A DNA stretch of 64,000 nt from Bradyrhizobium sp. WSM471. GTDB taxonomy: Bacteria > Pseudomonadota > Alphaproteobacteria > Rhizobiales > Xanthobacteraceae. The notes under the pieces were generated by a model that ran no database searches, was not told where the DNA came from, and saw only the letters and a list, made by a program, of their open reading frames with translations. This document shows positions 1 through 64,000 of this stretch, in pieces. How positions within the stretch are numbered: the first letter of the stretch is position 1; each line of letters begins with the position of its first letter. The stretch is taken from positions 4,092,001 to 4,156,000 of the forward strand of contig NZ_CM001442.1 in the NCBI RefSeq assembly GCF_000244915.1, written 5' to 3'. The translations under genes and the position numbers were made by a program.

Positions 1-375
1 GCGCCAGCCGCCGCCGTGCCAATGACCGCCGCCGCCATTCCAGTGGTGACCCCCGGCTGCTGCGAAGCTTCGTCCGCCGCCGCCGTTGAAGGATGCTCCG
101 CCGCTGGGACGCGCGACTGCACCTGCTGCGAAGTTACCGCCGCCGCCCATGCGTGCGCCGCCACCGCCAAAGTGAGCGCCGCCGCCACCGAAGTGAGCGC
201 CACCGCCGCCACCGATGTGAGCACCGCCGCCGCCGAAGTGGGCACCGCCACCTCCGCCGAAATGCCCACCACCCCCGCCACCGCCATGTCCGGGACCTTG
301 CGCGAAGCTCGGCGTCGCCAACGGGAGAACCAGTGCCACGGCCGCAGCCGCGCTCAACACTCTCAGACTTTTCAT
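1..375 (-). CDS. Gly/His-rich secreted protein, partial (3' end outside window)
   Basis: Minus-strand frame starting with ATG at 375 and still open at base 1, so 125 N-terminal residues are visible. Residues 1-25 are a typical signal peptide (MKSLR, then an Ala/Val/Leu core, ending PSFA before Gln). The rest is nearly all glycine with a repeated block of the form HFGGGGA/HIGGGGGA and later HHWNGGGG, as in small exported Gly/His-rich proteins of this group. No enzymatic motif is visible. Function unknown; a cell-surface or periplasmic structural or metal-binding role is only a guess. A near-EcfG promoter lies just upstream (401-425). Confidence 0.75.
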   Translation of the reverse strand, partial: MKSLRVLSAAAAVALVLPLATPSFAQGPGHGGGGGGGHFGGGGGAHFGGGGAHIGGGGGAHFGGGGAHFGGGGARMGGGGNFAAGAVARPSGGASFNGGGGRSFAAAGGHHWNGGGGHWHGGGWR

Positions 376-400
376 GATCAAACTCCTTTTCCCGGAAGCA

Positions 401-425
401 AACCCCATGAAAGGGCCGTAGTTCC
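401..425 (-). promoter_or_regulatory. EcfG-like promoter, one mismatch, for the Gly-rich protein
   Basis: Read on the minus strand: GGAAC (421-425), 16 bases, then GGTT (401-404). The known EcfG consensus is GGAAC-N16/17-CGTT, so only the first base of the -10 differs. It would start transcription about 20 bases before the ATG at 375. Weaker than the three perfect sites elsewhere in the window. Confidence 0.4.
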
Positions 426-621
426 TGGGATCACGGCGGTTTGCGTGCGAGGACAAGCTTTCATGGCCACGCTGTATCCGGCATGAACGGATCGCGTCCG
501 ATTTGCGGCAGCGTTCCGTGCCGGGAGACCGCATCTGCAGCAGGGCACCGCCGCCCGCGCCGAACTGGACATTTCGCCGTCCGGATGGCATCACGACCCG
601 ACGAAGCAGGGCCCTTGCCGC

Positions 622-1029
622 ATGAAACAATTCTTCCTGAAGTTCTTCACCTGGTGGAATGGCCAGACGTTTGGCACCCAACTCTGGACCAAGCGCTATG
701 GCGAGCTGGTCGGCCAGGACGAGCAGGGCAACCTCTATTATCGCACCCGTGGCGGGGTGATCGACCCGACGCTCGGCTTCGAGCGCCGCTGGGTGGTCTA
801 TAACGGCTATGCCGAGGCCAGCCGTATCCCGCCGTCCTGGCACGGCTGGATGCACCACACCGTCGACGTGCCGCCGACGCAGGACAACTACCAGCCGCGC
901 GAGTGGGAAAAGCCGCACCAGCCCAATCTCACGGGCACGGCGAACGCCTACCGTCCCTCAGGCTCGACGCTCGCCAGCGGCAAGCGGCCGAAGGCGACTG
1001 GCGACTATCAGCCCTGGACCCCCGGCTAG
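622..1029 (+). CDS. NADH:ubiquinone oxidoreductase accessory subunit, NDUFA12 family
   Basis: 135 residues. The N-terminus (MKQFFLKFFTWWNGQTFGT) and the central block with YYRTRGG, RRWVVYNG and PPSWHGWMHH match the NDUFA12/B17.2 family, a peripheral accessory subunit of respiratory complex I kept in alphaproteobacteria and mitochondria. There is no signal peptide or membrane segment, as expected for a matrix/cytoplasm-side subunit. ATG at 622 follows a gene-free stretch of about 245 bases in which I see nothing else convincing. In related genomes this gene often lies close to the DUF2155, aat and accBC genes, also present here, but separated by an insertion of several genes. Confidence 0.93.
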   Translation: MKQFFLKFFTWWNGQTFGTQLWTKRYGELVGQDEQGNLYYRTRGGVIDPTLGFERRWVVYNGYAEASRIPPSWHGWMHHTVDVPPTQDNYQPREWEKPHQPNLTGTANAYRPSGSTLASGKRPKATGDYQPWTPG

Positions 1030-1159
1030 GCTTCCGATCCCCGTCTCAATCCTTGTCGTGGGAGTGGATGCACCCGCATCCGCCTCGCCCTACTGTGGAC
1101 AACGGGAACAGCGGGGATGAGTCCTGCGCGCTGGTTGCGGCCACGCGGGGGATGCGGCT

Positions 1160-1362
1160 CAATGGTCGCATCTTACGGAGATGGGAGACCATCGCGTTCG
1201 GTTCGGGCAACAGTTCGCGACTGTCCCGAAATGCAGCGGTCGCCGACCAGGACTCGATCGGGAGATAGGCCCCCGGTCTGGAAGCTCCGAAATCGCCCGA
1301 TGAAATGTGCAGCCGCCGTAAGACAGGAAAGGCCGCTCGGGAAACCGGGCGGCCTTTTTCTT
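1160..1362 (+). ncRNA. Candidate structured small RNA ending in an intrinsic terminator
   Basis: Three local foldings precede a terminator on the plus strand. Hairpin 1 pairs ATGGTC (1162-1167) with GACCAT (1187-1192), with inner ATCT/AGAT pairing. Hairpin 2 pairs TTCGGG (1202-1207) and ACAGT (1210-1214) with ACTGT (1220-1224) and CCCGAA (1225-1230) around a 5-base loop. Hairpin 3 pairs ATCGGG (1257-1262) with CCCGAT (1296-1301). The terminator follows at 1328-1359. No protein frame fits upstream of this terminator, so a non-coding transcript is the simplest explanation. I do not recognise it as SRP RNA, 6S RNA or tmRNA. The 5' end is not defined. Confidence 0.42.
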
Positions 1363-1363
1363 T
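1328..1363 (+). terminator. Intrinsic terminator
   Basis: AAAGGCCGC (1328-1336) pairs with GCGGCCTTT (1349-1357), with further CGG/CCG pairing inside and a GAAA loop, then a T-rich tail (TTTTTCTTT). The T-run is on the plus strand, whereas the nearest gene downstream points the other way. Confidence 0.8.
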
Positions 1364-1381
1364 CGTAGAGGGACAACGGGA

Positions 1382-1521
1382 TGTCGCGTGCCCCGGACGC
1401 TGCGCAGCACGGAGTGATGCGCTGCAGAGCCGGGGCCCATGCATCAGCACCCGTGTGGCTTCCTGGGTCTCGGCTCTGCGCAGCATCGCTGCGCGCCGCA
1501 GCGCGTCCGGGACACGAGAGT
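1382..1521. repeat. Palindromic intergenic repeat, about 140 bases
   Basis: The ends are imperfect inverted copies: CCCCGGACGC near 1391-1400 and GCGTCCGGGACACGAGA at 1505-1521. Internal arms (CTGCGCAGCA, GAGCCGGGGCCC and their opposites) also pair. Elements of this composition recur between genes in Bradyrhizobium-type genomes. It lies between the terminator and the 3' end of the isonitrile-hydratase-like gene. Confidence 0.6.
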
Positions 1522-1526
1522 GGAGA

Positions 1527-2213
1527 CTAGGTCATCCGCTCGGCTGCGCGCTTCACTGCTTCGAGGCGGCGAGCCTGGTTCGCTGCGCCGCGCTCCCTGA
1601 GCAACGCCAGCACTTCCGCCGGCGCGGCATCGGGCGAGCCTGCATTGAATGGCGGGGCCGGATTGTATTCGAGCTGAAGCTGGATCACCTCCGCGGTGGT
1701 GCGATCGACCATGATCGACACCAGGGTCAGCGCGAAATCGATTCCGGCGGTGACGCCGCCGCCGGTGATGCGGTTGCGGTCGACGCAGACGCGCGTCTTG
1801 GTCGGCGTCGCGCCGAACTGAGCGAGCATCTCCATCGCGCTCCAATGCGTGGCGGCGCGGTAGCCCTTCAAGAGGCCGGCGGCGCCGAGCGCCAGCGATC
1901 CCGTGCAGACCGAGGTGACGTATTTGGCGCCCTCGGCCTGGCGGCGCAGGAAACCGAGCACCTCCTCGTCATTGAGCAGGTCGTTGGTGCCGCCGCCGCC
2001 GGGCACGCAGATCACGTCGAGCTGCGGGCAGTCGGCGAAGGTCGTCGTCGGCGTCAGCGTCAGCACGGAATCGCTCGGAACCGGCTCGATCCGTTTCCAG
2101 ATCAAATGCAGCTTTGCGCCGGGTACGGAGGAGAACACCTGCAAGGGACCCGTAAAGTCGAGCTGGGTGACGCGCGGAAACACCAAGAGACCGATCTGGA
2201 GCGGGGACGACAT
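1527..2213 (-). CDS. inhA: DJ-1/PfpI family protein, isonitrile hydratase-like
   Basis: 228 residues from the ATG at 2213, chosen because GGAGG stands 5 bases upstream; an in-frame TTG at 2225 would put that site inside the gene. The fold is DJ-1/PfpI: QIGLLVFPRVTQLDFTGPL at the N-terminus, the VPGGGG loop near residue 70, and the nucleophile elbow SVCTGSLALG with Cys about 103, followed by ATHWSAM. This set of motifs and the length match isonitrile hydratase InhA, which hydrates isonitriles to N-substituted formamides; the true substrate here is inferred. It is divergent from a GlxA-type regulator with the same domain, which probably controls it. Confidence 0.85.
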   Translation of the reverse strand: MSSPLQIGLLVFPRVTQLDFTGPLQVFSSVPGAKLHLIWKRIEPVPSDSVLTLTPTTTFADCPQLDVICVPGGGGTNDLLNDEEVLGFLRRQAEGAKYVTSVCTGSLALGAAGLLKGYRAATHWSAMEMLAQFGATPTKTRVCVDRNRITGGGVTAGIDFALTLVSIMVDRTTAEVIQLQLEYNPAPPFNAGSPDAAPAEVLALLRERGAANQARRLEAVKRAAERMT

Positions 2214-2298
2214 GAGAGCCTCCAATTATGAGCTTGACGGACGCAGCCTGTCATGATGCCATTCTGTCCAAAATGGCGTATTTCCCTCGCTTTCGGAC

Positions 2299-3246
2299 AT
2301 GACCATGATCGGCATCCTGATCTTCCCGGACTTCCAGTTGCTCGATGCGGCCGGCCCGATCTCCGTGTTCGAGATCGCGGCGCGCTGCACGGGCAAGACG
2401 ACGACCGGGATCCGCGTGCTGGCGGTGAACGCGGGGCCCGTGCGCAGCTCGTCCGGCGTGGAGATGATGGCGCGCGACTTCAAGTCGGCGAATGCGATCA
2501 CGACGCTGGTCGTGGCGGGTGGCGCGGGCGTGACGGACGCCGCGCGTTGCGAGGTCACGCGCGCCTTCGTGCAGCGGCTGGCGCGGCGGGGCGTGCGGGT
2601 CGCGAGCGTCTGCTCGGGCGCCTATGTGCTGGCCGAAGCGGGTCTGCTCGACGGGCGTCGCGCCACCACGCATTGGGGACGCACGCGGGATTTCGTCGCG
2701 CGCTATCCCAAGGTGAAGTTCGAGCCGGACCAGATTTTCACCCGCGATGGCAATGTGTGGACGTCGGCAGGCATCACGGCGGGCATCGACCTTGCGCTCG
2801 CGATGGTGACGGAGGATCACGGCGAGCAGATCGCGCAGGACACGGCGCGGCAGCTCGTGCTGTATCATCGCCGCAGCGGCGGCCAGTCGCAGTTCTCGTC
2901 ACTTCTGGAATTGAAGACGCCGAACGGCCGCTTCGGCGCGCTGTTGTCCTGGGCGCGCGAAAACCTCGACGCCCGCTTGACGGTGGAAAATCTCGCCGAT
3001 CGCGCCGGCATGAGCGCGCGGCATTTTGCCCGCGCCTTTGCCGCCGAGACCGGCACGACGCCCTCGAAGGCCATCGAGCGCTTGCGCATCGAGGTTGCGC
3101 GCGAGCGCGTGCAGTCCTCGCGCGAGGCGATCGAGCTCGTTGCGGAGACGACCGGCTTCGGCGATCCCGAGCGGATGCGGCGCGCCTTCATCCGCGCCTT
3201 CGGCCAGCCGCCGCAGGCGCTGCGGCGCGCGGCAAGGGCCGGGTAG
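2299..3246 (+). CDS. GlxA-family transcriptional regulator (DJ-1/PfpI + AraC HTH)
   Basis: 315 residues. Residues 1-170 form a DJ-1/PfpI-like domain (IGILIFPDFQLLDAAGPI; SVCSGAYVLAEAGLL; TTHWGRT) and residues 215-310 are an AraC-type double helix-turn-helix (LTVENLADRAGMSARHFAR; ATGFGDPERMRRAF-type second helix). In this family the DJ-1 domain is thought to sense a ligand rather than catalyse. Its start is 85 bases from that of the divergent isonitrile-hydratase-like gene, so the shared intergenic DNA probably carries its operator. ATG at 2305 is an alternative start two codons in. Confidence 0.9.
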   Translation: MTMIGILIFPDFQLLDAAGPISVFEIAARCTGKTTTGIRVLAVNAGPVRSSSGVEMMARDFKSANAITTLVVAGGAGVTDAARCEVTRAFVQRLARRGVRVASVCSGAYVLAEAGLLDGRRATTHWGRTRDFVARYPKVKFEPDQIFTRDGNVWTSAGITAGIDLALAMVTEDHGEQIAQDTARQLVLYHRRSGGQSQFSSLLELKTPNGRFGALLSWARENLDARLTVENLADRAGMSARHFARAFAAETGTTPSKAIERLRIEVARERVQSSREAIELVAETTGFGDPERMRRAFIRAFGQPPQALRRAARAG

Positions 3247-3375
3247 GGAGAATTGATCAATTGGAGAGGCCGATTTAGCGGGTGAACAGACTTGCATAGT
3301 GCGCGGCCTTGCTTCACCCGTTGTAGACGATGTGTGCAACACGTGCCGTCGCCGATACCGATGCAAGGAACCCCA

Positions 3376-3552
3376 ATGACTGATCGAGAAAAGATTCTGA
3401 TTGCCCTTCGCGAAAAACCTCTGAAAATTTTCGAGGTCATGAAGCGCGTGAACATCAAGAATCAGGACGACTGCCAGTCGCTCCTGTTGAAGATGCGTGA
3501 CGAAGGCGCTGTGAAGTTCGATATTCACAAGGGACATTGGCGCGCCGCGTGA
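3376..3552 (+). CDS. Small winged-helix-like protein, hypothetical
   Basis: 58 residues: an N-terminal TDREKILIALREKPLKIFE helix pair, a recognition-helix-like NIKNQDDCQSLLLKMRDEG and a short basic wing (KFDIHKGHWRAA). This looks like a minimal winged helix-turn-helix, but I do not recognise the family. ATG at 3376 has GGAA upstream; an in-frame ATG at 3361 would add five residues. Codon use is less GC-rich than its neighbours (many AAA/AAT/ATT codons). No partner gene is obvious; the next gene is convergent. Confidence 0.65.
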   Translation: MTDREKILIALREKPLKIFEVMKRVNIKNQDDCQSLLLKMRDEGAVKFDIHKGHWRAA

Positions 3553-3645
3553 CGACATTCGCTCGGTCACCAGCGGTCTCGCGTTGGCAGAGCGAACAAG
3601 ACTTGCGTGTTGGCAAGACTTGCGTGTCAAGACTTGCGGATTGGT

Positions 3646-4662
3646 TCAGCCCGATGCGGCCTTGCCGCCGGTTGCCGCGGCGCCCGAGGCCTGCGCGCGC
3701 GCCGTCAAGCGCCGCGCGATCGGCATCAGCATGTAAGGCGCCAGGTGAATGGGAAACTGCGTCATCGCGAAATAGAGCCAGGTGGTGGGCGGCAGCGCGC
3801 CGGCGGTCGCGGCGAGCATCAGTCCCAGATTGCGCTGTGACACCATCAGCCCGAGCGCCAGCGCGCGCTCATAGCCGATGCGGCGGAACAGCAGCGTGGT
3901 GACGGCGAGCAGGGTGAAATAGATCGCGAAGGCGAGCGCTGCGAAGCCGAGGGTGGAGACTGGCCGGGCGACGAGATCGCTCGCGACGTCGCCCATGATC
4001 GCGGTCGCGAAGACCAGCAGAATGACGATGTTGAAGCCGTCGATCGGCTGTCTGTGGCGCTGGATCGCGGCCGCGCCGCAGACTTGTCGGAGCACGGTCG
4101 CGGCCAGCAGCGATGCGGCGAGGATGCCGAGCAGCTTCAGCCCCAGCGCCGGCGGCGAAATGCTGAGCATGCCATCGAGGAACAGGCTCGCGAACAGCGA
4201 CGCCGTGAACGGCACCAGCGCGGTCGCGCTCACCAGCGTGACCAGCACCAGCGTGGCATCGAGGCCCATCAGCGCGGCGAGCGCCGGCGCGGCCATCATC
4301 GGAGACGCTATGCTCTGCAGCATCAATGCCAGGGCAAGGTCGGGCGCGTGCGCCGTGAGCCCGCTGGCGTGGACGACCAGCCCGACGATCACAGGCACGC
4401 CGATCATGGTCCAGACGGTCGCGGTCGCGACCAGCGCCGGCCGACGCAGATGGCCTGAGAGCGCGGCGAGGTCGACCCGCATGAAGGAGATGCAGAGCAG
4501 AACGAAGATCGCCTCGGTGACGTAGGGGCGCAGCAACGCCCCGAGCGGCGGCACCGCGAGCGCGATGAACACGACGGCGGCCACCGCGCGGGTGCCCTGG
4601 CCGCCAAGCCATGTCAGCCCGCGCAGGGGGAGGGCGAATATGCTTTGAAGAACCGGCGGCAT
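3646..4662 (-). CDS. Bile acid:sodium symporter (BASS) superfamily transporter
   Basis: 338 residues with about ten hydrophobic segments spread over the whole length. The pattern of short helices, with paired conserved stretches such as MLQSIASPMMAAPALAALMG and LGLMVSQRNLGLMLAATAG, fits the BASS/ACR3-like fold, in which crossed broken helices carry small polar residues for ion binding. Substrate unknown. The short basic C-terminus is cytoplasmic by inference. It reads into the small WH gene region convergently, and its start at 4662 is 13 bases from the end of the hydrolase relic at 4676, on the same strand. Confidence 0.75.
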   Translation of the reverse strand: MPPVLQSIFALPLRGLTWLGGQGTRAVAAVVFIALAVPPLGALLRPYVTEAIFVLLCISFMRVDLAALSGHLRRPALVATATVWTMIGVPVIVGLVVHASGLTAHAPDLALALMLQSIASPMMAAPALAALMGLDATLVLVTLVSATALVPFTASLFASLFLDGMLSISPPALGLKLLGILAASLLAATVLRQVCGAAAIQRHRQPIDGFNIVILLVFATAIMGDVASDLVARPVSTLGFAALAFAIYFTLLAVTTLLFRRIGYERALALGLMVSQRNLGLMLAATAGALPPTTWLYFAMTQFPIHLAPYMLMPIARRLTARAQASGAAATGGKAASG

Positions 4663-4675
4663 CGGGATTGGCGTT

Positions 4676-4858
4676 TCAGCCCAGTCCTTTCAGCCACGCG
4701 CCGATCTCGCTCACGGCGACATTGGCCTCTCGCAGCAATTTTCCGATCGTGAAGAAGCCGTGGAACTGGCCGGGATCATGCTTGGTAACCACGGGCGCGC
4801 CGGCCTGCTGGACGGCCTTGCAGACGGCGGCGGCATCGGGATCGAGCACGACGGGCAT
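4676..4858 (-). pseudogene. Relic of an alpha/beta hydrolase (internal deletion)
   Basis: A 60-codon open frame whose two halves look like the two ends of one larger enzyme. Residues 1-20 (MPVVLDPDAAAVCKAVQQAG) resemble the N-terminus of lipase/acetyl-esterase type hydrolases. The remainder (GQFHGFFTIGKLLREANVA onward) resembles the C-terminal segment that carries the catalytic His of HGFF. The nucleophile Ser elbow, the oxyanion HGGG and the acid residue are all absent, so it cannot be active as such. I infer an in-frame deletion of roughly 700-800 bases. It may still be translated as a short peptide. Confidence 0.6.
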
Positions 4859-4980
4859 GGGGGAGCGACCTCTGGGTCTTTTAGTTATGGTTGGAGTTCG
4901 TTTTGGGTCGGCGCCGCCTCAGCCGCCGGGAAAGGTGCTCGACTATCCCATCCGGGGGCCGATCTGGCCAGACCGGGGCG

Positions 4981-5005
4981 GGAAGGGCAGGGATGCCGCC
5001 CTTCC
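4981..5005 (+). other. Hairpin in the leader of the DUF2155 gene
   Basis: GGAAGGGC (4981-4988) pairs perfectly with GCCCTTCC (4998-5005) across a 9-base loop, with further imperfect GC pairing outside. No T-run follows, so it is not an intrinsic terminator. It lies about 100 bases before the start of the secreted protein gene and would be in its 5' leader. Confidence 0.35.
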
Positions 5006-5101
5006 CCCGCCGTATTCGCCGTGTTAACCGGATGGCCTGCGAGCGGCGGTATCCCCTGTAGAATGTCCAGCAAGCCCGATTCGCTGTTGAAGCCGCGCGA
5101 G

Positions 5102-6094
5102 ATGTTTCGAACATTTACCCTGACAGGCCTTGCGGCGCTTCTGGCCGCCACCGCACTGACGGCTGCAACGCCGGCGCAGGCGCAGATCGGCACGATCTTC
5201 TCCGATCCGCCGCCGCTGCGGCCGCCCGGCAACATTCCGCGTGGCCAGCCCCAGCCGCAGATCCCCGACGACGATGAAGAAGTGCCGGAGCTGCCGCCGC
5301 AAGGCCGTGTGCTGCCGTCGCGCCCGATGGCGCCCCCGCCGGGCCGGCAGGGCAATGTGATGCCGGGGCCGGTCGAGAGCCAGCCTCTGGCGCCGCCGCC
5401 CGGTTCGAGCGCCGCTCCGCCAAACCAGCCGCCGCCCGTCGCGGTCGCTCCGTCCAATCCGCAAGGGGCCCCGGGCGCGCCCGGTCAGCGCCAGCCACAG
5501 CAGAAGGGCGGGCCGGGCGGCGCAGTCCCGCAGACGCCGGCGAGCCTTCAGCCCGGCGACGAGGTCGTCACCGAGCCGCCGGCCCAGAAGATCGTGAACA
5601 AGAAGGCGACCTTCTCCGGCCTCGACAAGATCACCGGTCGCATCATCAATTTCGACGAGGAGATCGGCGAGACCGTGCAGTTCGGGGCGCTGCGCGTCAA
5701 GACCGACGCCTGCTACACGCGGCCCGCGACCGAGGCCGCCAACACCGACGCCTTCGTCGAGGTGGACGAGATCACCTTGCAGGGTGAGGTGAAGCGCATC
5801 TTCTCCGGCTGGATGTACGCGGCAAGTCCGGGCCTGCACGGCGTCGAGCACCCGATCTACGATATCTGGCTCACCGACTGCAAAGAGCCGCAGCAAACGA
5901 TCGCGACCGCGGCACCGGATCCCGGCACCAAGCCGGCGACGCCACCGCCGCCGCCAGCGCAGAAGAAGGCCGCGCCCAAGCAGGTGCAGCAGCGTCCGCC
6001 GCAGCCCTTGCCGCCGATCCAGCAGCAGCAGCCGGCACCTCCGCCGCCCGAGCAGCGACCGGGTCTGTTCGGTATCCCCGGGTTTGGCCGCTAG
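5102..6094 (+). CDS. Secreted Pro-rich DUF2155 domain protein
   Basis: 330 residues from ATG at 5102, which gives a clean signal peptide (MFRTFTLTGLAALLAATAL to AQAQ). ATG at 5063 would add 13 residues and cannot be excluded; neither has a strong ribosome site. Residues about 30-160 are proline/glutamine-rich linker. The DUF2155 domain follows (FGALRVKTDACYTRP, RIFSGWMYAASPGLHGVEHPIYDIWLTDC), with two cysteines that could form a disulphide in the periplasm. The C-terminus is a second Pro/Gln-rich tail. DUF2155 genes usually lie next to aat and accBC in alphaproteobacteria, as here; their role is unknown, though the position suggests the cell envelope. Confidence 0.85.
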   Translation: MFRTFTLTGLAALLAATALTAATPAQAQIGTIFSDPPPLRPPGNIPRGQPQPQIPDDDEEVPELPPQGRVLPSRPMAPPPGRQGNVMPGPVESQPLAPPPGSSAAPPNQPPPVAVAPSNPQGAPGAPGQRQPQQKGGPGGAVPQTPASLQPGDEVVTEPPAQKIVNKKATFSGLDKITGRIINFDEEIGETVQFGALRVKTDACYTRPATEAANTDAFVEVDEITLQGEVKRIFSGWMYAASPGLHGVEHPIYDIWLTDCKEPQQTIATAAPDPGTKPATPPPPPAQKKAAPKQVQQRPPQPLPPIQQQQPAPPPPEQRPGLFGIPGFGR

Positions 6095-6129
6095 GCCACT
6101 CCCCCGGGTTCGGCCGGTAATATCCCTGA

Positions 6130-6810
6130 CTATCGCCGCGCGGCGATGATCTCGAGGGCGCGTGCGCCCGGGATCGCTTCGCCGGCGGAGAGCCTCAGGA
6201 AATCCCCGGGTTCGCCCGCGAGCGCCTTGTCGAGCAGCGCCGTGTAGCGCCGCCGCGAAATCTCGGCCGCGCCAAAACTTTTCAGGTGCTCGGTGACGTA
6301 TTGGGTGTCGAGCAGCTCGAAGCCGCCATGGATGAGCCGCGCGACCAGATGCACCAGCGCGACCTTGGAGGCATCACGCGCGGTGTGGAACATGCTCTCG
6401 CCGAAAAAGGCCCGGCCCAGGCTGACGCCGTAAAGGCCGCCGACGAGGTCCTCGCCCTGCCAGGCCTCGACGCTGTGGCAATGGCCGAGCTCGTACAGCC
6501 CGCCATAGAGGTCGCGGATGCGCTTGTTGATCCAGGTGTCCTCGCGCCCGGCCTGCGGCGCGGCGCAGCCGGCGATCGTGGATTTGAAGGCGGTATTGAC
6601 GGTGACGCGGAATGAATCCGAGCGCACGGTGCGCGCCAGCCGCGAGGCCACGCGAAATCCGTCGAGTGGGATGACGCCGCGCAACTCCGGCTCGACCCAG
6701 AACAGGGTCGGATCATCGGCGCTTTCGGCCATCGGAAAGATGCCGCAGGCATAGGCGCGCAGCAGAACGGCCGGCGTGATTTCAGACGGGGCAGAGTCGC
6801 GCGAAGTCAT
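6130..6810 (-). CDS. aat: Leucyl/phenylalanyl-tRNA--protein transferase
   Basis: 226 residues from the ATG at 6810 ([11 protein letters not shown]); the frame stays open upstream but lacks support. The enzyme adds Leu or Phe from tRNA to proteins with N-terminal Lys or Arg, marking them for ClpS/ClpAP (N-degron pathway). Family motifs are clear: [27 protein letters not shown], then [32 protein letters not shown] and [18 protein letters not shown]. Length is normal. It is convergent with the DUF2155 gene and follows the signalling operon with about 50 bases between, so it may have its own promoter. Confidence 0.95.
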
Positions 6811-6859
6811 GGCTCGCCACATTAGCAGGATCGCAATGCGGTTGCGATGGGCGGTGCGG

Positions 6860-7963
6860 TCAGTTCGCTGCGGCAGCAGCCGGCTTGTTATCGGCTGCCG
6901 GTACACGGCGGAACCTCAACATGATTCGGGTTCCGGAATGGGTGGGATCGCGCTCGACCGAAGCGTCGAGCTTGGTGGCCATGGCTGCGACGATGCGCTG
7001 GCCCATGCCGGTGGAGCGCGGATCGGCCTTGACGTTGTCGCCGACGCCGTCGTCGCTGATCGACAGCAGGAGATCGTCGCCATGCGAGGTCAGCTCGACA
7101 TGGATCGGGCCGGCGCCGTCGGGATAGGCGTATTTCACCGCGTTCATCACCAGTTCGTTGACGATGATGCCGACGGCGACCGCACGGTCTGGATCGATCT
7201 CGATCGGTTCGGCCTTCAGCGTCAGGCGCGACATCCGGTTGCCCTCGGCCGAGCGCCTGAGATCCTCGAGCAGCGAGTCCAGATACTGGTTCAGGACCAC
7301 GCTCTTCAGGTCCTGCGAGGTGTAGAGGCGGCGGTGCACCTGCGCGACCGCGGCGACGCGGCCCATCGCATTGGTCAACGCAGCCTTGACCTCGTCCTGC
7401 GCGGCGGAGCTGGCCTGCAGGTGCAGCAGGGAAGCGATGATCTGGAGCGAGTTGCCGACGCGGTGGTTGACTTCGCGCAGCAGCAGCTCGCGTTCGGCTG
7501 CAAGCGCAGCGTAGCGATCGCGCGAGGCATGGATCTCGGCTTCGGCTTCCTCGCGCGCCTTCTGCAATTCGGCCTGGCGCAGCGCGCCCTCGGCCGCGAC
7601 GTGAAGCAGGGGGATGAAGTCGCCCTTGACGTCCTTGACGAGATAATCGGCCGCGCCAGCCTTCAGCGCCGTCACCGCAATGCTGGAATCCTGCGACGCC
7701 GTGACGAACACCACCGGCGGCGCGCCCGGGATCGCCATGATCTGCTCCAGCGTCTCCAGCCCGTCGAGGCCGGGCATGTACTGGTCGAGCGCGACCACGT
7801 CGATGCCGCCGGTCGTGCCCGCGCGGCGGATGTGCTCGAGGCCTTCCTCGCCGCTCACGGCGTGGACGACCTTGTAGCCGCGCCGTGTCAGGCCGCGATC
7901 GACCAGGCGCGCCAGCGCCCCGTCGTCGTCGATGTAGAGCAGTGTGGGCATGCGCTGGTTCAT
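6860..7963 (-). CDS. Hybrid receiver-histidine kinase, HisKA_2 type
   Basis: 367 residues. Residues 5-125 are a receiver domain (LLYIDDD; phosphoacceptor D60 in VALDQYMP; T88; K110). A coiled linker follows, then a HisKA_2 dimerisation domain with [19 protein letters not shown] (phosphorylated His about 167) and an HATPase domain with [16 protein letters not shown] and a shortened lid ([15 protein letters not shown]). There is no sensor or membrane segment, so input must come through the receiver. HWE/HisKA_2 kinases commonly phosphorylate PhyR-type regulators of the general stress response. The start overlaps the stop of the preceding receiver gene by 4 bases, so the two are translationally coupled. 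Confidence 0.9.
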
Positions 7964-8400
7964 GGGGCGGCGGGCGGAACCTGGATGACCGAGAAGAACA
8001 AGCCGAGCTGCCGGATGGCATTGGCGAAATTCTCGTAGTTCACGGGCTTGGTGATGTAGACGTTGCAGCCGAGCTCGTAGCAGCGCTTGATTTCCTGGGA
8101 ATCGTCGGTGGTGGTCAACACCACCACGGGCGAGGCCTTCAAATATTTGTTCTCCTTGATCTGCTTCAGAATGTCGATCCCGGTCATGTCGGGCAGGTTG
8201 AGATCGAGCAGGATCAGGAGGGCATTGCCCTTCTGCACGAGACCGCTGCCGTCGGGTCCGAACAGGTGTTTCATCGCGTCCGTGCCGTTGGCAAAGGAGA
8301 TGATCTCGTTGTTGACGCCGGACCTTCGGATGTTCCGCTCGATCAGCCGCGCGTGTCCTTCGTCGTCCTCGATCATGATGATGCTGACGGGTTGAGTCAT
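7960..8400 (-). CDS. Single-domain response regulator (Rcp1-like)
   Basis: 146 residues, all one receiver domain. The acidic pair is in IIMIEDDEGHARLIERNIR, the phosphoacceptor Asp in LLILLDLNLPDMTG, the Thr in VVVLTTTDD and the Lys in VYITKPVNYENF. There is no output domain. The extended loop between beta 2 and beta 3 (FGPDGSGLVQKGN) is typical of Rcp1-type receivers that pair with phytochrome-like kinases. It overlaps both neighbours by 4 bases (ATGA), and is the middle of a kinase-receiver-kinase relay. Confidence 0.92.
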   Translation of the reverse strand: MTQPVSIIMIEDDEGHARLIERNIRRSGVNNEIISFANGTDAMKHLFGPDGSGLVQKGNALLILLDLNLPDMTGIDILKQIKENKYLKASPVVVLTTTDDSQEIKRCYELGCNVYITKPVNYENFANAIRQLGLFFSVIQVPPAAP

Positions 8401-9914
8401 TGATCCGCGTTCCGGTTGCTGGCGTTCCAGGTGATGGGCAGCGTGATGGTGAAGGTACTGCCCGTATTCAGTTCCGATGATACCGACATGGTGCCGCCGA
8501 GGCGACGCACAAGTGCACGCACATGCGCAAGACCGATGCCCTGACCGGGCTTGTCCTGGGTTCCGGCGCGGCGAAACAGGTCGAATATCCGCTGGTGGTC
8601 CTTGGGGTCGATGCCGCGGCCGTTATCGCTGATCTCGAAGATAGCGTAGCCGAGCTTGGTGCGCCCGCGGATTCTGATCTCGCCGGGGACGCCGGGCTTG
8701 AGATATTTGATGGCGTTGTCGATCAGATTGGAGAAGATCTGCTCCAGCGCCAGGCGGTCGCTGACGAGATTGGGCAGGGGGGCGACATGGATCTCCGCCT
8801 GCGCCTCGGCGGCCTGATGCGCCAGCGTCGATACGATCGCTTCGATCAGCTCGGCGGTGTCGATCTTTTCGGGCTGGAACTCGCGCCGGCCCTCGCGGGT
8901 GAGATTGAGGATCGCCGAGATCAGGCGGTCCATCTTGGCGATCGACGACTTGATGAAGCCCAGCGCTTCGGAAAAATCCGCTGAGAGCTGCTTGTCGGCA
9001 CCTTCGAGCGCGATCTCGCCGTCCGGCAGCGGCGGCCCGTCGGCCGGGACGTGGGTAAGGCCGCCTATACGGCGGAAAATGTCGCCGCCGAGCTCTTCGA
9101 GTTCGCTGGTGAAGCCCATGATGTTGACGAGTGGCGAGCGCAGATCGTGGCTGACGATATAGGCAAAGCGCTGGATCTCGTTATTGGCTTCGCGCAGATC
9201 GGCCGTGCGTTCGTCGACCACGGCCTCCAGATTGACATTGGCATCGCGCAGGCGGGCCTCGGCATCGTCACGGGCGCGGGCCGAGCGCCGCACCAGCCAG
9301 ATCGAGATCAGCGCCAGCAGCACGACGAGGCCCGAGCCGATGCCGGTCATCGACGCGGCCAGGGTCTGGCTGCGGTCCGAATTGACCGTTCGGAGCCGGA
9401 ACAGCCGTTCTTCTTCCTGGATCATCTCGGTCGCGACTTTGGCGATTGCGGCTGTCGCGTCCGTGGAGACAACCTCGCGGACCAGCGCTGCGGCGTTCTC
9501 CGGCTCACCCCGCCGGAGGAAATCCATCTCCTGCGCGAACTGGCCGAGACGGGTCTCGATCGCCGCGCTCAGCTTCTCGATGTTCTCGCGTTGCGCCGGA
9601 TTGTCGCCGGTCAGGCGCGTGAGCTTGTCGAGAGCCGGGACGACGGCCGCCACGGCCTTGTCATGGTCGACCTTGAAATCCTCGCCCTGTGTCAGGAGGT
9701 AGCCCCGGGCGGTGCTCTCGGCTCGGCGGATTTCCAGCAGGAGGGCGTTGATCTGGTTCTCCGCCTCGATGGTGTGAACCACCCATTTGCTGTCGTCTCT
9801 CGCCTTGTTGACGAGGTAGACGGAGCCGGCGCTGATCACGGTCAGCACCAGCAGTCCCGCTGCGAACAGCAGGATCTGCCAAAACGTACGCCGTCGCTGC
9901 GCGTCAGCGGTCAC
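8397..9914 (-). CDS. Membrane sensor histidine kinase with CHASE3 domain
   Basis: 505 residues with a GTG start at 9914. Transmembrane segments are at about 12-34 and 187-208, enclosing a periplasmic CHASE3 domain (LLLEIRRAESTARGYLLTQ signature). A coiled coil follows (EAVVDERTADLREANNEI). The HisKA domain has FAYIVSHDLRSPLVN with His 256, and the HATPase domain has NLIDNAIKY, DNGRGID and PGQGIGL. Residues about 275-320 in the HisKA hairpin form a longer, acidic loop than usual. It is the first gene of a three-gene operon with 4-base overlaps and is preceded by a perfect EcfG-type promoter at 9981-10005. Confidence 0.92.
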   Translation of the reverse strand: MTADAQRRRTFWQILLFAAGLLVLTVISAGSVYLVNKARDDSKWVVHTIEAENQINALLLEIRRAESTARGYLLTQGEDFKVDHDKAVAAVVPALDKLTRLTGDNPAQRENIEKLSAAIETRLGQFAQEMDFLRRGEPENAAALVREVVSTDATAAIAKVATEMIQEEERLFRLRTVNSDRSQTLAASMTGIGSGLVVLLALISIWLVRRSARARDDAEARLRDANVNLEAVVDERTADLREANNEIQRFAYIVSHDLRSPLVNIMGFTSELEELGGDIFRRIGGLTHVPADGPPLPDGEIALEGADKQLSADFSEALGFIKSSIAKMDRLISAILNLTREGRREFQPEKIDTAELIEAIVSTLAHQAAEAQAEIHVAPLPNLVSDRLALEQIFSNLIDNAIKYLKPGVPGEIRIRGRTKLGYAIFEISDNGRGIDPKDHQRIFDLFRRAGTQDKPGQGIGLAHVRALVRRLGGTMSVSSELNTGSTFTITLPITWNASNRNADQ

Positions 9915-9980
9915 GACGGTCTCGCTCGATCAGGCTTGCCGGACTTCAAAACGCCCCCTCGGAACTGTCCCCACGTCCTA

Positions 9981-10005
9981 AACGCGATTAGGGCCAAAGG
10001 GTTCC
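9981..10005 (-). promoter_or_regulatory. EcfG (general stress sigma) promoter of the sensor-kinase operon
   Basis: On the minus strand GGAAC (10001-10005), exactly 16 bases, then CGTT (9981-9984): a perfect match to the known EcfG consensus. Transcription would start near 9973, giving a leader of about 60 bases before the GTG start at 9914. Confidence 0.75.
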
Positions 10006-10019
10006 ATGCGGAGGGACGG

Positions 10020-11378
10020 CTACTTCGGGGCGGGTTCCGCCTTGCCGGCGAGATATTGTTCCAGCCAGTGGATGTGGTAGTCGCCGTTGATGATGTCGTC
10101 TTCGCGCACCAGAGCGCGGAACAGCGGCAGGGTGGTCTCGATGCCCTCGACCACCATCTCGTCCAGCGCCCGGCGCAGCCGCATCAGGCACTCGCCGCGG
10201 GTCTTGCCGTGCACGATCAGCTTGCCGACCAGCGAGTCGTAATAAGGCGGGATCGTGTAGCCCTGATACACGGCGGAATCGATCCGCACACCGAGCCCCC
10301 CGGGAGGGTGATATTGAGTGATGCGGCCGGGCGAAGGACGGAAGGTCTGCGGATTCTCGGCGTTGATGCGGCACTCGATTGCGTGGCCGATGACCTGGAC
10401 CTCTTCCTGCCGCGCCGGCAGGTCGCCGCCGGCGGCGATGCGGATCTGCTCCAGCACGAGGTCGATGTCGGTGATGCTCTCAGTGACGGGATGCTCGACC
10501 TGGATGCGCGTGTTCATCTCGATGAAGTAGAACTCGCCGTCCTCGAACAGGAACTCGATCGTGCCGACGCCGAGATATTTCATCTCGCGCATCGCCTTGG
10601 CGCAGGTCTCGCCGATCTTGGCGCGGGCCGCCGCAGTCAGCACGGGCGAGGGGCCTTCCTCCCAGACTTTCTGGTGGCGCCGCTGCAGCGAGCAGTCGCG
10701 TTCGCCAAGATGAATCGCGCCGCCGCGGCCGTCGCCGAGGATCTGGATCTCGATGTGGCGCGGCTTCTGCAGATATTTTTCGAGGTAGACGGAGGCATCG
10801 CCGAAGGCGGATTTGGCCTCGTTGGCGGCCGTTGACAGCGCGACCTGAAGATCGGCCTCGCTCTCGGCCACCTTCATGCCGCGGCCGCCGCCGCCCGCCG
10901 CGGCCTTGACCAGCACGGGGAAGCCGATCTTCCTGGCGATCGCCATTGCGTCGTCGTTGGGGCCGACCCCTCCGTCGGAGCCGGGCACCACGGGAATGCC
11001 GAGCTTCTTGGCCGTCCTTTTGGCCTCGATCTTGTCGCCCATCAGGCGGATGTGCTCGGCCTTCGGGCCGATGAAATGCAGATTATGCTCGGCGAGGATT
11101 TCGGCAAAGCGCGCGTTCTCCGACAGGAAGCCGTAGCCGGGATGCACGGCATCGGCGCCGGTGATCTCGCAGGCCGCGAGCAGCGCGGGGACGTTGAGAT
11201 AGCTGTCCTTGGACGCCGGCGGCCCGATGCACACGCTCTCGTCCGACAGGCGCACATGCATGGCATCGGCGTCGGCGGTGGAGTGCACGGCGACGGTCGC
11301 GATCCCGAGTTCCTTGCAGGCCCTGAGGATGCGAAGGGCGATCTCGCCGCGATTGGCTATGAGGATCTTGTCGAACAT
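10020..11378 (-). CDS. accC: Acetyl-CoA carboxylase, biotin carboxylase subunit
   Basis: 452 residues from ATG at 11378 ([18 protein letters not shown]), with AAGGA in front; the in-frame upstream extension is not conserved-looking. It carboxylates biotin on AccB with ATP and bicarbonate, the first half-reaction of acetyl-CoA carboxylase. The biotin carboxylase N-domain, ATP-grasp ([13 protein letters not shown] near 160) and catalytic [13 protein letters not shown] motif are intact. It lies 60 bases after accB on the same strand, the usual accBC operon. Confidence 0.97.
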
Positions 11379-11438
11379 GGTGTCCTTATTGGACTGACGC
11401 GCGGAAAGCGGCGAGGGCGATGAGACCACCCTCGATCG

Positions 11439-11927
11439 TCACTCAATGATCACGAGCGGCTCGCCGTACTCGACCGGCTGGCCGTCCTCGATCACGATCT
11501 GCGTCACCGTGCCGGCGCGCGGCGAGGGGATCTGGTTCATGGTCTTCATGGCTTCGATGATCAGCAGCGTCTGGCCGACCGAGACCTTGCTGCCGACCTC
11601 GATGAACGGCTTGGCGCCGGGCTCTGGCGCCCAATAGGCGGTGCCGACCATCGGCGAGGTCACGGCGCCGGGATGCTTCGACAGGTCGGCAGCGGCAGGC
11701 GCGGAGGCGGCTGCGGCCGCGGGGAGGGCGGCGGGGGCGGCCGCCATTTGCATCGGCATGGTCGCGGCGACGCTGATGTTGCGGGCGACGCGCAGGCGCA
11801 GGCCGGCACGCTCGATCTCGATCTCGGTGAGGCTGGTCTCATCGAGCAGCAAGGCAAGCTCACGGACGAGGGCGGAGTCCTCGCTGGAAAACTTTGCGGC
11901 TGCTTTGTCGTCTGGCTGGCGCGCCAT
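11439..11927 (-). CDS. accB: Acetyl-CoA carboxylase, biotin carboxyl carrier protein
   Basis: 162 residues from ATG at 11927 ([13 protein letters not shown]). The N-terminal region is helical, an Ala/Pro-rich flexible linker spans about 55-85, and the C-terminal biotinyl domain carries the biotinylation Lys in [14 protein letters not shown]. It carries carboxybiotin between AccC and the carboxyltransferase AccAD. Transcribed with accC downstream and aroQ 37 bases upstream. Confidence 0.97.
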
Positions 11928-11964
11928 GTTGTTTGATCCGAATGTTCTGTGTGAAGGGGGAGCG

Positions 11965-12432
11965 TCAGGCTTTGGGCTTGATGCCGAGCTTGGCGGCAAG
12001 GCCCTGGATGGCGAGGCGGTAGCCCTCGATGCCGAAACCGCAGAGCGAGGCGAAGGCCGCGCGCGCGGTGTAGGAGTGATGCCGGAAATTCTCGCGGGCG
12101 TGAATGTTGGTGACGTGCACTTCGACCGTCGGGATCTGCACCGCGAGCAGCGCGTCGTGCAGCGCGATCGACGTGTGCGAATAGCCGCCGGCATTGATGA
12201 TGATGCCCTTCATCTTGCGGGCATGTGCCTCGTGGATGAAGTCGATCAATTCGCCTTCGCGGTTGGACTGCCGGCAGTCGGCCTTGAGGCCGAACGTGGC
12301 CGCCGTTTCCCGGCACAGCGCCTCGACGTCGGGCAGCGACGCATGCCCGTACTTCTCGGGCTCGCGCGTCCCCAACATGTTGAGGTTCGGCCCGTTCAGG
12401 ACAAGGATCGTGTCGGTTGCTGGTTCGGCCAT
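11965..12432 (-). CDS. aroQ: Type II 3-dehydroquinate dehydratase
   Basis: 155 residues. It converts 3-dehydroquinate to 3-dehydroshikimate, step three of the shikimate pathway. Diagnostic motifs: [20 protein letters not shown] (catalytic Tyr in the flexible lid), [32 protein letters not shown] and [19 protein letters not shown] (catalytic His). Full length. It leads the aroQ-accB-accC operon, an order shared by many alphaproteobacteria. Confidence 0.97.
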
Positions 12433-12640
12433 TCCAATCCCGCAAGAGGTGCTTCGGCGTGGCGGGGGTTATAGGTAACAAAGCGCGTGAGGGGAAGCCT
12501 TGAAGGACCTCCCAGGTGGCTTCAGATAGCTCATCCCAGGTGCAAAAACCTGTGCGCAAGCTACGGAAATCGCTTGTTAACCAGTCCGAAGCATGGCTGC
12601 CGGCCGGCGTGTGCGGGAAGACGCCGCCCGGTAACCCAAA

Positions 12641-12668
12641 AGCCCCTGCCGATCTCTCGGCAAGGGCT
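12641..12668 (-). terminator. Intrinsic terminator of the DUF1236 gene
   Basis: AGCCCCTGCCGA (12641-12652) and TCGGCAAGGGCT (12657-12668) form a 12-base stem with one mismatch and a TCTC loop. On the minus strand the stem is followed by TTTT, just downstream of the DUF1236 stop at 12693. I see no feature in the rest of 12433-12692. Confidence 0.7.
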
Positions 12669-12692
12669 CATTTGGAGCTTCAGCGAAGCGAC

Positions 12693-13541
12693 TTAGCCTT
12701 CGATAATGTACACGATCTCGCGCGTCTGCGGACGAACGATGACATACCGCCCGTGCACCAAGATCACATCATAGCCGCGCCATTCCGGATAAATCTCGAC
12801 GATCCGCGGGGGAAGCGGATGGAAATGAACGCTGGCCGGGATTGTCGTGCCGACCGAGATGTTGAAGTTGACGTTGGTCGTTTCCTCGATCTTGGTCGAC
12901 TTGATCGCGGATGTGATCTCGGTCCGCTTCTCGGGCGGCGGTGCAGAAGCGGTCGCGGAGGCCGTGCCGGTCGTGGTCTGAGACTTGGTATCGGCGGCCT
13001 TGTTGTCCGCACCCTTGGTCTGGCTGTCTGCGCCCTTGGTCTGGGCGTTCATGTTGCCGCTCTTGGTGTCAGTCTCCGTGCTCTTGGACTTGTCCGTCTG
13101 GGACTTGTCCATCGTGCTCTTCGACTTGTCCTGCGCTGCCTTGTCCTGCGCTGACTTGTCATGCATGGACTTGTCTTGAGCGGACTTATCCTGCGCGCCC
13201 TGGGCGTGCTCACCCTTCGCCGCGCCGGCCTTCTCGTCGGTCGCGTTCTTGTTCATCGCGCCGGACTTGTCCATCCCGCCCGACGACTTCTCCTCGGCTG
13301 CTCCGCCGGACTTCATGCTGCTGGAGCCGCCAGCCTGACCGACGGTGCCCTTCTCATGGGCGGATTCCTTACCCATCGAGCCGCCGCGTTCGGCGGCGCC
13401 GCCGGAAGGCTGCGAATGCTGCATCTGCGCACCACCGGCGCCGCCACCGCTGTCGCGGTTCATGGTGCCCTGTGCGTTCGCCAGACCGGTGCCCGCGACG
13501 AGCGCGAGTGTAGCAACCGAGATCATAAAGCGGTTAGACAT
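12693..13541 (-). CDS. Secreted hydrophilic repeat protein with DUF1236 domain
   Basis: 282 residues with a good ribosome site (GAGGAGA) before the ATG. Signal peptide residues 1-23 (SVATLALVAGTGLANAQ). Residues about 25-195 are very hydrophilic and low in complexity, rich in Lys, Asp, Gly, Ser, Gln and Met, with repeats of the form AQDKS/MHDKS/QTDKS and SQTKGAD, much like disordered LEA-type stress proteins. Residues about 205-282 are the DUF1236 domain (PASVHFHPLPPRIVEIYPEW; YVIVRPQTREIVYIIE). Function unknown. The EcfG-type promoter at 13586-13610 predicts induction in the general stress response. Confidence 0.85.
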   Translation of the reverse strand: MSNRFMISVATLALVAGTGLANAQGTMNRDSGGGAGGAQMQHSQPSGGAAERGGSMGKESAHEKGTVGQAGGSSSMKSGGAAEEKSSGGMDKSGAMNKNATDEKAGAAKGEHAQGAQDKSAQDKSMHDKSAQDKAAQDKSKSTMDKSQTDKSKSTETDTKSGNMNAQTKGADSQTKGADNKAADTKSQTTTGTASATASAPPPEKRTEITSAIKSTKIEETTNVNFNISVGTTIPASVHFHPLPPRIVEIYPEWRGYDVILVHGRYVIVRPQTREIVYIIEG

Positions 13542-13585
13542 GGAATTCTCCTCACGTGTTCATTTGCGTCATTGCCCGCGCCGAC

Positions 13586-13610
13586 AACGAAAGGAGATTT
13601 GAGTAGTTCC
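13586..13610 (-). promoter_or_regulatory. EcfG (general stress sigma) promoter of the DUF1236 gene
   Basis: On the minus strand GGAAC (13606-13610), 16 bases, CGTT (13586-13589), a perfect consensus match. The predicted start of transcription is near 13579, about 38 bases before the ATG at 13541. Confidence 0.8.
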
Positions 13611-13683
13611 GGAACTTTGGTGGTTCCGAGGCTTTTGTTTGTTGAACGCCAGATGAACGCGCGCGCCAGATTTCGGCGCAATG

Positions 13684-13711
13684 AAAAGACCGGCTTTTCA
13701 GCCGGCCTTTT
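13684..13711 (-). terminator. Intrinsic terminator of the DsbA-like gene
   Basis: AAAAGACCGGC (13684-13694) pairs with GCCGGCCTTTT (13701-13711) with one internal mismatch and a 6-base loop. On the minus strand the stem ends in TTTT, about 40 bases after the stop of the DsbA-like gene. Confidence 0.7.
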
Positions 13712-13750
13712 GCATGCGTGAGTTGTAGACCTAATCAGCGGATCGCCTTG

Positions 13751-14518
13751 TTAGCAAGTCGCCTTGCCGCAGCGGGCCACAGCGATCTTTTCCTTCAGGC
13801 TATCGACGCCGACGGCGCCGACAACGATCTGCTTGCCGATCACGTAGCTCGGCGTGCCGTTCATGCCCATTGCTTCGGCGAGCTTGAAGTTCTCCTCGAT
13901 GGTGCTGCGTACCTCGGCGCTGCCGATGTCCTTTTCGATCTTCGCGACGTCGAGGCCGGCTTCCTTGGCCGCCTGAAGCGCGCGCGCCTTGTCGGCCGCG
14001 CCACGACCGCCGAGCAGCTTCTGGTGGAAGTCGAGGTACTTCTTGCCGGAGGGATCCTGCATCCGCACCGCGACCGCGACCTGGGCTGCTTCGACCGAGC
14101 CCTGGCTCAGCACCGGAAACTCCTTCAGCACCACCTTCAGCTTCGGATCGGCCTTCATGAGGGTGAGCATGTCGTCCATCGCGCGCTTGCAGTAGCCGCA
14201 ATTGTAGTCGAAGAACTCGACGAAGGTGACGTCGCCGTCCTTGTTGCCGAGCACGACCTGGCGCGGCGAGTTGAAGATCGCGTCGGAATTCTGCGCGACG
14301 CTGGCCTCGTGCTTCTGGGTCTCGGCCGCAGCCTGGCGCTTGGTGAGCTCGGCCATCGCTTCCTCGAGCACCTCTGGATGGGTGACGAGATAGTTCCTGA
14401 CGATCGCCTCGATGTCCGTGCGCTGGGCATCGGAGAAGCTGTCGGCCGACGCGGGCGCGGCTGCGCCGAACATGGCGAGCGCAAACAGCGCGGGAGCAAG
14501 CAGGCGCAGCGAAGGCAT
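13751..14518 (-). CDS. Periplasmic DsbA-family thiol:disulphide oxidoreductase
   Basis: 255 residues from ATG at 14518 (an in-frame TTG two codons earlier is less likely). Signal peptide residues 1-25 (FALAMFGAAAPASA). An N-terminal helical region, residues 28-75, precedes a thioredoxin-like domain with FFDYNCGYCKRAMDD (active-site CGYC, residues 107-110) and the cis-Pro loop GMNGTPSYVIG. Such N-terminally extended DsbA/ScsC-like proteins shuffle or reduce disulphides in the periplasm. Two further cysteines lie at the extreme C-terminus (ARCGKATC). Downstream of the M48 protease gene on the same strand. Confidence 0.9.
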   Translation of the reverse strand: MPSLRLLAPALFALAMFGAAAPASADSFSDAQRTDIEAIVRNYLVTHPEVLEEAMAELTKRQAAAETQKHEASVAQNSDAIFNSPRQVVLGNKDGDVTFVEFFDYNCGYCKRAMDDMLTLMKADPKLKVVLKEFPVLSQGSVEAAQVAVAVRMQDPSGKKYLDFHQKLLGGRGAADKARALQAAKEAGLDVAKIEKDIGSAEVRSTIEENFKLAEAMGMNGTPSYVIGKQIVVGAVGVDSLKEKIAVARCGKATC

Positions 14519-14584
14519 AGGCAAATCCTCTTATCCAAAGCAGGTTTCGGAAAACGTCCCGGCGGACTTAAGCTCGGTGTCGTG

Positions 14585-14629
14585 ACGTCGTTTCGTAAGG
14601 CGTCGTTTCGTAAGGCGTCGTGGTGTAAG
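14585..14629. repeat. Three tandem 15-base repeats
   Basis: Three copies in tandem: ACGTCGTTTCGTAAG (14585-14599), GCGTCGTTTCGTAAG (14600-14614) and GCGTCGTGGTGTAAG (14615-14629). They fill most of the space between the M48 protease gene and the DsbA-like gene and would be transcribed in both cases from the minus strand. Confidence 0.85.
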
Positions 14630-14644
14630 GTCGTCTTGGTCTTG

Positions 14645-16045
14645 TCAGTTGCGCGGCGGTTTCGACGCCACGATGTCGTCGGCCTTGACCCATCCGGGCG
14701 TGCCGACGGCGAAACGGGTTTTCGCGCGCGTCGCAAGCTCGCGGGCGGTCTTGTTGTCGCCGCGCAGGTAAGCGGCCTGTGCCGACGCCAGATCCGCCTC
14801 GGCATAGTCGCCCTTCCGGCCATACGCCATCGCGAGCTGCATGTAGCCGAGCACAGCCTCCGGTTCCCGTGCCACGGCGGCCCGGAGAATCCGAACGGCG
14901 TCATCCGTGTAGGCCTTATTATCGGACCCAACCAGAGCCTGCCCAAGTAACATCTCGATGAGGGGCGCGTTGTTCGAAAGTGCGACAGCCTTGCGCAGGG
15001 CAGGGATTGCCTCGGCCGGCTTGCCGCCCTCCAGCAGGGCCTGCCCGCGTACCTCGTAAAAATACGCATTGTTGGGTTGGATCTGGATCAGCGCGTCGAT
15101 CTGGGTGAGCGCGCTGCGCAAATCGCCATGCAGATAGGTGCTGATGGCGCGGGCGTAGCGCGCCGGCAGGCTGTCGTTGGTCAGGGGGTAGCGGCGGTAC
15201 ACCGTCTCTGGCCGTTCCATGAAGGCGGAGATCTTGGCGCGCACCATGTCGTGGCGGAGCTGGAGCGCGGGATCGTCCTTCTTGTCCCAATAAGGGCTGG
15301 CGCTGGCGAACTCCTGCAGTGAAGCGACGCGCTCGGCGGGCATCGGGTGCGACTGGAGATAGGGATCGGCGCCGCGTGCCGCGAACAGGCTCTCGCTGGT
15401 GAAGCGCTTGAAGGTCTCGTACATGCCCTTCGGCGACTGCTGGGTCGCGGTCAGGAATTTCACGCCGGCGCGGTCGGCATTCTCTTCCTGCTGGCGCTGA
15501 TAGGACAACAGCGACCGGCGGATCATCTCCTGGGGACCGGCCATCGCGGCCGCGCCGGCATTGGCGAGACCGTTGTTGCCGGAATTGCCGCCACGGGCGC
15601 TGCCTGCGGCAATCGCGCCGGCGCCGAGCAGCATGGCGATGATCATCTGGGTCTGGGCATTGGCGAGCTGCTCGCGCAGCTTGGACAGATGGCCGCCAGC
15701 CAGATGTCCGGTCTCGTGCGCGAGCACGCCGATGATCTGGTTCGGCGTCTCCGACTGGAGGATCGCGCCGTAATTGACGAAGATGCGGCGGCCGTCGGCG
15801 ACGAAGGCATTGAACGAGCTCTCGTTGATGATCACCATCTGGATGTTCTGCTTCTCCAGACCGGCGACGCGCAGGATCGGGCGCGTGTATTCGCGCAGCA
15901 GCTGCTCGGTCTCGGTGTCGCGCAAGATCGGCGGCCCCTTGGCCTGCGCGTTCGCGGCGGAGAACGGCGTCAGCGCGATCGCAGCCGCCGCGACGAGGGA
16001 GGTGAGGGCGGTGGCCTTCTTGCGCAATGCGATCTGGAACAACAT
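14645..16045 (-). CDS. Periplasmic M48-family zinc metalloprotease with TPR repeats (BepA/YfgC-like)
   Basis: 466 residues from ATG at 16045. Signal peptide residues about 1-33 (ending SAANAQA). The M48 peptidase domain carries the zinc motif HETGH (residues 110-114) in GVLAHETGHLAGGHL and a later ENADRAG that supplies the third ligand. A hydrophobic Ala/Gly stretch at 135-165 is typical of this family. The C-terminal third is made of tetratricopeptide repeats (YFYEVRGQALLEGGKPAEA and so on). BepA in E. coli degrades misassembled outer-membrane proteins such as LptD; the same role is inferred. Confidence 0.9.
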   Translation of the reverse strand: MLFQIALRKKATALTSLVAAAAIALTPFSAANAQAKGPPILRDTETEQLLREYTRPILRVAGLEKQNIQMVIINESSFNAFVADGRRIFVNYGAILQSETPNQIIGVLAHETGHLAGGHLSKLREQLANAQTQMIIAMLLGAGAIAAGSARGGNSGNNGLANAGAAAMAGPQEMIRRSLLSYQRQQEENADRAGVKFLTATQQSPKGMYETFKRFTSESLFAARGADPYLQSHPMPAERVASLQEFASASPYWDKKDDPALQLRHDMVRAKISAFMERPETVYRRYPLTNDSLPARYARAISTYLHGDLRSALTQIDALIQIQPNNAYFYEVRGQALLEGGKPAEAIPALRKAVALSNNAPLIEMLLGQALVGSDNKAYTDDAVRILRAAVAREPEAVLGYMQLAMAYGRKGDYAEADLASAQAAYLRGDNKTARELATRAKTRFAVGTPGWVKADDIVASKPPRN

Positions 16046-16265
16046 CAAACGGTCTGGGTCAAACGGTCTTGTCGGCAGGCTTGTTCAAGCATTCTTGGTG
16101 AAGCAGTTTGGTGATTGGTTTTGGCGATTGGCGGCGGACCGGATACGCGATATGCCCCTTTGAGCCGTACCCCTTATGAGCCGTACAATGCGGCCAGTCT
16201 GGGGCGCAAGCACCCCGTTTCTCCGGGTCGGACGGATCGGCCCGCCAGCGAAATAGCAGAAATCG

Positions 16266-17453
16266 ATGCAGGATGCGACCTTGAGGAACCGGTTGGGGCA
16301 GTGGCTCGCGCCCTCCCGCCGCAGCGATGTTCCCCCGTTCATGGTGATGGACGTCATGGCCGCGGCGGCCCGAATCGAGGCCGCCGGGGGCCATGTCATC
16401 CACATGGAGGTTGGCCAGCCCGCCGCCGGCGCGCCGAAGACCGCGATTGCGGCCGCCCATGCGGCGCTCGAGGCAGGGCGGATCGATTATACCTCAGCGC
16501 TCGGCATCCCCTCCTTGCGCGCGCGCATCGCGCGGCATTATCGCGATGCCTATGGCTGTGACGTCAGCTCCGAGCGGGTCGTGGTGACCACCGGCTCCTC
16601 CGGCGGGTTCATTCTGGCCTTCCTCGCGATGTTCGAGCCGGGCGACCGCGTTGCCGTGACAGTGCCCGGCTATCCGCCGTACCGTCATATCCTCACCGCG
16701 CTGGGCTGCGAGCCGGTCCTGATCGAGACCACGAACGAGACGCGCCATGCGCTGACCGGCGAGGCGCTGCTGGCCGCGCATCGCAAGGCGCCGCTGAAGG
16801 GCGTGCTGGTCGGCAGCCCCGCCAATCCGACCGGGACGATGATGTCCCGCCAGGCGCTCGCCGGCCTGATCGCTGCGGCGGAAGACGCAGGTATCCGTTT
16901 CATCTCGGACGAGATCTATCACGGGCTCGACTACGCGTTTCCCGCGGTGACGGCTGCGGCGCTGTCGGAGCACGCGCTCGTGATCAACTCGTTCTCGAAG
17001 TATTTCTGCATGACGGGCTGGCGCGTCGGCTGGATGGTCGTGCCCGAGATTCTGGTGCGGCCGATCGAGCGGCTGCAGCAGAACCTGTCGATCTCGGTGC
17101 CGTCGCTGTCGCAGATCGCGGCCGAAGCGGCCTTCGACGGCGCGGCCGAGATGGAGGAGATCAAGCACGGCTATCAGGAAAACCGGCGCATCCTGATCGA
17201 GGGATTGCCCAAGGCCGGCCTGACCAGGTTTCTGCCGGCCGACGGCGCATTCTATCTCTATGCGGACGTCTCGGATTTCACCTCCGACAGTTTCGAGTTC
17301 GCGAAGCAGATGCTCGAACAGGCCCAGGTCGCGGTCACGCCGGGCCTCGACTTCGATCCGATCCATGGTCGTTCATTCATACGGCTCTCTTATGCGCGTT
17401 CGGCTGCTGAAATGCGGGAAGCAGTTGACCGGATCGCTCACTGGCTTAAATAG
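16266..17453 (+). CDS. PLP-dependent class I/II aminotransferase
   Basis: 395 residues, fold type I. Motifs in order: MEVGQPAAGAPKTAI (substrate loop), YTSALGIPSLRARIARHY, TTGSSGGFILAFLAMFEPGD, GSPANPTGTMMS (Asn for PLP), FISDEIYHGLDY (Asp/Tyr) and VINSFSKYFCMTGWRVGW with the PLP Lys near 241; RLSYARS carries the carboxylate-binding Arg. It resembles the AspC/AlaC group, but the amino donor and acceptor cannot be read from sequence. It is divergent from the M48 protease gene and 33 bases ahead of bioY. Confidence 0.9.
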   Translation: MQDATLRNRLGQWLAPSRRSDVPPFMVMDVMAAAARIEAAGGHVIHMEVGQPAAGAPKTAIAAAHAALEAGRIDYTSALGIPSLRARIARHYRDAYGCDVSSERVVVTTGSSGGFILAFLAMFEPGDRVAVTVPGYPPYRHILTALGCEPVLIETTNETRHALTGEALLAAHRKAPLKGVLVGSPANPTGTMMSRQALAGLIAAAEDAGIRFISDEIYHGLDYAFPAVTAAALSEHALVINSFSKYFCMTGWRVGWMVVPEILVRPIERLQQNLSISVPSLSQIAAEAAFDGAAEMEEIKHGYQENRRILIEGLPKAGLTRFLPADGAFYLYADVSDFTSDSFEFAKQMLEQAQVAVTPGLDFDPIHGRSFIRLSYARSAAEMREAVDRIAHWLK

Positions 17454-17486
17454 CCGCCAGTTTTCGACAGCCTTCTGGAGTGCAAT

Positions 17487-18095
17487 TTGTCTGACCGTTC
17501 CGTCCCGTCTACCGCCACGCATTCTCCTCTCGCCGCATTGATGTGGCCAGTCCGGCCGGGTGAAACCGTCGGCGCCTTGCGCGCTGTCGTGCTGATTGCG
17601 CTCGGCACCGCCTTGATGGCGCTGTCAGCCAAGGTGAACCTGCCGCTGCCTTACGTGCCCATGACATTGCAGACTCTCGTCGTGCTGATGATTGGCGCCG
17701 CCTATGGCTGGCGGCTTGGCAGCGCAACCATGATCGCCTACCTCGCCGAGGGCGCGATGGGCCTGCCGGTGTTCGCCGGTCCTGTTGGTGGAATCGCACC
17801 GCTGGTTGGCCCGACCGCGGGCTATCTGTTCGGCTTCATCGGCGCCGCCTTCGTCACCGGCTGGCTCGCCGAGCGCGGCTGGGATCGCAGCGTCATGCTG
17901 CTGTTTGCGGCCATGGCCGTCGGCCACATCCTCATTCTGGCCGCGGGCTTTGGCTGGCTGGCCTTCGGCCTCGGCCTTGGCGCCGCAAAGGCGTGGCAGG
18001 TCGGCCTGATGCCGTTCGTTGCGGCGTCGCTGGTCAAGAACGCGCTGGGCGCGACGTTGATGCCGGCGATACGCCGGGTGATCGATCGCGGGTAA
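17487..18095 (+). CDS. bioY: Biotin transporter, S component BioY
   Basis: 202 residues with six hydrophobic segments. The BioY core is clear: [25 protein letters not shown] near residue 50, [13 protein letters not shown], and [10 protein letters not shown]. BioY binds biotin and works alone or with the EcfA/T energy-coupling module, neither of which is nearby. The start is TTG at 17487 with a weak ribosome site; an ATG at 17540 would cut off 18 residues. I see no BioR-type operator (TTATNNATAA) before it. Confidence 0.93.
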
Positions 18096-18178
18096 AGGCG
18101 CAACATCGAGCAGTTCCGATTGACAGGGCCGGCCAAGTTGATCTTGGCTGGCCTGGCGTTTTGAGGGGGAGTGAAACA

Positions 18179-19513
18179 ATGACGACGACAACGATGGTGG
18201 GGGCGCCGGTCGCGCCGCCCGCCGCCAAGCCGTGGTACAAGGTACTTTATATCCAGGTGCTGATCGCGATCGTGCTCGGCGCCATCGTCGGCTGGCTCTG
18301 GCCGTCAGTCGCCACCAACGAGTGGATCAAGGCACTCGGCGACGGCTTCATCAAGCTGATCAAGATGGTGATCGCGCCGATCATCTTCTGCACGGTGGTT
18401 TCGGGCATTGCCCACATCCAGGACGCCAAGAAGGTCGGCCGCATCGGCGTCAAGGCGCTGGTCTATTTCGAGATCGTCTCGACCTTCGCGCTGGTGATCG
18501 GACTTATCATCGGCAATCTGGTGAAGCCGGGTGCGGGCTTCGGCGGCGCCGCCGCCAACGCGCAGGCCGTCGCCAACTACGCCAAGCAGGCCGAAGGCCA
18601 GAAGTCGGTCGACTTCGTGCTGCACATCATTCCGGACACCGTCGTCGGCGCCTTCGCGCAAGGCGAGATCCTGCAGGTGCTGCTGTTCTCGGTGCTGTTC
18701 GGCTTCGCCATCATGGGGCTCGGCGAGCGCGGCCACACCATCCGCAGCTTCATCGACGACGCCGCGCATGCGGTGTTCGGCGTCATCTCCATCGTGATGC
18801 GCGCAGCCCCGATCGGCGCCTTCGGCGCGATGGCCTACACCATCGGCAAGTTCGGCACCGGGGCGATCCTCAACCTGATCGGCCTGATCGCGACATTCTA
18901 CCTGACCGCGGCGCTGTTCGTGTTCGTCGTGCTCGGAATCATCGCGCGCGTCGCCGGCTTCTCCATCTTCAAGTTCCTCGCCTACATCAAGGATGAGCTG
19001 CTGATCGTGCTCGGCACCTCGTCCTCGGAAAGCGCGTTGCCGTCCTTGATGGAAAAGCTCGAGCGCCTCGGCTGCTCCAAATCGGTGGTCGGCCTCGTGG
19101 TGCCCACGGGCTATTCGTTCAATCTCGACGGCACCAACATCTACATGACACTGGCGACGCTGTTCATTGCGCAGGCGCTGGGCTTCGATCTCTCCTTCGG
19201 CCAGCAGCTCACCATCCTGGTGGTGGCGATGTTGACCTCGAAGGGCGCCTCCGGCATCACGGGCGCGGGCTTCATCACGCTGGCGGCGACGCTCGCCGTG
19301 GTCGATCCGCGCCTCGTGCCGGGCATGGCGATCGTGCTCGGCATCGACAAGTTCATGAGCGAGTGCCGCGCGCTGACCAACCTATGCGGCAACGGCGTTG
19401 CCTGCGTGATCGTCGCCTGGTGGGAGGGCGAACTCGATCGCGACAAGCTCAACGCCAACCTCGCCAAGCAGATCGATCCGACCGACATGGAAACGGCGCT
19501 CACGACGGACTGA
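18179..19513 (+). CDS. dctA: C4-dicarboxylate:cation symporter DctA
   Basis: 444 residues from ATG at 18179, with a GA-rich ribosome site (GAGGGGGAG) upstream. It belongs to the glutamate/dicarboxylate symporter family and takes up succinate, malate and fumarate. Diagnostic motifs are the serine-rich re-entrant loop [20 protein letters not shown] and [18 protein letters not shown], and the late [14 protein letters not shown] and [16 protein letters not shown]. There are about eight membrane helices. No sigma-54 site or DctBD two-component system is visible, so control may differ from the classical rhizobial dctA. Confidence 0.95.
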
Positions 19514-19548
19514 TCTGCAAGCTGTCACCGACGGCGCCAGCCGCGCCG

Positions 19549-20427
19549 TCAGATCTTGAAATAGCAGGGCTGGTCGAGATCCTCGATCAGCCCTTTTTCT
19601 TGCGGCGACCAGCCGAGAGCAGCACGCGTCTTCGCGCTCGAGGTCGGAACGTCGGCGGCCGCGAACTGTGCGAACCAGCCGAAATGCGCGGTCGCTTCCT
19701 CGGGCGATTGGGACACCACGGGCACGCCGAGCCGCCGGCCGATCACTTCCGCAATCGCCTTGAACGGCACACCTTCCTCGGCGATCGCGTGATAGTGCTT
19801 CGCGGTTGCGCCTTGCTCCAGCGCCAGCCGGTAGACGCGCGCGGCGTCGAAGCGGTGCGCGGCGGGCCAGCGGTTGCTGCCATCGCCGACATAGGCCGAT
19901 ACGCCTTTCTGGCGCGCGAGGTTGATCAGAATCGGGACGAAGCCGTGGTCGCCCTCGCCATGCGTGGAGGGCGGAAGACGCACAACGGCGGCGCGGAGGC
20001 CGGCCAGCGACAGCGCGGTCGCTTCCGACACGCGCGGAAAGCGCTGCGCCGACACATCATCCTCGGTGGCGAGGCGGCCGGGCGCAAGCAGCGCGACGCC
20101 GGAGGTGACGATGAGAGGGCGACCGGAGCCCTTGAGTTCCTCGCCGATCGCCAGGATCGCGCGGCGGTCGAGCTCGCAATTGTCGGCGAATTTCGAGAAA
20201 TCGTGGTTGAAGCCGAGGTGCAGGACGCCATCCGTTGCAGCGGCGCCGCTGCGCAAGGACGCGTGGTCCTCTAGCGACCCGCGGTGGACATCGGCGCCCA
20301 TCGCGGCGAGCGCGGCGGCTCCCGCGTCGGAGCGGGCGAGGCCCGTGACCCGGTGGCCGGCGGCGATCAGATCGCGGACGACGGCGGAGCCGACGAAGCC
20401 GGTGGCGCCAGTGACGAAAACACGCAT
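19549..20427 (-). CDS. NAD(P)-dependent extended short-chain dehydrogenase/epimerase-like protein
   Basis: 292 residues. The N-terminal nucleotide-binding motif is [18 protein letters not shown] and the family's extended-SDR signature continues with [16 protein letters not shown] and [14 protein letters not shown]. The classic YxxxK pair is not clear: the segment around 120-150 has PRVSEATAL instead, as in atypical SDRs. Substrate unknown. It is divergent from an XRE/MmyB regulator across an 89-base region with two direct repeats, so it is probably that regulator's target. Confidence 0.85.
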
Positions 20428-20468
20428 CAGTATCTCCAGGGTTGGTGGAGACGACCATCCGCGCTAGG

Positions 20469-20506
20469 ATTATCCGGGTAAAGTAGTGACATTATCGGGG
20501 TATAAT
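20469..20506. promoter_or_regulatory. Direct-repeat operator and -10 element between SDR and MmyB-type regulator genes
   Basis: ATTATCCGGGTA (20469-20480) and ATTATCGGGGTA (20491-20502) differ by one base and start 22 bases apart, about two helical turns. The second copy is also part of a dyad ATTAT-N6-ATAAT (20491-20506) and contains a perfect -10 TATAAT at 20501-20506 for the regulator gene at 20517. On the other strand each repeat reads GATAAT-like, which could serve the SDR gene. Binding there would control both genes. Confidence 0.6.
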
Positions 20507-20516
20507 AGCTAACAGG

Positions 20517-21353
20517 ATGAGCGAGACCGCTTCAGCCGAAAACCTGCTCGGGGCCTACCTCAAGGACCGCCGCACCCGGCTCGACGCCGCCGCGTTCGGC
20601 TTCGCGGGTAGCCGCAGGCGTACGCCGGGACTCCGCCGCGAGGAGGTGGCGCAGCGCGCCAATATCAGCCCGACCTGGTACACTTGGCTCGAGCAGGGCC
20701 GCGGCGGCGCACCGTCGCCCGATGTGCTCGACCGCATCGCGCGAGCGCTGATGCTGACCGATGTCGAGCGTGAGCATTTGTTCCTGATCGGACTCGGCCG
20801 CCCACCCGAGGTGCGCTACCAGGCGAGCGAAGGCGTCTCGCCGCGGCTGCAGCGCGTGCTCGATGCGTTCGCGTTCAGCCCGGCGCTGGTGCGGACCGTG
20901 ACCTGGGACGTCGTCGCCTGGAATCGTGCCGCAAGCGCCGTGCTGACCGACTACGGCGCGATCCCACCGGGACAGCGCAACATTCTGCGCTTCATCTTCT
21001 GCGATCCGCGCGTGCGCGCCGCGCAATACGATTGGGACAGCGTGGCGCGCTTCGTGGTCGCGGCGTTCCGGGCGGACGCCGCGCGGGCCGGCGCGGTCTC
21101 GCATGTCGCCGATTTTGTCGACGAGCTGTGCCGGACCAGCTCGGAATTCGCCGCGCTCTGGTGCGACAATGACGTACGTCACCACGGCGACGGCACCAAG
21201 CGGCTGCGGCACCCTGTTCACGGCACGATGTCGTTCGAATATTCGAGCTTCAATGTCGAGGGACGCTCCGATCTCAGCATGATCGTCTACAACCCCGCGA
21301 CTCCCGAAGACGCCGAACGCATCGGGACACTTCTCGCCGAGCGCGCTGACTGA
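20517..21353 (+). CDS. XRE-type transcriptional regulator with MmyB-like ligand-binding domain
   Basis: 278 residues. The N-terminal helix-turn-helix has the hallmark RRRTPGLRREEVAQRANISPTWYTWLEQGR, followed by PSPDVLDRIARALMLTDVERE. The C-terminal part (residues 105-275) is the MmyB-like domain (VTWDVVAWNRAASAVL; FSSFNVEGR-like end), which in characterised members binds a fatty acid. Genes of this type usually lie divergent from a single SDR or oxidoreductase gene that they repress, as here. Confidence 0.92.
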   Translation: MSETASAENLLGAYLKDRRTRLDAAAFGFAGSRRRTPGLRREEVAQRANISPTWYTWLEQGRGGAPSPDVLDRIARALMLTDVEREHLFLIGLGRPPEVRYQASEGVSPRLQRVLDAFAFSPALVRTVTWDVVAWNRAASAVLTDYGAIPPGQRNILRFIFCDPRVRAAQYDWDSVARFVVAAFRADAARAGAVSHVADFVDELCRTSSEFAALWCDNDVRHHGDGTKRLRHPVHGTMSFEYSSFNVEGRSDLSMIVYNPATPEDAERIGTLLAERAD

Positions 21354-21416
21354 CGGAATTTGCGCGCTCGCGCGTCTAAGGCGCATCTGGCGGAGCGCTC
21401 GCTGCCAAAGCCGAAG

Positions 21417-22649
21417 CTAGAACCGCTCCGGCCGGTATGGCGTCGGATCGATCGCGGGCGTTTCGCCGCTCATTATCTCGGCGAGCAGGCGTCCGGTCGC
21501 GGGCCCCAGCGTAAAGCCCTGGTGGCCGTGGCCGAAGTTCATCCAGAGGCCGGGATGGCGTGGGGCAGGGCCGAGCACCGGCAGCATGTCGGGTGTGCAG
21601 GGGCGGGTGCCGAACCATGGGTCGGGCTCGACCCGCTTGCCGAGGTCGATCAGCTCGCGCGCGGAGGCTTCGGCGCTGGCGAGCTGCACGGGCGTCGCGA
21701 GCGCATCCGGTCCGGTCAGCTCCGCGCCGGTGGTGATGCGAATGCCTTTGGCCATCGGACCCATGGCGTAGCCGCCGGCCTTGTCGACCAGCGGCAGATC
21801 AAGCGAGGCGCCGCCGCTGTAATGCATGTGGTAGCCACGCTTGCGCACCAGCGGGATGCGATAGCCGAATTTGAGCAGGAGATCGGGCGACCACGGTCCG
21901 AGCGTCACGACGGCGTGCGCGGCGTCGACGCGCCCATGGTCTGTCTTGACCGACCAGCCGGTGGCGGTCTGCTGCAGGCTTTGGGCATCACCGAGCACGA
22001 TGGCGCCGCCGAGGCGCTCGAACAGATCGGCATAGGCCGTGACCAGCGCGCCGGGATCGGACACGGTCCAGGTGTCGAGCCAATGGATCGCGCCGGGCAA
22101 ATCGTCGCGCAGGACAGGTTCGGCCTTGGCGAGCTCGGCGCCCGAGAGCGCGCGAAACCTCACGCCGAATTCGCGCTGGTCTTCTTCCGCCGCCTTGACG
22201 GCGAGATCGAACGACGCTGTGTCGCGATGCAGGTGTCGGTATCCCGCGCGGCGGATGAGATTGTCGGCGTGGGCTTCGCGAATGAGGATGTCGTGCTCCG
22301 CCGTCGCGTAGGCGATCAGCCGCGCCCAGGCGTCGATCGCCTCGCGATGCCGCTTCGGCGCCGAATGCCACCAATAGCGGAGCAGGGGCTCGATATGGAG
22401 ATGAAGCGACGACAGGCTGTAACGCACGTCGTTGGTGCGGCCGGCCGCGATCTTCAGGAGCGTGGCGAGGTCGCGCGGCATCGGATAAGGGCGCACCGCT
22501 TCCGCCTGGATCATCCCGGCATTGCCGTAGCTGGTCTCGCGGCCGGGCTCCCTGCGGTCGATCAGCGTGACGGACCAGCCGCGCTGCTGCAGGTGCAGAG
22601 CCGCGCTAACGCCGATCATGCCGCCGCCGAGGACGATCACGCTTTGCAT
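21417..22649 (-). CDS. FAD-dependent D-amino-acid dehydrogenase-like oxidoreductase
   Basis: 410 residues of the DAO/DadA superfamily. The dinucleotide motif is VIVLGGGMIGVSAALHL, followed by SYGNAGMI (FAD contact), then the C-terminal MNFGHGHQGFTLGPATGRLLAE characteristic of DadA-like enzymes. DadA oxidises D-amino acids to keto acids and passes electrons to the respiratory chain; the substrate here is inferred only at family level. ATG at 22649. It lies downstream of rne on the same strand but after a strong terminator, so it needs its own promoter. Confidence 0.88.
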   Translation of the reverse strand: MQSVIVLGGGMIGVSAALHLQQRGWSVTLIDRREPGRETSYGNAGMIQAEAVRPYPMPRDLATLLKIAAGRTNDVRYSLSSLHLHIEPLLRYWWHSAPKRHREAIDAWARLIAYATAEHDILIREAHADNLIRRAGYRHLHRDTASFDLAVKAAEEDQREFGVRFRALSGAELAKAEPVLRDDLPGAIHWLDTWTVSDPGALVTAYADLFERLGGAIVLGDAQSLQQTATGWSVKTDHGRVDAAHAVVTLGPWSPDLLLKFGYRIPLVRKRGYHMHYSGGASLDLPLVDKAGGYAMGPMAKGIRITTGAELTGPDALATPVQLASAEASARELIDLGKRVEPDPWFGTRPCTPDMLPVLGPAPRHPGLWMNFGHGHQGFTLGPATGRLLAEIMSGETPAIDPTPYRPERF

Positions 22650-22670
22650 TGAACTGACCTCGCCAAATCA

Positions 22671-22697
22671 AAACCGCCCGGCTTGGCCGGGCGGTTT
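22671..22697 (-). terminator. Intrinsic terminator of rne
   Basis: AAACCGCCCGGC (22671-22682) and GCCGGGCGGTTT (22686-22697) form a perfect 12-base stem with a 3-base loop. On the minus strand it is followed by T-rich sequence (TTTTGATTT), starting 16 bases after the rne stop. Confidence 0.88.
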
Positions 22698-22713
22698 CAA
22701 CTATCTCGTTGCT

Positions 22714-25700
22714 CTATTCGCCGCCGCCGAAGCGGCGCGACCACCAGCCGGCGCGACGCGGTGCGGCCGAGGTTTCGCTTGCCGCTGCGGGCGCGGGCTC
22801 CGGAGCGGGTGTGGGCGGGGCAACCGGCTCGGCCGCCTGTATAACCGGTGCCGGTTCACTCTGGCTGCTCGACAGAAAGCTCACCTTTTCGCGAACCGTC
22901 GAACGGCGTCGTGCGGCCTTGTCGTCGGCGTGCTCTTCGTCCGCGGCAGCAGGAGCCGGCTCAGGCCTGGCCACTGCCTCAATCCGTGCTTCGGCGCGCG
23001 GCTCAGGCTGGGTGACCTGAGGTTCTGACGTGTGCTCGGCCTGCGCGATCGAGGGCGCAGCCTCGCCGCTAAAACCATCGAAATCGGCGACTGCATCGGT
23101 CGCTTCCGACGGCGCACTGGCCGCGAGCTCGTCGCCGATGGAGCCGGCGAGACCTTCCTCGCCAGGACCGCGACGGCGGCGGCCACCACGGCGACCACGC
23201 CGGCGACGGCGATCGGCGCTGCCCTGCTGCTCGCCACGGGCTGCCTGTTCCTCGCCTTCCTCGCCTTCCGGCTCGGCCTCGGCATCCTCTTCGCCTTCAC
23301 CGGCCGCCATGGCCGTCTCGGCAAGGGCGGGAGCGCCATCCTCGCGCGTCTCCTCGTCGCGCGGGCCACCGCGACCGCGGCGACGACGGCGACGCTTGCG
23401 GCGCTGGCTGTCTTGCTCGGTAGCGGCGTCGCCTGCGGCCTGCTCCTCGACGAGACCTTCAGTCTCCTCGGTCTCAACCTCGGATTCGGTCTCCGGATCG
23501 AACTCCTCGTCGTCATAGGCCTCTTCGACCAGGGGCGGCGGGCTCGCGGCCGCCTGCGCCGCCAGCAGAGCCTTGGCGGCTTCCAGCGTATGCACCTGCT
23601 CGCCGCGGTCGATGAGATAGGCCTGAGGCCCATTGACGCTCGGGTCGGCGATAACCGACAACGTGACCTTGAAACCGTTCTCGAGGTCGCGCAGATGGCC
23701 GCGCTTGTGGTTCAGCACATAGAGCGCGACGTCGGTGCGGGTGCGGACCACGAGGTTGTGGGTCGCGCCCTTCATCAGGATCTCTTCGAGGCCGCGCAGC
23801 AATTGGAGCGCAACCGAGGACACCGAGCGCACATGGCCGGTGCCGCCGCAATGCGTGCAGGGATCGGTCGAGGACTCCAGCACGCTGGCGCGGATGCGCT
23901 GGCGTGACATCTCGAGCAGGCCGAAATGCGAGATGCGTCCGACCTGGATCCGCGCGCGGTCCTGCCGGAGGCAATCGGACAGCTTGCGTTCGACCGCGCG
24001 GTTGTTGCGCTTCTCGTCCATGTCGATGAAGTCGATGACGATCAGGCCGGCGAGGTCGCGCAATCGAAGCTGACGCGCGACCTCCTCGGAGGCCTCGAGA
24101 TTGGTCTTGAGCGCGGTGTCCTCGATATGATGCTCGCGCGTCGAACGTCCGGAGTTGACGTCGATCGAGACCAGCGCTTCGGTCTGGTTGATCACGATGT
24201 AGCCGCCGGACCGCAACTGCACGGTCGGCGAGAACATCGCATCCAGCTGGCTTTCCACGCCCATGCGCGAGAACAGCGGCTGGCCGTCGCGATACTGCTT
24301 CACCGCGCTCACATTGGCGGGCATCAGCATCTTCATGAAGTCGCGCGCTTCGCGGTAGCCGGATTCACCGGCAACTGAGATCTCGTCGATCTCCTTGTTG
24401 TAGAGGTCGCGCAGCGAGCGCTTGATCAGCGAGCCTTCCTCGTAGACCAGGGTCGGGGCCTGCGACTTCAGCGTCATGTCGCGCACCGTCTCCCACATCC
24501 GGATCAGGTACTCGAAATCGCGCTTGATCTCGGGCTTGGTGCGGGCGGCACCCGCGGTGCGCAGAATGATCCCCATGCCCTCGGGCACGTCGAGATCCTG
24601 CACGACTTCCTTCAGGCGCGAACGGTCCTGCGCGCTCGTGATCTTGCGACTGATGCCGCCGCCGCGAGCGGTGTTCGGCATCAAGACGGCGTAGCGGCCG
24701 GCGAGCGAGAGGTAGGTCGTCAGCGCCGCGCCCTTGTTGCCGCGCTCTTCCTTGACGACCTGCACCAGCATCACCTGGCGGCGCTTGATGACTTCCTGGA
24801 TCTTGTATTGGCGGCGGGGACGGAAGGTGCGCTCCGGCACTTCCTCCAGCACATCGTCGCCACCGACGGATTCAACGACGTCCTCTTCGGCTTCCTCGTC
24901 GTCCTCGTCTTCGTCATCATCCTCGGCCGTCGCATCGGAGTCGTGATGCGGAGCCTGCACACTCTCGCCGGGGGCGTACACGGCGTCGGCAGGTTCGACG
25001 GCCGATGTCACGGCCTCGGCAAGATCGTGGGCGTGTGCGTCGGAGGCAAACTCCTCCGGCTCGGCGACGGCCTCGGTGGCGACCGCGGGCTCGGCGCCGA
25101 TCGCTGCGACAGGCGCCGGTGTCTCGTCGGCATGTTCATGGTCGTGATGATCGTGCTCGCCATGATGTTCGTCGTCGTGATGATCATGGGAGTGATGATC
25201 GTCACCATGGGCATGATGATCGTCGTGATCATGTCCTTGGTGGTCATGTGCTTCGTGGCCGTGATCGTGATGATCGTGGCCTTCGTGCTCGCCGTGATGC
25301 TCTGCGCCGGCGTGCAGGTGCTCGCCCTCGTGCGAAGCGCCCTCGGGCAGGGCCTCGCCCTGGACCTGTCGGGCCGCGGGATCCGTGCCTTCGACGACGT
25401 CGCTGCGGACGCGCTCGCCATGGCTGCGGCGGCGGGAATTGCGGTGGCGGGAGCGGCGGCGGCCCTGGGAACGGTTCTCGCTCTCTTCCTCGGCCTCGCG
25501 ATGGGCCTGCTCTTCGGCTTCGATCAGCGCCTGCCGGTCGGCAACCGGGATCTGGTAATAGTCGGGATGGATTTCGCTGAAGGCGAGGAAGCCGTGGCGG
25601 TTGCCGCCATATTCGACGAAAGCGGCCTGGAGCGAGGGTTCGACCCTTGTGACCTTGGCGAGGTAGATATTCCCGCGCAGTTGCTTGCGTTGCGCGGTCT

Positions 25701-25791
25701 CGAAATCAAACTCTTCGACGCGATTGCCGCGGACCACGACGACCCGGGTCTCTTCCGGGTGGGTGGCATCGATCAACATCTTGTTGGGCAT
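22714..25791 (-). CDS. rne: Ribonuclease E/G family, RNase E with large His-rich S1 insert
   Basis: 1025 residues. It is the main endoribonuclease for mRNA decay and rRNA/tRNA processing and the scaffold of the degradosome. The S1 domain begins at about residue 35 (LRGNIYLAKVTRVEPSLQAAF) but is interrupted after residue 84 and resumes near 328 (YKIQEVIKRRQVMLVQVV). The insert of about 240 residues holds an Arg patch, a His tract at 154-220 and an acidic run at 289-305. The catalytic region is intact (VSIDVNSG, VIDFIDMD) and the zinc-link is DPCTHCGGTGH. The C-terminal third is disordered with Arg-rich RNA-binding patches and acidic stretches. Confidence 0.95.
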   Translation of the reverse strand: MPNKMLIDATHPEETRVVVVRGNRVEEFDFETAQRKQLRGNIYLAKVTRVEPSLQAAFVEYGGNRHGFLAFSEIHPDYYQIPVADRQALIEAEEQAHREAEEESENRSQGRRRSRHRNSRRRSHGERVRSDVVEGTDPAARQVQGEALPEGASHEGEHLHAGAEHHGEHEGHDHHDHGHEAHDHQGHDHDDHHAHGDDHHSHDHHDDEHHGEHDHHDHEHADETPAPVAAIGAEPAVATEAVAEPEEFASDAHAHDLAEAVTSAVEPADAVYAPGESVQAPHHDSDATAEDDDEDEDDEEAEEDVVESVGGDDVLEEVPERTFRPRRQYKIQEVIKRRQVMLVQVVKEERGNKGAALTTYLSLAGRYAVLMPNTARGGGISRKITSAQDRSRLKEVVQDLDVPEGMGIILRTAGAARTKPEIKRDFEYLIRMWETVRDMTLKSQAPTLVYEEGSLIKRSLRDLYNKEIDEISVAGESGYREARDFMKMLMPANVSAVKQYRDGQPLFSRMGVESQLDAMFSPTVQLRSGGYIVINQTEALVSIDVNSGRSTREHHIEDTALKTNLEASEEVARQLRLRDLAGLIVIDFIDMDEKRNNRAVERKLSDCLRQDRARIQVGRISHFGLLEMSRQRIRASVLESSTDPCTHCGGTGHVRSVSSVALQLLRGLEEILMKGATHNLVVRTRTDVALYVLNHKRGHLRDLENGFKVTLSVIADPSVNGPQAYLIDRGEQVHTLEAAKALLAAQAAASPPPLVEEAYDDEEFDPETESEVETEETEGLVEEQAAGDAATEQDSQRRKRRRRRRGRGGPRDEETREDGAPALAETAMAAGEGEEDAEAEPEGEEGEEQAARGEQQGSADRRRRRGRRGGRRRRGPGEEGLAGSIGDELAASAPSEATDAVADFDGFSGEAAPSIAQAEHTSEPQVTQPEPRAEARIEAVARPEPAPAAADEEHADDKAARRRSTVREKVSFLSSSQSEPAPVIQAAEPVAPPTPAPEPAPAAASETSAAPRRAGWWSRRFGGGE
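25132..25332 (-). other. His-rich tract within RNase E (residues about 154-220)
   Basis: About 30 of 67 residues are histidine, alternating mostly with Asp, Glu and Gly in HDHH, HHDDEHH and similar blocks. The codons are CAT/CAC mixed with GAT/GAC/GAG, giving the DNA a local composition unlike the rest of the gene. It lies in the middle of the S1-domain insert. Confidence 0.95.
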
Positions 25792-26496
25792 GTCTTAACT
25801 CTTGGCGGCGGCGGGCGCGATTCACCGTGGGCGCCATCAGCGCTGCCGGGTGACGCGACGGTCCACCTGATTCGGGGGTGAGGGGAAGGCCGAAACGCCG
25901 TCTCTCGCGCCTTGCCGAACCGGAAGCCGGAGGACCAAAGTGGCGCGCGGAATTTTCACTCCGCAGCGTCGCGAATGGTCCTTCAGAATTGGTCGGCACA
26001 GTCTGGCGCATCAAGCGTCGGCCCGTATGAAACATTGGGCGGCGGGGCCGCCCCTCAATCAGTTGCTGTTGGCCAGGCATGGCGCGAGCGCGCTCGCCTT
26101 GGGTATTACGAACCGCTCCCTTGGGATTAAGGGACCGGGTAACGGGTTGCGCCGCTCTCAGAACCGTCCCGGAAACATGGTGGTAACCGGGGACCGTTCC
26201 GCCGCCGGGGCTTGCCCCCGCTCCACCTCGCTGCCGCGCACCGCGCTGGACCTAGAGGGGAACGGAAAAACGCTGGAATCCCAAACCTTGAGAGTTCCGG
26301 CGCTGCACCGGGAGGCTGAATGCGACACAACCGGAAATATCGGCCGTCAGCATTCCGTACATACGTGGATTGGGCCATCCGTGCAAGGAGCGTCGCACGG
26401 CGGTCACAGTCAGCGAGTTTCGCGTGTCTGTCATTAAGGATCGTTTAACCCTGTGGTTCTATTGCGTTAAAGAGGCTGCTCGGAGGCACGGAATCG
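25792..26496. other. Gene-free 705-base region between rne and amiC
   Basis: The two genes are divergent, so this region holds both promoters and a probably long rne leader, the usual site of RNase E autoregulation. A stable hairpin pairs GGGCGGC (26037-26043) with GCCGCCC (26047-26053), extended by ATT/AAT outside. Further GC-rich foldings lie at about 26100-26260. No convincing open frame or known RNA family is visible. Confidence 0.6.
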
Positions 26497-27789
26497 GTGG
26501 CGAGCCGCGCAAATCAAAGGATCTTGCTGGGATGCGTGCTGCTCTGCGCGGCGGCATTGCCGTGTGCTGATTCCTCGCGCCTGAAGGCCGCGGAAAGTCA
26601 GTCTCAACCCGCTGTTGCATCAGCGAATTTCCCAACGGCCTCGGCCGCCCGGCTGGCCGGTGACGGCAAGCAAACGCGCTTTGTCCTCGACATCGATCAG
26701 ACCGTTAGCTTCCGCGCCGTCACCCTGGCCGACCCGTATCGGGTGGTGGTCGACGTTCCCCAGGTCAATTTTCAACTTCCCGCCGGCACCGGGTCCGGCG
26801 GACGCGGACTGGTCAAGGCCTTCCGCTATGGGCTGGTGATGCCCGGCGGCTCCCGAATCGTGTTCGACCTGACGGGCCCGGCCAAGATCGCCAATTCCTA
26901 CGTGGTGGAGGCTGCCAACGGTCAGCCCGCGCGGCTGGTGCTCGAAATGGAGGAGGTCGAGCGCACCGCCTTCGTGCCGTCGCTGGCTCCGGAAAACCGT
27001 CCTGAGCTGCGGCCGGCAATTGCCGATCCGCCGCCCGTGACGGTTCCCACATCTGCACATCCTGAAGCCGGGCAGAAGGCCGATAGCCGCGCGGTGGTCG
27101 TCATCGATCCCGGCCATGGCGGCATCGACAATGGCACGCAGTCGAGCGGCGAGAGCGAGAAGAATCTGGTGCTGGCCTTTGGTCTTGCGTTGCGCGAACG
27201 GCTGGAAAAGACCGGCAAATATCGCGTGGTGATGACACGGGACGACGACACCTTCATCCCGCTCAACGACCGGGTCAAAGTCGCCCGCAGCCTCAAGGCG
27301 GCGTTGTTCGTCTCTATCCATGCCGACGCGCTGCCGCGCGCCGAGGGCGATGCGCAGGGCGCGACCATCTACACGCTGTCCGACAAGGCCTCCGACGCCG
27401 AGGCGCAGCGGCTGGCGGATGCGGAAAACCGGGCGGACGCCATCGCCGGCTTCAACCTCGCGGAGGAGCCGACCGATGTCGCCGACATCCTGATCGATCT
27501 CACCCAGCGGGAAACCCGCACCTTTTCAAGTCGTTTTGCCCGCCTGTTGATGGGCGAAATGAAGTCGACGGTGCGGATGCACAAGCATCCCCTGAAGTCG
27601 GCCGGCTTCCGGGTGCTGAAGGCGCCCGACGTGCCGTCGGTCCTGGTCGAGATCGGCTATGTCTCCAACAAGGGCGATCTCGAGCATCTGGTCTCCGAGG
27701 GATGGCGGTCGCGCGCCGTGGGCTCGATGGCCCAGGCGATCGACGGGTTTTTGGCCAAGCGGATGGCCACGGCCGGATCGTCAAATTGA
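26497..27789 (+). CDS. amiC: N-acetylmuramoyl-L-alanine amidase, AmiC-type with AMIN domain
   Basis: 430 residues with a GTG start at 26497, preceded by GGAGG at about 10 bases. It cleaves the amide bond between N-acetylmuramic acid and the stem peptide, splitting septal peptidoglycan. Signal peptide residues about 1-30; AMIN domain at about 55-155 (FVLDIDQTVSFRAVTLADPYRVVVDVP), which targets septa; amidase_3 domain at about 200-420 with zinc ligands in VVIDPGHGGIDNG, GESEKNL (Glu) and SIHADA, and the catalytic Glu in VLVEIGYVSN. The order rne-amiC-mrcA-prfB is conserved in alphaproteobacteria. Confidence 0.95.
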   Translation: MASRANQRILLGCVLLCAAALPCADSSRLKAAESQSQPAVASANFPTASAARLAGDGKQTRFVLDIDQTVSFRAVTLADPYRVVVDVPQVNFQLPAGTGSGGRGLVKAFRYGLVMPGGSRIVFDLTGPAKIANSYVVEAANGQPARLVLEMEEVERTAFVPSLAPENRPELRPAIADPPPVTVPTSAHPEAGQKADSRAVVVIDPGHGGIDNGTQSSGESEKNLVLAFGLALRERLEKTGKYRVVMTRDDDTFIPLNDRVKVARSLKAALFVSIHADALPRAEGDAQGATIYTLSDKASDAEAQRLADAENRADAIAGFNLAEEPTDVADILIDLTQRETRTFSSRFARLLMGEMKSTVRMHKHPLKSAGFRVLKAPDVPSVLVEIGYVSNKGDLEHLVSEGWRSRAVGSMAQAIDGFLAKRMATAGSSN

Positions 27790-28062
27790 CGACCGGGGGG
27801 TCCTCGAATTGAGAGTGATTTTCCGTCCCGCCGCAAAAGCCCTAGTTTGGCCACAGCGGGCGCTTTATAAAAACGCCGCAGGGGGTTCCGGAATCGGCGA
27901 GAATCCCGCTCGGCAAGCGTCTTGAGTCCGGCACTGATAGTATTGAGTAAGGCCGGTGAATTCGCGATGGTTTGGTGCCTGTTTCGGGTGCCGAGGGCTG
28001 ATCTTAAGCCGGTCTTGGGCTGATCTTTGGGCTGATCCAGAGTTTGAACGGATAAACAGATA

Positions 28063-30564
28063 ATGCGCTTGCTGGTGCGGTTCATGGGCTTCCTGTTCGC
28101 CGCGGGAACGGTGTTGTTCCTTGTCGGGGTCGGTGCCGTCGCAGGCCTGATCTGGCATTTCTCCAAGGACTTGCCGGACTACTCTCAGCTTCAGGATTAC
28201 GAGCCGCCGGTGATGACCCGCGTGCACGCGACCGACGGCTCGCTGCTCGGCGAATACGCCAAGGAGCGGCGGCTTTACCTGCCGATCCAGGCGGTGCCGA
28301 AACTCGTGATCAATGCCTTCCTCGCCGCCGAGGACAAGAATTTCTACGAGCATGGCGGCATCGACTACACCGGCATGGCGCGCGCCGGCGTGGTCTACAT
28401 CCAGAACTACGGCTCCAACCGTCGTCCGCAGGGCGCTTCCACGATCACCCAGCAGGTCGCCAAGAACTTCCTTCTGACCAACGAGGTCTCCTTCGCCCGC
28501 AAGATCAAGGAAGCCTTGCTGGCCATGCGGATCGAGAAGACCTACTCGAAGGACAAGATCCTCGAGCTGTATCTGAATGAAATCTATCTGGGCCTCGGCG
28601 CCTACGGCATCGCAGCCGCGTCGCTGGTTTATTTCGACAAGTCGGTGAACGAGCTGACGGTGGCGGAAGCGTCCTATCTCGCGGCGCTGCCGAAGATGCC
28701 CGCGACGCTGCATCCGGTCCGCAACCGCGACCGCGCCATCGAGCGCCGCAACTACGTGATCGACCGTCTGCTCGAGAACGGCTGGGTCAAGCAGGCCGAC
28801 GCCGACAAGGCGCGCAAGGAGCCGCTGGTCGTTACCAGCCGTTCCAACGGCGCCCACACATTCGCCGGCGAATATTTCGCCGAGGAAGTGCGCCGCGACA
28901 TCTTCGAGCGCTATGGCGAGAAGAAGCTGTACGAGGGCGGCCTCTCGGTCCGCACCACGCTCGATCCGAAGATCCAAGTCATGGCGCGCAAGACCATGGT
29001 CGCCGGTCTCGTGAACTATGACGAGCAGCAGGGCTATCGGGGCGCCATCAGCAAGCTCGACATTTCGGGCGATTGGGGCGTGAAGCTCGCCGAGATCAAG
29101 TCTCTGTCCGATATCTCGCCGTGGCGCATGGCCGTGGTGCTGGAGACCAGCGACCAGTCGGCGCGCATCGGCTTCCAGCCGAGCCGCGAGCTCGGCGGCG
29201 CGGTGAGCAAGCAGCGCGAGACCGGCCTCATCACGCTCGACGGCATCAAATGGGCAAAGTCGGCCTCCGGCGCCACGAAGGGCAGGGCGGCGAGCGCGGT
29301 GTCGCAAGTGCTCCAGCCCGGCGACGTGATCTACGCCGATCCGCTCTACAAGGACGCCCAGCCTGTCGAAGGCCAGTACCGGCTGCGCCAGATCCCCGAA
29401 GTGTCCGGCGCGATGGTGGTGATGGACCCCTGGACCGGTCGCGTGCTGGCAATGGTCGGCGGCTTCTCGTTCGACCAGAGCCAGTTCAACCGCGCCACGC
29501 AGGCCTATCGACAGCCCGGTTCGTCGTTCAAGCCGATCGTCTATTCGGCCGCGCTCGACAACGGCTATACGCCCTCGACTGTCGTGCTCGACGCCCCCAT
29601 CGAAATCGACCAGGGCCAGGGCGCCGGCGTGTGGCGGCCTGAAAACTTCTCCTCGGGCAAATTCCAGGGCCCGGTGACGCTGCGCAACGCGCTGCGGCAG
29701 TCGCTCAACACGGTAACGGTGCGCCTCGCCCAGGACATCGGCATGCCCCTGATCGGCGAATATGCCCGCCGCTTCGGCGTCTATGACGAACTGCCGAACT
29801 ATCTCTCCTACGCGCTCGGCGCCGGCGAGACCACGGCGATGCGCATGGTCACGGCCTATTCGATGCTCGCCAATGGCGGTCGCCGGGTGAAGCCGACCCT
29901 GATCGACCGCATCCAGGATCGCTACGGCCACACCATCTTCAAGCACGACCAGCGCGAATGCCGTGGCTGCGACGCGCCGGGCGGCTGGAAGAACCAGAAC
30001 GAGCCGCAGCTGATCGACCGCCGCGAGCAGGTGCTGGATTCCATGACCGCCTATCAGATCACCGAGCTGATGGAAGGTGTGGTCCAGGCCGGTACTGCCA
30101 CCGTGGTCAAGCAGGTCGGCAAGCCGATCGCCGGCAAGACCGGCACCACCAATGAGGCCAAGGACGCCTGGTTCGTCGGCTTCTCGCCCGACGTCGCCGT
30201 CGCCATCTATATGGGCTACGACAAGCCGCGTCCGCTCGGCAAGGGTAACGCCGCGACCGGCGGCCATCTCGCAGCTCCCATCGCGCGCGACTTCCTCCAG
30301 CTCGCGCTCGCCGACAAGCCCGCGGTCCCGTTCAAGGTGCCGGCCGGCATCAAGCTGGTGCGGGTCGTCGCCAAGACCGGCATGCGCGCCGGTCCGGGCG
30401 AGACCGGCGGAACCATCCTGGAAGCCTTCAAGCCGGGCACGGCGCCGCCGGATAATTATTCGGTCATCGGCGTTGCCGATGCCGACGGCCGGATGCCGGC
30501 GTCACAGCAGCAGCAGCCGGATTCCGGTTTCTTCATGCGGCCGGGCACCGGCGGGCTGTACTAG
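28063..30564 (+). CDS. mrcA: Penicillin-binding protein 1A, bifunctional glycosyltransferase/transpeptidase
   Basis: 833 residues. Membrane anchor at about 5-28. The glycosyltransferase domain (family GT51) is at about 55-230 with the catalytic Glu in AAEDKNFYEHGGID and the GASTITQQVAKN motif. An OB-like insert follows at about 320-420. The transpeptidase domain has the acylated Ser in QPGSSFKPIVYS, SLN in LRQSLNTVTVR and KTGT in IAGKTGTTNEAKDAW. It polymerises and cross-links peptidoglycan on the periplasmic side. It follows amiC by 273 bases, a stretch with GGGCTGATC repeated three times (27995-28041) but no visible gene. Confidence 0.96.
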   Translation: MRLLVRFMGFLFAAGTVLFLVGVGAVAGLIWHFSKDLPDYSQLQDYEPPVMTRVHATDGSLLGEYAKERRLYLPIQAVPKLVINAFLAAEDKNFYEHGGIDYTGMARAGVVYIQNYGSNRRPQGASTITQQVAKNFLLTNEVSFARKIKEALLAMRIEKTYSKDKILELYLNEIYLGLGAYGIAAASLVYFDKSVNELTVAEASYLAALPKMPATLHPVRNRDRAIERRNYVIDRLLENGWVKQADADKARKEPLVVTSRSNGAHTFAGEYFAEEVRRDIFERYGEKKLYEGGLSVRTTLDPKIQVMARKTMVAGLVNYDEQQGYRGAISKLDISGDWGVKLAEIKSLSDISPWRMAVVLETSDQSARIGFQPSRELGGAVSKQRETGLITLDGIKWAKSASGATKGRAASAVSQVLQPGDVIYADPLYKDAQPVEGQYRLRQIPEVSGAMVVMDPWTGRVLAMVGGFSFDQSQFNRATQAYRQPGSSFKPIVYSAALDNGYTPSTVVLDAPIEIDQGQGAGVWRPENFSSGKFQGPVTLRNALRQSLNTVTVRLAQDIGMPLIGEYARRFGVYDELPNYLSYALGAGETTAMRMVTAYSMLANGGRRVKPTLIDRIQDRYGHTIFKHDQRECRGCDAPGGWKNQNEPQLIDRREQVLDSMTAYQITELMEGVVQAGTATVVKQVGKPIAGKTGTTNEAKDAWFVGFSPDVAVAIYMGYDKPRPLGKGNAATGGHLAAPIARDFLQLALADKPAVPFKVPAGIKLVRVVAKTGMRAGPGETGGTILEAFKPGTAPPDNYSVIGVADADGRMPASQQQQPDSGFFMRPGTGGLY

Positions 30565-30675
30565 GGCTTAGGACAAGACAGACGTTCGTCGCCGCGGCGG
30601 TTGCGCTTTGCAGCTGCCGCCGCTACATCCCGTTGTCATGAGACGCGGAACAATTCCGCGAGACCAGAGAATCCC

Positions 30676-31807
30676 ATGCGCGCCGAAATCGAACGGTTGG
30701 TAGAAGAGATCAAGCAGTCTGTCGGGCTGCTGAGGAGGCATCTTTGACGTCGAGAAATCGACGGCGCGCCTCGCTGAGCTGAACAAGCTCGCAGAAGATC
30801 CCAACCTCTGGAACGATCCCCAGAAAGCCCAGAAATTGATGCAGGAGCGCACCTCGCTCGAGGATGCGCTCTCCGGCATCGGCAAGGTCGAGCAGGAGCT
30901 CGAAGACGACATCGGCATGATCGAGCTCGGCGAAGCCGAGGGCGATGAGGGCGTCGTCAAGGAAGCCGAAGCCGCGCTGAAGACCCTCAAGAAGGAAGTC
31001 GCCCGGCGCGAGCTCGAGGCGCTGCTGTCTGGCGAGGCCGATAGTTTCGATTCCTATCTCGAAGTGCATGCCGGCGCCGGTGGCACCGAGAGCCAGGACT
31101 GGGCGCAGATGCTGCTCCGCATGTACTCGCGCTGGGCCGAAACCCACGGCTTCAAGGTCGAGATGCTGGAAGAGTCCGAGGGCGAAGAGGCCGGCATCAA
31201 GTCCGCGACCATCCAGGTCTCCGGTCACAATGCCTATGGCTGGCTCAAGACCGAGGCGGGCGTGCACCGCCTGGTGCGGATCTCGCCGTTCGATTCCAAC
31301 GCGCGGCGGCACACCTCGTTCTCGTCGGTTGCCGTGTTTCCCGTCATTGACGACACCATCAAGATCGACATCAAGGAATCCGACGTCCGCGTCGATACCA
31401 TGCGCTCCGGTGGCGCCGGCGGCCAGCACGTCAACAAGACCGAGTCCGCGGTACGGCTGACGCATATCCCGACCGGCGTCGCCGTGGTCTGCCAGGCCGG
31501 CCGCTCGCAGCACAAGAACAAGGCGCAGGCCTGGGACATGCTGCGCGCGCGGCTTTACCAGATCGAGCTGAAGCGGCGCGAAGAGAAAGCCGCCGCCGAC
31601 CAGGCCGCCAAGACCGACATCGGCTGGGGCCACCAGATCCGCTCCTACGTGCTGCAGCCCTACCAGATGGTGAAGGATCTGCGCACGGGTGTGCAGACCT
31701 CCGACACATCAGGCGTGCTCGGCGGTGATCTCGACGACTTCATGGCCGCGACCCTGGCGCAGCGCGCCTTCGGCACTCCCGGCGCCGACATCGAGGACGT
31801 CGACTGA
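30676..31807 (+). CDS. prfB: Peptide chain release factor 2, made by programmed +1 frameshift
   Basis: Codons 1-23 run from ATG at 30676 to CTT at 30742-30744, where an in-frame TGA (30745-30747) stops the zero frame. Reading resumes in the +1 frame with GAC at 30746 and runs to the stop at 31805-31807, giving about 376 residues. The frameshift signal is complete: internal Shine-Dalgarno AGGAGG (30733-30738), 3 bases, CTT TGA C. RF2 recognises UGA and UAA; the tripeptide SPF and the catalytic GGQ ([14 protein letters not shown]) are present. Low RF2 favours the shift, the known autoregulation. The stop overlaps the next ATG (TGATG). Confidence 0.97.
30733..30748 (+). promoter_or_regulatory. 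prfB programmed frameshift site
   Basis: AGGAGG (30733-30738), a 3-base spacer CAT, the slippery CTT (30742-30744) and the stop TGA followed by C. This is the canonical bacterial RF2 recoding cassette. Confidence 0.97.
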
Positions 31808-32688
31808 TGCCCCGCATCGCCTTCATCGGGCTTGGGCGGATGGGCCATGGCATGGCCGGGCGCTATCTCGATGCCGGCTTCACGGTGACGCTTTGGAATC
31901 GCAGCAAGGCCAAGGCGGAAGACCTGATCGCGCGCGGCGCGCAGTGGGCGACCTCGCCTGAGGACGCGGCGATCGACGCCGACGCCGTTGTGACCATGGT
32001 CGCCGATGACGAGGCCTCGCGTGCGGTCTGGCTCGGGCCTAAGGGCGCGGCCAAGACGGCGAAGGCCGGCACCATCGCGATCGAATGCTCCACCGTCTCC
32101 TATGATCATGCGCGCGAGATGGGCCGCGAAATGAACGCGCGCGGGCTGATCTATATCGATTGCCCCGTGACGGGATTGCCGGATGCTGCCGCCAGCGGAA
32201 AGCTGACGCTGCTCGTTGGTGCCGATGCCGCCGATCTCGAACGCGCGCGGCCCTATCTGACACCGATCGGCTCGACCATCCGCCATTTCGGCGCGGTCGG
32301 CGCCGGCACGGTCTACAAGCTGATCAACAATCTGATGGGCGCGATCCAGATCGCCGGCCTCGCCGAGGGGCTTGCCATTGCCGAGCAGGCCGGGCTCGAC
32401 ATGAACCTCGTGCTGGACTCGATCCAGGCTGGCGTTGCCGCGAGCCCGCAGGTGCAACGCCACTCCAAGCGCATGGTCGCCCGCGATTTTTCCGGCGCGA
32501 CGTTCACGGCGGCGCTGCGGCACAAGGATGCCGCCTACGCGGTAAAGCTCGCCGAGAGCCTGCTGGCCGACAAGCCGCTGGTCGCGCGCGCCGCGGTGGA
32601 GGCCTACGCGCAGGCCAAGGCCGCGATGCCTGACGACGACGAAGGTAAGATGATCGAGTTGGTGTCGCGGCCGAAGAAGCCGTCCTAG
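31807..32688 (+). CDS. Beta-hydroxyacid dehydrogenase, 3-hydroxyisobutyrate dehydrogenase family
   Basis: 293 residues. The NAD(P) fold starts with RIAFIGLGRMGHGMAGRYLDAG and continues with WNRSKAKAEDL (the Arg suggests NADP preference). The substrate signature is YIDCPVTGLPDAAASGKLTLLVGAD (Ser/Gly-Gly variant), the catalytic Lys is in GAGTVYKLINNLMG, and the C-terminus has HKDAAYAVKLAES. Likely substrates are 3-hydroxyisobutyrate, tartronate semialdehyde or succinic semialdehyde; sequence alone does not decide. Its ATG overlaps the prfB stop, so the genes are coupled. Confidence 0.9.
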   Translation: MPRIAFIGLGRMGHGMAGRYLDAGFTVTLWNRSKAKAEDLIARGAQWATSPEDAAIDADAVVTMVADDEASRAVWLGPKGAAKTAKAGTIAIECSTVSYDHAREMGREMNARGLIYIDCPVTGLPDAAASGKLTLLVGADAADLERARPYLTPIGSTIRHFGAVGAGTVYKLINNLMGAIQIAGLAEGLAIAEQAGLDMNLVLDSIQAGVAASPQVQRHSKRMVARDFSGATFTAALRHKDAAYAVKLAESLLADKPLVARAAVEAYAQAKAAMPDDDEGKMIELVSRPKKPS

Positions 32689-32826
32689 CGGATCACGTCG
32701 ACATGGGGCAGCCTCGTTTGCCTCGTTCGCACGTCGGTCTTGTAAACCGGCGCGTCATCGGAAATCGGGTGGCGCTGTTCGCTGCATCGTCCTAGGCGGC
32801 TGTCTCGCCTAGCGACATGAGACGCC

Positions 32827-33738
32827 ATGCCCCCGAATCACAACCGGATCGACGCGCGAGACTGGTCGCTGCTCGCTGTGCTCTCGGTCCTCTGGGGCGG
32901 CTCGTTCTTTTTCAACGGCGCGGCGCTGCGGGAATTGCCGCCGCTCACACTGGTGCTTCTGCGCGTTGCACTTGGCGCGGCCATTCTACTGCCGCTGCTC
33001 CGTATCCAGGGCATTGGCTTTCCCAAGGGCATCGCCGGCTGGAAGCCGTTCATCGCGATTGGGCTCCTCAACAACGTCATCCCGTTCTCGCTGATCGTGA
33101 TCGGCCAGACTTTCATTCCAAGCGGGCTGGCGTCGATCCTGAATGCCACCACGCCGCTGTTCACGGTGATCGTGATGGCGGCGGCGGGCGAAGAGGCCTT
33201 GCAGCTGCGGCGCGTCGCCGGCGTGGCACTGGGGCTTGCCGGCGTGATCATCCTGCGCGGATGGGGCCTTGAAACACGGGCAGGGCAGGGGCTTGGCATC
33301 CTGCTCTGCCTCGGGGGCGCCCTCAGCTATGGCTTTGCGGCGCTAGCGGCGCGGCGGCTGTTGAAGGACGCAGCCCCGCTGGGGACGGCCGCGTTTCAAC
33401 TGATGGCTTCGACGGTGATGATGGCGATCGTCGCCGGCGCGATGGAGCAGCCGTGGCGTCTGCCGATGCCGGGTGTGACGATTTGGCTCGCGGTGCTTGG
33501 CCTTGCCGGCCTGTCGACGGCGCTCGCCTATATCGTCTTCTTCCAGATCCTGCGGCGCTCGGGGGCGACCAATGTGATGCTGGTGACGCTGCTCATTCCC
33601 GTCACCGCCGTTCTTCTGGGATGGCTGGTGCTGGGCGAGCCGATCTCCATGCGCGAGATCGCGGGCGCGATCGTGATCGGCAGCGCTTTGCTGGTGATCG
33701 ATGGGCGCGCTCTGAACCTGCTGCGGCGGGTCGTTTGA
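32827..33738 (+). CDS. DMT-superfamily exporter, two EamA domains
   Basis: 303 residues with about ten membrane helices arranged as two EamA repeats (WSLLAVLSVLWGGSFFFNGAAL at the start; ILLCLGGALSYGFAALAARRL starting the second). The PNTP-like end of each repeat appears as SILNATTPLFTVIV and VMLVTLLIPVTAVLLGWLVLGEPI. This family exports amino acids or other small metabolites; substrate unknown. A monocistronic plus-strand gene with about 140 bases of featureless DNA before it. Confidence 0.9.
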   Translation: MPPNHNRIDARDWSLLAVLSVLWGGSFFFNGAALRELPPLTLVLLRVALGAAILLPLLRIQGIGFPKGIAGWKPFIAIGLLNNVIPFSLIVIGQTFIPSGLASILNATTPLFTVIVMAAAGEEALQLRRVAGVALGLAGVIILRGWGLETRAGQGLGILLCLGGALSYGFAALAARRLLKDAAPLGTAAFQLMASTVMMAIVAGAMEQPWRLPMPGVTIWLAVLGLAGLSTALAYIVFFQILRRSGATNVMLVTLLIPVTAVLLGWLVLGEPISMREIAGAIVIGSALLVIDGRALNLLRRVV

Positions 33739-33846
33739 CTCCAGAGCCGCCGTTTCACCTCACGGAAAATCGCGGCGCTTGCCAGCGGCAGGTCCGCTTG
33801 CGACACTCGCGGCAAAACAAGACTATAAAACACAGGGGAGAGAACG

Positions 33847-35082
33847 ATGCCGGGTCGTCGCAATAACCTTGCTGCCCTCGCCATTCTTGCTGCCGGCGTG
33901 CTTGTCACGACACCGGCCCTGGCGCAGAAAAAATACGATCCCGGCGCCACCGATACCGAAATCAAGCTCGGCAATATCATGCCCTATAGCGGGCCGGCAT
34001 CGTCCTATGGCGTGATCGGCAAGACCGAGGCCGCGTTCTTCAAGATGATCAACGACCAGGGCGGGATCAACGGGCGCAAGATCAATTTCATCAGCTATGA
34101 CGACGCCTATTCGCCGCCGAAGGCGATCGAGCAGGCGCGCAAGCTGGTGGAGAGCGACGAGGTGTTGCTGATCTTCCAGCCGCTCGGCACCCCCTCGAAC
34201 TCCGCGATCATGAAATACATGAACGCCAAGAAGGTGCCGCAGCTCTTCGTCGCCTCCGGCGGCACCAAGTTCGGCGACCCCAAGAATTTCCCATGGACCA
34301 TGGGTTTCCAGCCGAACTACCAGAGCGAGGGGCGGATCTACGCGAAATATATCCGTGACAAGTTTCCGAACAGCAAGATCGCGGTTTTCTGGCAGAACGA
34401 CGACGCCGGCAAGGACCAGTTCAAGGGCCTTAAGGACGGGCTCGGCGACAAGGCCGGCATGATCATCGCCGACAAATCCTATGAGGTCAGCGATCCCTCG
34501 ATCGACTCGCAGATCGTTGCGCTTCACGATTCCGGCGCCGACATCTTCTTCTCATGGGCCGCGCCGAAAGGCTCGGCACAGGCGATCCGGAAAGTCGGCG
34601 AGCTCGGCTGGAAGCCAAAATTCTTCCTCGCCAACACGGCGACCTCGGTCGCCTCGGTGCTCAAGCCGGCCGGGCTCGACTATTCCAAGGACATCATCTC
34701 GACCGTCTATCTGAAGGACCCGACCGATCCGACCTGGGACAAGGATCCTGCGGTGATCAAATGGCGCGAGTTCATGGACAAATATTACCCTGACGGCGAC
34801 AAGGCCAATTCCAACAATGTCTACGGCTACGTCCAGGCGGAGGCGATGGCGCAGGTGCTGAAGCAGTGCGGCGACAACCTTACACGTGACAACGTGATGA
34901 AGCAGGCCACGAACCTGAAGGATTTCCACACCGACCTGATGCTGCCGGGCATCATGGTCAACACCTCGGCCGACGATTACTTCCCGATCGAGCAGATGCA
35001 GCTGATGCGCTTCAACGGGCAGGCCTGGGAGCTGTTCGGCGACGTCATCACCGGTGAGGTCGGCCACGAGCGCGGCCAGTAG
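33847..35082 (+). CDS. Periplasmic binding protein, branched-chain amino acid (LivJ/K) type
   Basis: 411 residues with a signal peptide (LAALAILAAGVLVTTPALAQ) and GGGGAGAG-like ribosome site before ATG at 33847. Type I periplasmic binding fold of the Peripla_BP_6 group: EIKLGNIMPYSGPASSYGVIG, QGGINGRKINFISYDDAYSP, LGTPSNSAIMKYMNAKKVPQLFV and YAKYIRDKFPNSKIAV. Ligands in this group include branched-chain amino acids, amides and aromatic acids. No permease or ATPase gene is adjacent, so it is an orphan subunit; such orphans are numerous in Bradyrhizobium. Confidence 0.92.
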   Translation: MPGRRNNLAALAILAAGVLVTTPALAQKKYDPGATDTEIKLGNIMPYSGPASSYGVIGKTEAAFFKMINDQGGINGRKINFISYDDAYSPPKAIEQARKLVESDEVLLIFQPLGTPSNSAIMKYMNAKKVPQLFVASGGTKFGDPKNFPWTMGFQPNYQSEGRIYAKYIRDKFPNSKIAVFWQNDDAGKDQFKGLKDGLGDKAGMIIADKSYEVSDPSIDSQIVALHDSGADIFFSWAAPKGSAQAIRKVGELGWKPKFFLANTATSVASVLKPAGLDYSKDIISTVYLKDPTDPTWDKDPAVIKWREFMDKYYPDGDKANSNNVYGYVQAEAMAQVLKQCGDNLTRDNVMKQATNLKDFHTDLMLPGIMVNTSADDYFPIEQMQLMRFNGQAWELFGDVITGEVGHERGQ

Positions 35083-35186
35083 TCAAGGCTGGCTGATCAC
35101 AAGGGAGGCGCTGGCGAGTAGAGCCTGCCGAAGCAGTGCGATTCCGAACGAAGCTGCGCCTCGTCGTTTTCCGGTGTTTCCCCAGC

Positions 35187-35672
35187 TTATTCGGTGACCA
35201 GATCGGCGGCGCGTTTCGCCTTCTTGCCGGTATTCTTGACCGTCTCTTCTCCGACCTTTTCGGCCTTGGCGCGAAGCTCACATTTGGTACGGATCTCGTC
35301 GAGCTCGTCGTCGGTCAAATGCTCAATTCCCACGAAGGAATTTTGCACCGCGCTCACCCGGATCAGTTCGTCGAGCTTCACCTGAATGGCCGCGCTGTCG
35401 CGATTCTGGGAATTCTGAATCAGGAAGACCATCAGGAACGTTACGATTGTGGTGCCAGTGTTGATCACCAACTGCCATGTGTCGGAGTAATGGAAGACGG
35501 GACCGGTGACCGCCCAAACCAGGACGATGCCCGCGGCAATCATGAATGTCAGCGCGCGCCCGGCAGCTTGAGATGTTCGGTTGGCAATATCGCTGAAGAG
35601 TTGAGCCGCGCTGTCACGTGGCTGGTCCGCTTTGCCCTTGGCCGGACGAGATTTCGCGTGGGTCTTTTGCAT
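35187..35672 (-). CDS. Small low-affinity iron permease-like protein (Fet4-related)
   Basis: 161 residues. Two membrane segments at about 40-58 (ALTFMIAAGIVLVWAVTG) and 66-86 (WQLVINTGTTIVTFLMVFLIQNSQNRD) carry the family signature of PF04120; the conserved NTxTTIxTFLMVFLIQNSQNRD block is unmistakable. The C-terminal half is charged and helical (IEHLTDDELDEI). Despite the family name, metal transport by such short bacterial members is not established. A perfect EcfG promoter at 35706-35730 places it in the general stress regulon. Confidence 0.85.
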   Translation of the reverse strand: MQKTHAKSRPAKGKADQPRDSAAQLFSDIANRTSQAAGRALTFMIAAGIVLVWAVTGPVFHYSDTWQLVINTGTTIVTFLMVFLIQNSQNRDSAAIQVKLDELIRVSAVQNSFVGIEHLTDDELDEIRTKCELRAKAEKVGEETVKNTGKKAKRAADLVTE

Positions 35673-35705
35673 CAGAAGATCGCGCCATTGAGGACCTAAC
35701 GACCT

Positions 35706-35730
35706 AACGCGAAGGGAACTCCGAAGTTCC
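35706..35730 (-). promoter_or_regulatory. EcfG (general stress sigma) promoter of the Fet4-like gene
   Basis: On the minus strand GGAAC (35726-35730), 16 bases, CGTT (35706-35709), a perfect consensus match. A second CGTT follows at 35698-35701. The start of transcription is predicted near 35699, about 27 bases before the ATG at 35672. Confidence 0.78.
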
Positions 35731-35771
35731 GCCGTGTAAACCCGGACTAAGCGAGGGCGCTCTCAACGAGC

Positions 35772-37130
35772 CTAGCCCGCGCTGAGCCGCACGCCGGCGC
35801 GCAAAAACTTCTGCGGATCGACCGCTTCTCCGTCGATGCGGGTTTCATAGTGCAGATGCGGGCCGGTGGAACGGCCTGTCGACCCGACGAGACCGACGAC
35901 CTGGCCGATCTTCACGATCTCGCCGACCCTGACGTTGATCTCGGAGAGATGGCCATAGCGGGTCGCAAGACCATTGCCGTGATCGACCTCGATCATGCGG
36001 CCGTAGCCGCCCGACCAGCCGGCCGAGACGACCTTGCCGTTGGCGGTGACGCGAACGGGATCGCCGCTTGCGGCGCGGAAGTCGAGCCCGGTGTGCATCG
36101 CGGGCCGGCCAAGGAATGGATCGCTGCGCACGCCGAAGCCGGAGGTGAACTCGACCTCGCCGATGACGGGCTTGCGATAGGGCACGAGTGCGAGCGTGCG
36201 ATTGAGCCGGTCCATCTCGGCGCGGGTGCTGTTGATGCGATAGAGCTGCTTCTCGAACGGCCCCGAACTGGCGGTGAGTTTTACGGGTACGAAAGGCCCG
36301 CCCATCGCCGTGCGCGGCACGGCGGCTTCGAGACTTGCGAGGTTCAGGCCGAGATCGCTGACGACGCCGCGCATCCGGCGCATGCGCGAATCCATGCCTT
36401 CCTCGACGGCGTTGAGTGCCGCCATCTGGCGGCGCTCGACCTGGTCGAGCGAGGTCGTGAGCCGAACGACGACGTTGTCGAATCCCTGGTTCTTGGCGAA
36501 TTGATTGACGGGCGGAGCTGCGAGGGTCGGCGCGCGCGATTCGAGCCGCGCTTCGCGATCCGGGGGCGCCACGAAGATCACGGTGTCGCTGATCGGCGAG
36601 GGCTTTGGTGTGCCCTGCGTCGTCTGGCTGGCATCGCCACGCTGCGGGCTGGAACGGGGAATCGATCCGGTCACGTCCGGCATGGACCCGAGCGCCGTGG
36701 CCCGGGACTCCAGCGCCGTCTGGCGCTTCATGATCTGGTCGAGCTTCTGGTCGAACTGCTCCTGGTCGAGCAGCTGCCGACTGGTGGTGCGGTCGACCTT
36801 GGCGCGCAGCTCGGCGATGCGGTCCTCATAGGCGTATTGCATCTCGGCCTGCCGGGCGATCAGCCGGGTGAGGACGTCGTCGCGGAAGGCGAAATAGGTG
36901 GCGGTTGCGGCCGACCAGAGCCCCAGCAGCACGACCGTGCCGACCACGATCCAGAACACCACAGGCCCCAGGCGAACCTGCTTGCCGTGATGCACGATGG
37001 TGTAGGCGTCGTCGGTGTCCGGAAGGGGGAGCGCGGTTGCCACCGCGGCAGCACGGCGATGAAAGGCTCGACCGTGGTCGTGGGGGTGATGTTGGGGGTA
37101 CTGCGAGAATTGGGCAGAACTTTTCAACAT
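35772..37130 (-). CDS. Membrane-anchored M23-family peptidoglycan endopeptidase-like protein
   Basis: 452 residues from ATG at 37130, with GGGAG at 6 bases (a GTG two codons earlier is possible). A His/Pro-rich cytoplasmic start, one membrane segment at about 58-82 (FWIVVGTVVLLGLWSAATA), two coiled-coil stretches (about 90-140 and 225-260), and a C-terminal LytM domain at about 335-445. The zinc ligands are present: MHTGLDF (His/Asp) and PHLHYE (His), with YGHLSEI between. Proteins of this plan either cut cross-links or activate amidases at division; the intact ligands favour an active enzyme. Confidence 0.9.
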   Translation of the reverse strand: MLKSSAQFSQYPQHHPHDHGRAFHRRAAAVATALPLPDTDDAYTIVHHGKQVRLGPVVFWIVVGTVVLLGLWSAATATYFAFRDDVLTRLIARQAEMQYAYEDRIAELRAKVDRTTSRQLLDQEQFDQKLDQIMKRQTALESRATALGSMPDVTGSIPRSSPQRGDASQTTQGTPKPSPISDTVIFVAPPDREARLESRAPTLAAPPVNQFAKNQGFDNVVVRLTTSLDQVERRQMAALNAVEEGMDSRMRRMRGVVSDLGLNLASLEAAVPRTAMGGPFVPVKLTASSGPFEKQLYRINSTRAEMDRLNRTLALVPYRKPVIGEVEFTSGFGVRSDPFLGRPAMHTGLDFRAASGDPVRVTANGKVVSAGWSGGYGRMIEVDHGNGLATRYGHLSEINVRVGEIVKIGQVVGLVGSTGRSTGPHLHYETRIDGEAVDPQKFLRAGVRLSAG

Positions 37131-37240
37131 CGGCACTCCCGCGCCGGTCGGATGAGTCCGTACGGCCTAATTGCCGCGGCAATCTGGGCCAGTCATGGTT
37201 AATTTTCCGGAAACGGAACCGCTTGAATTTAAATGATTGG

Positions 37241-37933
37241 TTAAAGGCTCCTTGCGGCTTCCAGCACCTCGTCGGCGTGGCCGTCGACCCGGACATTGCG
37301 CCAGATCCGGGCGATCCTGCCGTCGGCGCCAAGCAGCATCGTGGTACGAAGAACTCCCAGGAAGCTCTTGCCATACATGGACTTTTCGCCCCAGGCGCCG
37401 TAGGCCTCCAGCATCGCGTGCGTCTCGTCCGAGATGAGGGGCACGCCGAGACCGTGCTTGTCCCGGAATTTATCCTGAGCCTTGACCGGATCGGCGGAGA
37501 TACCGAGCACGGCGGTGCCGGCCGAGGCGAAGGCGCCGGTCAGCCGCGTAAAGTCGATGGCCTCCCTGGTGCAGCCCGGCGTGTCGGCGCGGGGGTAGAA
37601 GAACAGGACCAGCTTCTGGCCGGTATAATCCGACAGCGCGACGACACCGCCACCGTCGCGGGGCAGGCGGAAGGCGGGAGCCTTCTTCCCCTCGGCCAAG
37701 CCGGCCTTCGCCGCCGTTTCGGGCGCGGATGCCGATTTGGAAGAATTTAACCGTTTCGATGCGGCCTTATGCGATGCTGTCTTTGCTATGGTCCCAGTTG
37801 ATTTGCTCGCCGGTGTCCGCTGTGTTTTCGCGGGCTTGGTTTGAGTCGCTGCCCGCGTTTTCACGGGCGTCTTTTTAGCCGTCGGACTGCCGGAGGGCGT
37901 TTTGGACGATTTCTTTCGGGATTTCTTGGACAT
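37241..37933 (-). CDS. bcp: Peroxiredoxin (Bcp/PrxQ type) with basic N-terminal extension
   Basis: 230 residues from ATG at 37933, with AAGGAAGG in front. Residues 1-75 are rich in Lys, Ser, Thr and Ala (SKKSRKKSSKTPSGSPTAKK) and look like a histone-H1-like tail. The rest is a normal Bcp domain (KAPAFRLPRDGGG; LVLFFYPRADTPGCTREAIDF with peroxidatic Cys; VLGISADPVKAQDKFRDKHGL). The usual resolving Cys five residues after the first is Ile here, so it is a one-Cys form needing an external thiol. It reduces peroxides. The frame is open far upstream against the YhdP gene, but only this part is a gene. Confidence 0.9.
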   Translation of the reverse strand: MSKKSRKKSSKTPSGSPTAKKTPVKTRAATQTKPAKTQRTPASKSTGTIAKTASHKAASKRLNSSKSASAPETAAKAGLAEGKKAPAFRLPRDGGGVVALSDYTGQKLVLFFYPRADTPGCTREAIDFTRLTGAFASAGTAVLGISADPVKAQDKFRDKHGLGVPLISDETHAMLEAYGAWGEKSMYGKSFLGVLRTTMLLGADGRIARIWRNVRVDGHADEVLEAARSL

Positions 37934-38224
37934 ACGCCTTCCTTTCGTCGCTTTCGGCGGGTCAACCAAAGCGGTATTGCAGCCCTTTTCCGCTATGCCG
38001 GAATCGTGCCCTCGGCAGGGCGAGTCTGACGACGCCGGAGTCTGGTTACAAGGAATTCCACGCACCACCCCACTGCTCGTTGAACGCGCTCCCGGGGCGA
38101 CATGACGAACAGAAGGAATATTCGAGGTATGGCGGCAATGCCGGCGCGGGAAGCTTCGCTTCCCGTCGACGGCTGCGGCCCCGGCGGCGCTCAATCCCAC
38201 GACGGGCGCCTGTATCGAGAGGCA

Positions 38225-41200
38225 ATGGCAAGGAATACGTCGCCCCAGGATTACAATCGGGATTCGGATCGGCGCGGCAGCCAACCAGAGCAACAGCAAT
38301 GGGACGACGCCGATTGGGATCCGGATCAGGAAGCGGCGGCGGGCTATCGTGCGCGCCGGCTGTTGTCGCGTTCCAATTCGGGCTTCCATCGCTTCGCTGA
38401 CGGGTTTGGTCCGTTGCGCCGCTGGTTGGGCGGCGGTCGCTGGCTGAAGCGCGTGGCCGTGGTCATCGGTGCCCTGATCGTCATCTTCGTCGGCTGTTTC
38501 GGCTCGCTGTGGTGGCGGCTCGGCGCCGGGCCCATCAATCTCGACATTGCGACGCCGTGGCTCGCGGCCGCGATCGAGGACAATATCGGTCACGGCAACA
38601 CCGTGGAGGTCGGCGGCACGCAGATCGAGCGGGCCGGGCGGATCCGGATCGCCGTGCGCATCCGCGATATCGTCGTGCGCGACCACGATCACGTCATTGT
38701 CGCCACCGCACCGAAGGCCGAGGTGAAGCTGTCGGGTGCAGGCCTGCTGATGGGGCATCTGCGCGCCGAGAGCCTCAACCTCGTCGATGCCGAGCTCGCG
38801 ATCCGGATCGCGCCTGACGGCACGGTCACGGTGTCGGCTGGTGACACCGCCAAGCCGCTTGCAACCGGTGTCGCCTCCAAGAAGGACGCGGGGCTGCCGC
38901 CCACTTTCCCGCGCAACGGTGTACCACCGCCGCCATTCGCCACCGAGCCTGCGACTCCCGATGCATCGCAAGCCGCGACCCAGGCCACGGCCCCGACCGG
39001 CATTCTTCAGGGCCTCGACTGGCTCGACAGTCTGAGCATGACCGGCCTCGACGGCCAGAACCTCAACGAGATCGGCCTGAAGAACGGCAATCTGATCGTC
39101 GATGACCAGCAGCGCGGCAGCAAATGGACGTTTGAGAACATCACGCTCAGCCTGCGCCGTCCGAGCCGTGGCGGCGTCGCGCTCAGCCTCGGCGAGGAGG
39201 GCGCGCGTCCGTGGTCGCTGCGTGCCACGATCGGCCCCACCGAGAACGGCGTGCGCTCGGTCGATATCCGCGCCGACAAGGTCTCGACCGCCAACATCCT
39301 GCTGGCGCTGCGGGTCAAGGACCTCACCTACACCGCCGACCTGCCGCTGACCGGCGAGCTCAAGGGCGAACTCGGCCGCGACGGCGTGCCGACCTTTTTT
39401 CGCGGCAAGATCGCGGTCGGTGCCGGCAACATCATCGATACCGATACGCCCGACTATCCGATGGCGATCGACTCGGCCGAGATCAATGTCGAGTGGGACG
39501 CCAATCGGCGGGTGCTGGTCGCTCCGTTCAAGGTCCTCTCGGGCGCGAACCGTCTGACGCTTCTGGCTCACGTCGAGCCGCCCAACGGCACCGTCAACGA
39601 CTGGCAGCTCGGTTTCAGCGGCGGTTCGATCCTGCTCGGCGGCATCGACAACGAGCCGCCGCTGGTCTTCAACCGTATTGCGATCGGCTTCCGCTTCGAC
39701 ACCGACCACAAGAGGCTGCTGTTGACGCAGGCCGATATCTCCAACGGAGAGATCGGCGTTGCCGGCACCGGTGCCATCGACTATTCGGGCGAGCCGCGGC
39801 TGACATTGGGTTTTGCGGGAACGCCGATGTCGGCCTCCGCGCTCAAGCGGATGTGGCCGACGCTTGTCGTCCCCGAGTTGCGCGAATGGGTGATCGAACG
39901 GATCGAGCGTGGAACGCTCCAGCGCATCGAGATCGGCGTTAATTCACCGACGAAGAATCTTCCGCGCAAGGGCCCACCCATTCCCGACGACGGCCTGTCG
40001 GTCAATATCGTGGCGAGCGGTGTCACGGTTCGCCCCGTCGATGGCCTGCCGGTGGTGCACGATGCCGATTTGAAGGCGCGCGTGACCGGCCGCACGGCGA
40101 CCGTGAATATCGGGCAGGGCATCGCCGATACGCCAGCGGGCCGCAAGATCACGATTTCCGACTTCGTCTTCGAGGTGCCCGATATGGCGCCCAAGCCGTC
40201 GCCGTCGCGGACCAGGTTCCGTGTCGAAGGCCCGGTGCCTGCGGCGGCCGAAATGCTTTCCAACGATCGCCTGAGCGATCTGTCGTCGACCGTCATCGAT
40301 CCCAATACGAGCAAGGGGACGTTCGTGGCGAACGTCCAGCTTGGGTTGCCGGTCAAGGGCGAGCTGACCAAAGCCGATACCACCTACAGCGTTACCGCCG
40401 ATCTCAACGGTTTTGGTGCCGACAAGCTGGTGATGAACCAGAAGCTGGAGGCCAATAACCTCAAGATCGTCGCGAGCAACCAGGGCTATCAGGTCAAGGG
40501 CGACGTCAAGATCAACGGGCAGGCGGCCTCGCTCGACTACCGCAAGCCGGCCGAGGGCGATGCGGACGTCAAATTGCAGACCACGCTGGACGATGCGAGC
40601 CGCGCGCGCCTCGGATTCGATCTGGGCCCCGCCGTCAGCGGATCGGTGCCGATCAAGCTGTCCGGCAAGATCGCCGGGGGACCCGACCAGACGACGAAGC
40701 TCGGCATCGAGGCCGACCTGACCTCGGTCAAGCTCGACAACATCCTGCCCGGCTGGGTCAAATTGCCGGGCAGAGCGGGCAAGGCCAGCTTCAAGGTGGT
40801 GCCGACGGCGCAATCGACGCGTCTGGAGGACATCGTCATCGAAGGCGGCGGCGCTGCGATCAAGGGGTCGCTCGAGGTCGATGCCAACGGCGACCTCATG
40901 AACGCGAACTTCCCGACTTACGCGCCGTCCGACGGCGACAAGGCGTCGCTGAAGGTGGAGCGCAGCCAGGAGGGCGTGCTGAAGGGTACGATGCGCGGCG
41001 ACGTATTCGACGGCCGCGGCTTCCTGAAATCCGCGATCTCAGGCAGTTCCAAGGACGATGCCAAGAGCAAGACGAAGAACGTCGATTTCGACATCGACGT
41101 GAAGCTCGGCGCCGTCATGGGCTTCAACGGCGAGGCGATGCGCAGCGTCGAGGCCAAGATGTCGCGCCGCAACGGCGCGGTCAAAGCCTTCACGCTGAGC

Positions 41201-41935
41201 GGCAGGATCGGAAAAGACACGCCTGTGGCCGCCGATTTGCGCGGCGGGCGTGCCCAAGGCAACCGCGAGGTGATCTATCTCCAGACCAGCGATGCCGGCA
41301 ACTTCCTGCGCTTCACAGACACCACCAACAAGGTCTACGGCGGTCAGATGGTCGTGGCCATGGAGCCGCCGACGTCGGAGCCTACGACGCGGGAAGGCCT
41401 GATCAACGTGCGCGACTTCTCGGTCAAGGGAATGGATCAACTCGATCGCGTCGCGGCGGGCGCTCCCAACGGTGCGCAGAGCGGCGTCGCCTTCACGGCG
41501 TTGCGCGCGGAGTTCACGCGGCAGAACGGCGCGCTCACGATCCGCGACGGCGTGGTCAAGGGACCGATGATCGGCGCCACCATCGAGGGCTCGATCGACT
41601 TTCCCGGCAATCAGGTCTGCATGAGCGGCACCTTCGTGCCGATGTACGGCGTCAACAACATCTTCGGCCAGATCCCGTTGTTCGGCATCTTCCTCGGGGG
41701 CGGCAACAATGAAGGATTGATCGGCGTGACCTACGAGGTCGTCGGCACGCCGGCCGCGCCCGTGATGCGCGTCAATCCGATTTCGGCGATGGCGCCCGGT
41801 CTGTTCCGCAAGATCTTCGAATTCAACACCGGCAAACAGAACTCGCCGTTCGAGGAATTCCCGTCGCAATCGAGCGATGGCTCGACCGGAACGACGCGCC
41901 AGCTCTCGAGCGGCTGCACCCTCGCGCGGCGATAG
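38225..41935 (+). CDS. YhdP/AsmA-like giant envelope protein (DUF3971)
   Basis: 1236 residues from ATG at 38225, which has GAGAGG upstream; ATG at 38102 would add 41 residues. Acidic, polar N-terminal 70 residues, one membrane anchor at about 76-97 (VAVVIGALIVIFVGCFG), then a very long beta-rich periplasmic part. The DUF3971 region and the AsmA_2-like end (GVAFTALRAEFTRQNGALT; GVNNIFGQIPLFG) are typical. Relatives (YhdP, TamB, AsmA) form hydrophobic grooves that span the periplasm and carry phospholipids to the outer membrane; the same is inferred. Size is close to E. coli YhdP. Confidence 0.9.
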   Translation: MARNTSPQDYNRDSDRRGSQPEQQQWDDADWDPDQEAAAGYRARRLLSRSNSGFHRFADGFGPLRRWLGGGRWLKRVAVVIGALIVIFVGCFGSLWWRLGAGPINLDIATPWLAAAIEDNIGHGNTVEVGGTQIERAGRIRIAVRIRDIVVRDHDHVIVATAPKAEVKLSGAGLLMGHLRAESLNLVDAELAIRIAPDGTVTVSAGDTAKPLATGVASKKDAGLPPTFPRNGVPPPPFATEPATPDASQAATQATAPTGILQGLDWLDSLSMTGLDGQNLNEIGLKNGNLIVDDQQRGSKWTFENITLSLRRPSRGGVALSLGEEGARPWSLRATIGPTENGVRSVDIRADKVSTANILLALRVKDLTYTADLPLTGELKGELGRDGVPTFFRGKIAVGAGNIIDTDTPDYPMAIDSAEINVEWDANRRVLVAPFKVLSGANRLTLLAHVEPPNGTVNDWQLGFSGGSILLGGIDNEPPLVFNRIAIGFRFDTDHKRLLLTQADISNGEIGVAGTGAIDYSGEPRLTLGFAGTPMSASALKRMWPTLVVPELREWVIERIERGTLQRIEIGVNSPTKNLPRKGPPIPDDGLSVNIVASGVTVRPVDGLPVVHDADLKARVTGRTATVNIGQGIADTPAGRKITISDFVFEVPDMAPKPSPSRTRFRVEGPVPAAAEMLSNDRLSDLSSTVIDPNTSKGTFVANVQLGLPVKGELTKADTTYSVTADLNGFGADKLVMNQKLEANNLKIVASNQGYQVKGDVKINGQAASLDYRKPAEGDADVKLQTTLDDASRARLGFDLGPAVSGSVPIKLSGKIAGGPDQTTKLGIEADLTSVKLDNILPGWVKLPGRAGKASFKVVPTAQSTRLEDIVIEGGGAAIKGSLEVDANGDLMNANFPTYAPSDGDKASLKVERSQEGVLKGTMRGDVFDGRGFLKSAISGSSKDDAKSKTKNVDFDIDVKLGAVMGFNGEAMRSVEAKMSRRNGAVKAFTLSGRIGKDTPVAADLRGGRAQGNREVIYLQTSDAGNFLRFTDTTNKVYGGQMVVAMEPPTSEPTTREGLINVRDFSVKGMDQLDRVAAGAPNGAQSGVAFTALRAEFTRQNGALTIRDGVVKGPMIGATIEGSIDFPGNQVCMSGTFVPMYGVNNIFGQIPLFGIFLGGGNNEGLIGVTYEVVGTPAAPVMRVNPISAMAPGLFRKIFEFNTGKQNSPFEEFPSQSSDGSTGTTRQLSSGCTLARR

Positions 41936-42093
41936 CGGCGAGGCTGGGCTGATTTCGTTGACTGCGATGAAGTCGGGCCGCCGCCAGGACGGAGCTGCCG
42001 CAAGCGGGAGAGGTTCAGAACCCGCGGCGCGCTCCTGCGTGCTTAACCCCGCGCAACATTCTCGGTAGAACGCGCGCCTAGCTAGCCGGCCGT

Positions 42094-43788
42094 TTACGCC
42101 GCGCGCACGCCCGCCAGGAAGGTCCCGACTTCGCCAGAGAGCTGCTCGGCCTGCTTGGAGAGGTTTGACGCAGCTGCGAGCACCATGCCTGCGGCATTGC
42201 CGGTCTCGTTCGCTGCTGTGCTGACGCCGCCGATATTGGTGGTGACCTCCTGGGTCGCCTCCGCCGTCTGCGAGACGCTGCGGGCGATCTCGGCGGTGGC
42301 GGCGCCTTGCTCCTCGATCGCGGCGCCGATCGAGGTGGCGATCCGGCTGACCTCCTCGATGGTGGCGGTGATGCCGCCGATGGCGTCCACCGCTTCCTTG
42401 GTTGCGCCCTGGATCTGGGCGATCTTGTCGCCGATCTCGCGGGTGGCTTCCGCGGTCTGGCTCGCCAGCGACTTCACCTCGGAGGCGACGACAGCAAAGC
42501 CGCGTCCGGCTTCGCCGGCGCGTGCGGCCTCGATGGTGGCGTTGAGCGCGAGCAGATTGGTCTGCGCCGCGATGTTGGAAATCAGCTCGGCGACATGCTC
42601 GATCTGCTGGGCGCCATCGGAGAGCGCGCGCACGATGGTGTCGGTGCGGCGTGCGCTGTCCACGGCGCGGCCGGTGACCACGGCGGACTGCGCGACCTGA
42701 CGGCTGATCTCGGTGATGGAGGAGGAGAGCTCCTCGGCGGCGGCCGCGACCGTCTGGACGCGCTGGCTGGCTTCAGTGGCGGCCGAGCCGACGACGGCGG
42801 CGCGACGGTTGGTGCCTTCCGCGGTCGACGACATCGACTTGGCGGTAACCTCCAGCTCGCCCGAGCCCGAGGCCATCAGGCCGACGAGCTGGCCGACGGA
42901 GGCGTCGAACCGGTCGGCAAGCGAGATCAGCGCGTCGCGCTTCTCCTGTTCGCTGCGGATCTTGGTGGCGACCTGCTCGGCCTCCAGCTTGCGCGCCGTC
43001 AGCGCGGTCTGCCTGAGCACTTCGAGGGTCTCGGCCATGCGGCCGATCTCGTCGCCGCGACCGGTCTCCTCGACCGGCGCGTCGATGGCGCCTTCGGAAA
43101 TGGCCTGCATGCGGTTCTTCTGGCGGTCGAGCGCGCCGAGCACGTCGCGGGCGATCAGCCAGGACAGTGTTGCCATCAGCAGCATCAGGCCGATGCCGAT
43201 CGCCCCCAGTTCCAGCGTCAAGGCTCGCACGTCGGCGTCGATGTCGTCGACATAGAGGCCGTAGCTGATCGTCGCGTTCCAGGGCGCGAATTTGCGCGCG
43301 AAAACGGTCTTGCGGACGGGCTCCGTCTGGCCGGGGCGGGGATAGAGATAGGAGGTCACGCCGCCCTGTGCGGTCTCAGCGCCGGCCTTGATAATGGCGT
43401 CGGCGATCAGGACGCCATTGGAGTCCTTCGCACCGGTGATCTTGCCTTCGAGCTGCTGGTTGGCGCCGTTGACGATGAGGGACGTATCGGCGTTATAGAC
43501 CACCGGATAGCCTTGGCCGCCATTGAAGCTCATGCGGCGGCCGCGCTGGTGGAACTGGACCTTCGCTTCGGCCTGCGTCAGCGTGCCGGCGCCGACCTCC
43601 TCTTCGAGTGATTGGGCGAGGTTGTGGAGCATATCGACCGCGGTCCGCATCTGGTGGACGCGGTCCTCCAGCATGCGGCTCTTGCTGAGCACGGACGACA
43701 CCCCGATGATGGCCGTGACCGTGAGTGCCGAAAGACAGACCATGCTGGCGAGCTTGGTGCGGATCTTGAGGTGGCTCAGCAGCTTCAT
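42094..43788 (-). CDS. Methyl-accepting chemotaxis protein with single Cache domain
   Basis: 564 residues from ATG at 43788 (a GTG one codon earlier is possible). Membrane segments at about 12-35 and 190-212 enclose a periplasmic sCache_2-type sensor ([40 protein letters not shown]). HAMP follows at about 212-265, then the signalling domain with the conserved hairpin tip [33 protein letters not shown]. sCache_2 sensors often bind small carboxylates. No chemotaxis kinase genes are nearby, so it must use a distant cluster. There is no C-terminal CheR-binding pentapeptide. Confidence 0.93.
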
Positions 43789-44004
43789 CACGGCCTCGAC
43801 GGAATGGTTATTGTTGCTCGCGTCGGTAGCATGAAATTCTTACCAATCATGAATGGACGCGTGCGACGGCTGCCGCGCAAGCGGCGTCCGCGAGCCGCAT
43901 GCGCAAACATCCATGCGGAAAAGCGCCGTGTCGGCGCATGGCAAGTCAACCGGGAGAAAGATTGTGTGGGTGTTTAGTCCCGACCGAATCCGGTGGGAGC
44001 GGAC

Positions 44005-44091
44005 ATGAACCGATTCGTCCACCGCCTCATCATGTCGATGCTGCTGGTCGCGGTCCTCGTCCTGGTCTGGAACGTGCTGGGCTCGCGCTGA
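44005..44091 (+). CDS. 28-residue single-pass membrane peptide, undescribed
   Basis: ATG at 44005 has GGGAG at a good distance (43995-43999). The peptide starts with MNRFVHRLIM, has a hydrophobic stretch LLVAVLVLVWNVLG spanning about 18 residues, and ends SR. The basic residues at the N-terminus predict N-in orientation. A 9-base-stem terminator begins immediately after the stop codon (44092-44121), which strongly suggests a real monocistronic transcript. No family recognised; it lies between a chemoreceptor gene and a convergent DoxX gene. Confidence 0.6.
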   Translation: MNRFVHRLIMSMLLVAVLVLVWNVLGSR

Positions 44092-44130
44092 GATGGCACC
44101 CGTAAATGTACTGGTGCCATCCCTTTATTC
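44092..44130 (+). terminator. Intrinsic terminator of the 28-residue peptide gene
   Basis: GATGGCACC (44092-44100) pairs perfectly with GGTGCCATC (44113-44121) across a 12-base loop, then CCTTTATTC. The stem starts on the base after the TGA stop. No other plus-strand gene upstream could use it. Confidence 0.7.
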
Positions 44131-44184
44131 ACGAATCAATTGCTGACGCCTCAGCGCCGCGCGAACGCGCCGCCGGTTGTGCCG

Positions 44185-44589
44185 CTAGTCCTTGCCCATC
44201 GCCGCATCGGCGCTGACCGAGCCGCCGCCGGCTGCCGAGAGGTAGAGGCAGGCGAAGCAGAACAGGATCGCCGCGGTGCCACCATTGAGCAACGGCAGGA
44301 ACACCGGCGTCTCGCCCTTGAACATGTGGCCCATGAAATAGGCGAAGGCCATCTCACCCGAGAGGATGAACGCCGCGAGGCGGGTGAACAGGCCGATCAT
44401 CAGCAGCGCGCCAAGCACCAGCTCAAGCGTACCGGCTGCGTAGATGATCGGCGGGATGTTTGCGAAGTAGGGAAGCACCGGAAACTTGAAAAGCTTGGCG
44501 ATGCCGTACTGGAGCAACAGGAGTCCAGTGATGAAGCGAAACAGGCTCAAGAGAACCGGTTGAAAGCGAACGAGATAGGGAAAGTTCAT
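44185..44589 (-). CDS. DoxX-family small membrane protein
   Basis: 134 residues from ATG at 44589, with GGAGG about 10 bases upstream; an earlier TTG in frame is unlikely. Four membrane helices. The family pattern is seen in SLFRFITGLLLLQYGIAKLF, GTLELVLGALLMIGLFTRLAAFILSGEMAFAYFMGH and the last helix FCFACLYLSAAGGG. DoxX proteins act in redox/thiosulphate pathways in some organisms, but most are uncharacterised. It is convergent with the small peptide gene. Confidence 0.88.
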   Translation of the reverse strand: MNFPYLVRFQPVLLSLFRFITGLLLLQYGIAKLFKFPVLPYFANIPPIIYAAGTLELVLGALLMIGLFTRLAAFILSGEMAFAYFMGHMFKGETPVFLPLLNGGTAAILFCFACLYLSAAGGGSVSADAAMGKD

Positions 44590-44808
44590 TGGTTTGTGCC
44601 CTCCATCCAATGCTTGCGACTAGCCGCATTCAGTTCTGCCCTGCAAGCCACCCAAGGGCAATTTGCGCTGACATTATTGTCATGTCGGACAAAACACCGC
44701 AGCCGGGACTTTCAGCCGCGCGCAATCCGTATTTTTTGCAGCTATTCGCGCCGTGCCCATCCGTAATTTCCCGGTGACGCGAATGCGCTCAGGTTACCTT
44801 CGGGAGAC

Positions 44809-46080
44809 CTAGCGCCGCAAAGCGGGCACGACCAGGAACGGGATCATCCCGAGCACCACGCTTGCAAGCGCGAAGGCGAGCAGCGCGTTGTAGCCATGGG
44901 TCGCGTCATGGATCAGGCCGCCGCTCCAGGAGCCGAAAGCCGAGCCGAGCCCGCTGCCGATCGAGATGGTGCCGTAGATGGTGCCGACGCGCTTGCCCCC
45001 AAAGATCTTCATCGCGGTCGCCGTGATCAGCGGTCCACGTGAGCCCATCATGCTGCCGAAGCAGACCACGAATCCGGTGAGCAGGAGGAGATTCGCGGAG
45101 TACTGCAACAGCCACAGCAGGAAGATGCCGAGGATCGAGATCGCGTAGCTGAGCAGCACCGACGGCCGGCGTCCGATCAGGCCATCGAGCGCTGACACCC
45201 CTAACATGCCGAACACCAGCACGACGCCGGAGAAGCCCCAGGCGGTGGCGGCCTGCAGCGGCGGAAAGCCGGCATCGATCAGATAGGCCACGATCTGGGC
45301 GGCGATCGCGTACATGCCGACCGCGGTGAAGAAGAATGTCGAGAACAGCGCCCAGAAGGCGTGATGGCGCATCGCGCTCGGAAGGGTCCAGCCGTGATCG
45401 ACGAAATCCGGATCGGTCTTCTTCGCGATATGCGGCGAGCCCGAGGCGAACAGCCGCCATGGCAGCAGCATGAGCGGCACCAGCAGGCCGAGCGCGGCGA
45501 AGCCGAACAACTGGTAGGTTTCGCGCCAGCCGAGATGATCGATCAAAAGCTGCGAGGCCGGCAGCAGCGCCAGCACGCCTCCACCCATGGCCGAGTAGAC
45601 CACCGCCATCGCGGTCGGCAGCTTTGGGCCGAACCAGCGGCCGAGCAGGATCGAGTTCGGCACATTGCCGATGAAGGCAACGCCGATGCCGACGCAGAGT
45701 CCGATCGAGAGCTGGAACTGCCAGAGTGACTGCGCGTGGCTTGCGATCAGGAAGGCCGAGCCGAGCAGCAACAGCCCGAGTGCATAGACGACGCGTGGGC
45801 CGGAATGATCGAACAGGCGCCCGACCAGCGGCGCCATCAGTCCACTGACGAGCCAGGTCAGCGAATAGATCGAGACCACCTGGGCGCGATCCCAGCCGAA
45901 ATTTTCCGAGATCGGCTTCAGGAAGACGGTGAAGCTTTCGCTGAGGCCGCGGCCGAGCACGGCGAGTGTGAAGCAGAGCGCGAGCACCACGAGCGCGGTG
46001 CGCACGACGCCCTGCGGCGTCGCCGTGACGCGTTCCCTGGTCGCTTGCTTGGACTGTTCCTCTGGCGTGTTCTGGTCCAT
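44809..46080 (-). CDS. Major facilitator superfamily transporter (oxalate/formate antiporter-like)
   Basis: 423 residues with twelve predicted helices. A hydrophilic N-terminus of about 25 residues leads into LVVLALCFTLAVLGRGLSESF; the motif-A loop is GRLFDHSGPRVVY in the first half and DGLIGRRPSVLL in the second. GLCVGIGVAFIGNVPNSILLGRWFG resembles the OFA/monocarboxylate group. Substrate unknown; a small carboxylate is plausible. It follows tyrS on the same strand with 57 bases between, including a GC-rich inverted repeat (46088-46113) without a T-run. Confidence 0.88.
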   Translation of the reverse strand: MDQNTPEEQSKQATRERVTATPQGVVRTALVVLALCFTLAVLGRGLSESFTVFLKPISENFGWDRAQVVSIYSLTWLVSGLMAPLVGRLFDHSGPRVVYALGLLLLGSAFLIASHAQSLWQFQLSIGLCVGIGVAFIGNVPNSILLGRWFGPKLPTAMAVVYSAMGGGVLALLPASQLLIDHLGWRETYQLFGFAALGLLVPLMLLPWRLFASGSPHIAKKTDPDFVDHGWTLPSAMRHHAFWALFSTFFFTAVGMYAIAAQIVAYLIDAGFPPLQAATAWGFSGVVLVFGMLGVSALDGLIGRRPSVLLSYAISILGIFLLWLLQYSANLLLLTGFVVCFGSMMGSRGPLITATAMKIFGGKRVGTIYGTISIGSGLGSAFGSWSGGLIHDATHGYNALLAFALASVVLGMIPFLVVPALRR

Positions 46081-46137
46081 TGCCGATCAGGGAGCGCGCT
46101 TCAGCGCGCCCTGACAAGCAGCGAAAAGCTCATACGC

Positions 46138-47391
46138 CTATGCAGGCCTCAGGAGGATGTGCTTCTTCTTGCCGAACGACAGCTTGACCACGCCTTCCGG
46201 CGTCAGGTCGGCCGCCGACAACGCCATCTTCTCGTCGGTGACGGGCTCGTCGTTGACGCGAAGGCCGCCGCCCTTGATCTGGCGCCGTGCTTCGCCGTTG
46301 GAGGCAACGAGGCCCGCTTTGACGAAGGCGTTGAGCACGCCGAGGCCGGCGTCGAACTCGCCGCGTGGAATTTCCACGGTCGGCAGGCTCTCGGCCAGCG
46401 CGCCTTCTTCGAAGGTGCGGCGCGCGGTCTCGGCCGCCTCGTTCGCGGCCTCGCGACCATGCAAGAGCGCGGTCGCCTCCGTGGCGAGCACCTTCTTGGC
46501 CTCGTTGATCTCGGAACCTCCGAGCGCCTCGAGCTTCCTGATCTCGCTCATCGGCAGCGTCGTGAACAGCTTGAGGAATTTGCCGACGTCGGCGTCTTCG
46601 GTGTTGCGCCAGTACTGCCAGAAATCATACGGCGAGAACTGGTCGGCGTTGAGCCAGACCGCGCCTTGCGCGGTCTTGCCCATCTTGGCGCCCGACGCCG
46701 TCGTCAGCAGCGGCGTCGTCAGCGCGTACAGTTGATGGGTGCCCATGCGGCGGCCGAGATCGACGCCCATGATGATGTTGCCCCACTGGTCGGAGCCGCC
46801 CATCTGCAAGTTGCAGCCGGTCCGCCTGGCGAGCTCGACGAAGTCGTAGGCCTGGCAGATCATGTAGTTGAACTCGATAAAGCTCATCTCCTGCTCGCGT
46901 TCGAGGCGCAGGCGCACGGAGTCCATGGTCAGCATGCGGTTGACCGAGAAGTGCCGGCCGACGTCGCGCAGCATCTCGATGTAGTTGAGCTTTGTCAGCC
47001 ACTCGGCATTGTCGAGCATGATGGCGTCGCTCTTGCCGTCGCCATAGCGCAGCACTTTTGCGAACACACCACGGATCGATTCCTTGTTGGCCTCGATCTC
47101 GGCGACAGAGCGAATCGCGCGCGTCTCGTCCTTGCCGGAGGGATCGCCGACCATGGTTGTGCCGCCGCCCATCAGGGTGATCGGCTTGTTGCCGGATTCC
47201 TGGAGCCAGTGCAGCATCATCATGGTCAGGTAATTGCCGATGTGCAGCGAGCGGGCCGTGCAATCGTAACCGACATAAGCCGTCACCTCGCCCTTGGCGG
47301 CGAGCGCGTCCAGCCCCTCGAAATCGGAGCACTGATGGACGAATCCACGTTCCTGCAGCGTGTTGAGGAAATCCGATTTGAATGCAGTCAT
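46138..47391 (-). CDS. tyrS: Tyrosyl-tRNA synthetase
   Basis: 417 residues. Class I synthetase that charges tRNA-Tyr. The HIGH-type motif is in [13 protein letters not shown], the KMSKS-type motif is [15 protein letters not shown], and the tyrosine pocket includes YVGYDCT and [11 protein letters not shown]. The C-terminal S4 RNA-binding domain is at about 345-410 ([13 protein letters not shown]). Full length. Divergent from anmK with about 165 bases between. Confidence 0.97.
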
Positions 47392-47555
47392 TTGTCGGCG
47401 CGCCTGACAATTCTTGGTTTACTGTTTTGGGAGCAATTTAAGGGTCTTCCGTGGGAACTCGGTTGCTGCCCGCCACTTTGGCCTGTGGCATTATAAGATG
47501 TGTCCCTCTGGCACAAGATCGGCATGCCGGAAGGGTCTCTTGAGGACGCTGATCC

Positions 47556-48659
47556 ATGATGTTGACGGCACTCGGTTTGATGAGCGGCACCTCGCTGGAC
47601 GGGGTGGATGTCGCGCTGATCGAAACCGACGGAAAGCAGGTGAAGGCGTTCGGGCCATCCGGCTACCGGCCGTATAGCCCGGCGGAGCGCAACCTGCTGC
47701 GGCAGGCGCTGAGCGAGGCTGTGCAGCTGTCGCAACGCGATGCCCGACCGGGAGTTCTGGCCGAGGCCGAACGCGCCGTGACGCTGGCGCACGGCGAGGC
47801 GGTCGCCGCCTTTGTCGCCCAGAACCGGATGAGGCCGGAAGACATCGACATCGTCGGCTTCCACGGCCAGACCGTGCTGCACCGCCCCGAGAAGCGACTG
47901 ACGGTCCAGATCGGCGATGCGCCGGCGCTGGCCAGGGCGATCCATATCCCCGTGATGCATGATTTCCGCGCCGCCGATGTCGAGGCCGGCGGGCAGGGCG
48001 CGCCATTCGTGCCGGTTTATCACCGCGCGCTTGTCCATTCGCTGGAACGCGAAGGACCGATCGTTGTCGTCAATATCGGCGGCGTCTCCAACATCACCTA
48101 TATCGACGGCAACGACACGCTGATTGCCTGCGATACCGGGCCCGGCAACGCGCTGCTCGACGATTTCATGTACCGCACCATGAACCAGGCGTTCGACGCG
48201 GACGGAAAGTTCGCAGCCCTCGGCAAGGCGGACGACGCCTGGATCGCGCGGGCGCTGGAGTTGCCGTTCTTCGCAAGCCCGCCGCCGAAATCGCTCGACC
48301 GCAACGATTTTGCCGCACTGAAGCTCGGCGAGGTGCAGCCGGCCGACGGCGCCGCGACTCTGACCGCCTTCACTGCGGCGGCCATCGCCCGCATCATCCC
48401 GCTGCTGCCACGCAGGCCGCGAAGCTGGATCGTCTGCGGCGGCGGCGCCCGCAACCGGACCATGCTCCAGATGCTGCGGGAGCGCGTTGGGTCCGCCACT
48501 GTCGAGGCCGCCGAGACAGTCGGCTGGGCCTCCGACGCCATCGAGGCGCAGGCCTTCGGCTTCCTCGCCGCGCGCGGCCTGAAGGGCCTGCCGCTGTCGT
48601 ATCCCGCTACCACGGGGGTGCCGATGCCGATGACGGGCGGGGTGATCGCGCGGCCTTGA
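47556..48659 (+). CDS. anmK: Anhydro-N-acetylmuramic acid kinase
   Basis: 367 residues. It phosphorylates and opens 1,6-anhydro-MurNAc to MurNAc-6-phosphate in cell-wall recycling. Family motifs: ALGLMSGTSLDGVDVALIETDG at the start (phosphate loop), VGFHGQTVLHRPE, VVNIGGVSNITYI, ACDTGPGNALLDD and WIVCGGGARNRTML near the end. Divergent from tyrS, an arrangement often seen in rhizobia. Confidence 0.96.
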   Translation: MMLTALGLMSGTSLDGVDVALIETDGKQVKAFGPSGYRPYSPAERNLLRQALSEAVQLSQRDARPGVLAEAERAVTLAHGEAVAAFVAQNRMRPEDIDIVGFHGQTVLHRPEKRLTVQIGDAPALARAIHIPVMHDFRAADVEAGGQGAPFVPVYHRALVHSLEREGPIVVVNIGGVSNITYIDGNDTLIACDTGPGNALLDDFMYRTMNQAFDADGKFAALGKADDAWIARALELPFFASPPPKSLDRNDFAALKLGEVQPADGAATLTAFTAAAIARIIPLLPRRPRSWIVCGGGARNRTMLQMLRERVGSATVEAAETVGWASDAIEAQAFGFLAARGLKGLPLSYPATTGVPMPMTGGVIARP

Positions 48660-48685
48660 GGTAATTCCTGGATTGATACCAGTCG

Positions 48686-48748
48686 ATGCAAATGCATTGA
48701 ACTTGACGAGTGCATGCAAATGCATCTATCTTGGATGCAGTTGCATCC
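48686..48748 (+). promoter_or_regulatory. Three palindromic operators ATGCA-N2-TGCAT and promoter of the GST gene
   Basis: Site 1 is at 48686-48697 and site 2 at 48714-48725 (both centre AA); site 3 at 48733-48748 is longer, GGATGCA-GT-TGCATCC. A sigma-70-type promoter fits between them: -35 TTGACG (48703-48708), 18 bases, -10 TATCTT (48727-48732). Site 2 lies wholly within the spacer and site 3 is centred on the expected start of transcription. Sites 2 and 3 start 21 bases apart, two helical turns. This is a typical layout for repression by a dimeric regulator, whose gene is not visible nearby. Confidence 0.75.
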
Positions 48749-48767
48749 AACCGTCGGGATCGTTGCC

Positions 48768-49445
48768 ATGACCGCCTCACTCAAACTGATCAGCCACAAG
48801 CTTTGTCCATACGTGCAGCGCGCGGTGATCGCGCTCAAGGAAAAGGGCGTTCCGTTCGAGCGGGTCGACATCGATCTCGCCAACAAGCCGGACTGGTTTC
48901 TCAAACTGTCGCCGCTCGGCAAGGTGCCGGTGCTGGTCGTGACGGGCGAGAAGGGCGAGGTCGCGCTGTTCGAGAGCAACGTGATCTGCGAATACATCGA
49001 GGAGACGCAAGGCGGTGTGAAGCTGCATCCGGCGGATGCCTTGAAGCGTGCCGAGCACCGGGCCTGGATGGAGTTTGGTTCAGCAGTGCTCGGCGACCTC
49101 TGGGGGCTGGAGACCACGACGGACCCGGCGACCTTCGAGAGCAAGCGCCAGGCACTCGTGGCGAAGTTCGCGCGTGTCGAGGCCGCGCTCAGCGCAGGCC
49201 CATTCTTTGCGGGCGATACGTTCAGTCTCGTCGATGCAGTGTTCGCCCCCGTCTTCCGTTATTTCGACGTGTTCGATGAAGTGACCGAACTCGGCATCTT
49301 CAAGGATCTGCCGAAGGTGCGGGCGTGGCGCGCCGAGCTGGCGAAGCGTCCGAGCGTCCGCACTGCCGTGGGCGCCGACTATCCGCAATTGCTGCGCGCT
49401 TTCCTCGTGCGCCACGACGCGCATCTGCTCAAGCTTGCGGCCTGA
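48768..49445 (+). CDS. Glutathione S-transferase family protein
   Basis: 225 residues from ATG at 48768; the longer frame from 48714 starts inside operator 2 and before the predicted transcription start, so it is rejected. The N-terminal thioredoxin-like domain has LISHKLCPYVQRAVIALKEKGVPFE with a CPYV motif, then PLGKVPVLVV and LFESNVICEYIEE (glutathione-binding Glu-Ser). The helical C-terminal domain follows (FFAGDTFSLVDAVFAPVF). The CPYV cysteine suggests an omega- or lambda-like thiol transferase. The operator cluster predicts tight, inducible control. The SMR gene follows after 10 bases. Confidence 0.92.
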   Translation: MTASLKLISHKLCPYVQRAVIALKEKGVPFERVDIDLANKPDWFLKLSPLGKVPVLVVTGEKGEVALFESNVICEYIEETQGGVKLHPADALKRAEHRAWMEFGSAVLGDLWGLETTTDPATFESKRQALVAKFARVEAALSAGPFFAGDTFSLVDAVFAPVFRYFDVFDEVTELGIFKDLPKVRAWRAELAKRPSVRTAVGADYPQLLRAFLVRHDAHLLKLAA

Positions 49446-49455
49446 GCCGACGCCG

Positions 49456-49779
49456 ATGTCGCAGTCCATGGCTTGGCTGATGCTGGTGACCGCCGGCGCA
49501 CTCGATGTCGGCTGGGCGATCTCGATGAAATACTCGGAGGGCTACACGCGCGCAGGCTGGAGCATCGTCTCGCTGGTGCTGCTCGCCGCCTTCGTTGTCC
49601 TGCTCGGGCGTGCCTTGAAGGTGCTCGAGGTGGGCGTCGCCTATTCGGTCTGGACCGGCATCGGCGCCGCCGGCACCTTCGTCATGGGCGTCGTGCTGTT
49701 CGGCGAGACCTTGAGCGCGATGAAGCTTGCGGGCATCGCGCTCGTCATGATGGGGATCGTTGCGCTCAAGCTGGCTTGA
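49456..49779 (+). CDS. sugE: Small multidrug resistance (SMR) transporter, SugE/Gdx-like
   Basis: 107 residues from ATG at 49456, with four membrane helices. The essential Glu of helix 1 is replaced in the usual position by GALDVGWAISMKYSEG (Asp/Lys context), and the SugE-type WTGIGAAGTFVMGVVLFGET and AGIALVMMGIVALKL motifs are present. SugE/Gdx members export guanidinium or small quaternary amines. It starts 10 bases after the GST stop and is probably co-transcribed from the same repressed promoter, which makes a detoxification pair. Confidence 0.88.
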   Translation: MSQSMAWLMLVTAGALDVGWAISMKYSEGYTRAGWSIVSLVLLAAFVVLLGRALKVLEVGVAYSVWTGIGAAGTFVMGVVLFGETLSAMKLAGIALVMMGIVALKLA

Positions 49780-49795
49780 GCCGAGCTTAAGTTTC

Positions 49796-49880
49796 GTAGC
49801 CCGGATGGAGCGCAGCGCAATCCGGGGCCTTGTCTCGCGGATGGAGCTTGCCGGATTTCGCTTCGCTCCATCCGGGTTAC
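49796..49880. repeat. Palindromic intergenic repeat, about 85 bases
   Basis: The ends GTAGCCCGGATGGAGCG (49796-49812) and CGCTCCATCCGGGTTAC (49864-49880) are inverted copies with one mismatch, and AATCCGG/CCGGATT pair inside. This type of GTAGCCCGGATG element is common in Bradyrhizobium-type genomes and lies here between two convergent genes. Confidence 0.75.
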
Positions 49881-49899
49881 AAGGCTCAGCGACGAGGCC

Positions 49900-50547
49900 T
49901 CAGCGCACGTTGGCGAGGCGCATGTCGAGATAGGCGGTGATGGTTTCCATCAGCGGCTCGAGCTTGGCGTCGAAGAAATGATTGGCGCCGGGGATGACCT
50001 GCTGGTCGATCACGATGCCCTTCTGCGTCTTCAGCTTCTCGACCAGCGTGTTGACGTCCTTGGGCGGCACCACCGCATCCTTCTCGCCATGCACGATGAG
50101 CCCCGAGGACGGGCAGGGTGCGAGGAACGAGAAGTCGTAGAGGTTGGCGGGCGGCGCGATCGAGATGAAGCCCTCGACCTCCGGACGGCGCATCAGCAGC
50201 TGCATGCCGATCCAGGCGCCGAAGGAGAAGCCGGCAACCCAGCACGCGCGGGCTTCGGGATTGATGGTCTGCGCCCAGTCGAGCGCCGCGGCCGCGTCCG
50301 ACAATTCGCCGGTGCCGTGGTCGAACGAGCCCTGGCTGCGGCCGACGCCGCGGAAATTGAACCGCAGCACCGAGAAGCCGCGATGCGCGAACGCATAGTA
50401 GCACTGGTAGATGATCTGATGATTCATCGTGCCGTGAAACTGCGGATGCGGATGCAGGACCATCGCGATCGGCGCATTCTTCTGCTTGGCCGGATGGTAG
50501 CGGCCTTCGAGACGGCCGGCGGGGCCGGTGAAAATAACTTCAGGCAT
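49900..50547 (-). CDS. Alpha/beta hydrolase (dienelactone hydrolase-like)
   Basis: 215 residues from ATG at 50547 (MPEVIFTGPAGRLEGRY), preceded by AGAGA. The fold is clear: VLHPHPQFHGTMNHQI (conserved HPHP oxyanion region), VLRFNFRGVGRSQG, the nucleophile elbow in CWVAGFSFGAWIGMQL (GFSFG), LIVHGEKDAVVP (acid) and IPGANHFF (catalytic His). All three catalytic residues are present. Bacterial relatives of this short type are uncharacterised; some act on lipids or lactones. Confidence 0.88.
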   Translation of the reverse strand: MPEVIFTGPAGRLEGRYHPAKQKNAPIAMVLHPHPQFHGTMNHQIIYQCYYAFAHRGFSVLRFNFRGVGRSQGSFDHGTGELSDAAAALDWAQTINPEARACWVAGFSFGAWIGMQLLMRRPEVEGFISIAPPANLYDFSFLAPCPSSGLIVHGEKDAVVPPKDVNTLVEKLKTQKGIVIDQQVIPGANHFFDAKLEPLMETITAYLDMRLANVR

Positions 50548-50885
50548 GATGATCTCTTGATTGATCCCTTGAAGACGATCTTCAACAATCAACCGATTGT
50601 GCGGATTTCATCGGCTGCTGGGCCGATCAAGCCGCGAATGGAAGGGTGGAGCGGCGCCCTCGGATGATGCGCGAGCGGCGCGCGGCGAACTGACGCGCGC
50701 GTTCTAACATGAGGCGAGGGTCAAAAAGCAAGCATCTTCGGCATCTCTCAACGAGCTCAAGAACTTAGCTGGTCGTGACGATGTCGTGAGCGCCCGGCGC
50801 ATGTGCTCCTGCCGCTGTCGTTTAGCGGCAGGAGCTGATGATGTGGGCCGCAATGGAGCTCATTAGCCTCCGGCAAGTAACTGAA
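50548..50885. other. Gene-free region of about 340 bases with a perfect hairpin
   Basis: GCTCCTGCCGCT (50805-50816) and AGCGGCAGGAGC (50824-50835) form a perfect 12-base stem with a 7-base loop. No T-run follows on either strand, so it is not a standard terminator. It lies downstream of the LytTR gene stop (50886) and upstream of the hydrolase start. Nothing else is seen. Confidence 0.6.
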
Positions 50886-51875
50886 TTACAACGTTTTTTC
50901 GTTCGTTCGGCGATCCGCGGGCGTTTCCCGTGATTGCCGCCCGGCCCCGAGCGAGACGACCGCCGGCCGGTAGCGGCGGCTGCCCCCAAGCGTCTGCCCG
51001 TTGTCGAAAGTGAGTTCGAAATCCCCAGATGGCCTGAGGTCGAGGCTGCTCACGCGGTCGAGATTGGCCAGCTTTGTGCGGTGGACCCGCACGATGCCAA
51101 GGCGCGACAACTCGCTCTCCGCCATTGCGAGCGTGCCACGGATCAGGTGCTGCGTGCCGTCAGCGAGGCTGTATTCGATATAATTACCGGCGGAGGCGAC
51201 CCACAGGATATCGCGGGGCACGACGCGAATGCGGCTTGTGCCGTCTCTGAGCCAGATCAGATCGGGGGGCGGGGATCGTTGCGGGCCGGCCGGCGCGGGC
51301 GGGATCGACGTTGCAACGCTTTTCAGCTCGCGCCGGCTTTCGAGCAGCCAGAGCGTGCTGCCGATCAGGAACACGGCCACGCTGTCCTTGCGAAACTCGT
51401 ACAGGACCGTCGCAAGCGAGAAATGGAAGTCATAGGCGCCTCCGGCAAGCCAGAGCGCGAGCTTCCGAATCCAGACCATGCCGGTGATGTGAAGGGCCGA
51501 GAAGCCGAGCAGGGCGGCGACGCCGATCCAGACCCGCATGAGGGCCCCGGCGCAACGCATCCGTCGCATCGCGAGCACGAGCATCGGCAGCAGCAGCAGG
51601 ATCACGACGATGCTCGAGAGCTCCCAGAAAAGCCGCTTACCGACGTCGGAACTGTCGCCGCGCCAGGCGGCATCCTGCGCTCCGGAGAGTGCATTCACGA
51701 TTCCGATCGCGAGCGAAACCGCGGCGATCGCGATGAACATCGTCCAATGATTGCCGCTGGCCCCCGAAGCCCCGCCGCTCGTCCCCGCGGGCGGCACTTC
51801 ATCCCTTCGTTCCCTGTCCTGATCCCAAACCGGCTCGACGCGCTCGGTTTGTGAGGCATTTTCCGTGTCAGCCAT
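50886..51875 (-). CDS. Membrane protein with cytoplasmic LytTR DNA-binding domain
   Basis: 329 residues. A polar N-terminus of about 45 residues, four predicted membrane helices (about 46-65, 84-105, 115-135 and 158-178), and a C-terminal LytTR domain at about 205-300 (IWLRDGTSRIRVVPRDILWVASAGNYIEY; LVRVHRTKLANLDRV-like segment; GGSRRYRP). LytTR domains bind direct repeats in promoters. There is no receiver, so the membrane part is probably the sensor: a one-component membrane regulator. It is divergent from an acyltransferase gene with only 44 bases between start codons. Confidence 0.88.
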   Translation of the reverse strand: MADTENASQTERVEPVWDQDRERRDEVPPAGTSGGASGASGNHWTMFIAIAAVSLAIGIVNALSGAQDAAWRGDSSDVGKRLFWELSSIVVILLLLPMLVLAMRRMRCAGALMRVWIGVAALLGFSALHITGMVWIRKLALWLAGGAYDFHFSLATVLYEFRKDSVAVFLIGSTLWLLESRRELKSVATSIPPAPAGPQRSPPPDLIWLRDGTSRIRVVPRDILWVASAGNYIEYSLADGTQHLIRGTLAMAESELSRLGIVRVHRTKLANLDRVSSLDLRPSGDFELTFDNGQTLGGSRRYRPAVVSLGAGRQSRETPADRRTNEKTL

Positions 51876-51919
51876 GGCCGATGAACCGTATTTGGCATCC
51901 CCTCAAGGAGCAGAAAACC

Positions 51920-53110
51920 ATGTCAACACCACTGCAACTCCCAACCGCGGAACGGCGGATCGACCTGGATTGGGTACGGATTTTAGCCTTCGGGCTTCTG
52001 ATCTTCTATCACGTCGGCATGCTCTACGTGTCCTGGGGATTTCACATCAAGAGCGCGCACCGGCTGAGCTGGCTCGAGCCCCTGATGCTGGTCATCAATC
52101 CATGGCGGCTGTCGCTGTTGTTTCTGGTGTCCGGCGCCGCCACTCGTTTCATGCTGGGCAAGTACAATTTCGGTGCCTTCGTCCGCACGCGCTCGGCACG
52201 GCTCCTGATCCCACTGATCTTTGGCATGTTCGTGATCGGGCCGCCGCAGTCCTACCTCCAGATCGTTGAGAGCTTCGGTTACCCTGCCGGCTTCGCCGAT
52301 TTTTACGTCCGGCACTATCTGGCGTTCGGAGCGCAATTCTGCCCGAACCCCTGCATTGTGCTGCCGACCTGGAACCATCTCTGGTTCGTGGTCTACCTGT
52401 GGGTCTACACTGTCGCGCTGACGGGCGTGCTCTGGCTGTGGCCCATGCTGGCCGATCAGGTCGGTGCGAGACTGGCTGTCCTGCTCGCCGGGCCCGGGCT
52501 GCTGGTCCTGCCGTGCGTTTTGTTTGCGGCTTGGCGCTTGTTCCTGTTTCCGGCCTTTCCGTCGACGCACGCGCTGTTCGGCGACTGGTACAACCATGCG
52601 GACCATGCGACCGCGTTCCTGATCGGCTTCCTGCTGGCGAAAGAGGGCAACATCTGGCGCGACACCGAACGTCAGCGCTGGATCGCGCTCGCCCTTGCCG
52701 CAGGCCTGTTCGTTGTGTTCATTCTGCTTCGTGCCGGCCTGTTCGAGACATCGATGCTGAGGTGGTTCGCGGGCTTGGCATATGGTTGTTATCAATGGCT
52801 GGCGATGGCCGCTGTGCTGGGCTTTGCGCGCCGCCACTTCACCGCCGATGGCGCCGCGCGCCGGTACCTGACCGATGCCATCTTTCCCTATTACATTGTG
52901 CACCAGACCGCGATCATCATGATCGCGCACGCACTCAAGGGCAGCGATTTGTCCGCCGGAAGCGAGGGCTTCATCGTCATTGCCTGCACAGCGGTCACCT
53001 GCGTGGTTACTTACGAGGTGGTACGGCGGATCGCCTGGTTGAGGCCGCTGTTCGGTTTGCGGATCGAGCGGTGCCGCGCAGCCGCGACCGCGCAGCAGCA
53101 GGCGGCCTGA
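51920..53110 (+). CDS. Membrane acyltransferase family 3 protein (OpgC/OafA-like)
   Basis: 396 residues from ATG at 51920, with AAGGAG 9 bases upstream. About ten membrane helices. The family start is IDLDWVRILAFGLLIFYHVGM, with the catalytic His in FYHVG, and WNHLWFVVYLWVY and FPYYIVHQTAIIM later. Such enzymes transfer acyl (acetyl, succinyl) groups to glycans or lipids on the outer face of the membrane; the closest pattern is the OpgC-type glucan modifier. The LytTR membrane regulator next door probably controls it. Confidence 0.9.
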   Translation: MSTPLQLPTAERRIDLDWVRILAFGLLIFYHVGMLYVSWGFHIKSAHRLSWLEPLMLVINPWRLSLLFLVSGAATRFMLGKYNFGAFVRTRSARLLIPLIFGMFVIGPPQSYLQIVESFGYPAGFADFYVRHYLAFGAQFCPNPCIVLPTWNHLWFVVYLWVYTVALTGVLWLWPMLADQVGARLAVLLAGPGLLVLPCVLFAAWRLFLFPAFPSTHALFGDWYNHADHATAFLIGFLLAKEGNIWRDTERQRWIALALAAGLFVVFILLRAGLFETSMLRWFAGLAYGCYQWLAMAAVLGFARRHFTADGAARRYLTDAIFPYYIVHQTAIIMIAHALKGSDLSAGSEGFIVIACTAVTCVVTYEVVRRIAWLRPLFGLRIERCRAAATAQQQAA

Positions 53111-53161
53111 TGCGAATCGGCTTCCGATTGGCGCGAGGACAAAAGGTGCTAAGAGGGCGAC

Positions 53162-54301
53162 ATGCCGACCCGTGTCTATCTCGACTGGAATGCGACCACG
53201 CCGCTGCGCTCCCAGGCGCGAGCGGCGATGGTCGCGGCCTGGGAGCTGATCGGCAACCCGTCCTCGGTTCATGCCGAGGGGCGGGAGGCACGTCGGCTCG
53301 TCGAGGCAGCCCGGTCTACGCTTGCCGAAGCCGTCGGGGCGCTGCCCCGGAATGTCGTGTTCACCTCGGCGGGAACAGAGGCCAATGCGCTTGCGCTATC
53401 GCCGGGCCTGCGGGGGGCGTCTGGCGGGCCTGTCGAGCGGCTTCTGGTCTCGGCTGTCGAGCATGCTTCGGTGCTGGCGGGCGGCCGGTTCCCGGCGGAT
53501 AAGATCGGTCAGATCAGGGTCACGCGCCCCGGCGTGATCGACCTTGACCATTTGAAGGCGCTGCTCGGCGACGGCCCGCCGGCGCTGGTTTCTATCATGG
53601 CGGCCAACAACGAGACGGGCGCGCTGCAGCCTATCGCCGAGGCCGCGGCAATCGTTCACGAGGGTGGCGGCCTGCTGCACGTCGATGCAATCCAGGCGCT
53701 TGGAAAAGTCCTTTTTAATATCAAGGTGATCGGCGCAGACCTTGCGACCTTTTCTGCACACAAGATCGGCGGCCCCAAGGGTATCGGCGCGTTGGTTGTG
53801 GCCGAGGGTGTGGCCGGACTTGAGCCGGTGCTGCGGGGCGGCGGGCAGGAGCTGAACCGGCGCGCCGGAACCGAGAATGTCGCCGGCATAGCCGGCTTCG
53901 GGGCAGCGGTGCGGGTTGCCCTTGAGGCTTTGCCGGAGGATGCGGAACGGATGGCAAGCCTAAGAGATCGCTTGGAAAATGGCATTCGCTCCATGGCCGG
54001 CGCAACGGTCTTCTCGAGTGAAGTCAGGCGGTTGCCAAATACCGTTCTTTTCACGGCTCCCGGCTTGAAAGCCGAGACCGCGGTGATCGGTTTCGACCTC
54101 GAAGGTGTCGCGGTGTCCTCGGGATCTGCCTGTTCCTCGGGCAAGGTGCAGCCGTCCCACGTGTTGTCGGCAATGGGGTATGATCCGACCGTCGCCCAAG
54201 GAGCGGTGCGTCTTAGTCTGGGCTGGTCCACGGGGCCGGATGACATCAACAGGGCGTTAGAGGCTTGGCGAAAGCTCGGTAATACCCTACTTAAGGGATA
54301 A
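53162..54301 (+). CDS. Cysteine desulfurase, NifS/IscS type
   Basis: 379 residues. PLP enzyme that removes sulphur from cysteine. Motifs: VYLDWNATTPLRSQARAAM, NPSSVHAEGREARR, FTSAGTEANALAL, VEHASVL, AANNETGALQPI, VDAIQALGK, the PLP Lys in FSAHKIGGPKG, the GGGQELNRRAGTENV loop and the catalytic Cys in SSGSACSSGKVQPSHVL. This group I enzyme differs from the SufS enzyme further down. It is the first gene of the SUF cluster and probably feeds sulphur to the SufBCD scaffold or to tRNA thiolation. Confidence 0.94.
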   Translation: MPTRVYLDWNATTPLRSQARAAMVAAWELIGNPSSVHAEGREARRLVEAARSTLAEAVGALPRNVVFTSAGTEANALALSPGLRGASGGPVERLLVSAVEHASVLAGGRFPADKIGQIRVTRPGVIDLDHLKALLGDGPPALVSIMAANNETGALQPIAEAAAIVHEGGGLLHVDAIQALGKVLFNIKVIGADLATFSAHKIGGPKGIGALVVAEGVAGLEPVLRGGGQELNRRAGTENVAGIAGFGAAVRVALEALPEDAERMASLRDRLENGIRSMAGATVFSSEVRRLPNTVLFTAPGLKAETAVIGFDLEGVAVSSGSACSSGKVQPSHVLSAMGYDPTVAQGAVRLSLGWSTGPDDINRALEAWRKLGNTLLKG

Positions 54302-54304
54302 GCG

Positions 54305-54397
54305 ATGAAACACGGCTTGAATGGTTCTAAGCACGTGCGTCCCGCCAAGAAACATCGTAATAGTCGTCCGAGTTTGATGATCCACCGCGGTCCTTGA
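54305..54397 (+). CDS. Possible 30-codon basic peptide (low confidence)
   Basis: ATG at 54305 with AAGGGA at 6 bases, directly after the desulfurase stop. The peptide is basic ([19 protein letters not shown] and so on) with no recognisable domain. The same bases contain an Irr-box-like motif (54315-54331), which argues that this may be promoter DNA rather than a gene. Confidence 0.22.
54315..54331. promoter_or_regulatory. Irr/ICE-box-like iron-control motif before sufB
   Basis: GCTTGAA-TGG-TTCTAAG compared with the ICE consensus TTTAGAA-N3-TTCTAAA: the right half matches in 6 of 7 and the left in 4 of 7 positions. It lies about 90 bases before the sufB start. Irr is known to act on iron and Fe-S genes in rhizobia; direct control of this operon is inferred. 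Confidence 0.4.
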
Positions 54398-54417
54398 AAC
54401 CGCGAGCGGAGGATAGA

Positions 54418-55914
<1,497 letters not shown>

Positions 55915-55920
55915 CGCTGA

Positions 55921-56025
55921 CCTCATCCTGAGGAGGCCGCGTAAGCGGCCGTCTCGAAGGATGGATACGGAAAGATAGTGGCCTCAATCCTTCGAGACGC
56001 GCCTGCGGCGCTGCTCAGGATGAGG
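55921..56025. repeat. Palindromic intergenic repeat inside the suf operon, about 105 bases
   Basis: CCTCATCCTGAG (55921-55932) and CTCAGGATGAGG (56014-56025) are perfect 12-base inverted ends. Inside, GCCGC/GCGGC and CTTCGAGACG/GTCTCGAAGG pairs form further arms. This is a common Bradyrhizobium-type element; here it separates sufB from sufC, where it would be transcribed and fold strongly. Confidence 0.82.
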
Positions 56026-56045
56026 AGATAGATGGAAACAAGATA

Positions 56046-56798
56046 ATGGCTTTGCTTGAAGTGAAAGACTTGAAGGTTCGTGTCGAGGAGCGTGAGATCC
56101 TCCATGGGCTGACGCTGACCGTGAACGAGGGCGAGATCCACGCGATCATGGGGCCGAACGGCTCCGGCAAATCGACCCTGTCCCACGTCATCGCTGGCAA
56201 GCCCGGTTACGAGGTCACCGACGGCGAGATCCTGTTCAAGGGCGAAGATCTGCTCGCGATGGCCCCGAACGAGCGCGCGGCCAAGGGCGTGTTCCTGGCG
56301 TTCCAGTATCCAGTCGAGATCCCCGGCGTCTCCACCATGAACTTCCTGCGCACCGCGCTGAACGCGCAGCGCAAGGCGCGCGGCGAGGGCGAATATTCGA
56401 CCCCCGACTTCCTGAAGAAAGTTCGCGAAGTCTCGAAGTCGCTGAACATCCCGCAGGACATGCTCAAGCGCGGCGTCAATGTCGGCTTTTCCGGCGGCGA
56501 GAAGAAGCGCAACGAGGTGCTGCAGATGGCGCTGTTCGAGCCCAGCCTGTGTATCCTCGACGAGATGGATTCCGGCCTCGACATCGACGCGCTGCGGATT
56601 GCGGCCGACGGCGTCAACGCGCTGCATTCGCCCAAGCGCGCCATGGTCGTCATCACCCATTATCAGCGGCTGCTCAACTACATCGTGCCTGACGTCGTGC
56701 ACGTGATGTCGAAGGGCCGTGTCGTGAAGAGCGGCGGCAAGGAATTGGCGCTGGAGCTGGAAGCGTCCGGCTATGCCCAGTTCGAGGACGCCGCGTAA
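56046..56798 (+). CDS. sufC: Fe-S cluster assembly ATPase SufC
   Basis: 250 residues. ABC-type ATPase: Walker A GPNGSGKSTL, Q-loop FLAFQYPVEIPGVSTMNF, signature FSGGEKKRNEVLQ, Walker B CILDEMDSGLDIDAL and the switch His in VVITHYQRLL. It binds SufB and SufD and drives scaffold conformational change. Follows the palindromic repeat after sufB. Confidence 0.97.
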   Translation: MALLEVKDLKVRVEEREILHGLTLTVNEGEIHAIMGPNGSGKSTLSHVIAGKPGYEVTDGEILFKGEDLLAMAPNERAAKGVFLAFQYPVEIPGVSTMNFLRTALNAQRKARGEGEYSTPDFLKKVREVSKSLNIPQDMLKRGVNVGFSGGEKKRNEVLQMALFEPSLCILDEMDSGLDIDALRIAADGVNALHSPKRAMVVITHYQRLLNYIVPDVVHVMSKGRVVKSGGKELALELEASGYAQFEDAA

Positions 56799-56810
56799 GG
56801 ATTGTTTGAG

Positions 56811-58115
56811 ATGAACGTTGCTGTGGCAAAGACCGGGAACGGCCGCGCGGTGAGCGATCTCTTCGCCAGCGCCGAAGGCCGTCTGCCGGGTTCGCCTTCC
56901 GTGATCGCAGCGCGCCACGAGGCGTTCGAGACCTATGAGCGTCTCGGCCTGCCGCACCGCCGGATCGAGGAGTGGAAGTACACCGATCTGCGCGCGCTGG
57001 TCGGTGAGGTGCTGCCGCTCGCGGCTGCGCCTGATGCGGCTGCGTTGAAGCGCGCCGCGGACGCGGTGAAGGCGCATGCGATCGCGGGTGCCCGCAAGCT
57101 GGTGCTGGTCGATGGCGTGTTCGCTCCCGATCTCTCCGACGTCAAGGCGCTCGCCTCCGAGGCGAGCTTTAAGACATTCCGGGAGACGCTGGAGAAGGAT
57201 TCCGGGCTGCTGAAGACTGCAGCTACCGATGCTGTGATCGCGCTGAACGCCGCGATGGCGACCGACGGTGTCGTGCTTGATATCGCCGACGGCACGCAGC
57301 TGTCCGCACCAATCCAGATCATTCACATCGCGACCGCTGCTTCGGCATCAACGTTCACCCGCTCGCAGGTCGCGGTCGGGAAGGGCGTTCGTGCCACCAT
57401 CATCGAGAGCTTTGTGGCGGCCGGCGCCAAGGCTTACCAGGTCAGCGATGCCGTCATCCTCTCCGTCGGCGACAACGCCGACGTCGCGCATATCCGCCTG
57501 ATGGATGATTCACCAGATGCGGTGAACATCACCTCGCAATTCGTCACGGTCGGTGCGAACACGAAACTGAATTTCTTCAACATGACCACCGGTGCTGCGG
57601 TCAGCCGCCTGCAAGGTTTCATCACGCTGGCAGGCGAGGGCAGCGAGCTCTCCGTCAACGGCGTGAACCTGTTGCAGAAGACCGAACATGGTGACACCAC
57701 CCTGGTCGTCGACCACGCCGTGCCGAATTGTGTGAGCCGCGAGGTCTTCCGTGCCGTGATCGACGATCGTGCGCACTCGGTGTTCCAGGGCCGCATCATC
57801 GTTCGTCCCGACGCGCAGAAGACCGACGGCAAGATGATGATCCGGGCGCTGCTGCTCTCGGACGAAGCCGAGGCCGACAACAAGCCCGAGCTCGAGATCT
57901 TTGCTGACGACGTCTCCTGCGGCCACGGCGCCACCGCCGGTGCGCTCGACGACAGCCTGCTGTTCTATCTGAAGGCGCGCGGCCTGCCGGAGAAGCAGGC
58001 CCAGGCGCTGCTGATCCAGGCTTTCGTCGGAGAGGCGATCGAGCAGATCGCCGACGATGATCTGCGCGAGCACGTGATCGGCATTGCCGAGCGCTGGCTG
58101 GAGCGGCGCCAATGA
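56811..58115 (+). CDS. sufD: Fe-S cluster assembly protein SufD
   Basis: 434 residues from ATG at 56811, with AAGGA about 10 bases upstream; an in-frame TTG at 56802 is unlikely. The sequence is shorter and more divergent than SufB, as usual: RIEEWKYTDLRALVGEVLP at the N-terminus, KLNFFNMTTGAAVSRLQ in the beta helix, VVDHAVPNCVSREVFRAVIDDRAHSVFQGRI and the C-terminal CGHGATAGALDDSLLFYLKARGL (conserved His/Cys). SufD supports iron entry into the SufBCD complex. Stop overlaps the sufS start by 4 bases. Confidence 0.96.
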   Translation: MNVAVAKTGNGRAVSDLFASAEGRLPGSPSVIAARHEAFETYERLGLPHRRIEEWKYTDLRALVGEVLPLAAAPDAAALKRAADAVKAHAIAGARKLVLVDGVFAPDLSDVKALASEASFKTFRETLEKDSGLLKTAATDAVIALNAAMATDGVVLDIADGTQLSAPIQIIHIATAASASTFTRSQVAVGKGVRATIIESFVAAGAKAYQVSDAVILSVGDNADVAHIRLMDDSPDAVNITSQFVTVGANTKLNFFNMTTGAAVSRLQGFITLAGEGSELSVNGVNLLQKTEHGDTTLVVDHAVPNCVSREVFRAVIDDRAHSVFQGRIIVRPDAQKTDGKMMIRALLLSDEAEADNKPELEIFADDVSCGHGATAGALDDSLLFYLKARGLPEKQAQALLIQAFVGEAIEQIADDDLREHVIGIAERWLERRQ

Positions 58116-59359
58116 GCACGCATCCGGCAGTCAAGAACGGCGCCTACGACGTTGCGCGCGTGCGCGAGGATTTCCCCGCGCTGGCCATGCAGATCTACGG
58201 CAAGCCGCTGGTCTATCTCGACAACGCTGCATCTGCACAGAAGCCGAGCGCCGTGCTCGATCGCATGACGCAGGCCTATACCTCCGAATACGCCAACGTG
58301 CATCGCGGCCTGCATTACCTCGCCAATGCCGCGACCGAAGCCTATGAGGGCGGCCGCATCAAGGTGGCGCAGTTCATCAACGCTGCCCGGACCGAGGAAG
58401 TGATCTTCACCCGCAACGCGACCGAGGCGATCAATCTCGTCGCCTCGTCCTGGGGCGAGCCGAACATCAAAGAAGGCGACGAGATCGTCATCTCGATCAT
58501 GGAGCACCACTCCAACATCGTGCCCTGGCATTTCCTCAGGGAACGCCATGGCGCCGTGATCAAATGGGCGCCGGTCGACGACGAGGGCAATTTCCTCATC
58601 GATGAATTCGAAAAGCTGCTGACGTCGAAGACCAAGCTGGTCGCGATCACCCAGATGTCGAACGCGCTCGGCACCATCGTCCCGGTCAAGGACGTCGTGA
58701 GGATCGCCCACGCCCGCGGCATTCCCGTGCTGGTCGACGGCAGCCAGGGCGCGGTGCATCTGCCCGTCGACGTCCAGGACCTCGGCTGCGACTTCTACGT
58801 CTTCACCGGCCACAAGGTCTATGGTCCGACCGGCATCGGCGTGCTCTGGGCCAAGTACGACCACCTCGTCGCGATGCGCCCGTTCAACGGCGGCGGCGAG
58901 ATGATCCGCGAGGTCTCGCGCGACGTCGTCACTTATGGCGATCCCCCGCACAAATTCGAGGCCGGCACGCCCGCGATCGTCGAGGCGGTCGGGCTTGGCG
59001 CCGCCATCGACTACGTCAATTCGGTCGGCAAGGAGCGCATCGCCGCGCACGAGCACGATCTCGTCACCTACGCCCAGGACAAGCTGCGCGAGATCAACTC
59101 GCTGCGGCTGATCGGCACGGCGCGGGGCAAGGGCCCGGTGATCTCCTTCGAGCTCAAGGGCGCGCACGCCCATGACGTCGCCACCGTGATCGACCGCCAG
59201 GGCATCGCCGTGCGCGCCGGCACCCATTGCGTGATGCCGCTTTTAGAGCGGTTCAACGTCACAGCCACATGCCGGGCGTCTTTCGGCATGTATAATACGC
59301 GGGAAGAAGTCGATCATCTGGCACAGGCGCTGTTGAAGGCGCGGGATTTGTTCGCATGA
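58112..59359 (+). CDS. sufS: Group II cysteine desulfurase SufS
   Basis: 415 residues. Motifs: LVYLDNAASAQKPSAVLDRM, VHRGLHYLANAATEAYEGGR, EVIFTRNATEAINLVASSWG, MEHHSNIVPWH, the PLP Lys in FYVFTGHKVYGPTGIGVLW and the catalytic Cys in AVRAGTHCVMPLLER. In other species SufE or SufU takes the sulphur; no sufE gene is visible here. ATGA overlaps on both sides couple it to sufD and sufT. Confidence 0.97.
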   Translation: MSTHPAVKNGAYDVARVREDFPALAMQIYGKPLVYLDNAASAQKPSAVLDRMTQAYTSEYANVHRGLHYLANAATEAYEGGRIKVAQFINAARTEEVIFTRNATEAINLVASSWGEPNIKEGDEIVISIMEHHSNIVPWHFLRERHGAVIKWAPVDDEGNFLIDEFEKLLTSKTKLVAITQMSNALGTIVPVKDVVRIAHARGIPVLVDGSQGAVHLPVDVQDLGCDFYVFTGHKVYGPTGIGVLWAKYDHLVAMRPFNGGGEMIREVSRDVVTYGDPPHKFEAGTPAIVEAVGLGAAIDYVNSVGKERIAAHEHDLVTYAQDKLREINSLRLIGTARGKGPVISFELKGAHAHDVATVIDRQGIAVRAGTHCVMPLLERFNVTATCRASFGMYNTREEVDHLAQALLKARDLFA

Positions 59360-59727
59360 GTGACACGGCCGAAATCAAAGCCAATCCGATGGAAACCCGG
59401 TCGGCGCTGCCGCCTGAAGAGACCGAGCGTTTGACCACCGAGATCATCGCCGGGCTCAAGACCGTGTTTGATCCGGAGATCCCGGCCGACATCTACGAGC
59501 TCGGCCTGATCTACAAGGTCGAGATCAAGGACGATCGCTCGGTCGACGTGCAGATGACGCTGACGACGCCGAATTGTCCGGCCGCCGGTGAGCTGCCGAC
59601 CATGGTCGAGAACGCGGTCGCCAGTGTTCCCGGCGTCGGCGTGGTCGACGTCAAGGTGGTCTGGGAGCCGGCCTGGACGCCAGAACGCATGAGCGACGAG
59701 GCCCGCCTCGTGCTCAACATGTGGTGA
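59356..59727 (+). CDS. sufT: SUF system protein SufT (DUF59/MIP18 family)
   Basis: 123 residues. An N-terminal polar stretch of about 25 residues, then the DUF59 domain: LKTVFDPEIPADIYELGLIYKVEI, MTLTTPNCPAAGELP (conserved Cys) and VDVKVVWEPAWTPERMSDEARL. This MIP18-like family helps mature some Fe-S proteins. It starts within the last codon of sufS (ATGA). Confidence 0.93.
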   Translation: MSDTAEIKANPMETRSALPPEETERLTTEIIAGLKTVFDPEIPADIYELGLIYKVEIKDDRSVDVQMTLTTPNCPAAGELPTMVENAVASVPGVGVVDVKVVWEPAWTPERMSDEARLVLNMW

Positions 59728-59788
59728 CGCGTAACCTGCTTTCGATCCTTGGCATTGAATTCGCTCGGCAACGGACCACATCACTGAC

Positions 59789-60199
59789 ATGACACAGATA
59801 TCGTCGGGCTCGACACCAGCATCCACTCCAAAGCCGCGGCGGCCCCGCCCGCAGGTGATGCGGCTGACGGACGCTGCTGCCCAGCGCATCAGCGAGCTGA
59901 CCCAGCGGGCCGATTCGGAGATCGTGGGCCTGCGCGTCGGCGTCAAGAACGGCGGCTGTGCCGGACAGTCCTACACTGTCGAATACGCCCACGATGTCCG
60001 CCCGACCGACGAGGTCGTCGAGGACAAGGGCGTCAAGATCCTGGTCGATCCGAAGGCCGTGCTGTTCCTGCTCGGAACCGAGATGGACTACAAGGCCGAC
60101 AAGATGCAGGCCCAGTTCGTCTTCAACAACCCCAACCAGATCTCCGCCTGCGGCTGCGGCGAGTCGGTCGAGCTGCGCCCGGCGCAGATCGACGGGTAG
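59789..60199 (+). CDS. sufA: A-type Fe-S carrier SufA/IscA
   Basis: 136 residues. An N-terminal extension of about 30 residues rich in Ser, Pro and Arg, then the HesB/IscA domain: RVGVKNGGCAGQSYTVEY with the first conserved Cys and the C-terminal SACGCGESVEL with the CGC pair. It receives clusters from the scaffold and passes them to client proteins. The last recognisable gene of the suf operon. Confidence 0.94.
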   Translation: MTQISSGSTPASTPKPRRPRPQVMRLTDAAAQRISELTQRADSEIVGLRVGVKNGGCAGQSYTVEYAHDVRPTDEVVEDKGVKILVDPKAVLFLLGTEMDYKADKMQAQFVFNNPNQISACGCGESVELRPAQIDG

Positions 60200-60223
60200 C
60201 CCGTTTCTCGCAAATTACTCCGC

Positions 60224-60365
60224 TGTCGTCCTGGCGAAGGCCAGGACCCATACCGGGTGATCTCGCGGTGATCGTCGGTGCCAATACCGACGCTGGCACG
60301 ACCGGCAGTCTTCGCTAAACTCCCTCCTGTGGTGATGGGTCCTGGCTTTCGCCAGGACGACGACA
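60224..60365. repeat. Palindromic intergenic repeat, about 140 bases
   Basis: TGTCGTCCTGGCGAAGGCCAGGACCCAT at the left end is an inverted copy, with small changes, of the right end at about 60333-60365 (ATGGGTCCTGGC, TTCGCCAGGACGACGACA). This is another common family of Bradyrhizobium-type elements and sits between sufA and the tfoX-like gene. Confidence 0.8.
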
Positions 60366-60381
60366 GGGAAACAGTTCAGCC

Positions 60382-60837
60382 ATGGACCGCGAATTCCTGA
60401 TCGACCTGTTCGCCGATTTCGGCCCCGTCGCCATTCGGAAAATGTTTTCCGGCTACGGCATCTCCGCCGACGGCATCAATTTCGCGCTGTCCCTGCGTGC
60501 CGGCCTGTTTTTCCGCGCCGACGAGATGACCATCCCGGACTATGAGGCGGAAGGCTCGAAGCCATTCCAGTACTCGACCCGCGCCAAGACGGTGCTGGTG
60601 AACTCCTACTGGGAGCTGCCGGCCCGCCTGTTCGACGATTCCGCGGAACTTGCGCAATGGGCGAGGGCCGCGCTCGCCGCCGCCCAGCGCGCCAAGGTGA
60701 AGAAGCGGCCCAAGGCTAAGAAGGCGGTAAAGAAGCCAGCGAACCAGCCGGCGAAGAAGGTCGCCAAGCCTGCTAAAGCGGCGAAGAAAGTCGGCAAGAA
60801 GAGCCCGGCCCGCGAGCGCGCCACGCGAAGGGCTTGA
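60382..60837 (+). CDS. TfoX/Sxy-family protein with Lys-rich C-terminal tail
   Basis: 151 residues. The N-terminal TfoX_N domain has DLFADFGPVAIRKMFSGYGIS, FALSLRAGLFFRADE and VNSYWELPARLFDD. From about residue 103 on it is a basic Ala/Lys/Pro tail (KVKKRPKAKKAVKKPANQP and similar), like the C-terminus of histone H1. TfoX in other bacteria governs competence; here the tail suggests non-specific DNA binding. Function unknown. Convergent with fabA, 3 bases apart. Confidence 0.85.
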   Translation: MDREFLIDLFADFGPVAIRKMFSGYGISADGINFALSLRAGLFFRADEMTIPDYEAEGSKPFQYSTRAKTVLVNSYWELPARLFDDSAELAQWARAALAAAQRAKVKKRPKAKKAVKKPANQPAKKVAKPAKAAKKVGKKSPARERATRRA

Positions 60838-60840
60838 GGT

Positions 60841-61371
60841 TCACTCCACGGCCTTGGTCAGCCCAACCCGCATGTCCTTGGCGGTGAAGACGCAGATGCC
60901 GTCGGCAAGCACGCGACCGTCGGCAATTCCGAGCACCAGCTTGCCGCGCCGGACCATCCGCATGGCGACCTCGTAGCGCACGCGTTGCGCGTTCGGGGTG
61001 ACCTCGCCCGTGCACGCGACTTCGCCGACGCCGATGGCGCGGCCCTTGCCCGGCGAGCCCGACCATCCCAGCCAGTAGCCGACCATCTGCCACATGGCAT
61101 CCAGCCCCAGAGAGGCCGGCATCGTCGCGTCGCCGCGATAGTGGCAATCGAAGAACCAATGGCCCGGGGCGATGTCGAGCTCGCCGACGATGTGGCCCTT
61201 GCCGAACTCGCCGCCGTCCAGGCTGATCTCCGTGATGCGATCCATCATCAGCATCGGCGGCGCCGGCAATTGCGCATTGCCCGGGCCGAAATAGCCGCCC
61301 TCGCTCGATCTCAGTAGCTCGTCCCTGGTGTAGGACGGTTGCGGTGCGTGAAAATCATGCGGGTTGGGCAA
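60841..61371 (-). CDS. fabA: 3-hydroxydecanoyl-ACP dehydratase/isomerase FabA
   Basis: 176 residues. Hot-dog fold enzyme that dehydrates 3-hydroxyacyl-ACP and isomerises trans-2- to cis-3-decenoyl-ACP for unsaturated fatty acids. The catalytic His is in APGHWFFDCHY and the Asp in PASLGLDAMWQMVGYWLGW. N-terminal PSYTRDELLRSSEGGYFGPGNAQLP is typical. Usually fabA is followed by fabB and fabI; here the next gene downstream is convergent tfoX, so this copy stands alone. Confidence 0.95.
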   Translation of the reverse strand: MPNPHDFHAPQPSYTRDELLRSSEGGYFGPGNAQLPAPPMLMMDRITEISLDGGEFGKGHIVGELDIAPGHWFFDCHYRGDATMPASLGLDAMWQMVGYWLGWSGSPGKGRAIGVGEVACTGEVTPNAQRVRYEVAMRMVRRGKLVLGIADGRVLADGICVFTAKDMRVGLTKAVE

Positions 61372-61479
61372 GACGACAAGTCCTCCGGATGCTCGCAGTC
61401 GCGCGCCTCGAGACGGCGACGGAGATGTCGTTTGTCAGGGCAGAATGTCAAGCGTCGGTGGCGATGCGCAGCTTCGGCG

Positions 61480-62547
61480 TCACGCCACCCGGTTGTGCGT
61501 CTCGACCGCGAATTCCGGGTCGGCCTCGCAGATCACGCGGTTGCGGCCGTTCCGTTTGGCGGCGTAGAGACAGGCATCCGCCCGTTCGATCAGCGCATCG
61601 GTGTCGTCGCCCTGCTTGAGCATGGAGACGCCGACGGAGACGGTGACGCGGCCGAGGATTTCGCCGGTGGACTTCTTTTTCAATTCCTTGGCCATCACCG
61701 CGCGGCGGATGTGATCGGCCACCGTCAGAGCCTGGCGCAGCGCGGTGTTGGGCAGCACGACCGCGAATTCCTCACCGCCATAGCGCGCGGTAATGTCCTG
61801 GCCCTTGATGGTCTGCTTCAGGGACAGACCGACCAGCCGCAGCACCTGGTCGCCGGTGAGATGGCCGTAGGAATCGTTGAACGACTTGAAATGATCGATG
61901 TCGACCAGCAGCAGCGACAGCGGCTCGCCGGAGGCGAGCGCGCCTTGCACGGCCATGTCGATCATGCGATCGAAATATTTGCGGTTGCCGAGCCCCGTCA
62001 GCGGATCGGTCAGGCTCTCGGCGCGGATCGCCTCCAGGCTCTGCTGGAGGTTGCTGATCTCGCTCTTCGAGAGAGTCAGCCGGTCTTCCAGCGCCTTGTT
62101 GGTCTCGCGCATCTCGTTGGTGGAACGCAGCAGCGTCTCGACGATCGACTTGATCTGCTCGCGGCTCTTGGCCGATGACAGCTTTTCGGTCGCGCCCGAC
62201 AGGCTGGCATCGTAGGAGCCGGTCATCCCAAGCGCGTGGCCGAGAACCTTCATCACGTCGTCGATCTCGCCGATGACGCGCGCGCCGACCTTGTCGATGC
62301 GGTCGGTGGTCTTGATGTGGGAGAGATAGGTCTCGTAGATCTGATCGAGATCGGCTTCGGTCAGCTTGCCGCTCCGCGCCAGCGTCTCGTTGATGATCTT
62401 GTTGAGCGGGGCGTTGTAGCCGGTGGCGTAGACGAACCAGATCTCGTAATTGCGGGGAATTGCCGTCTGCCGTAGCGATCGGATTTGACCGAGCGCTACC
62501 TCGGCGAACGCCATCGTGCGTTCGTGTTCGTCGAGCACCTTGACCAC
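61480..62547 (-). CDS. Diguanylate cyclase with N-terminal helical domain
   Basis: 355 residues with a GTG start at 62547; ATG 11 codons in is an alternative. The C-terminal GGDEF domain at about 180-345 has DPLTGLGNRKYFDRM, LLLVDIDHFKSFND and an active-site GGEEF, so cyclic-di-GMP synthesis is expected. No inhibitory RxxD is visible just before GGEEF. Residues 1-170 are helical and coiled (RSLRQTAIPRNYEIWFVYATGYN; MRETNKALEDRLTLSKSEISNL); this N-terminal region recurs in rhizobial GGDEF proteins but has no known ligand. Cytoplasmic. Confidence 0.92.
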   Translation of the reverse strand: MVKVLDEHERTMAFAEVALGQIRSLRQTAIPRNYEIWFVYATGYNAPLNKIINETLARSGKLTEADLDQIYETYLSHIKTTDRIDKVGARVIGEIDDVMKVLGHALGMTGSYDASLSGATEKLSSAKSREQIKSIVETLLRSTNEMRETNKALEDRLTLSKSEISNLQQSLEAIRAESLTDPLTGLGNRKYFDRMIDMAVQGALASGEPLSLLLVDIDHFKSFNDSYGHLTGDQVLRLVGLSLKQTIKGQDITARYGGEEFAVVLPNTALRQALTVADHIRRAVMAKELKKKSTGEILGRVTVSVGVSMLKQGDDTDALIERADACLYAAKRNGRNRVICEADPEFAVETHNRVA

Positions 62548-62712
62548 GGAACATACCCCACAACGATCGGCGCGCCGTCGACCGCAGCAATACTTAAATT
62601 ATGTTCGTAGGCTAACGGACGATCGTGAACGCCCCGTAAATATACGTCCACGAATGCATCCGAAAAAGTGCGCGCCGGCTTTATTCAACCAAAGCCGGGC
62701 GCGCACCGCGCT

Positions 62713-64000
62713 TCAGGCACCGGCGGGGGAGCGAACCGGCCGCAGCAGAAAGGCCGGCAGATGCGAGTGGTCGCCCGGCTCGCTGTCGGCCTCGCGTTGA
62801 CGGCGCGGCTCGGGACGGCCGATCGACGGCACATGCGACGGATTGGGCTGCTGGCGCGCACCGTCACGCGGCTCGGATGATGGCTTGGCTTCACGCGGCG
62901 GCCTGGCTTCACGCGGAGGTCTTGCTTCACGCGAAGGCCTGGCCTCGCGCGCGGGCCTTGCTTCGGAAGCGGGCCTTGCCTCGGGAGCGGACCGTGCTTC
63001 GGCTGAAGGCTGTGCCTCGCCACGCGGTTCGTGGCTGCGCTCACGATCGCGACCGCGCTGCGGCTTGCCGCGTCCGCCGCGTGAACGTTCACGGCCGCGC
63101 TGCTCGCGCGGACGCTCGCTCGAATCGGAAGCGTCGGTGCGGACTTCGAAATCGCCTTCGGCGCGTGGAATGGTCTGGCCGATCAGCTTCTCGATCGCGA
63201 CCATCGACTTCTGGTCGAGCGGCGTGACGAGCGAGATCGCCATGCCGGACCGGCCTGCGCGACCGGTGCGGCCGACGCGGTGGACATAATCGTCGGGATG
63301 GTGGGGAACGTCGAAATTGAAGACGTGGCTGACCTCGGGGATGTCGAGGCCGCGGGCGGCGACGTCGGATGCGACCAGCAGGGGCAGCTCGCCCTTGCGG
63401 AACTGCTCGAGTGCCGCCGTGCGGGCCGACTGGTCCATGTCGCCGTGGAGCGCGCCGACGCTGAAGCCGTGCTTTTGCAGCGATTTGTGAACGACGGCGA
63501 CCTCGCGTTTGCGATTGCAGAAGATGATCGCGTTCTGGAGATCCTTGGCCTCGCGCAGCAATCGGCGAAGCAGCTCGCGCTTCTCGTGCGCCTCGCGCCC
63601 GGCCGGGACCTGACACTGCGTAACGGTCACAGCGGTGGTGGCGGGCTTCGATACCTCGACCTTCTGCGGATTGTGCAGGAAGGTTTCGGTGATGCGGCGG
63701 ATCTCCGGCGGCATGGTCGCCGTGAAGAACAGGGTCTGCCGCGTGAACGGGACCAGCTTGCAGACGCGCTCGATGTCGGGAATGAAGCCCATGTCCAGCA
63801 TGCGGTCGGCTTCGTCGATGACGAGCAGCTCGACACCGGTGAGGAGCAGGCCGCCGCGCTCCGTGTGGTCGAGCAGGCGGCCGGGAGTGGCGATCAGGAC
63901 ATCGACGCCGCGCGTCAGCTTGGCATCCTGGTCGCCGAAGGAAACGCCGCCGATCAGGAGGGCGACGTTGAGTTTCTGGCCCGCGCCGTAGCGGTCGAAG
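62713..64000 (-). CDS. DEAD-box RNA helicase, partial (5' end outside window)
   Basis: About 428 C-terminal residues are visible; the start is beyond base 64000. Present motifs: GGVSFGDQ and TPGRLLDH (Ia/Ib), VIDEADRMLDMGF (II, DEAD), FFTATMP (III, SAT-like), then the helicase C domain with IIFCNRK, LVASDVAARGLDIPEV and HRVGRTGRAGR (VI). The tail of about 140 residues is disordered and highly basic, with GRGKPQRGRDRER and repeated EARPxRE units, probably for RNA binding. Resembles the RhlE group, which unwinds RNA in ribosome assembly, cold growth and degradosomes. Confidence 0.95.
   Translation of the reverse strand, partial: FDRYGAGQKLNVALLIGGVSFGDQDAKLTRGVDVLIATPGRLLDHTERGGLLLTGVELLVIDEADRMLDMGFIPDIERVCKLVPFTRQTLFFTATMPPEIRRITETFLHNPQKVEVSKPATTAVTVTQCQVPAGREAHEKRELLRRLLREAKDLQNAIIFCNRKREVAVVHKSLQKHGFSVGALHGDMDQSARTAALEQFRKGELPLLVASDVAARGLDIPEVSHVFNFDVPHHPDDYVHRVGRTGRAGRSGMAISLVTPLDQKSMVAIEKLIGQTIPRAEGDFEVRTDASDSSERPREQRGRERSRGGRGKPQRGRDRERSHEPRGEAQPSAEARSAPEARPASEARPAREARPSREARPPREARPPREAKPSSEPRDGARQQPNPSHVPSIGRPEPRRQREADSEPGDHSHLPAFLLRPVRSPAGA
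62884..63009 (-). repeat. Tandem 18-base coding repeats in the helicase tail
   Basis: Six to seven imperfect copies of an 18-base unit encode EARPAS, EARPAR, EARPSR, EARPPR and so on. Copy number is likely to vary between strains. Not a CRISPR array: the units are contiguous and in frame. Confidence 0.8.

Follow-up and report, generated by a model that had tools for sequence, protein, structure and literature searches.

The locus raises the question of whether a sensor-kinase operon of Bradyrhizobium sp. WSM471 is led by a promoter for EcfG and, if it is, whether its kinases act back on the PhyR-NepR-EcfG switch. The window, i.e., the whole stretch of DNA analyzed, comprises 64,000 nucleotides of a genome that consists of one chromosome of 7.78 Mb. 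The original prediction placed a GGAAC-N16-CGTT motif ahead of a three-gene operon and proposed that the encoded kinase module, made by EcfG and serving as an input to PhyR, would form a feedback loop. The genes concerned are:

8397-9914, minus strand: k1, a CHASE3-HisKA-HATPase membrane kinase of the TcsA type (Pfam; 505 amino acids, GTG start)
7960-8400, minus strand: rr, a single-domain receiver of the TcrA type (Pfam; 146 amino acids)
6860-7963, minus strand: k2, a receiver-HisKA_2-HATPase kinase of the FsrR type (Pfam; 367 amino acids)

Coordinates, Pfam domains and both junctions (k1/rr and rr/k2, each an ATGA overlap) agree with an operon of a CHASE3 kinase, a receiver and a REC-HisKA_2 kinase, as had been predicted. 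The rr protein is a receiver of the Rcp1-like kind, its best solved relative being 3heb, followed by 5ic5, 5brj and Rcp1. The nearest named relatives of k2 (best 80 of 570) come from Bradyrhizobium, with B. canariense first. As in the HisKA_2/HWE inputs to PhyR, the HisKA_2 domain of k2 keeps its histidine and the ATP-site residues: the receiver aspartate, the conserved threonine and lysine, the phospho-histidine and the checked ATP-site residues are invariant among all 42 proteins compared, whereas of the receiver's two acidic positions one varies in 8 and the other in 1 of these proteins. The original prediction allowed for the true target being the receivers that the operon itself encodes, which is possible; however, Pfam finds no DNA-binding output domain in k1, rr or k2, so a protein encoded elsewhere must relay the signal.

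The putative promoter consists of two boxes:

10001-10005, minus strand: GGAAC, -35 box, EcfG type (127 distinct relatives; 1.93 bits per column)
9981-9984, minus strand: CGTT, -10 box, EcfG type (1.64 bits per column, versus 0.56 in the 16-base spacer)

The word GGAAC-N16/17-CGTT ahead of a start codon is what we take to be the EcfG promoter consensus, and GGAACCCTTTGGCCCTAATCGCGTT at 9981-10005 on the minus strand matches it exactly as GGAAC-N16-CGTT. The motif and its spacing ahead of the operon were thus found as predicted, with 66 bases between the motif and the k1 GTG (9912-9914); because the accC open reading frame (ORF) on the same strand ends at 10020, the motif lies in the intergenic gap.

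Such a short word may arise by chance, in which case the operon would be transcribed by read-through from accBC or from another promoter. The window contains three exact motifs, every one ahead of an ORF, against 0.63 expected, and 2 of 100 shuffles reached three. Across the whole genome, there are 152 exact copies versus 194 of the reversed pattern, i.e., no excess, so that the motif sequence taken from a single genome is not above background; moreover, accC is the immediate upstream neighbor and is read in the same direction. Conservation speaks against chance. We found k1 in 116 of the 117 genus genomes searched, and in 57 of 70 genus loci, selected from the 116 as the 30 best matches plus 40 picked across the identity range, an exact motif occurs within 300 bp upstream of k1. 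The same holds for 61 of 80 named loci, which are the top 80 among 570 and overlap in species with the genus set. After one locus with only a partial k1 (L169, among the 61) and two without the k1 5' end (L170 and L175, among the 19 misses) had been dropped, 147 upstream regions remained, which gave 127 distinct sequences, related by descent, from Bradyrhizobium and its relatives. Within 160 bp, the motif is exact in 98 of these, has one mismatch in 26 and two in one, and is worse in two, whereas seven wrong spacings yielded 0-2 exact matches and five scrambled box pairs 0-1. With 1.93 and 1.64 bits per column in the boxes compared to 0.56 in the spacer (0.63 and 0.77 in the flanks), and with these controls on spacing and box order, the boxes appear to be under selection while the spacer drifts. 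The exact-motif loci include some from Rhodopseudomonas, Tardiphaga and Afipia; of the two Tardiphaga loci, one lacks the motif, as do three of the four from Afipia, and in several exceptions within the genus the position of CGTT is occupied by CGTA. Despite the lack of a genome-wide excess, we therefore reject a chance motif, which we regard as very improbable, on the grounds of conservation. The predicted EcfG promoter ahead of the operon is strongly supported by these 127 regions; k1-rr-k2 would be transcribed from it, and accBC read-through may add to this transcription.

The genes on either side lie on the same strand:

10020-11429, minus strand: accC, biotin carboxylase (Pfam; from the first GTG of the ORF, the true start may be further in)
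6130-6810, minus strand: aat, leucyl/phenylalanyl-tRNA-protein transferase (from the likely ATG; Pfam match on the longer ORF 6130-6906)

All 70 genus loci have accC upstream of k1 and in the same orientation. The aat gene starts 49 bases 3' of k2; it is found on the k2 strand in 67 of the 80 named loci, at a median gap of 59 bases and a maximum of 6.7 kb, and might be co-transcribed with the kinases through read-through. Separate from the promoter boxes, a stretch containing GGGG and TTG is conserved in the k1 leader (9941-9960, minus strand; up to 1.93 bits per column), and an alifold analysis of 29 leaders gave no common fold, so that a conserved RNA structure was dismissed. The two other exact EcfG motifs of the window are also on the minus strand: the second (13586-13610) lies 44 bases before a DUF1236 gene (12693-13541), for which the exact motif recurs within 200 bp upstream in 58 of the 62 named loci with a placeable gene start, and the third (35706-35730) lies 33 bases before an Iron_permease (PF04120) gene (35187-35672).

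Concerning the role of the kinases, we consider it probable that k1-rr-k2 is an EcfG-transcribed module feeding into the PhyR-NepR-EcfG switch, with EcfG then making more of the module; in other words, the stress response would probably strengthen one of its own inputs. This reading builds on the PhyK-like core of k2 and on the linkage of the trio to nepR, ecfG or phyR in four other families. The k2 kinase core matches the PhyK model NF051872 with 120.8 bits, over residues 147-349 only and far below the equivalog cut-off of 750 bits; FsrR of Sinorhizobium medicae, at 111.8 bits, is likewise far below it. Nevertheless, k2 is the only place in this genome that exceeds 100 bits, the next ones scoring 56.8 (a sensor part) and 51.5 (a second HisKA_2 kinase), and seven other HWE kinases scanned alone match LovK-type or PRK13559 models, not PhyK at 1e-12. 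Two points count against a PhyR input: the PhyK model also matches in 7 of 14 control genomes, and Brucella PhyK, according to two studies as summarized in the available part of PMC12354254, did not regulate the stress response under the conditions tested. The stretches surrounding the eight other HWE/HisKA_2 kinases of the genome were also scanned for the EcfG motif (L114-L121, the upstream side in L120 lying outside the stretch); an exact motif on the same strand occurs only in L117, where it precedes the ORF before the kinase, and EcfG promoters ahead of these kinases were discarded as a general feature.

Linkage of the trio to the switch comes from other genomes. The window's own genome has a single NepR match, at 7.219 Mb and about 3.1 Mb from the operon, adjoined by PhyR-like and EcfG-like ORFs (L039; labeled by position, length, our own reading and BLAST neighbors), so that in this genome the trio shows no linkage to phyR-nepR-ecfG; the 5-kb phyR-nepR stretch itself has no exact EcfG motif. 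Of 297 genomes sampled across the order, 68 contain a k2 match; 59 of these lie outside the genus, and three of the 59 (G219, G249 and G391) match k2 in its kinase half only. Among these 59, a NepR match above the Pfam cut-off lies 1.8-6.9 kb from k2 in 10 genomes and a weaker one, below the cut-off, 2.5-7.5 kb away in 5 more, compared to an expectation of about 0.2, for which the 8-kb reach and the mean genome size were our choice; the binomial tail overstates the case, since the genomes are related by descent. One further genome (G253, L246) has phyR and ecfG matches beside k1 and no NepR match. The linkage to nepR, ecfG or phyR spans four families other than that of the window, and it is not seen in 43 of the 59 genomes, which argues against a PhyR input.

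We fetched 40 of the 59 loci, of which 11 contain phyR matches and 9 ecfG matches; in L224, an ecfG-like ORF overlaps k1 by 4 bases. The three genes k1, rr and k2 stand together in 37 of the 40 (all except L221, L233 and L240), and the N-terminal half of k1 is unaligned in 5 of the 37. In these five (L217, L218, L220, L225 and L229), rr and k2 are conserved and k1 carries CHASE, PAS or GAF instead of CHASE3, i.e., the sensor has been exchanged within the module. In L220 (G388) and L225 (G268), weak NepR-like matches lie 5.7 and 7.5 kb from k2, and each genome has a strong NepR on another contig; perhaps a second stress switch stands beside the trio there. An exact EcfG motif occurs within 450 bp of k1 in 5 of the 37 loci (control patterns, 0-1). 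In three genomes of one genus (L238, L247 and L249), an exact motif stands before a small ORF just upstream of k1, presumably a DUF1328 gene. The promoter evidence outside the genus also includes results against the loop: the motif stands directly before k1 in only 1 of the 37 loci, from the same family as Bradyrhizobium, and no exact motif precedes nepR on its strand in four f31 loci, L215 having one with a single mismatch.

The same module is known from S. medicae, to whose plasmids a DNA search led: there the trio is annotated tcsA, tcrA and fsrR, followed by lpiA. The original prediction had named the domains correctly and had missed this closest relative. It brings in a reading in which the kinases are members of the EcfG regulon and not an input, their output going to another regulator without a loop. 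In the accessible text of PMC4674904, TcsA-TcrA-FsrR are acid-responsive regulators of lpiA, the acid activation of which requires FsrR, acting as an activator. No exact EcfG motif precedes tcsA or lpiA in S. medicae; the fsrR-lpiA gap instead carries a sigma-54-like TGGCACACTGTGTGCT (L040:11382-11397 and L043:11382-11397), and close to the tcsA-tcrA-fsrR cluster there is a gene for a sigma-54-type regulator. Judged by a consensus that we assume to be that of sigma-54, this site may explain the control of lpiA without EcfG. The FsrR-lpiA tie, this gap with its nearby regulator gene and the 43 unlinked genomes all suit regulon membership alone. In contrast, the linkage of the trio to nepR, ecfG or phyR in four families and the PhyK-like core of k2 do not suit it, nor do the trios on Azospirillum and Sphingomonas plasmids, whose neighbors differ and which have no regulator gene directly beside them. 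On balance, we consider membership in the regulon without input to be unlikely. In the window genome, lpiA was also discarded as a target, with only partial matches (33 and 29%) and no clear orthologue.

Under the preferred input reading, EcfG, the general-stress sigma factor, would transcribe k1-rr-k2, and the CHASE3 domain of k1 would sense an envelope or periplasmic cue. The kinase k1 would then phosphorylate rr and the receiver of k2, the state of which would set the activity of the PhyK-like k2 transmitter. In turn, k2 would exchange phosphate with PhyR, in either direction, directly or via the FATGUY receivers encoded in the genome; PhyR~P would draw NepR off EcfG, and the freed EcfG would make more k1-rr-k2. 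We infer every phosphotransfer, the signal and the positive sign of the loop; the observations on which the scheme is built are the place and conservation of the promoter, the operon structure, the homology, the phospho-acceptor residues and the linkage elsewhere. Of the feedback idea put forward originally, the part concerning a PhyR input thus gains support from the PhyK-like core and the linkage in four other families, while the loop and its sign stay conjectural.

The sign, in particular, may be the opposite: k2 made by EcfG may dephosphorylate PhyR or drain phosphate and thereby end the response. There are precedents for such braking, as far as the consulted parts of the sources go: in Caulobacter, LovK-LovR is a phosphate sink and PhyK a phosphotransferase (PMC5964349), and in Sphingomonas PhyT guards against over-activation and EcfG makes NepR2, which acts as a brake (PMC6599016). 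The ATP-site residues kept in all 42 k2 proteins and the activator role of FsrR in S. medicae (PMC4674904, in part) weigh on the other side, although both are compatible with a phosphatase role. We treat the negative loop as a live rival of low probability and the positive loop as our first choice.

The idea of feedback is not new in kind, since HWE/HisKA_2 kinases as inputs to the general stress response (PMC12148442, as far as available) and the increase of phyK and lovK expression by SigT, the EcfG of Caulobacter (PMC5964349, figure legend), are already published. Within the literature searched, the connection between the TcsA-TcrA-FsrR module and PhyR is new: no title retrieved under PhyR together with HisKA_2 or CHASE3 makes it, and no paper found there joins FsrR with PhyR, although these genes may be covered by a 2022 study of stress kinases in B. 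diazoefficiens to which PMC12354254 refers. More broadly, and only tentatively, with less than even confidence, we suggest that TcsA-TcrA-FsrR is a widespread alphaproteobacterial general-stress input in which a HisKA kinase acts on two receivers and a PhyK-like kinase sets PhyR, the module being tied to the switch by linkage in some families or by an EcfG promoter in the Bradyrhizobium family. If this is true, a HisKA kinase would act on the stress switch by way of a HisKA_2 kinase that carries a receiver, the HisKA sensors of the module would be exchangeable (CHASE3, CHASE, PAS, GAF), the loop in the genus Bradyrhizobium would lie at the sensor level, and low-pH signaling through Sinorhizobium FsrR would run through PhyR and RpoE2 and not through a private regulator. 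FsrR is, by its domains, a kinase without a DNA-binding part, and the linkage points to PhyR as its partner. The general stress response of Bradyrhizobium is needed for efficient nodulation of soybean, as stated in the part of PMC8092242 available to us.

Among known systems, TcsA-TcrA-FsrR agrees with the k1-rr-k2 operon in gene content, gene order and domain make-up, at identities of 43.5% (k1/TcsA), 73% (rr/TcrA) and 54% (k2/FsrR). The two differ in that lpiA lies 3' of fsrR in S. medicae, whereas here aat, and not lpiA, lies beside the operon, and in that an EcfG promoter leads the operon here, whereas tcsA has no exact EcfG motif upstream. The FATGUY receivers (MrrA of Caulobacter and SdrG of Sphingomonas) are, like rr, single receivers among HisKA_2/HWE kinases (PMC5964349, in the part consulted). 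They carry PFxFATG(G/Y), in contrast to rr, the translation of which lacks PFxFATG; a role of rr as a FATGUY hub is thereby ruled out, and two PFxFATG receivers are encoded elsewhere in the genome. As to PhyK and LovK, HisKA_2 kinases that belong to the general stress response in Caulobacter, the PhyK model is the closest one to the core of k2, but k2 has a receiver where PhyK and LovK have a sensor, and in the operon it follows a HisKA kinase gene and one for an Rcp1-like receiver.
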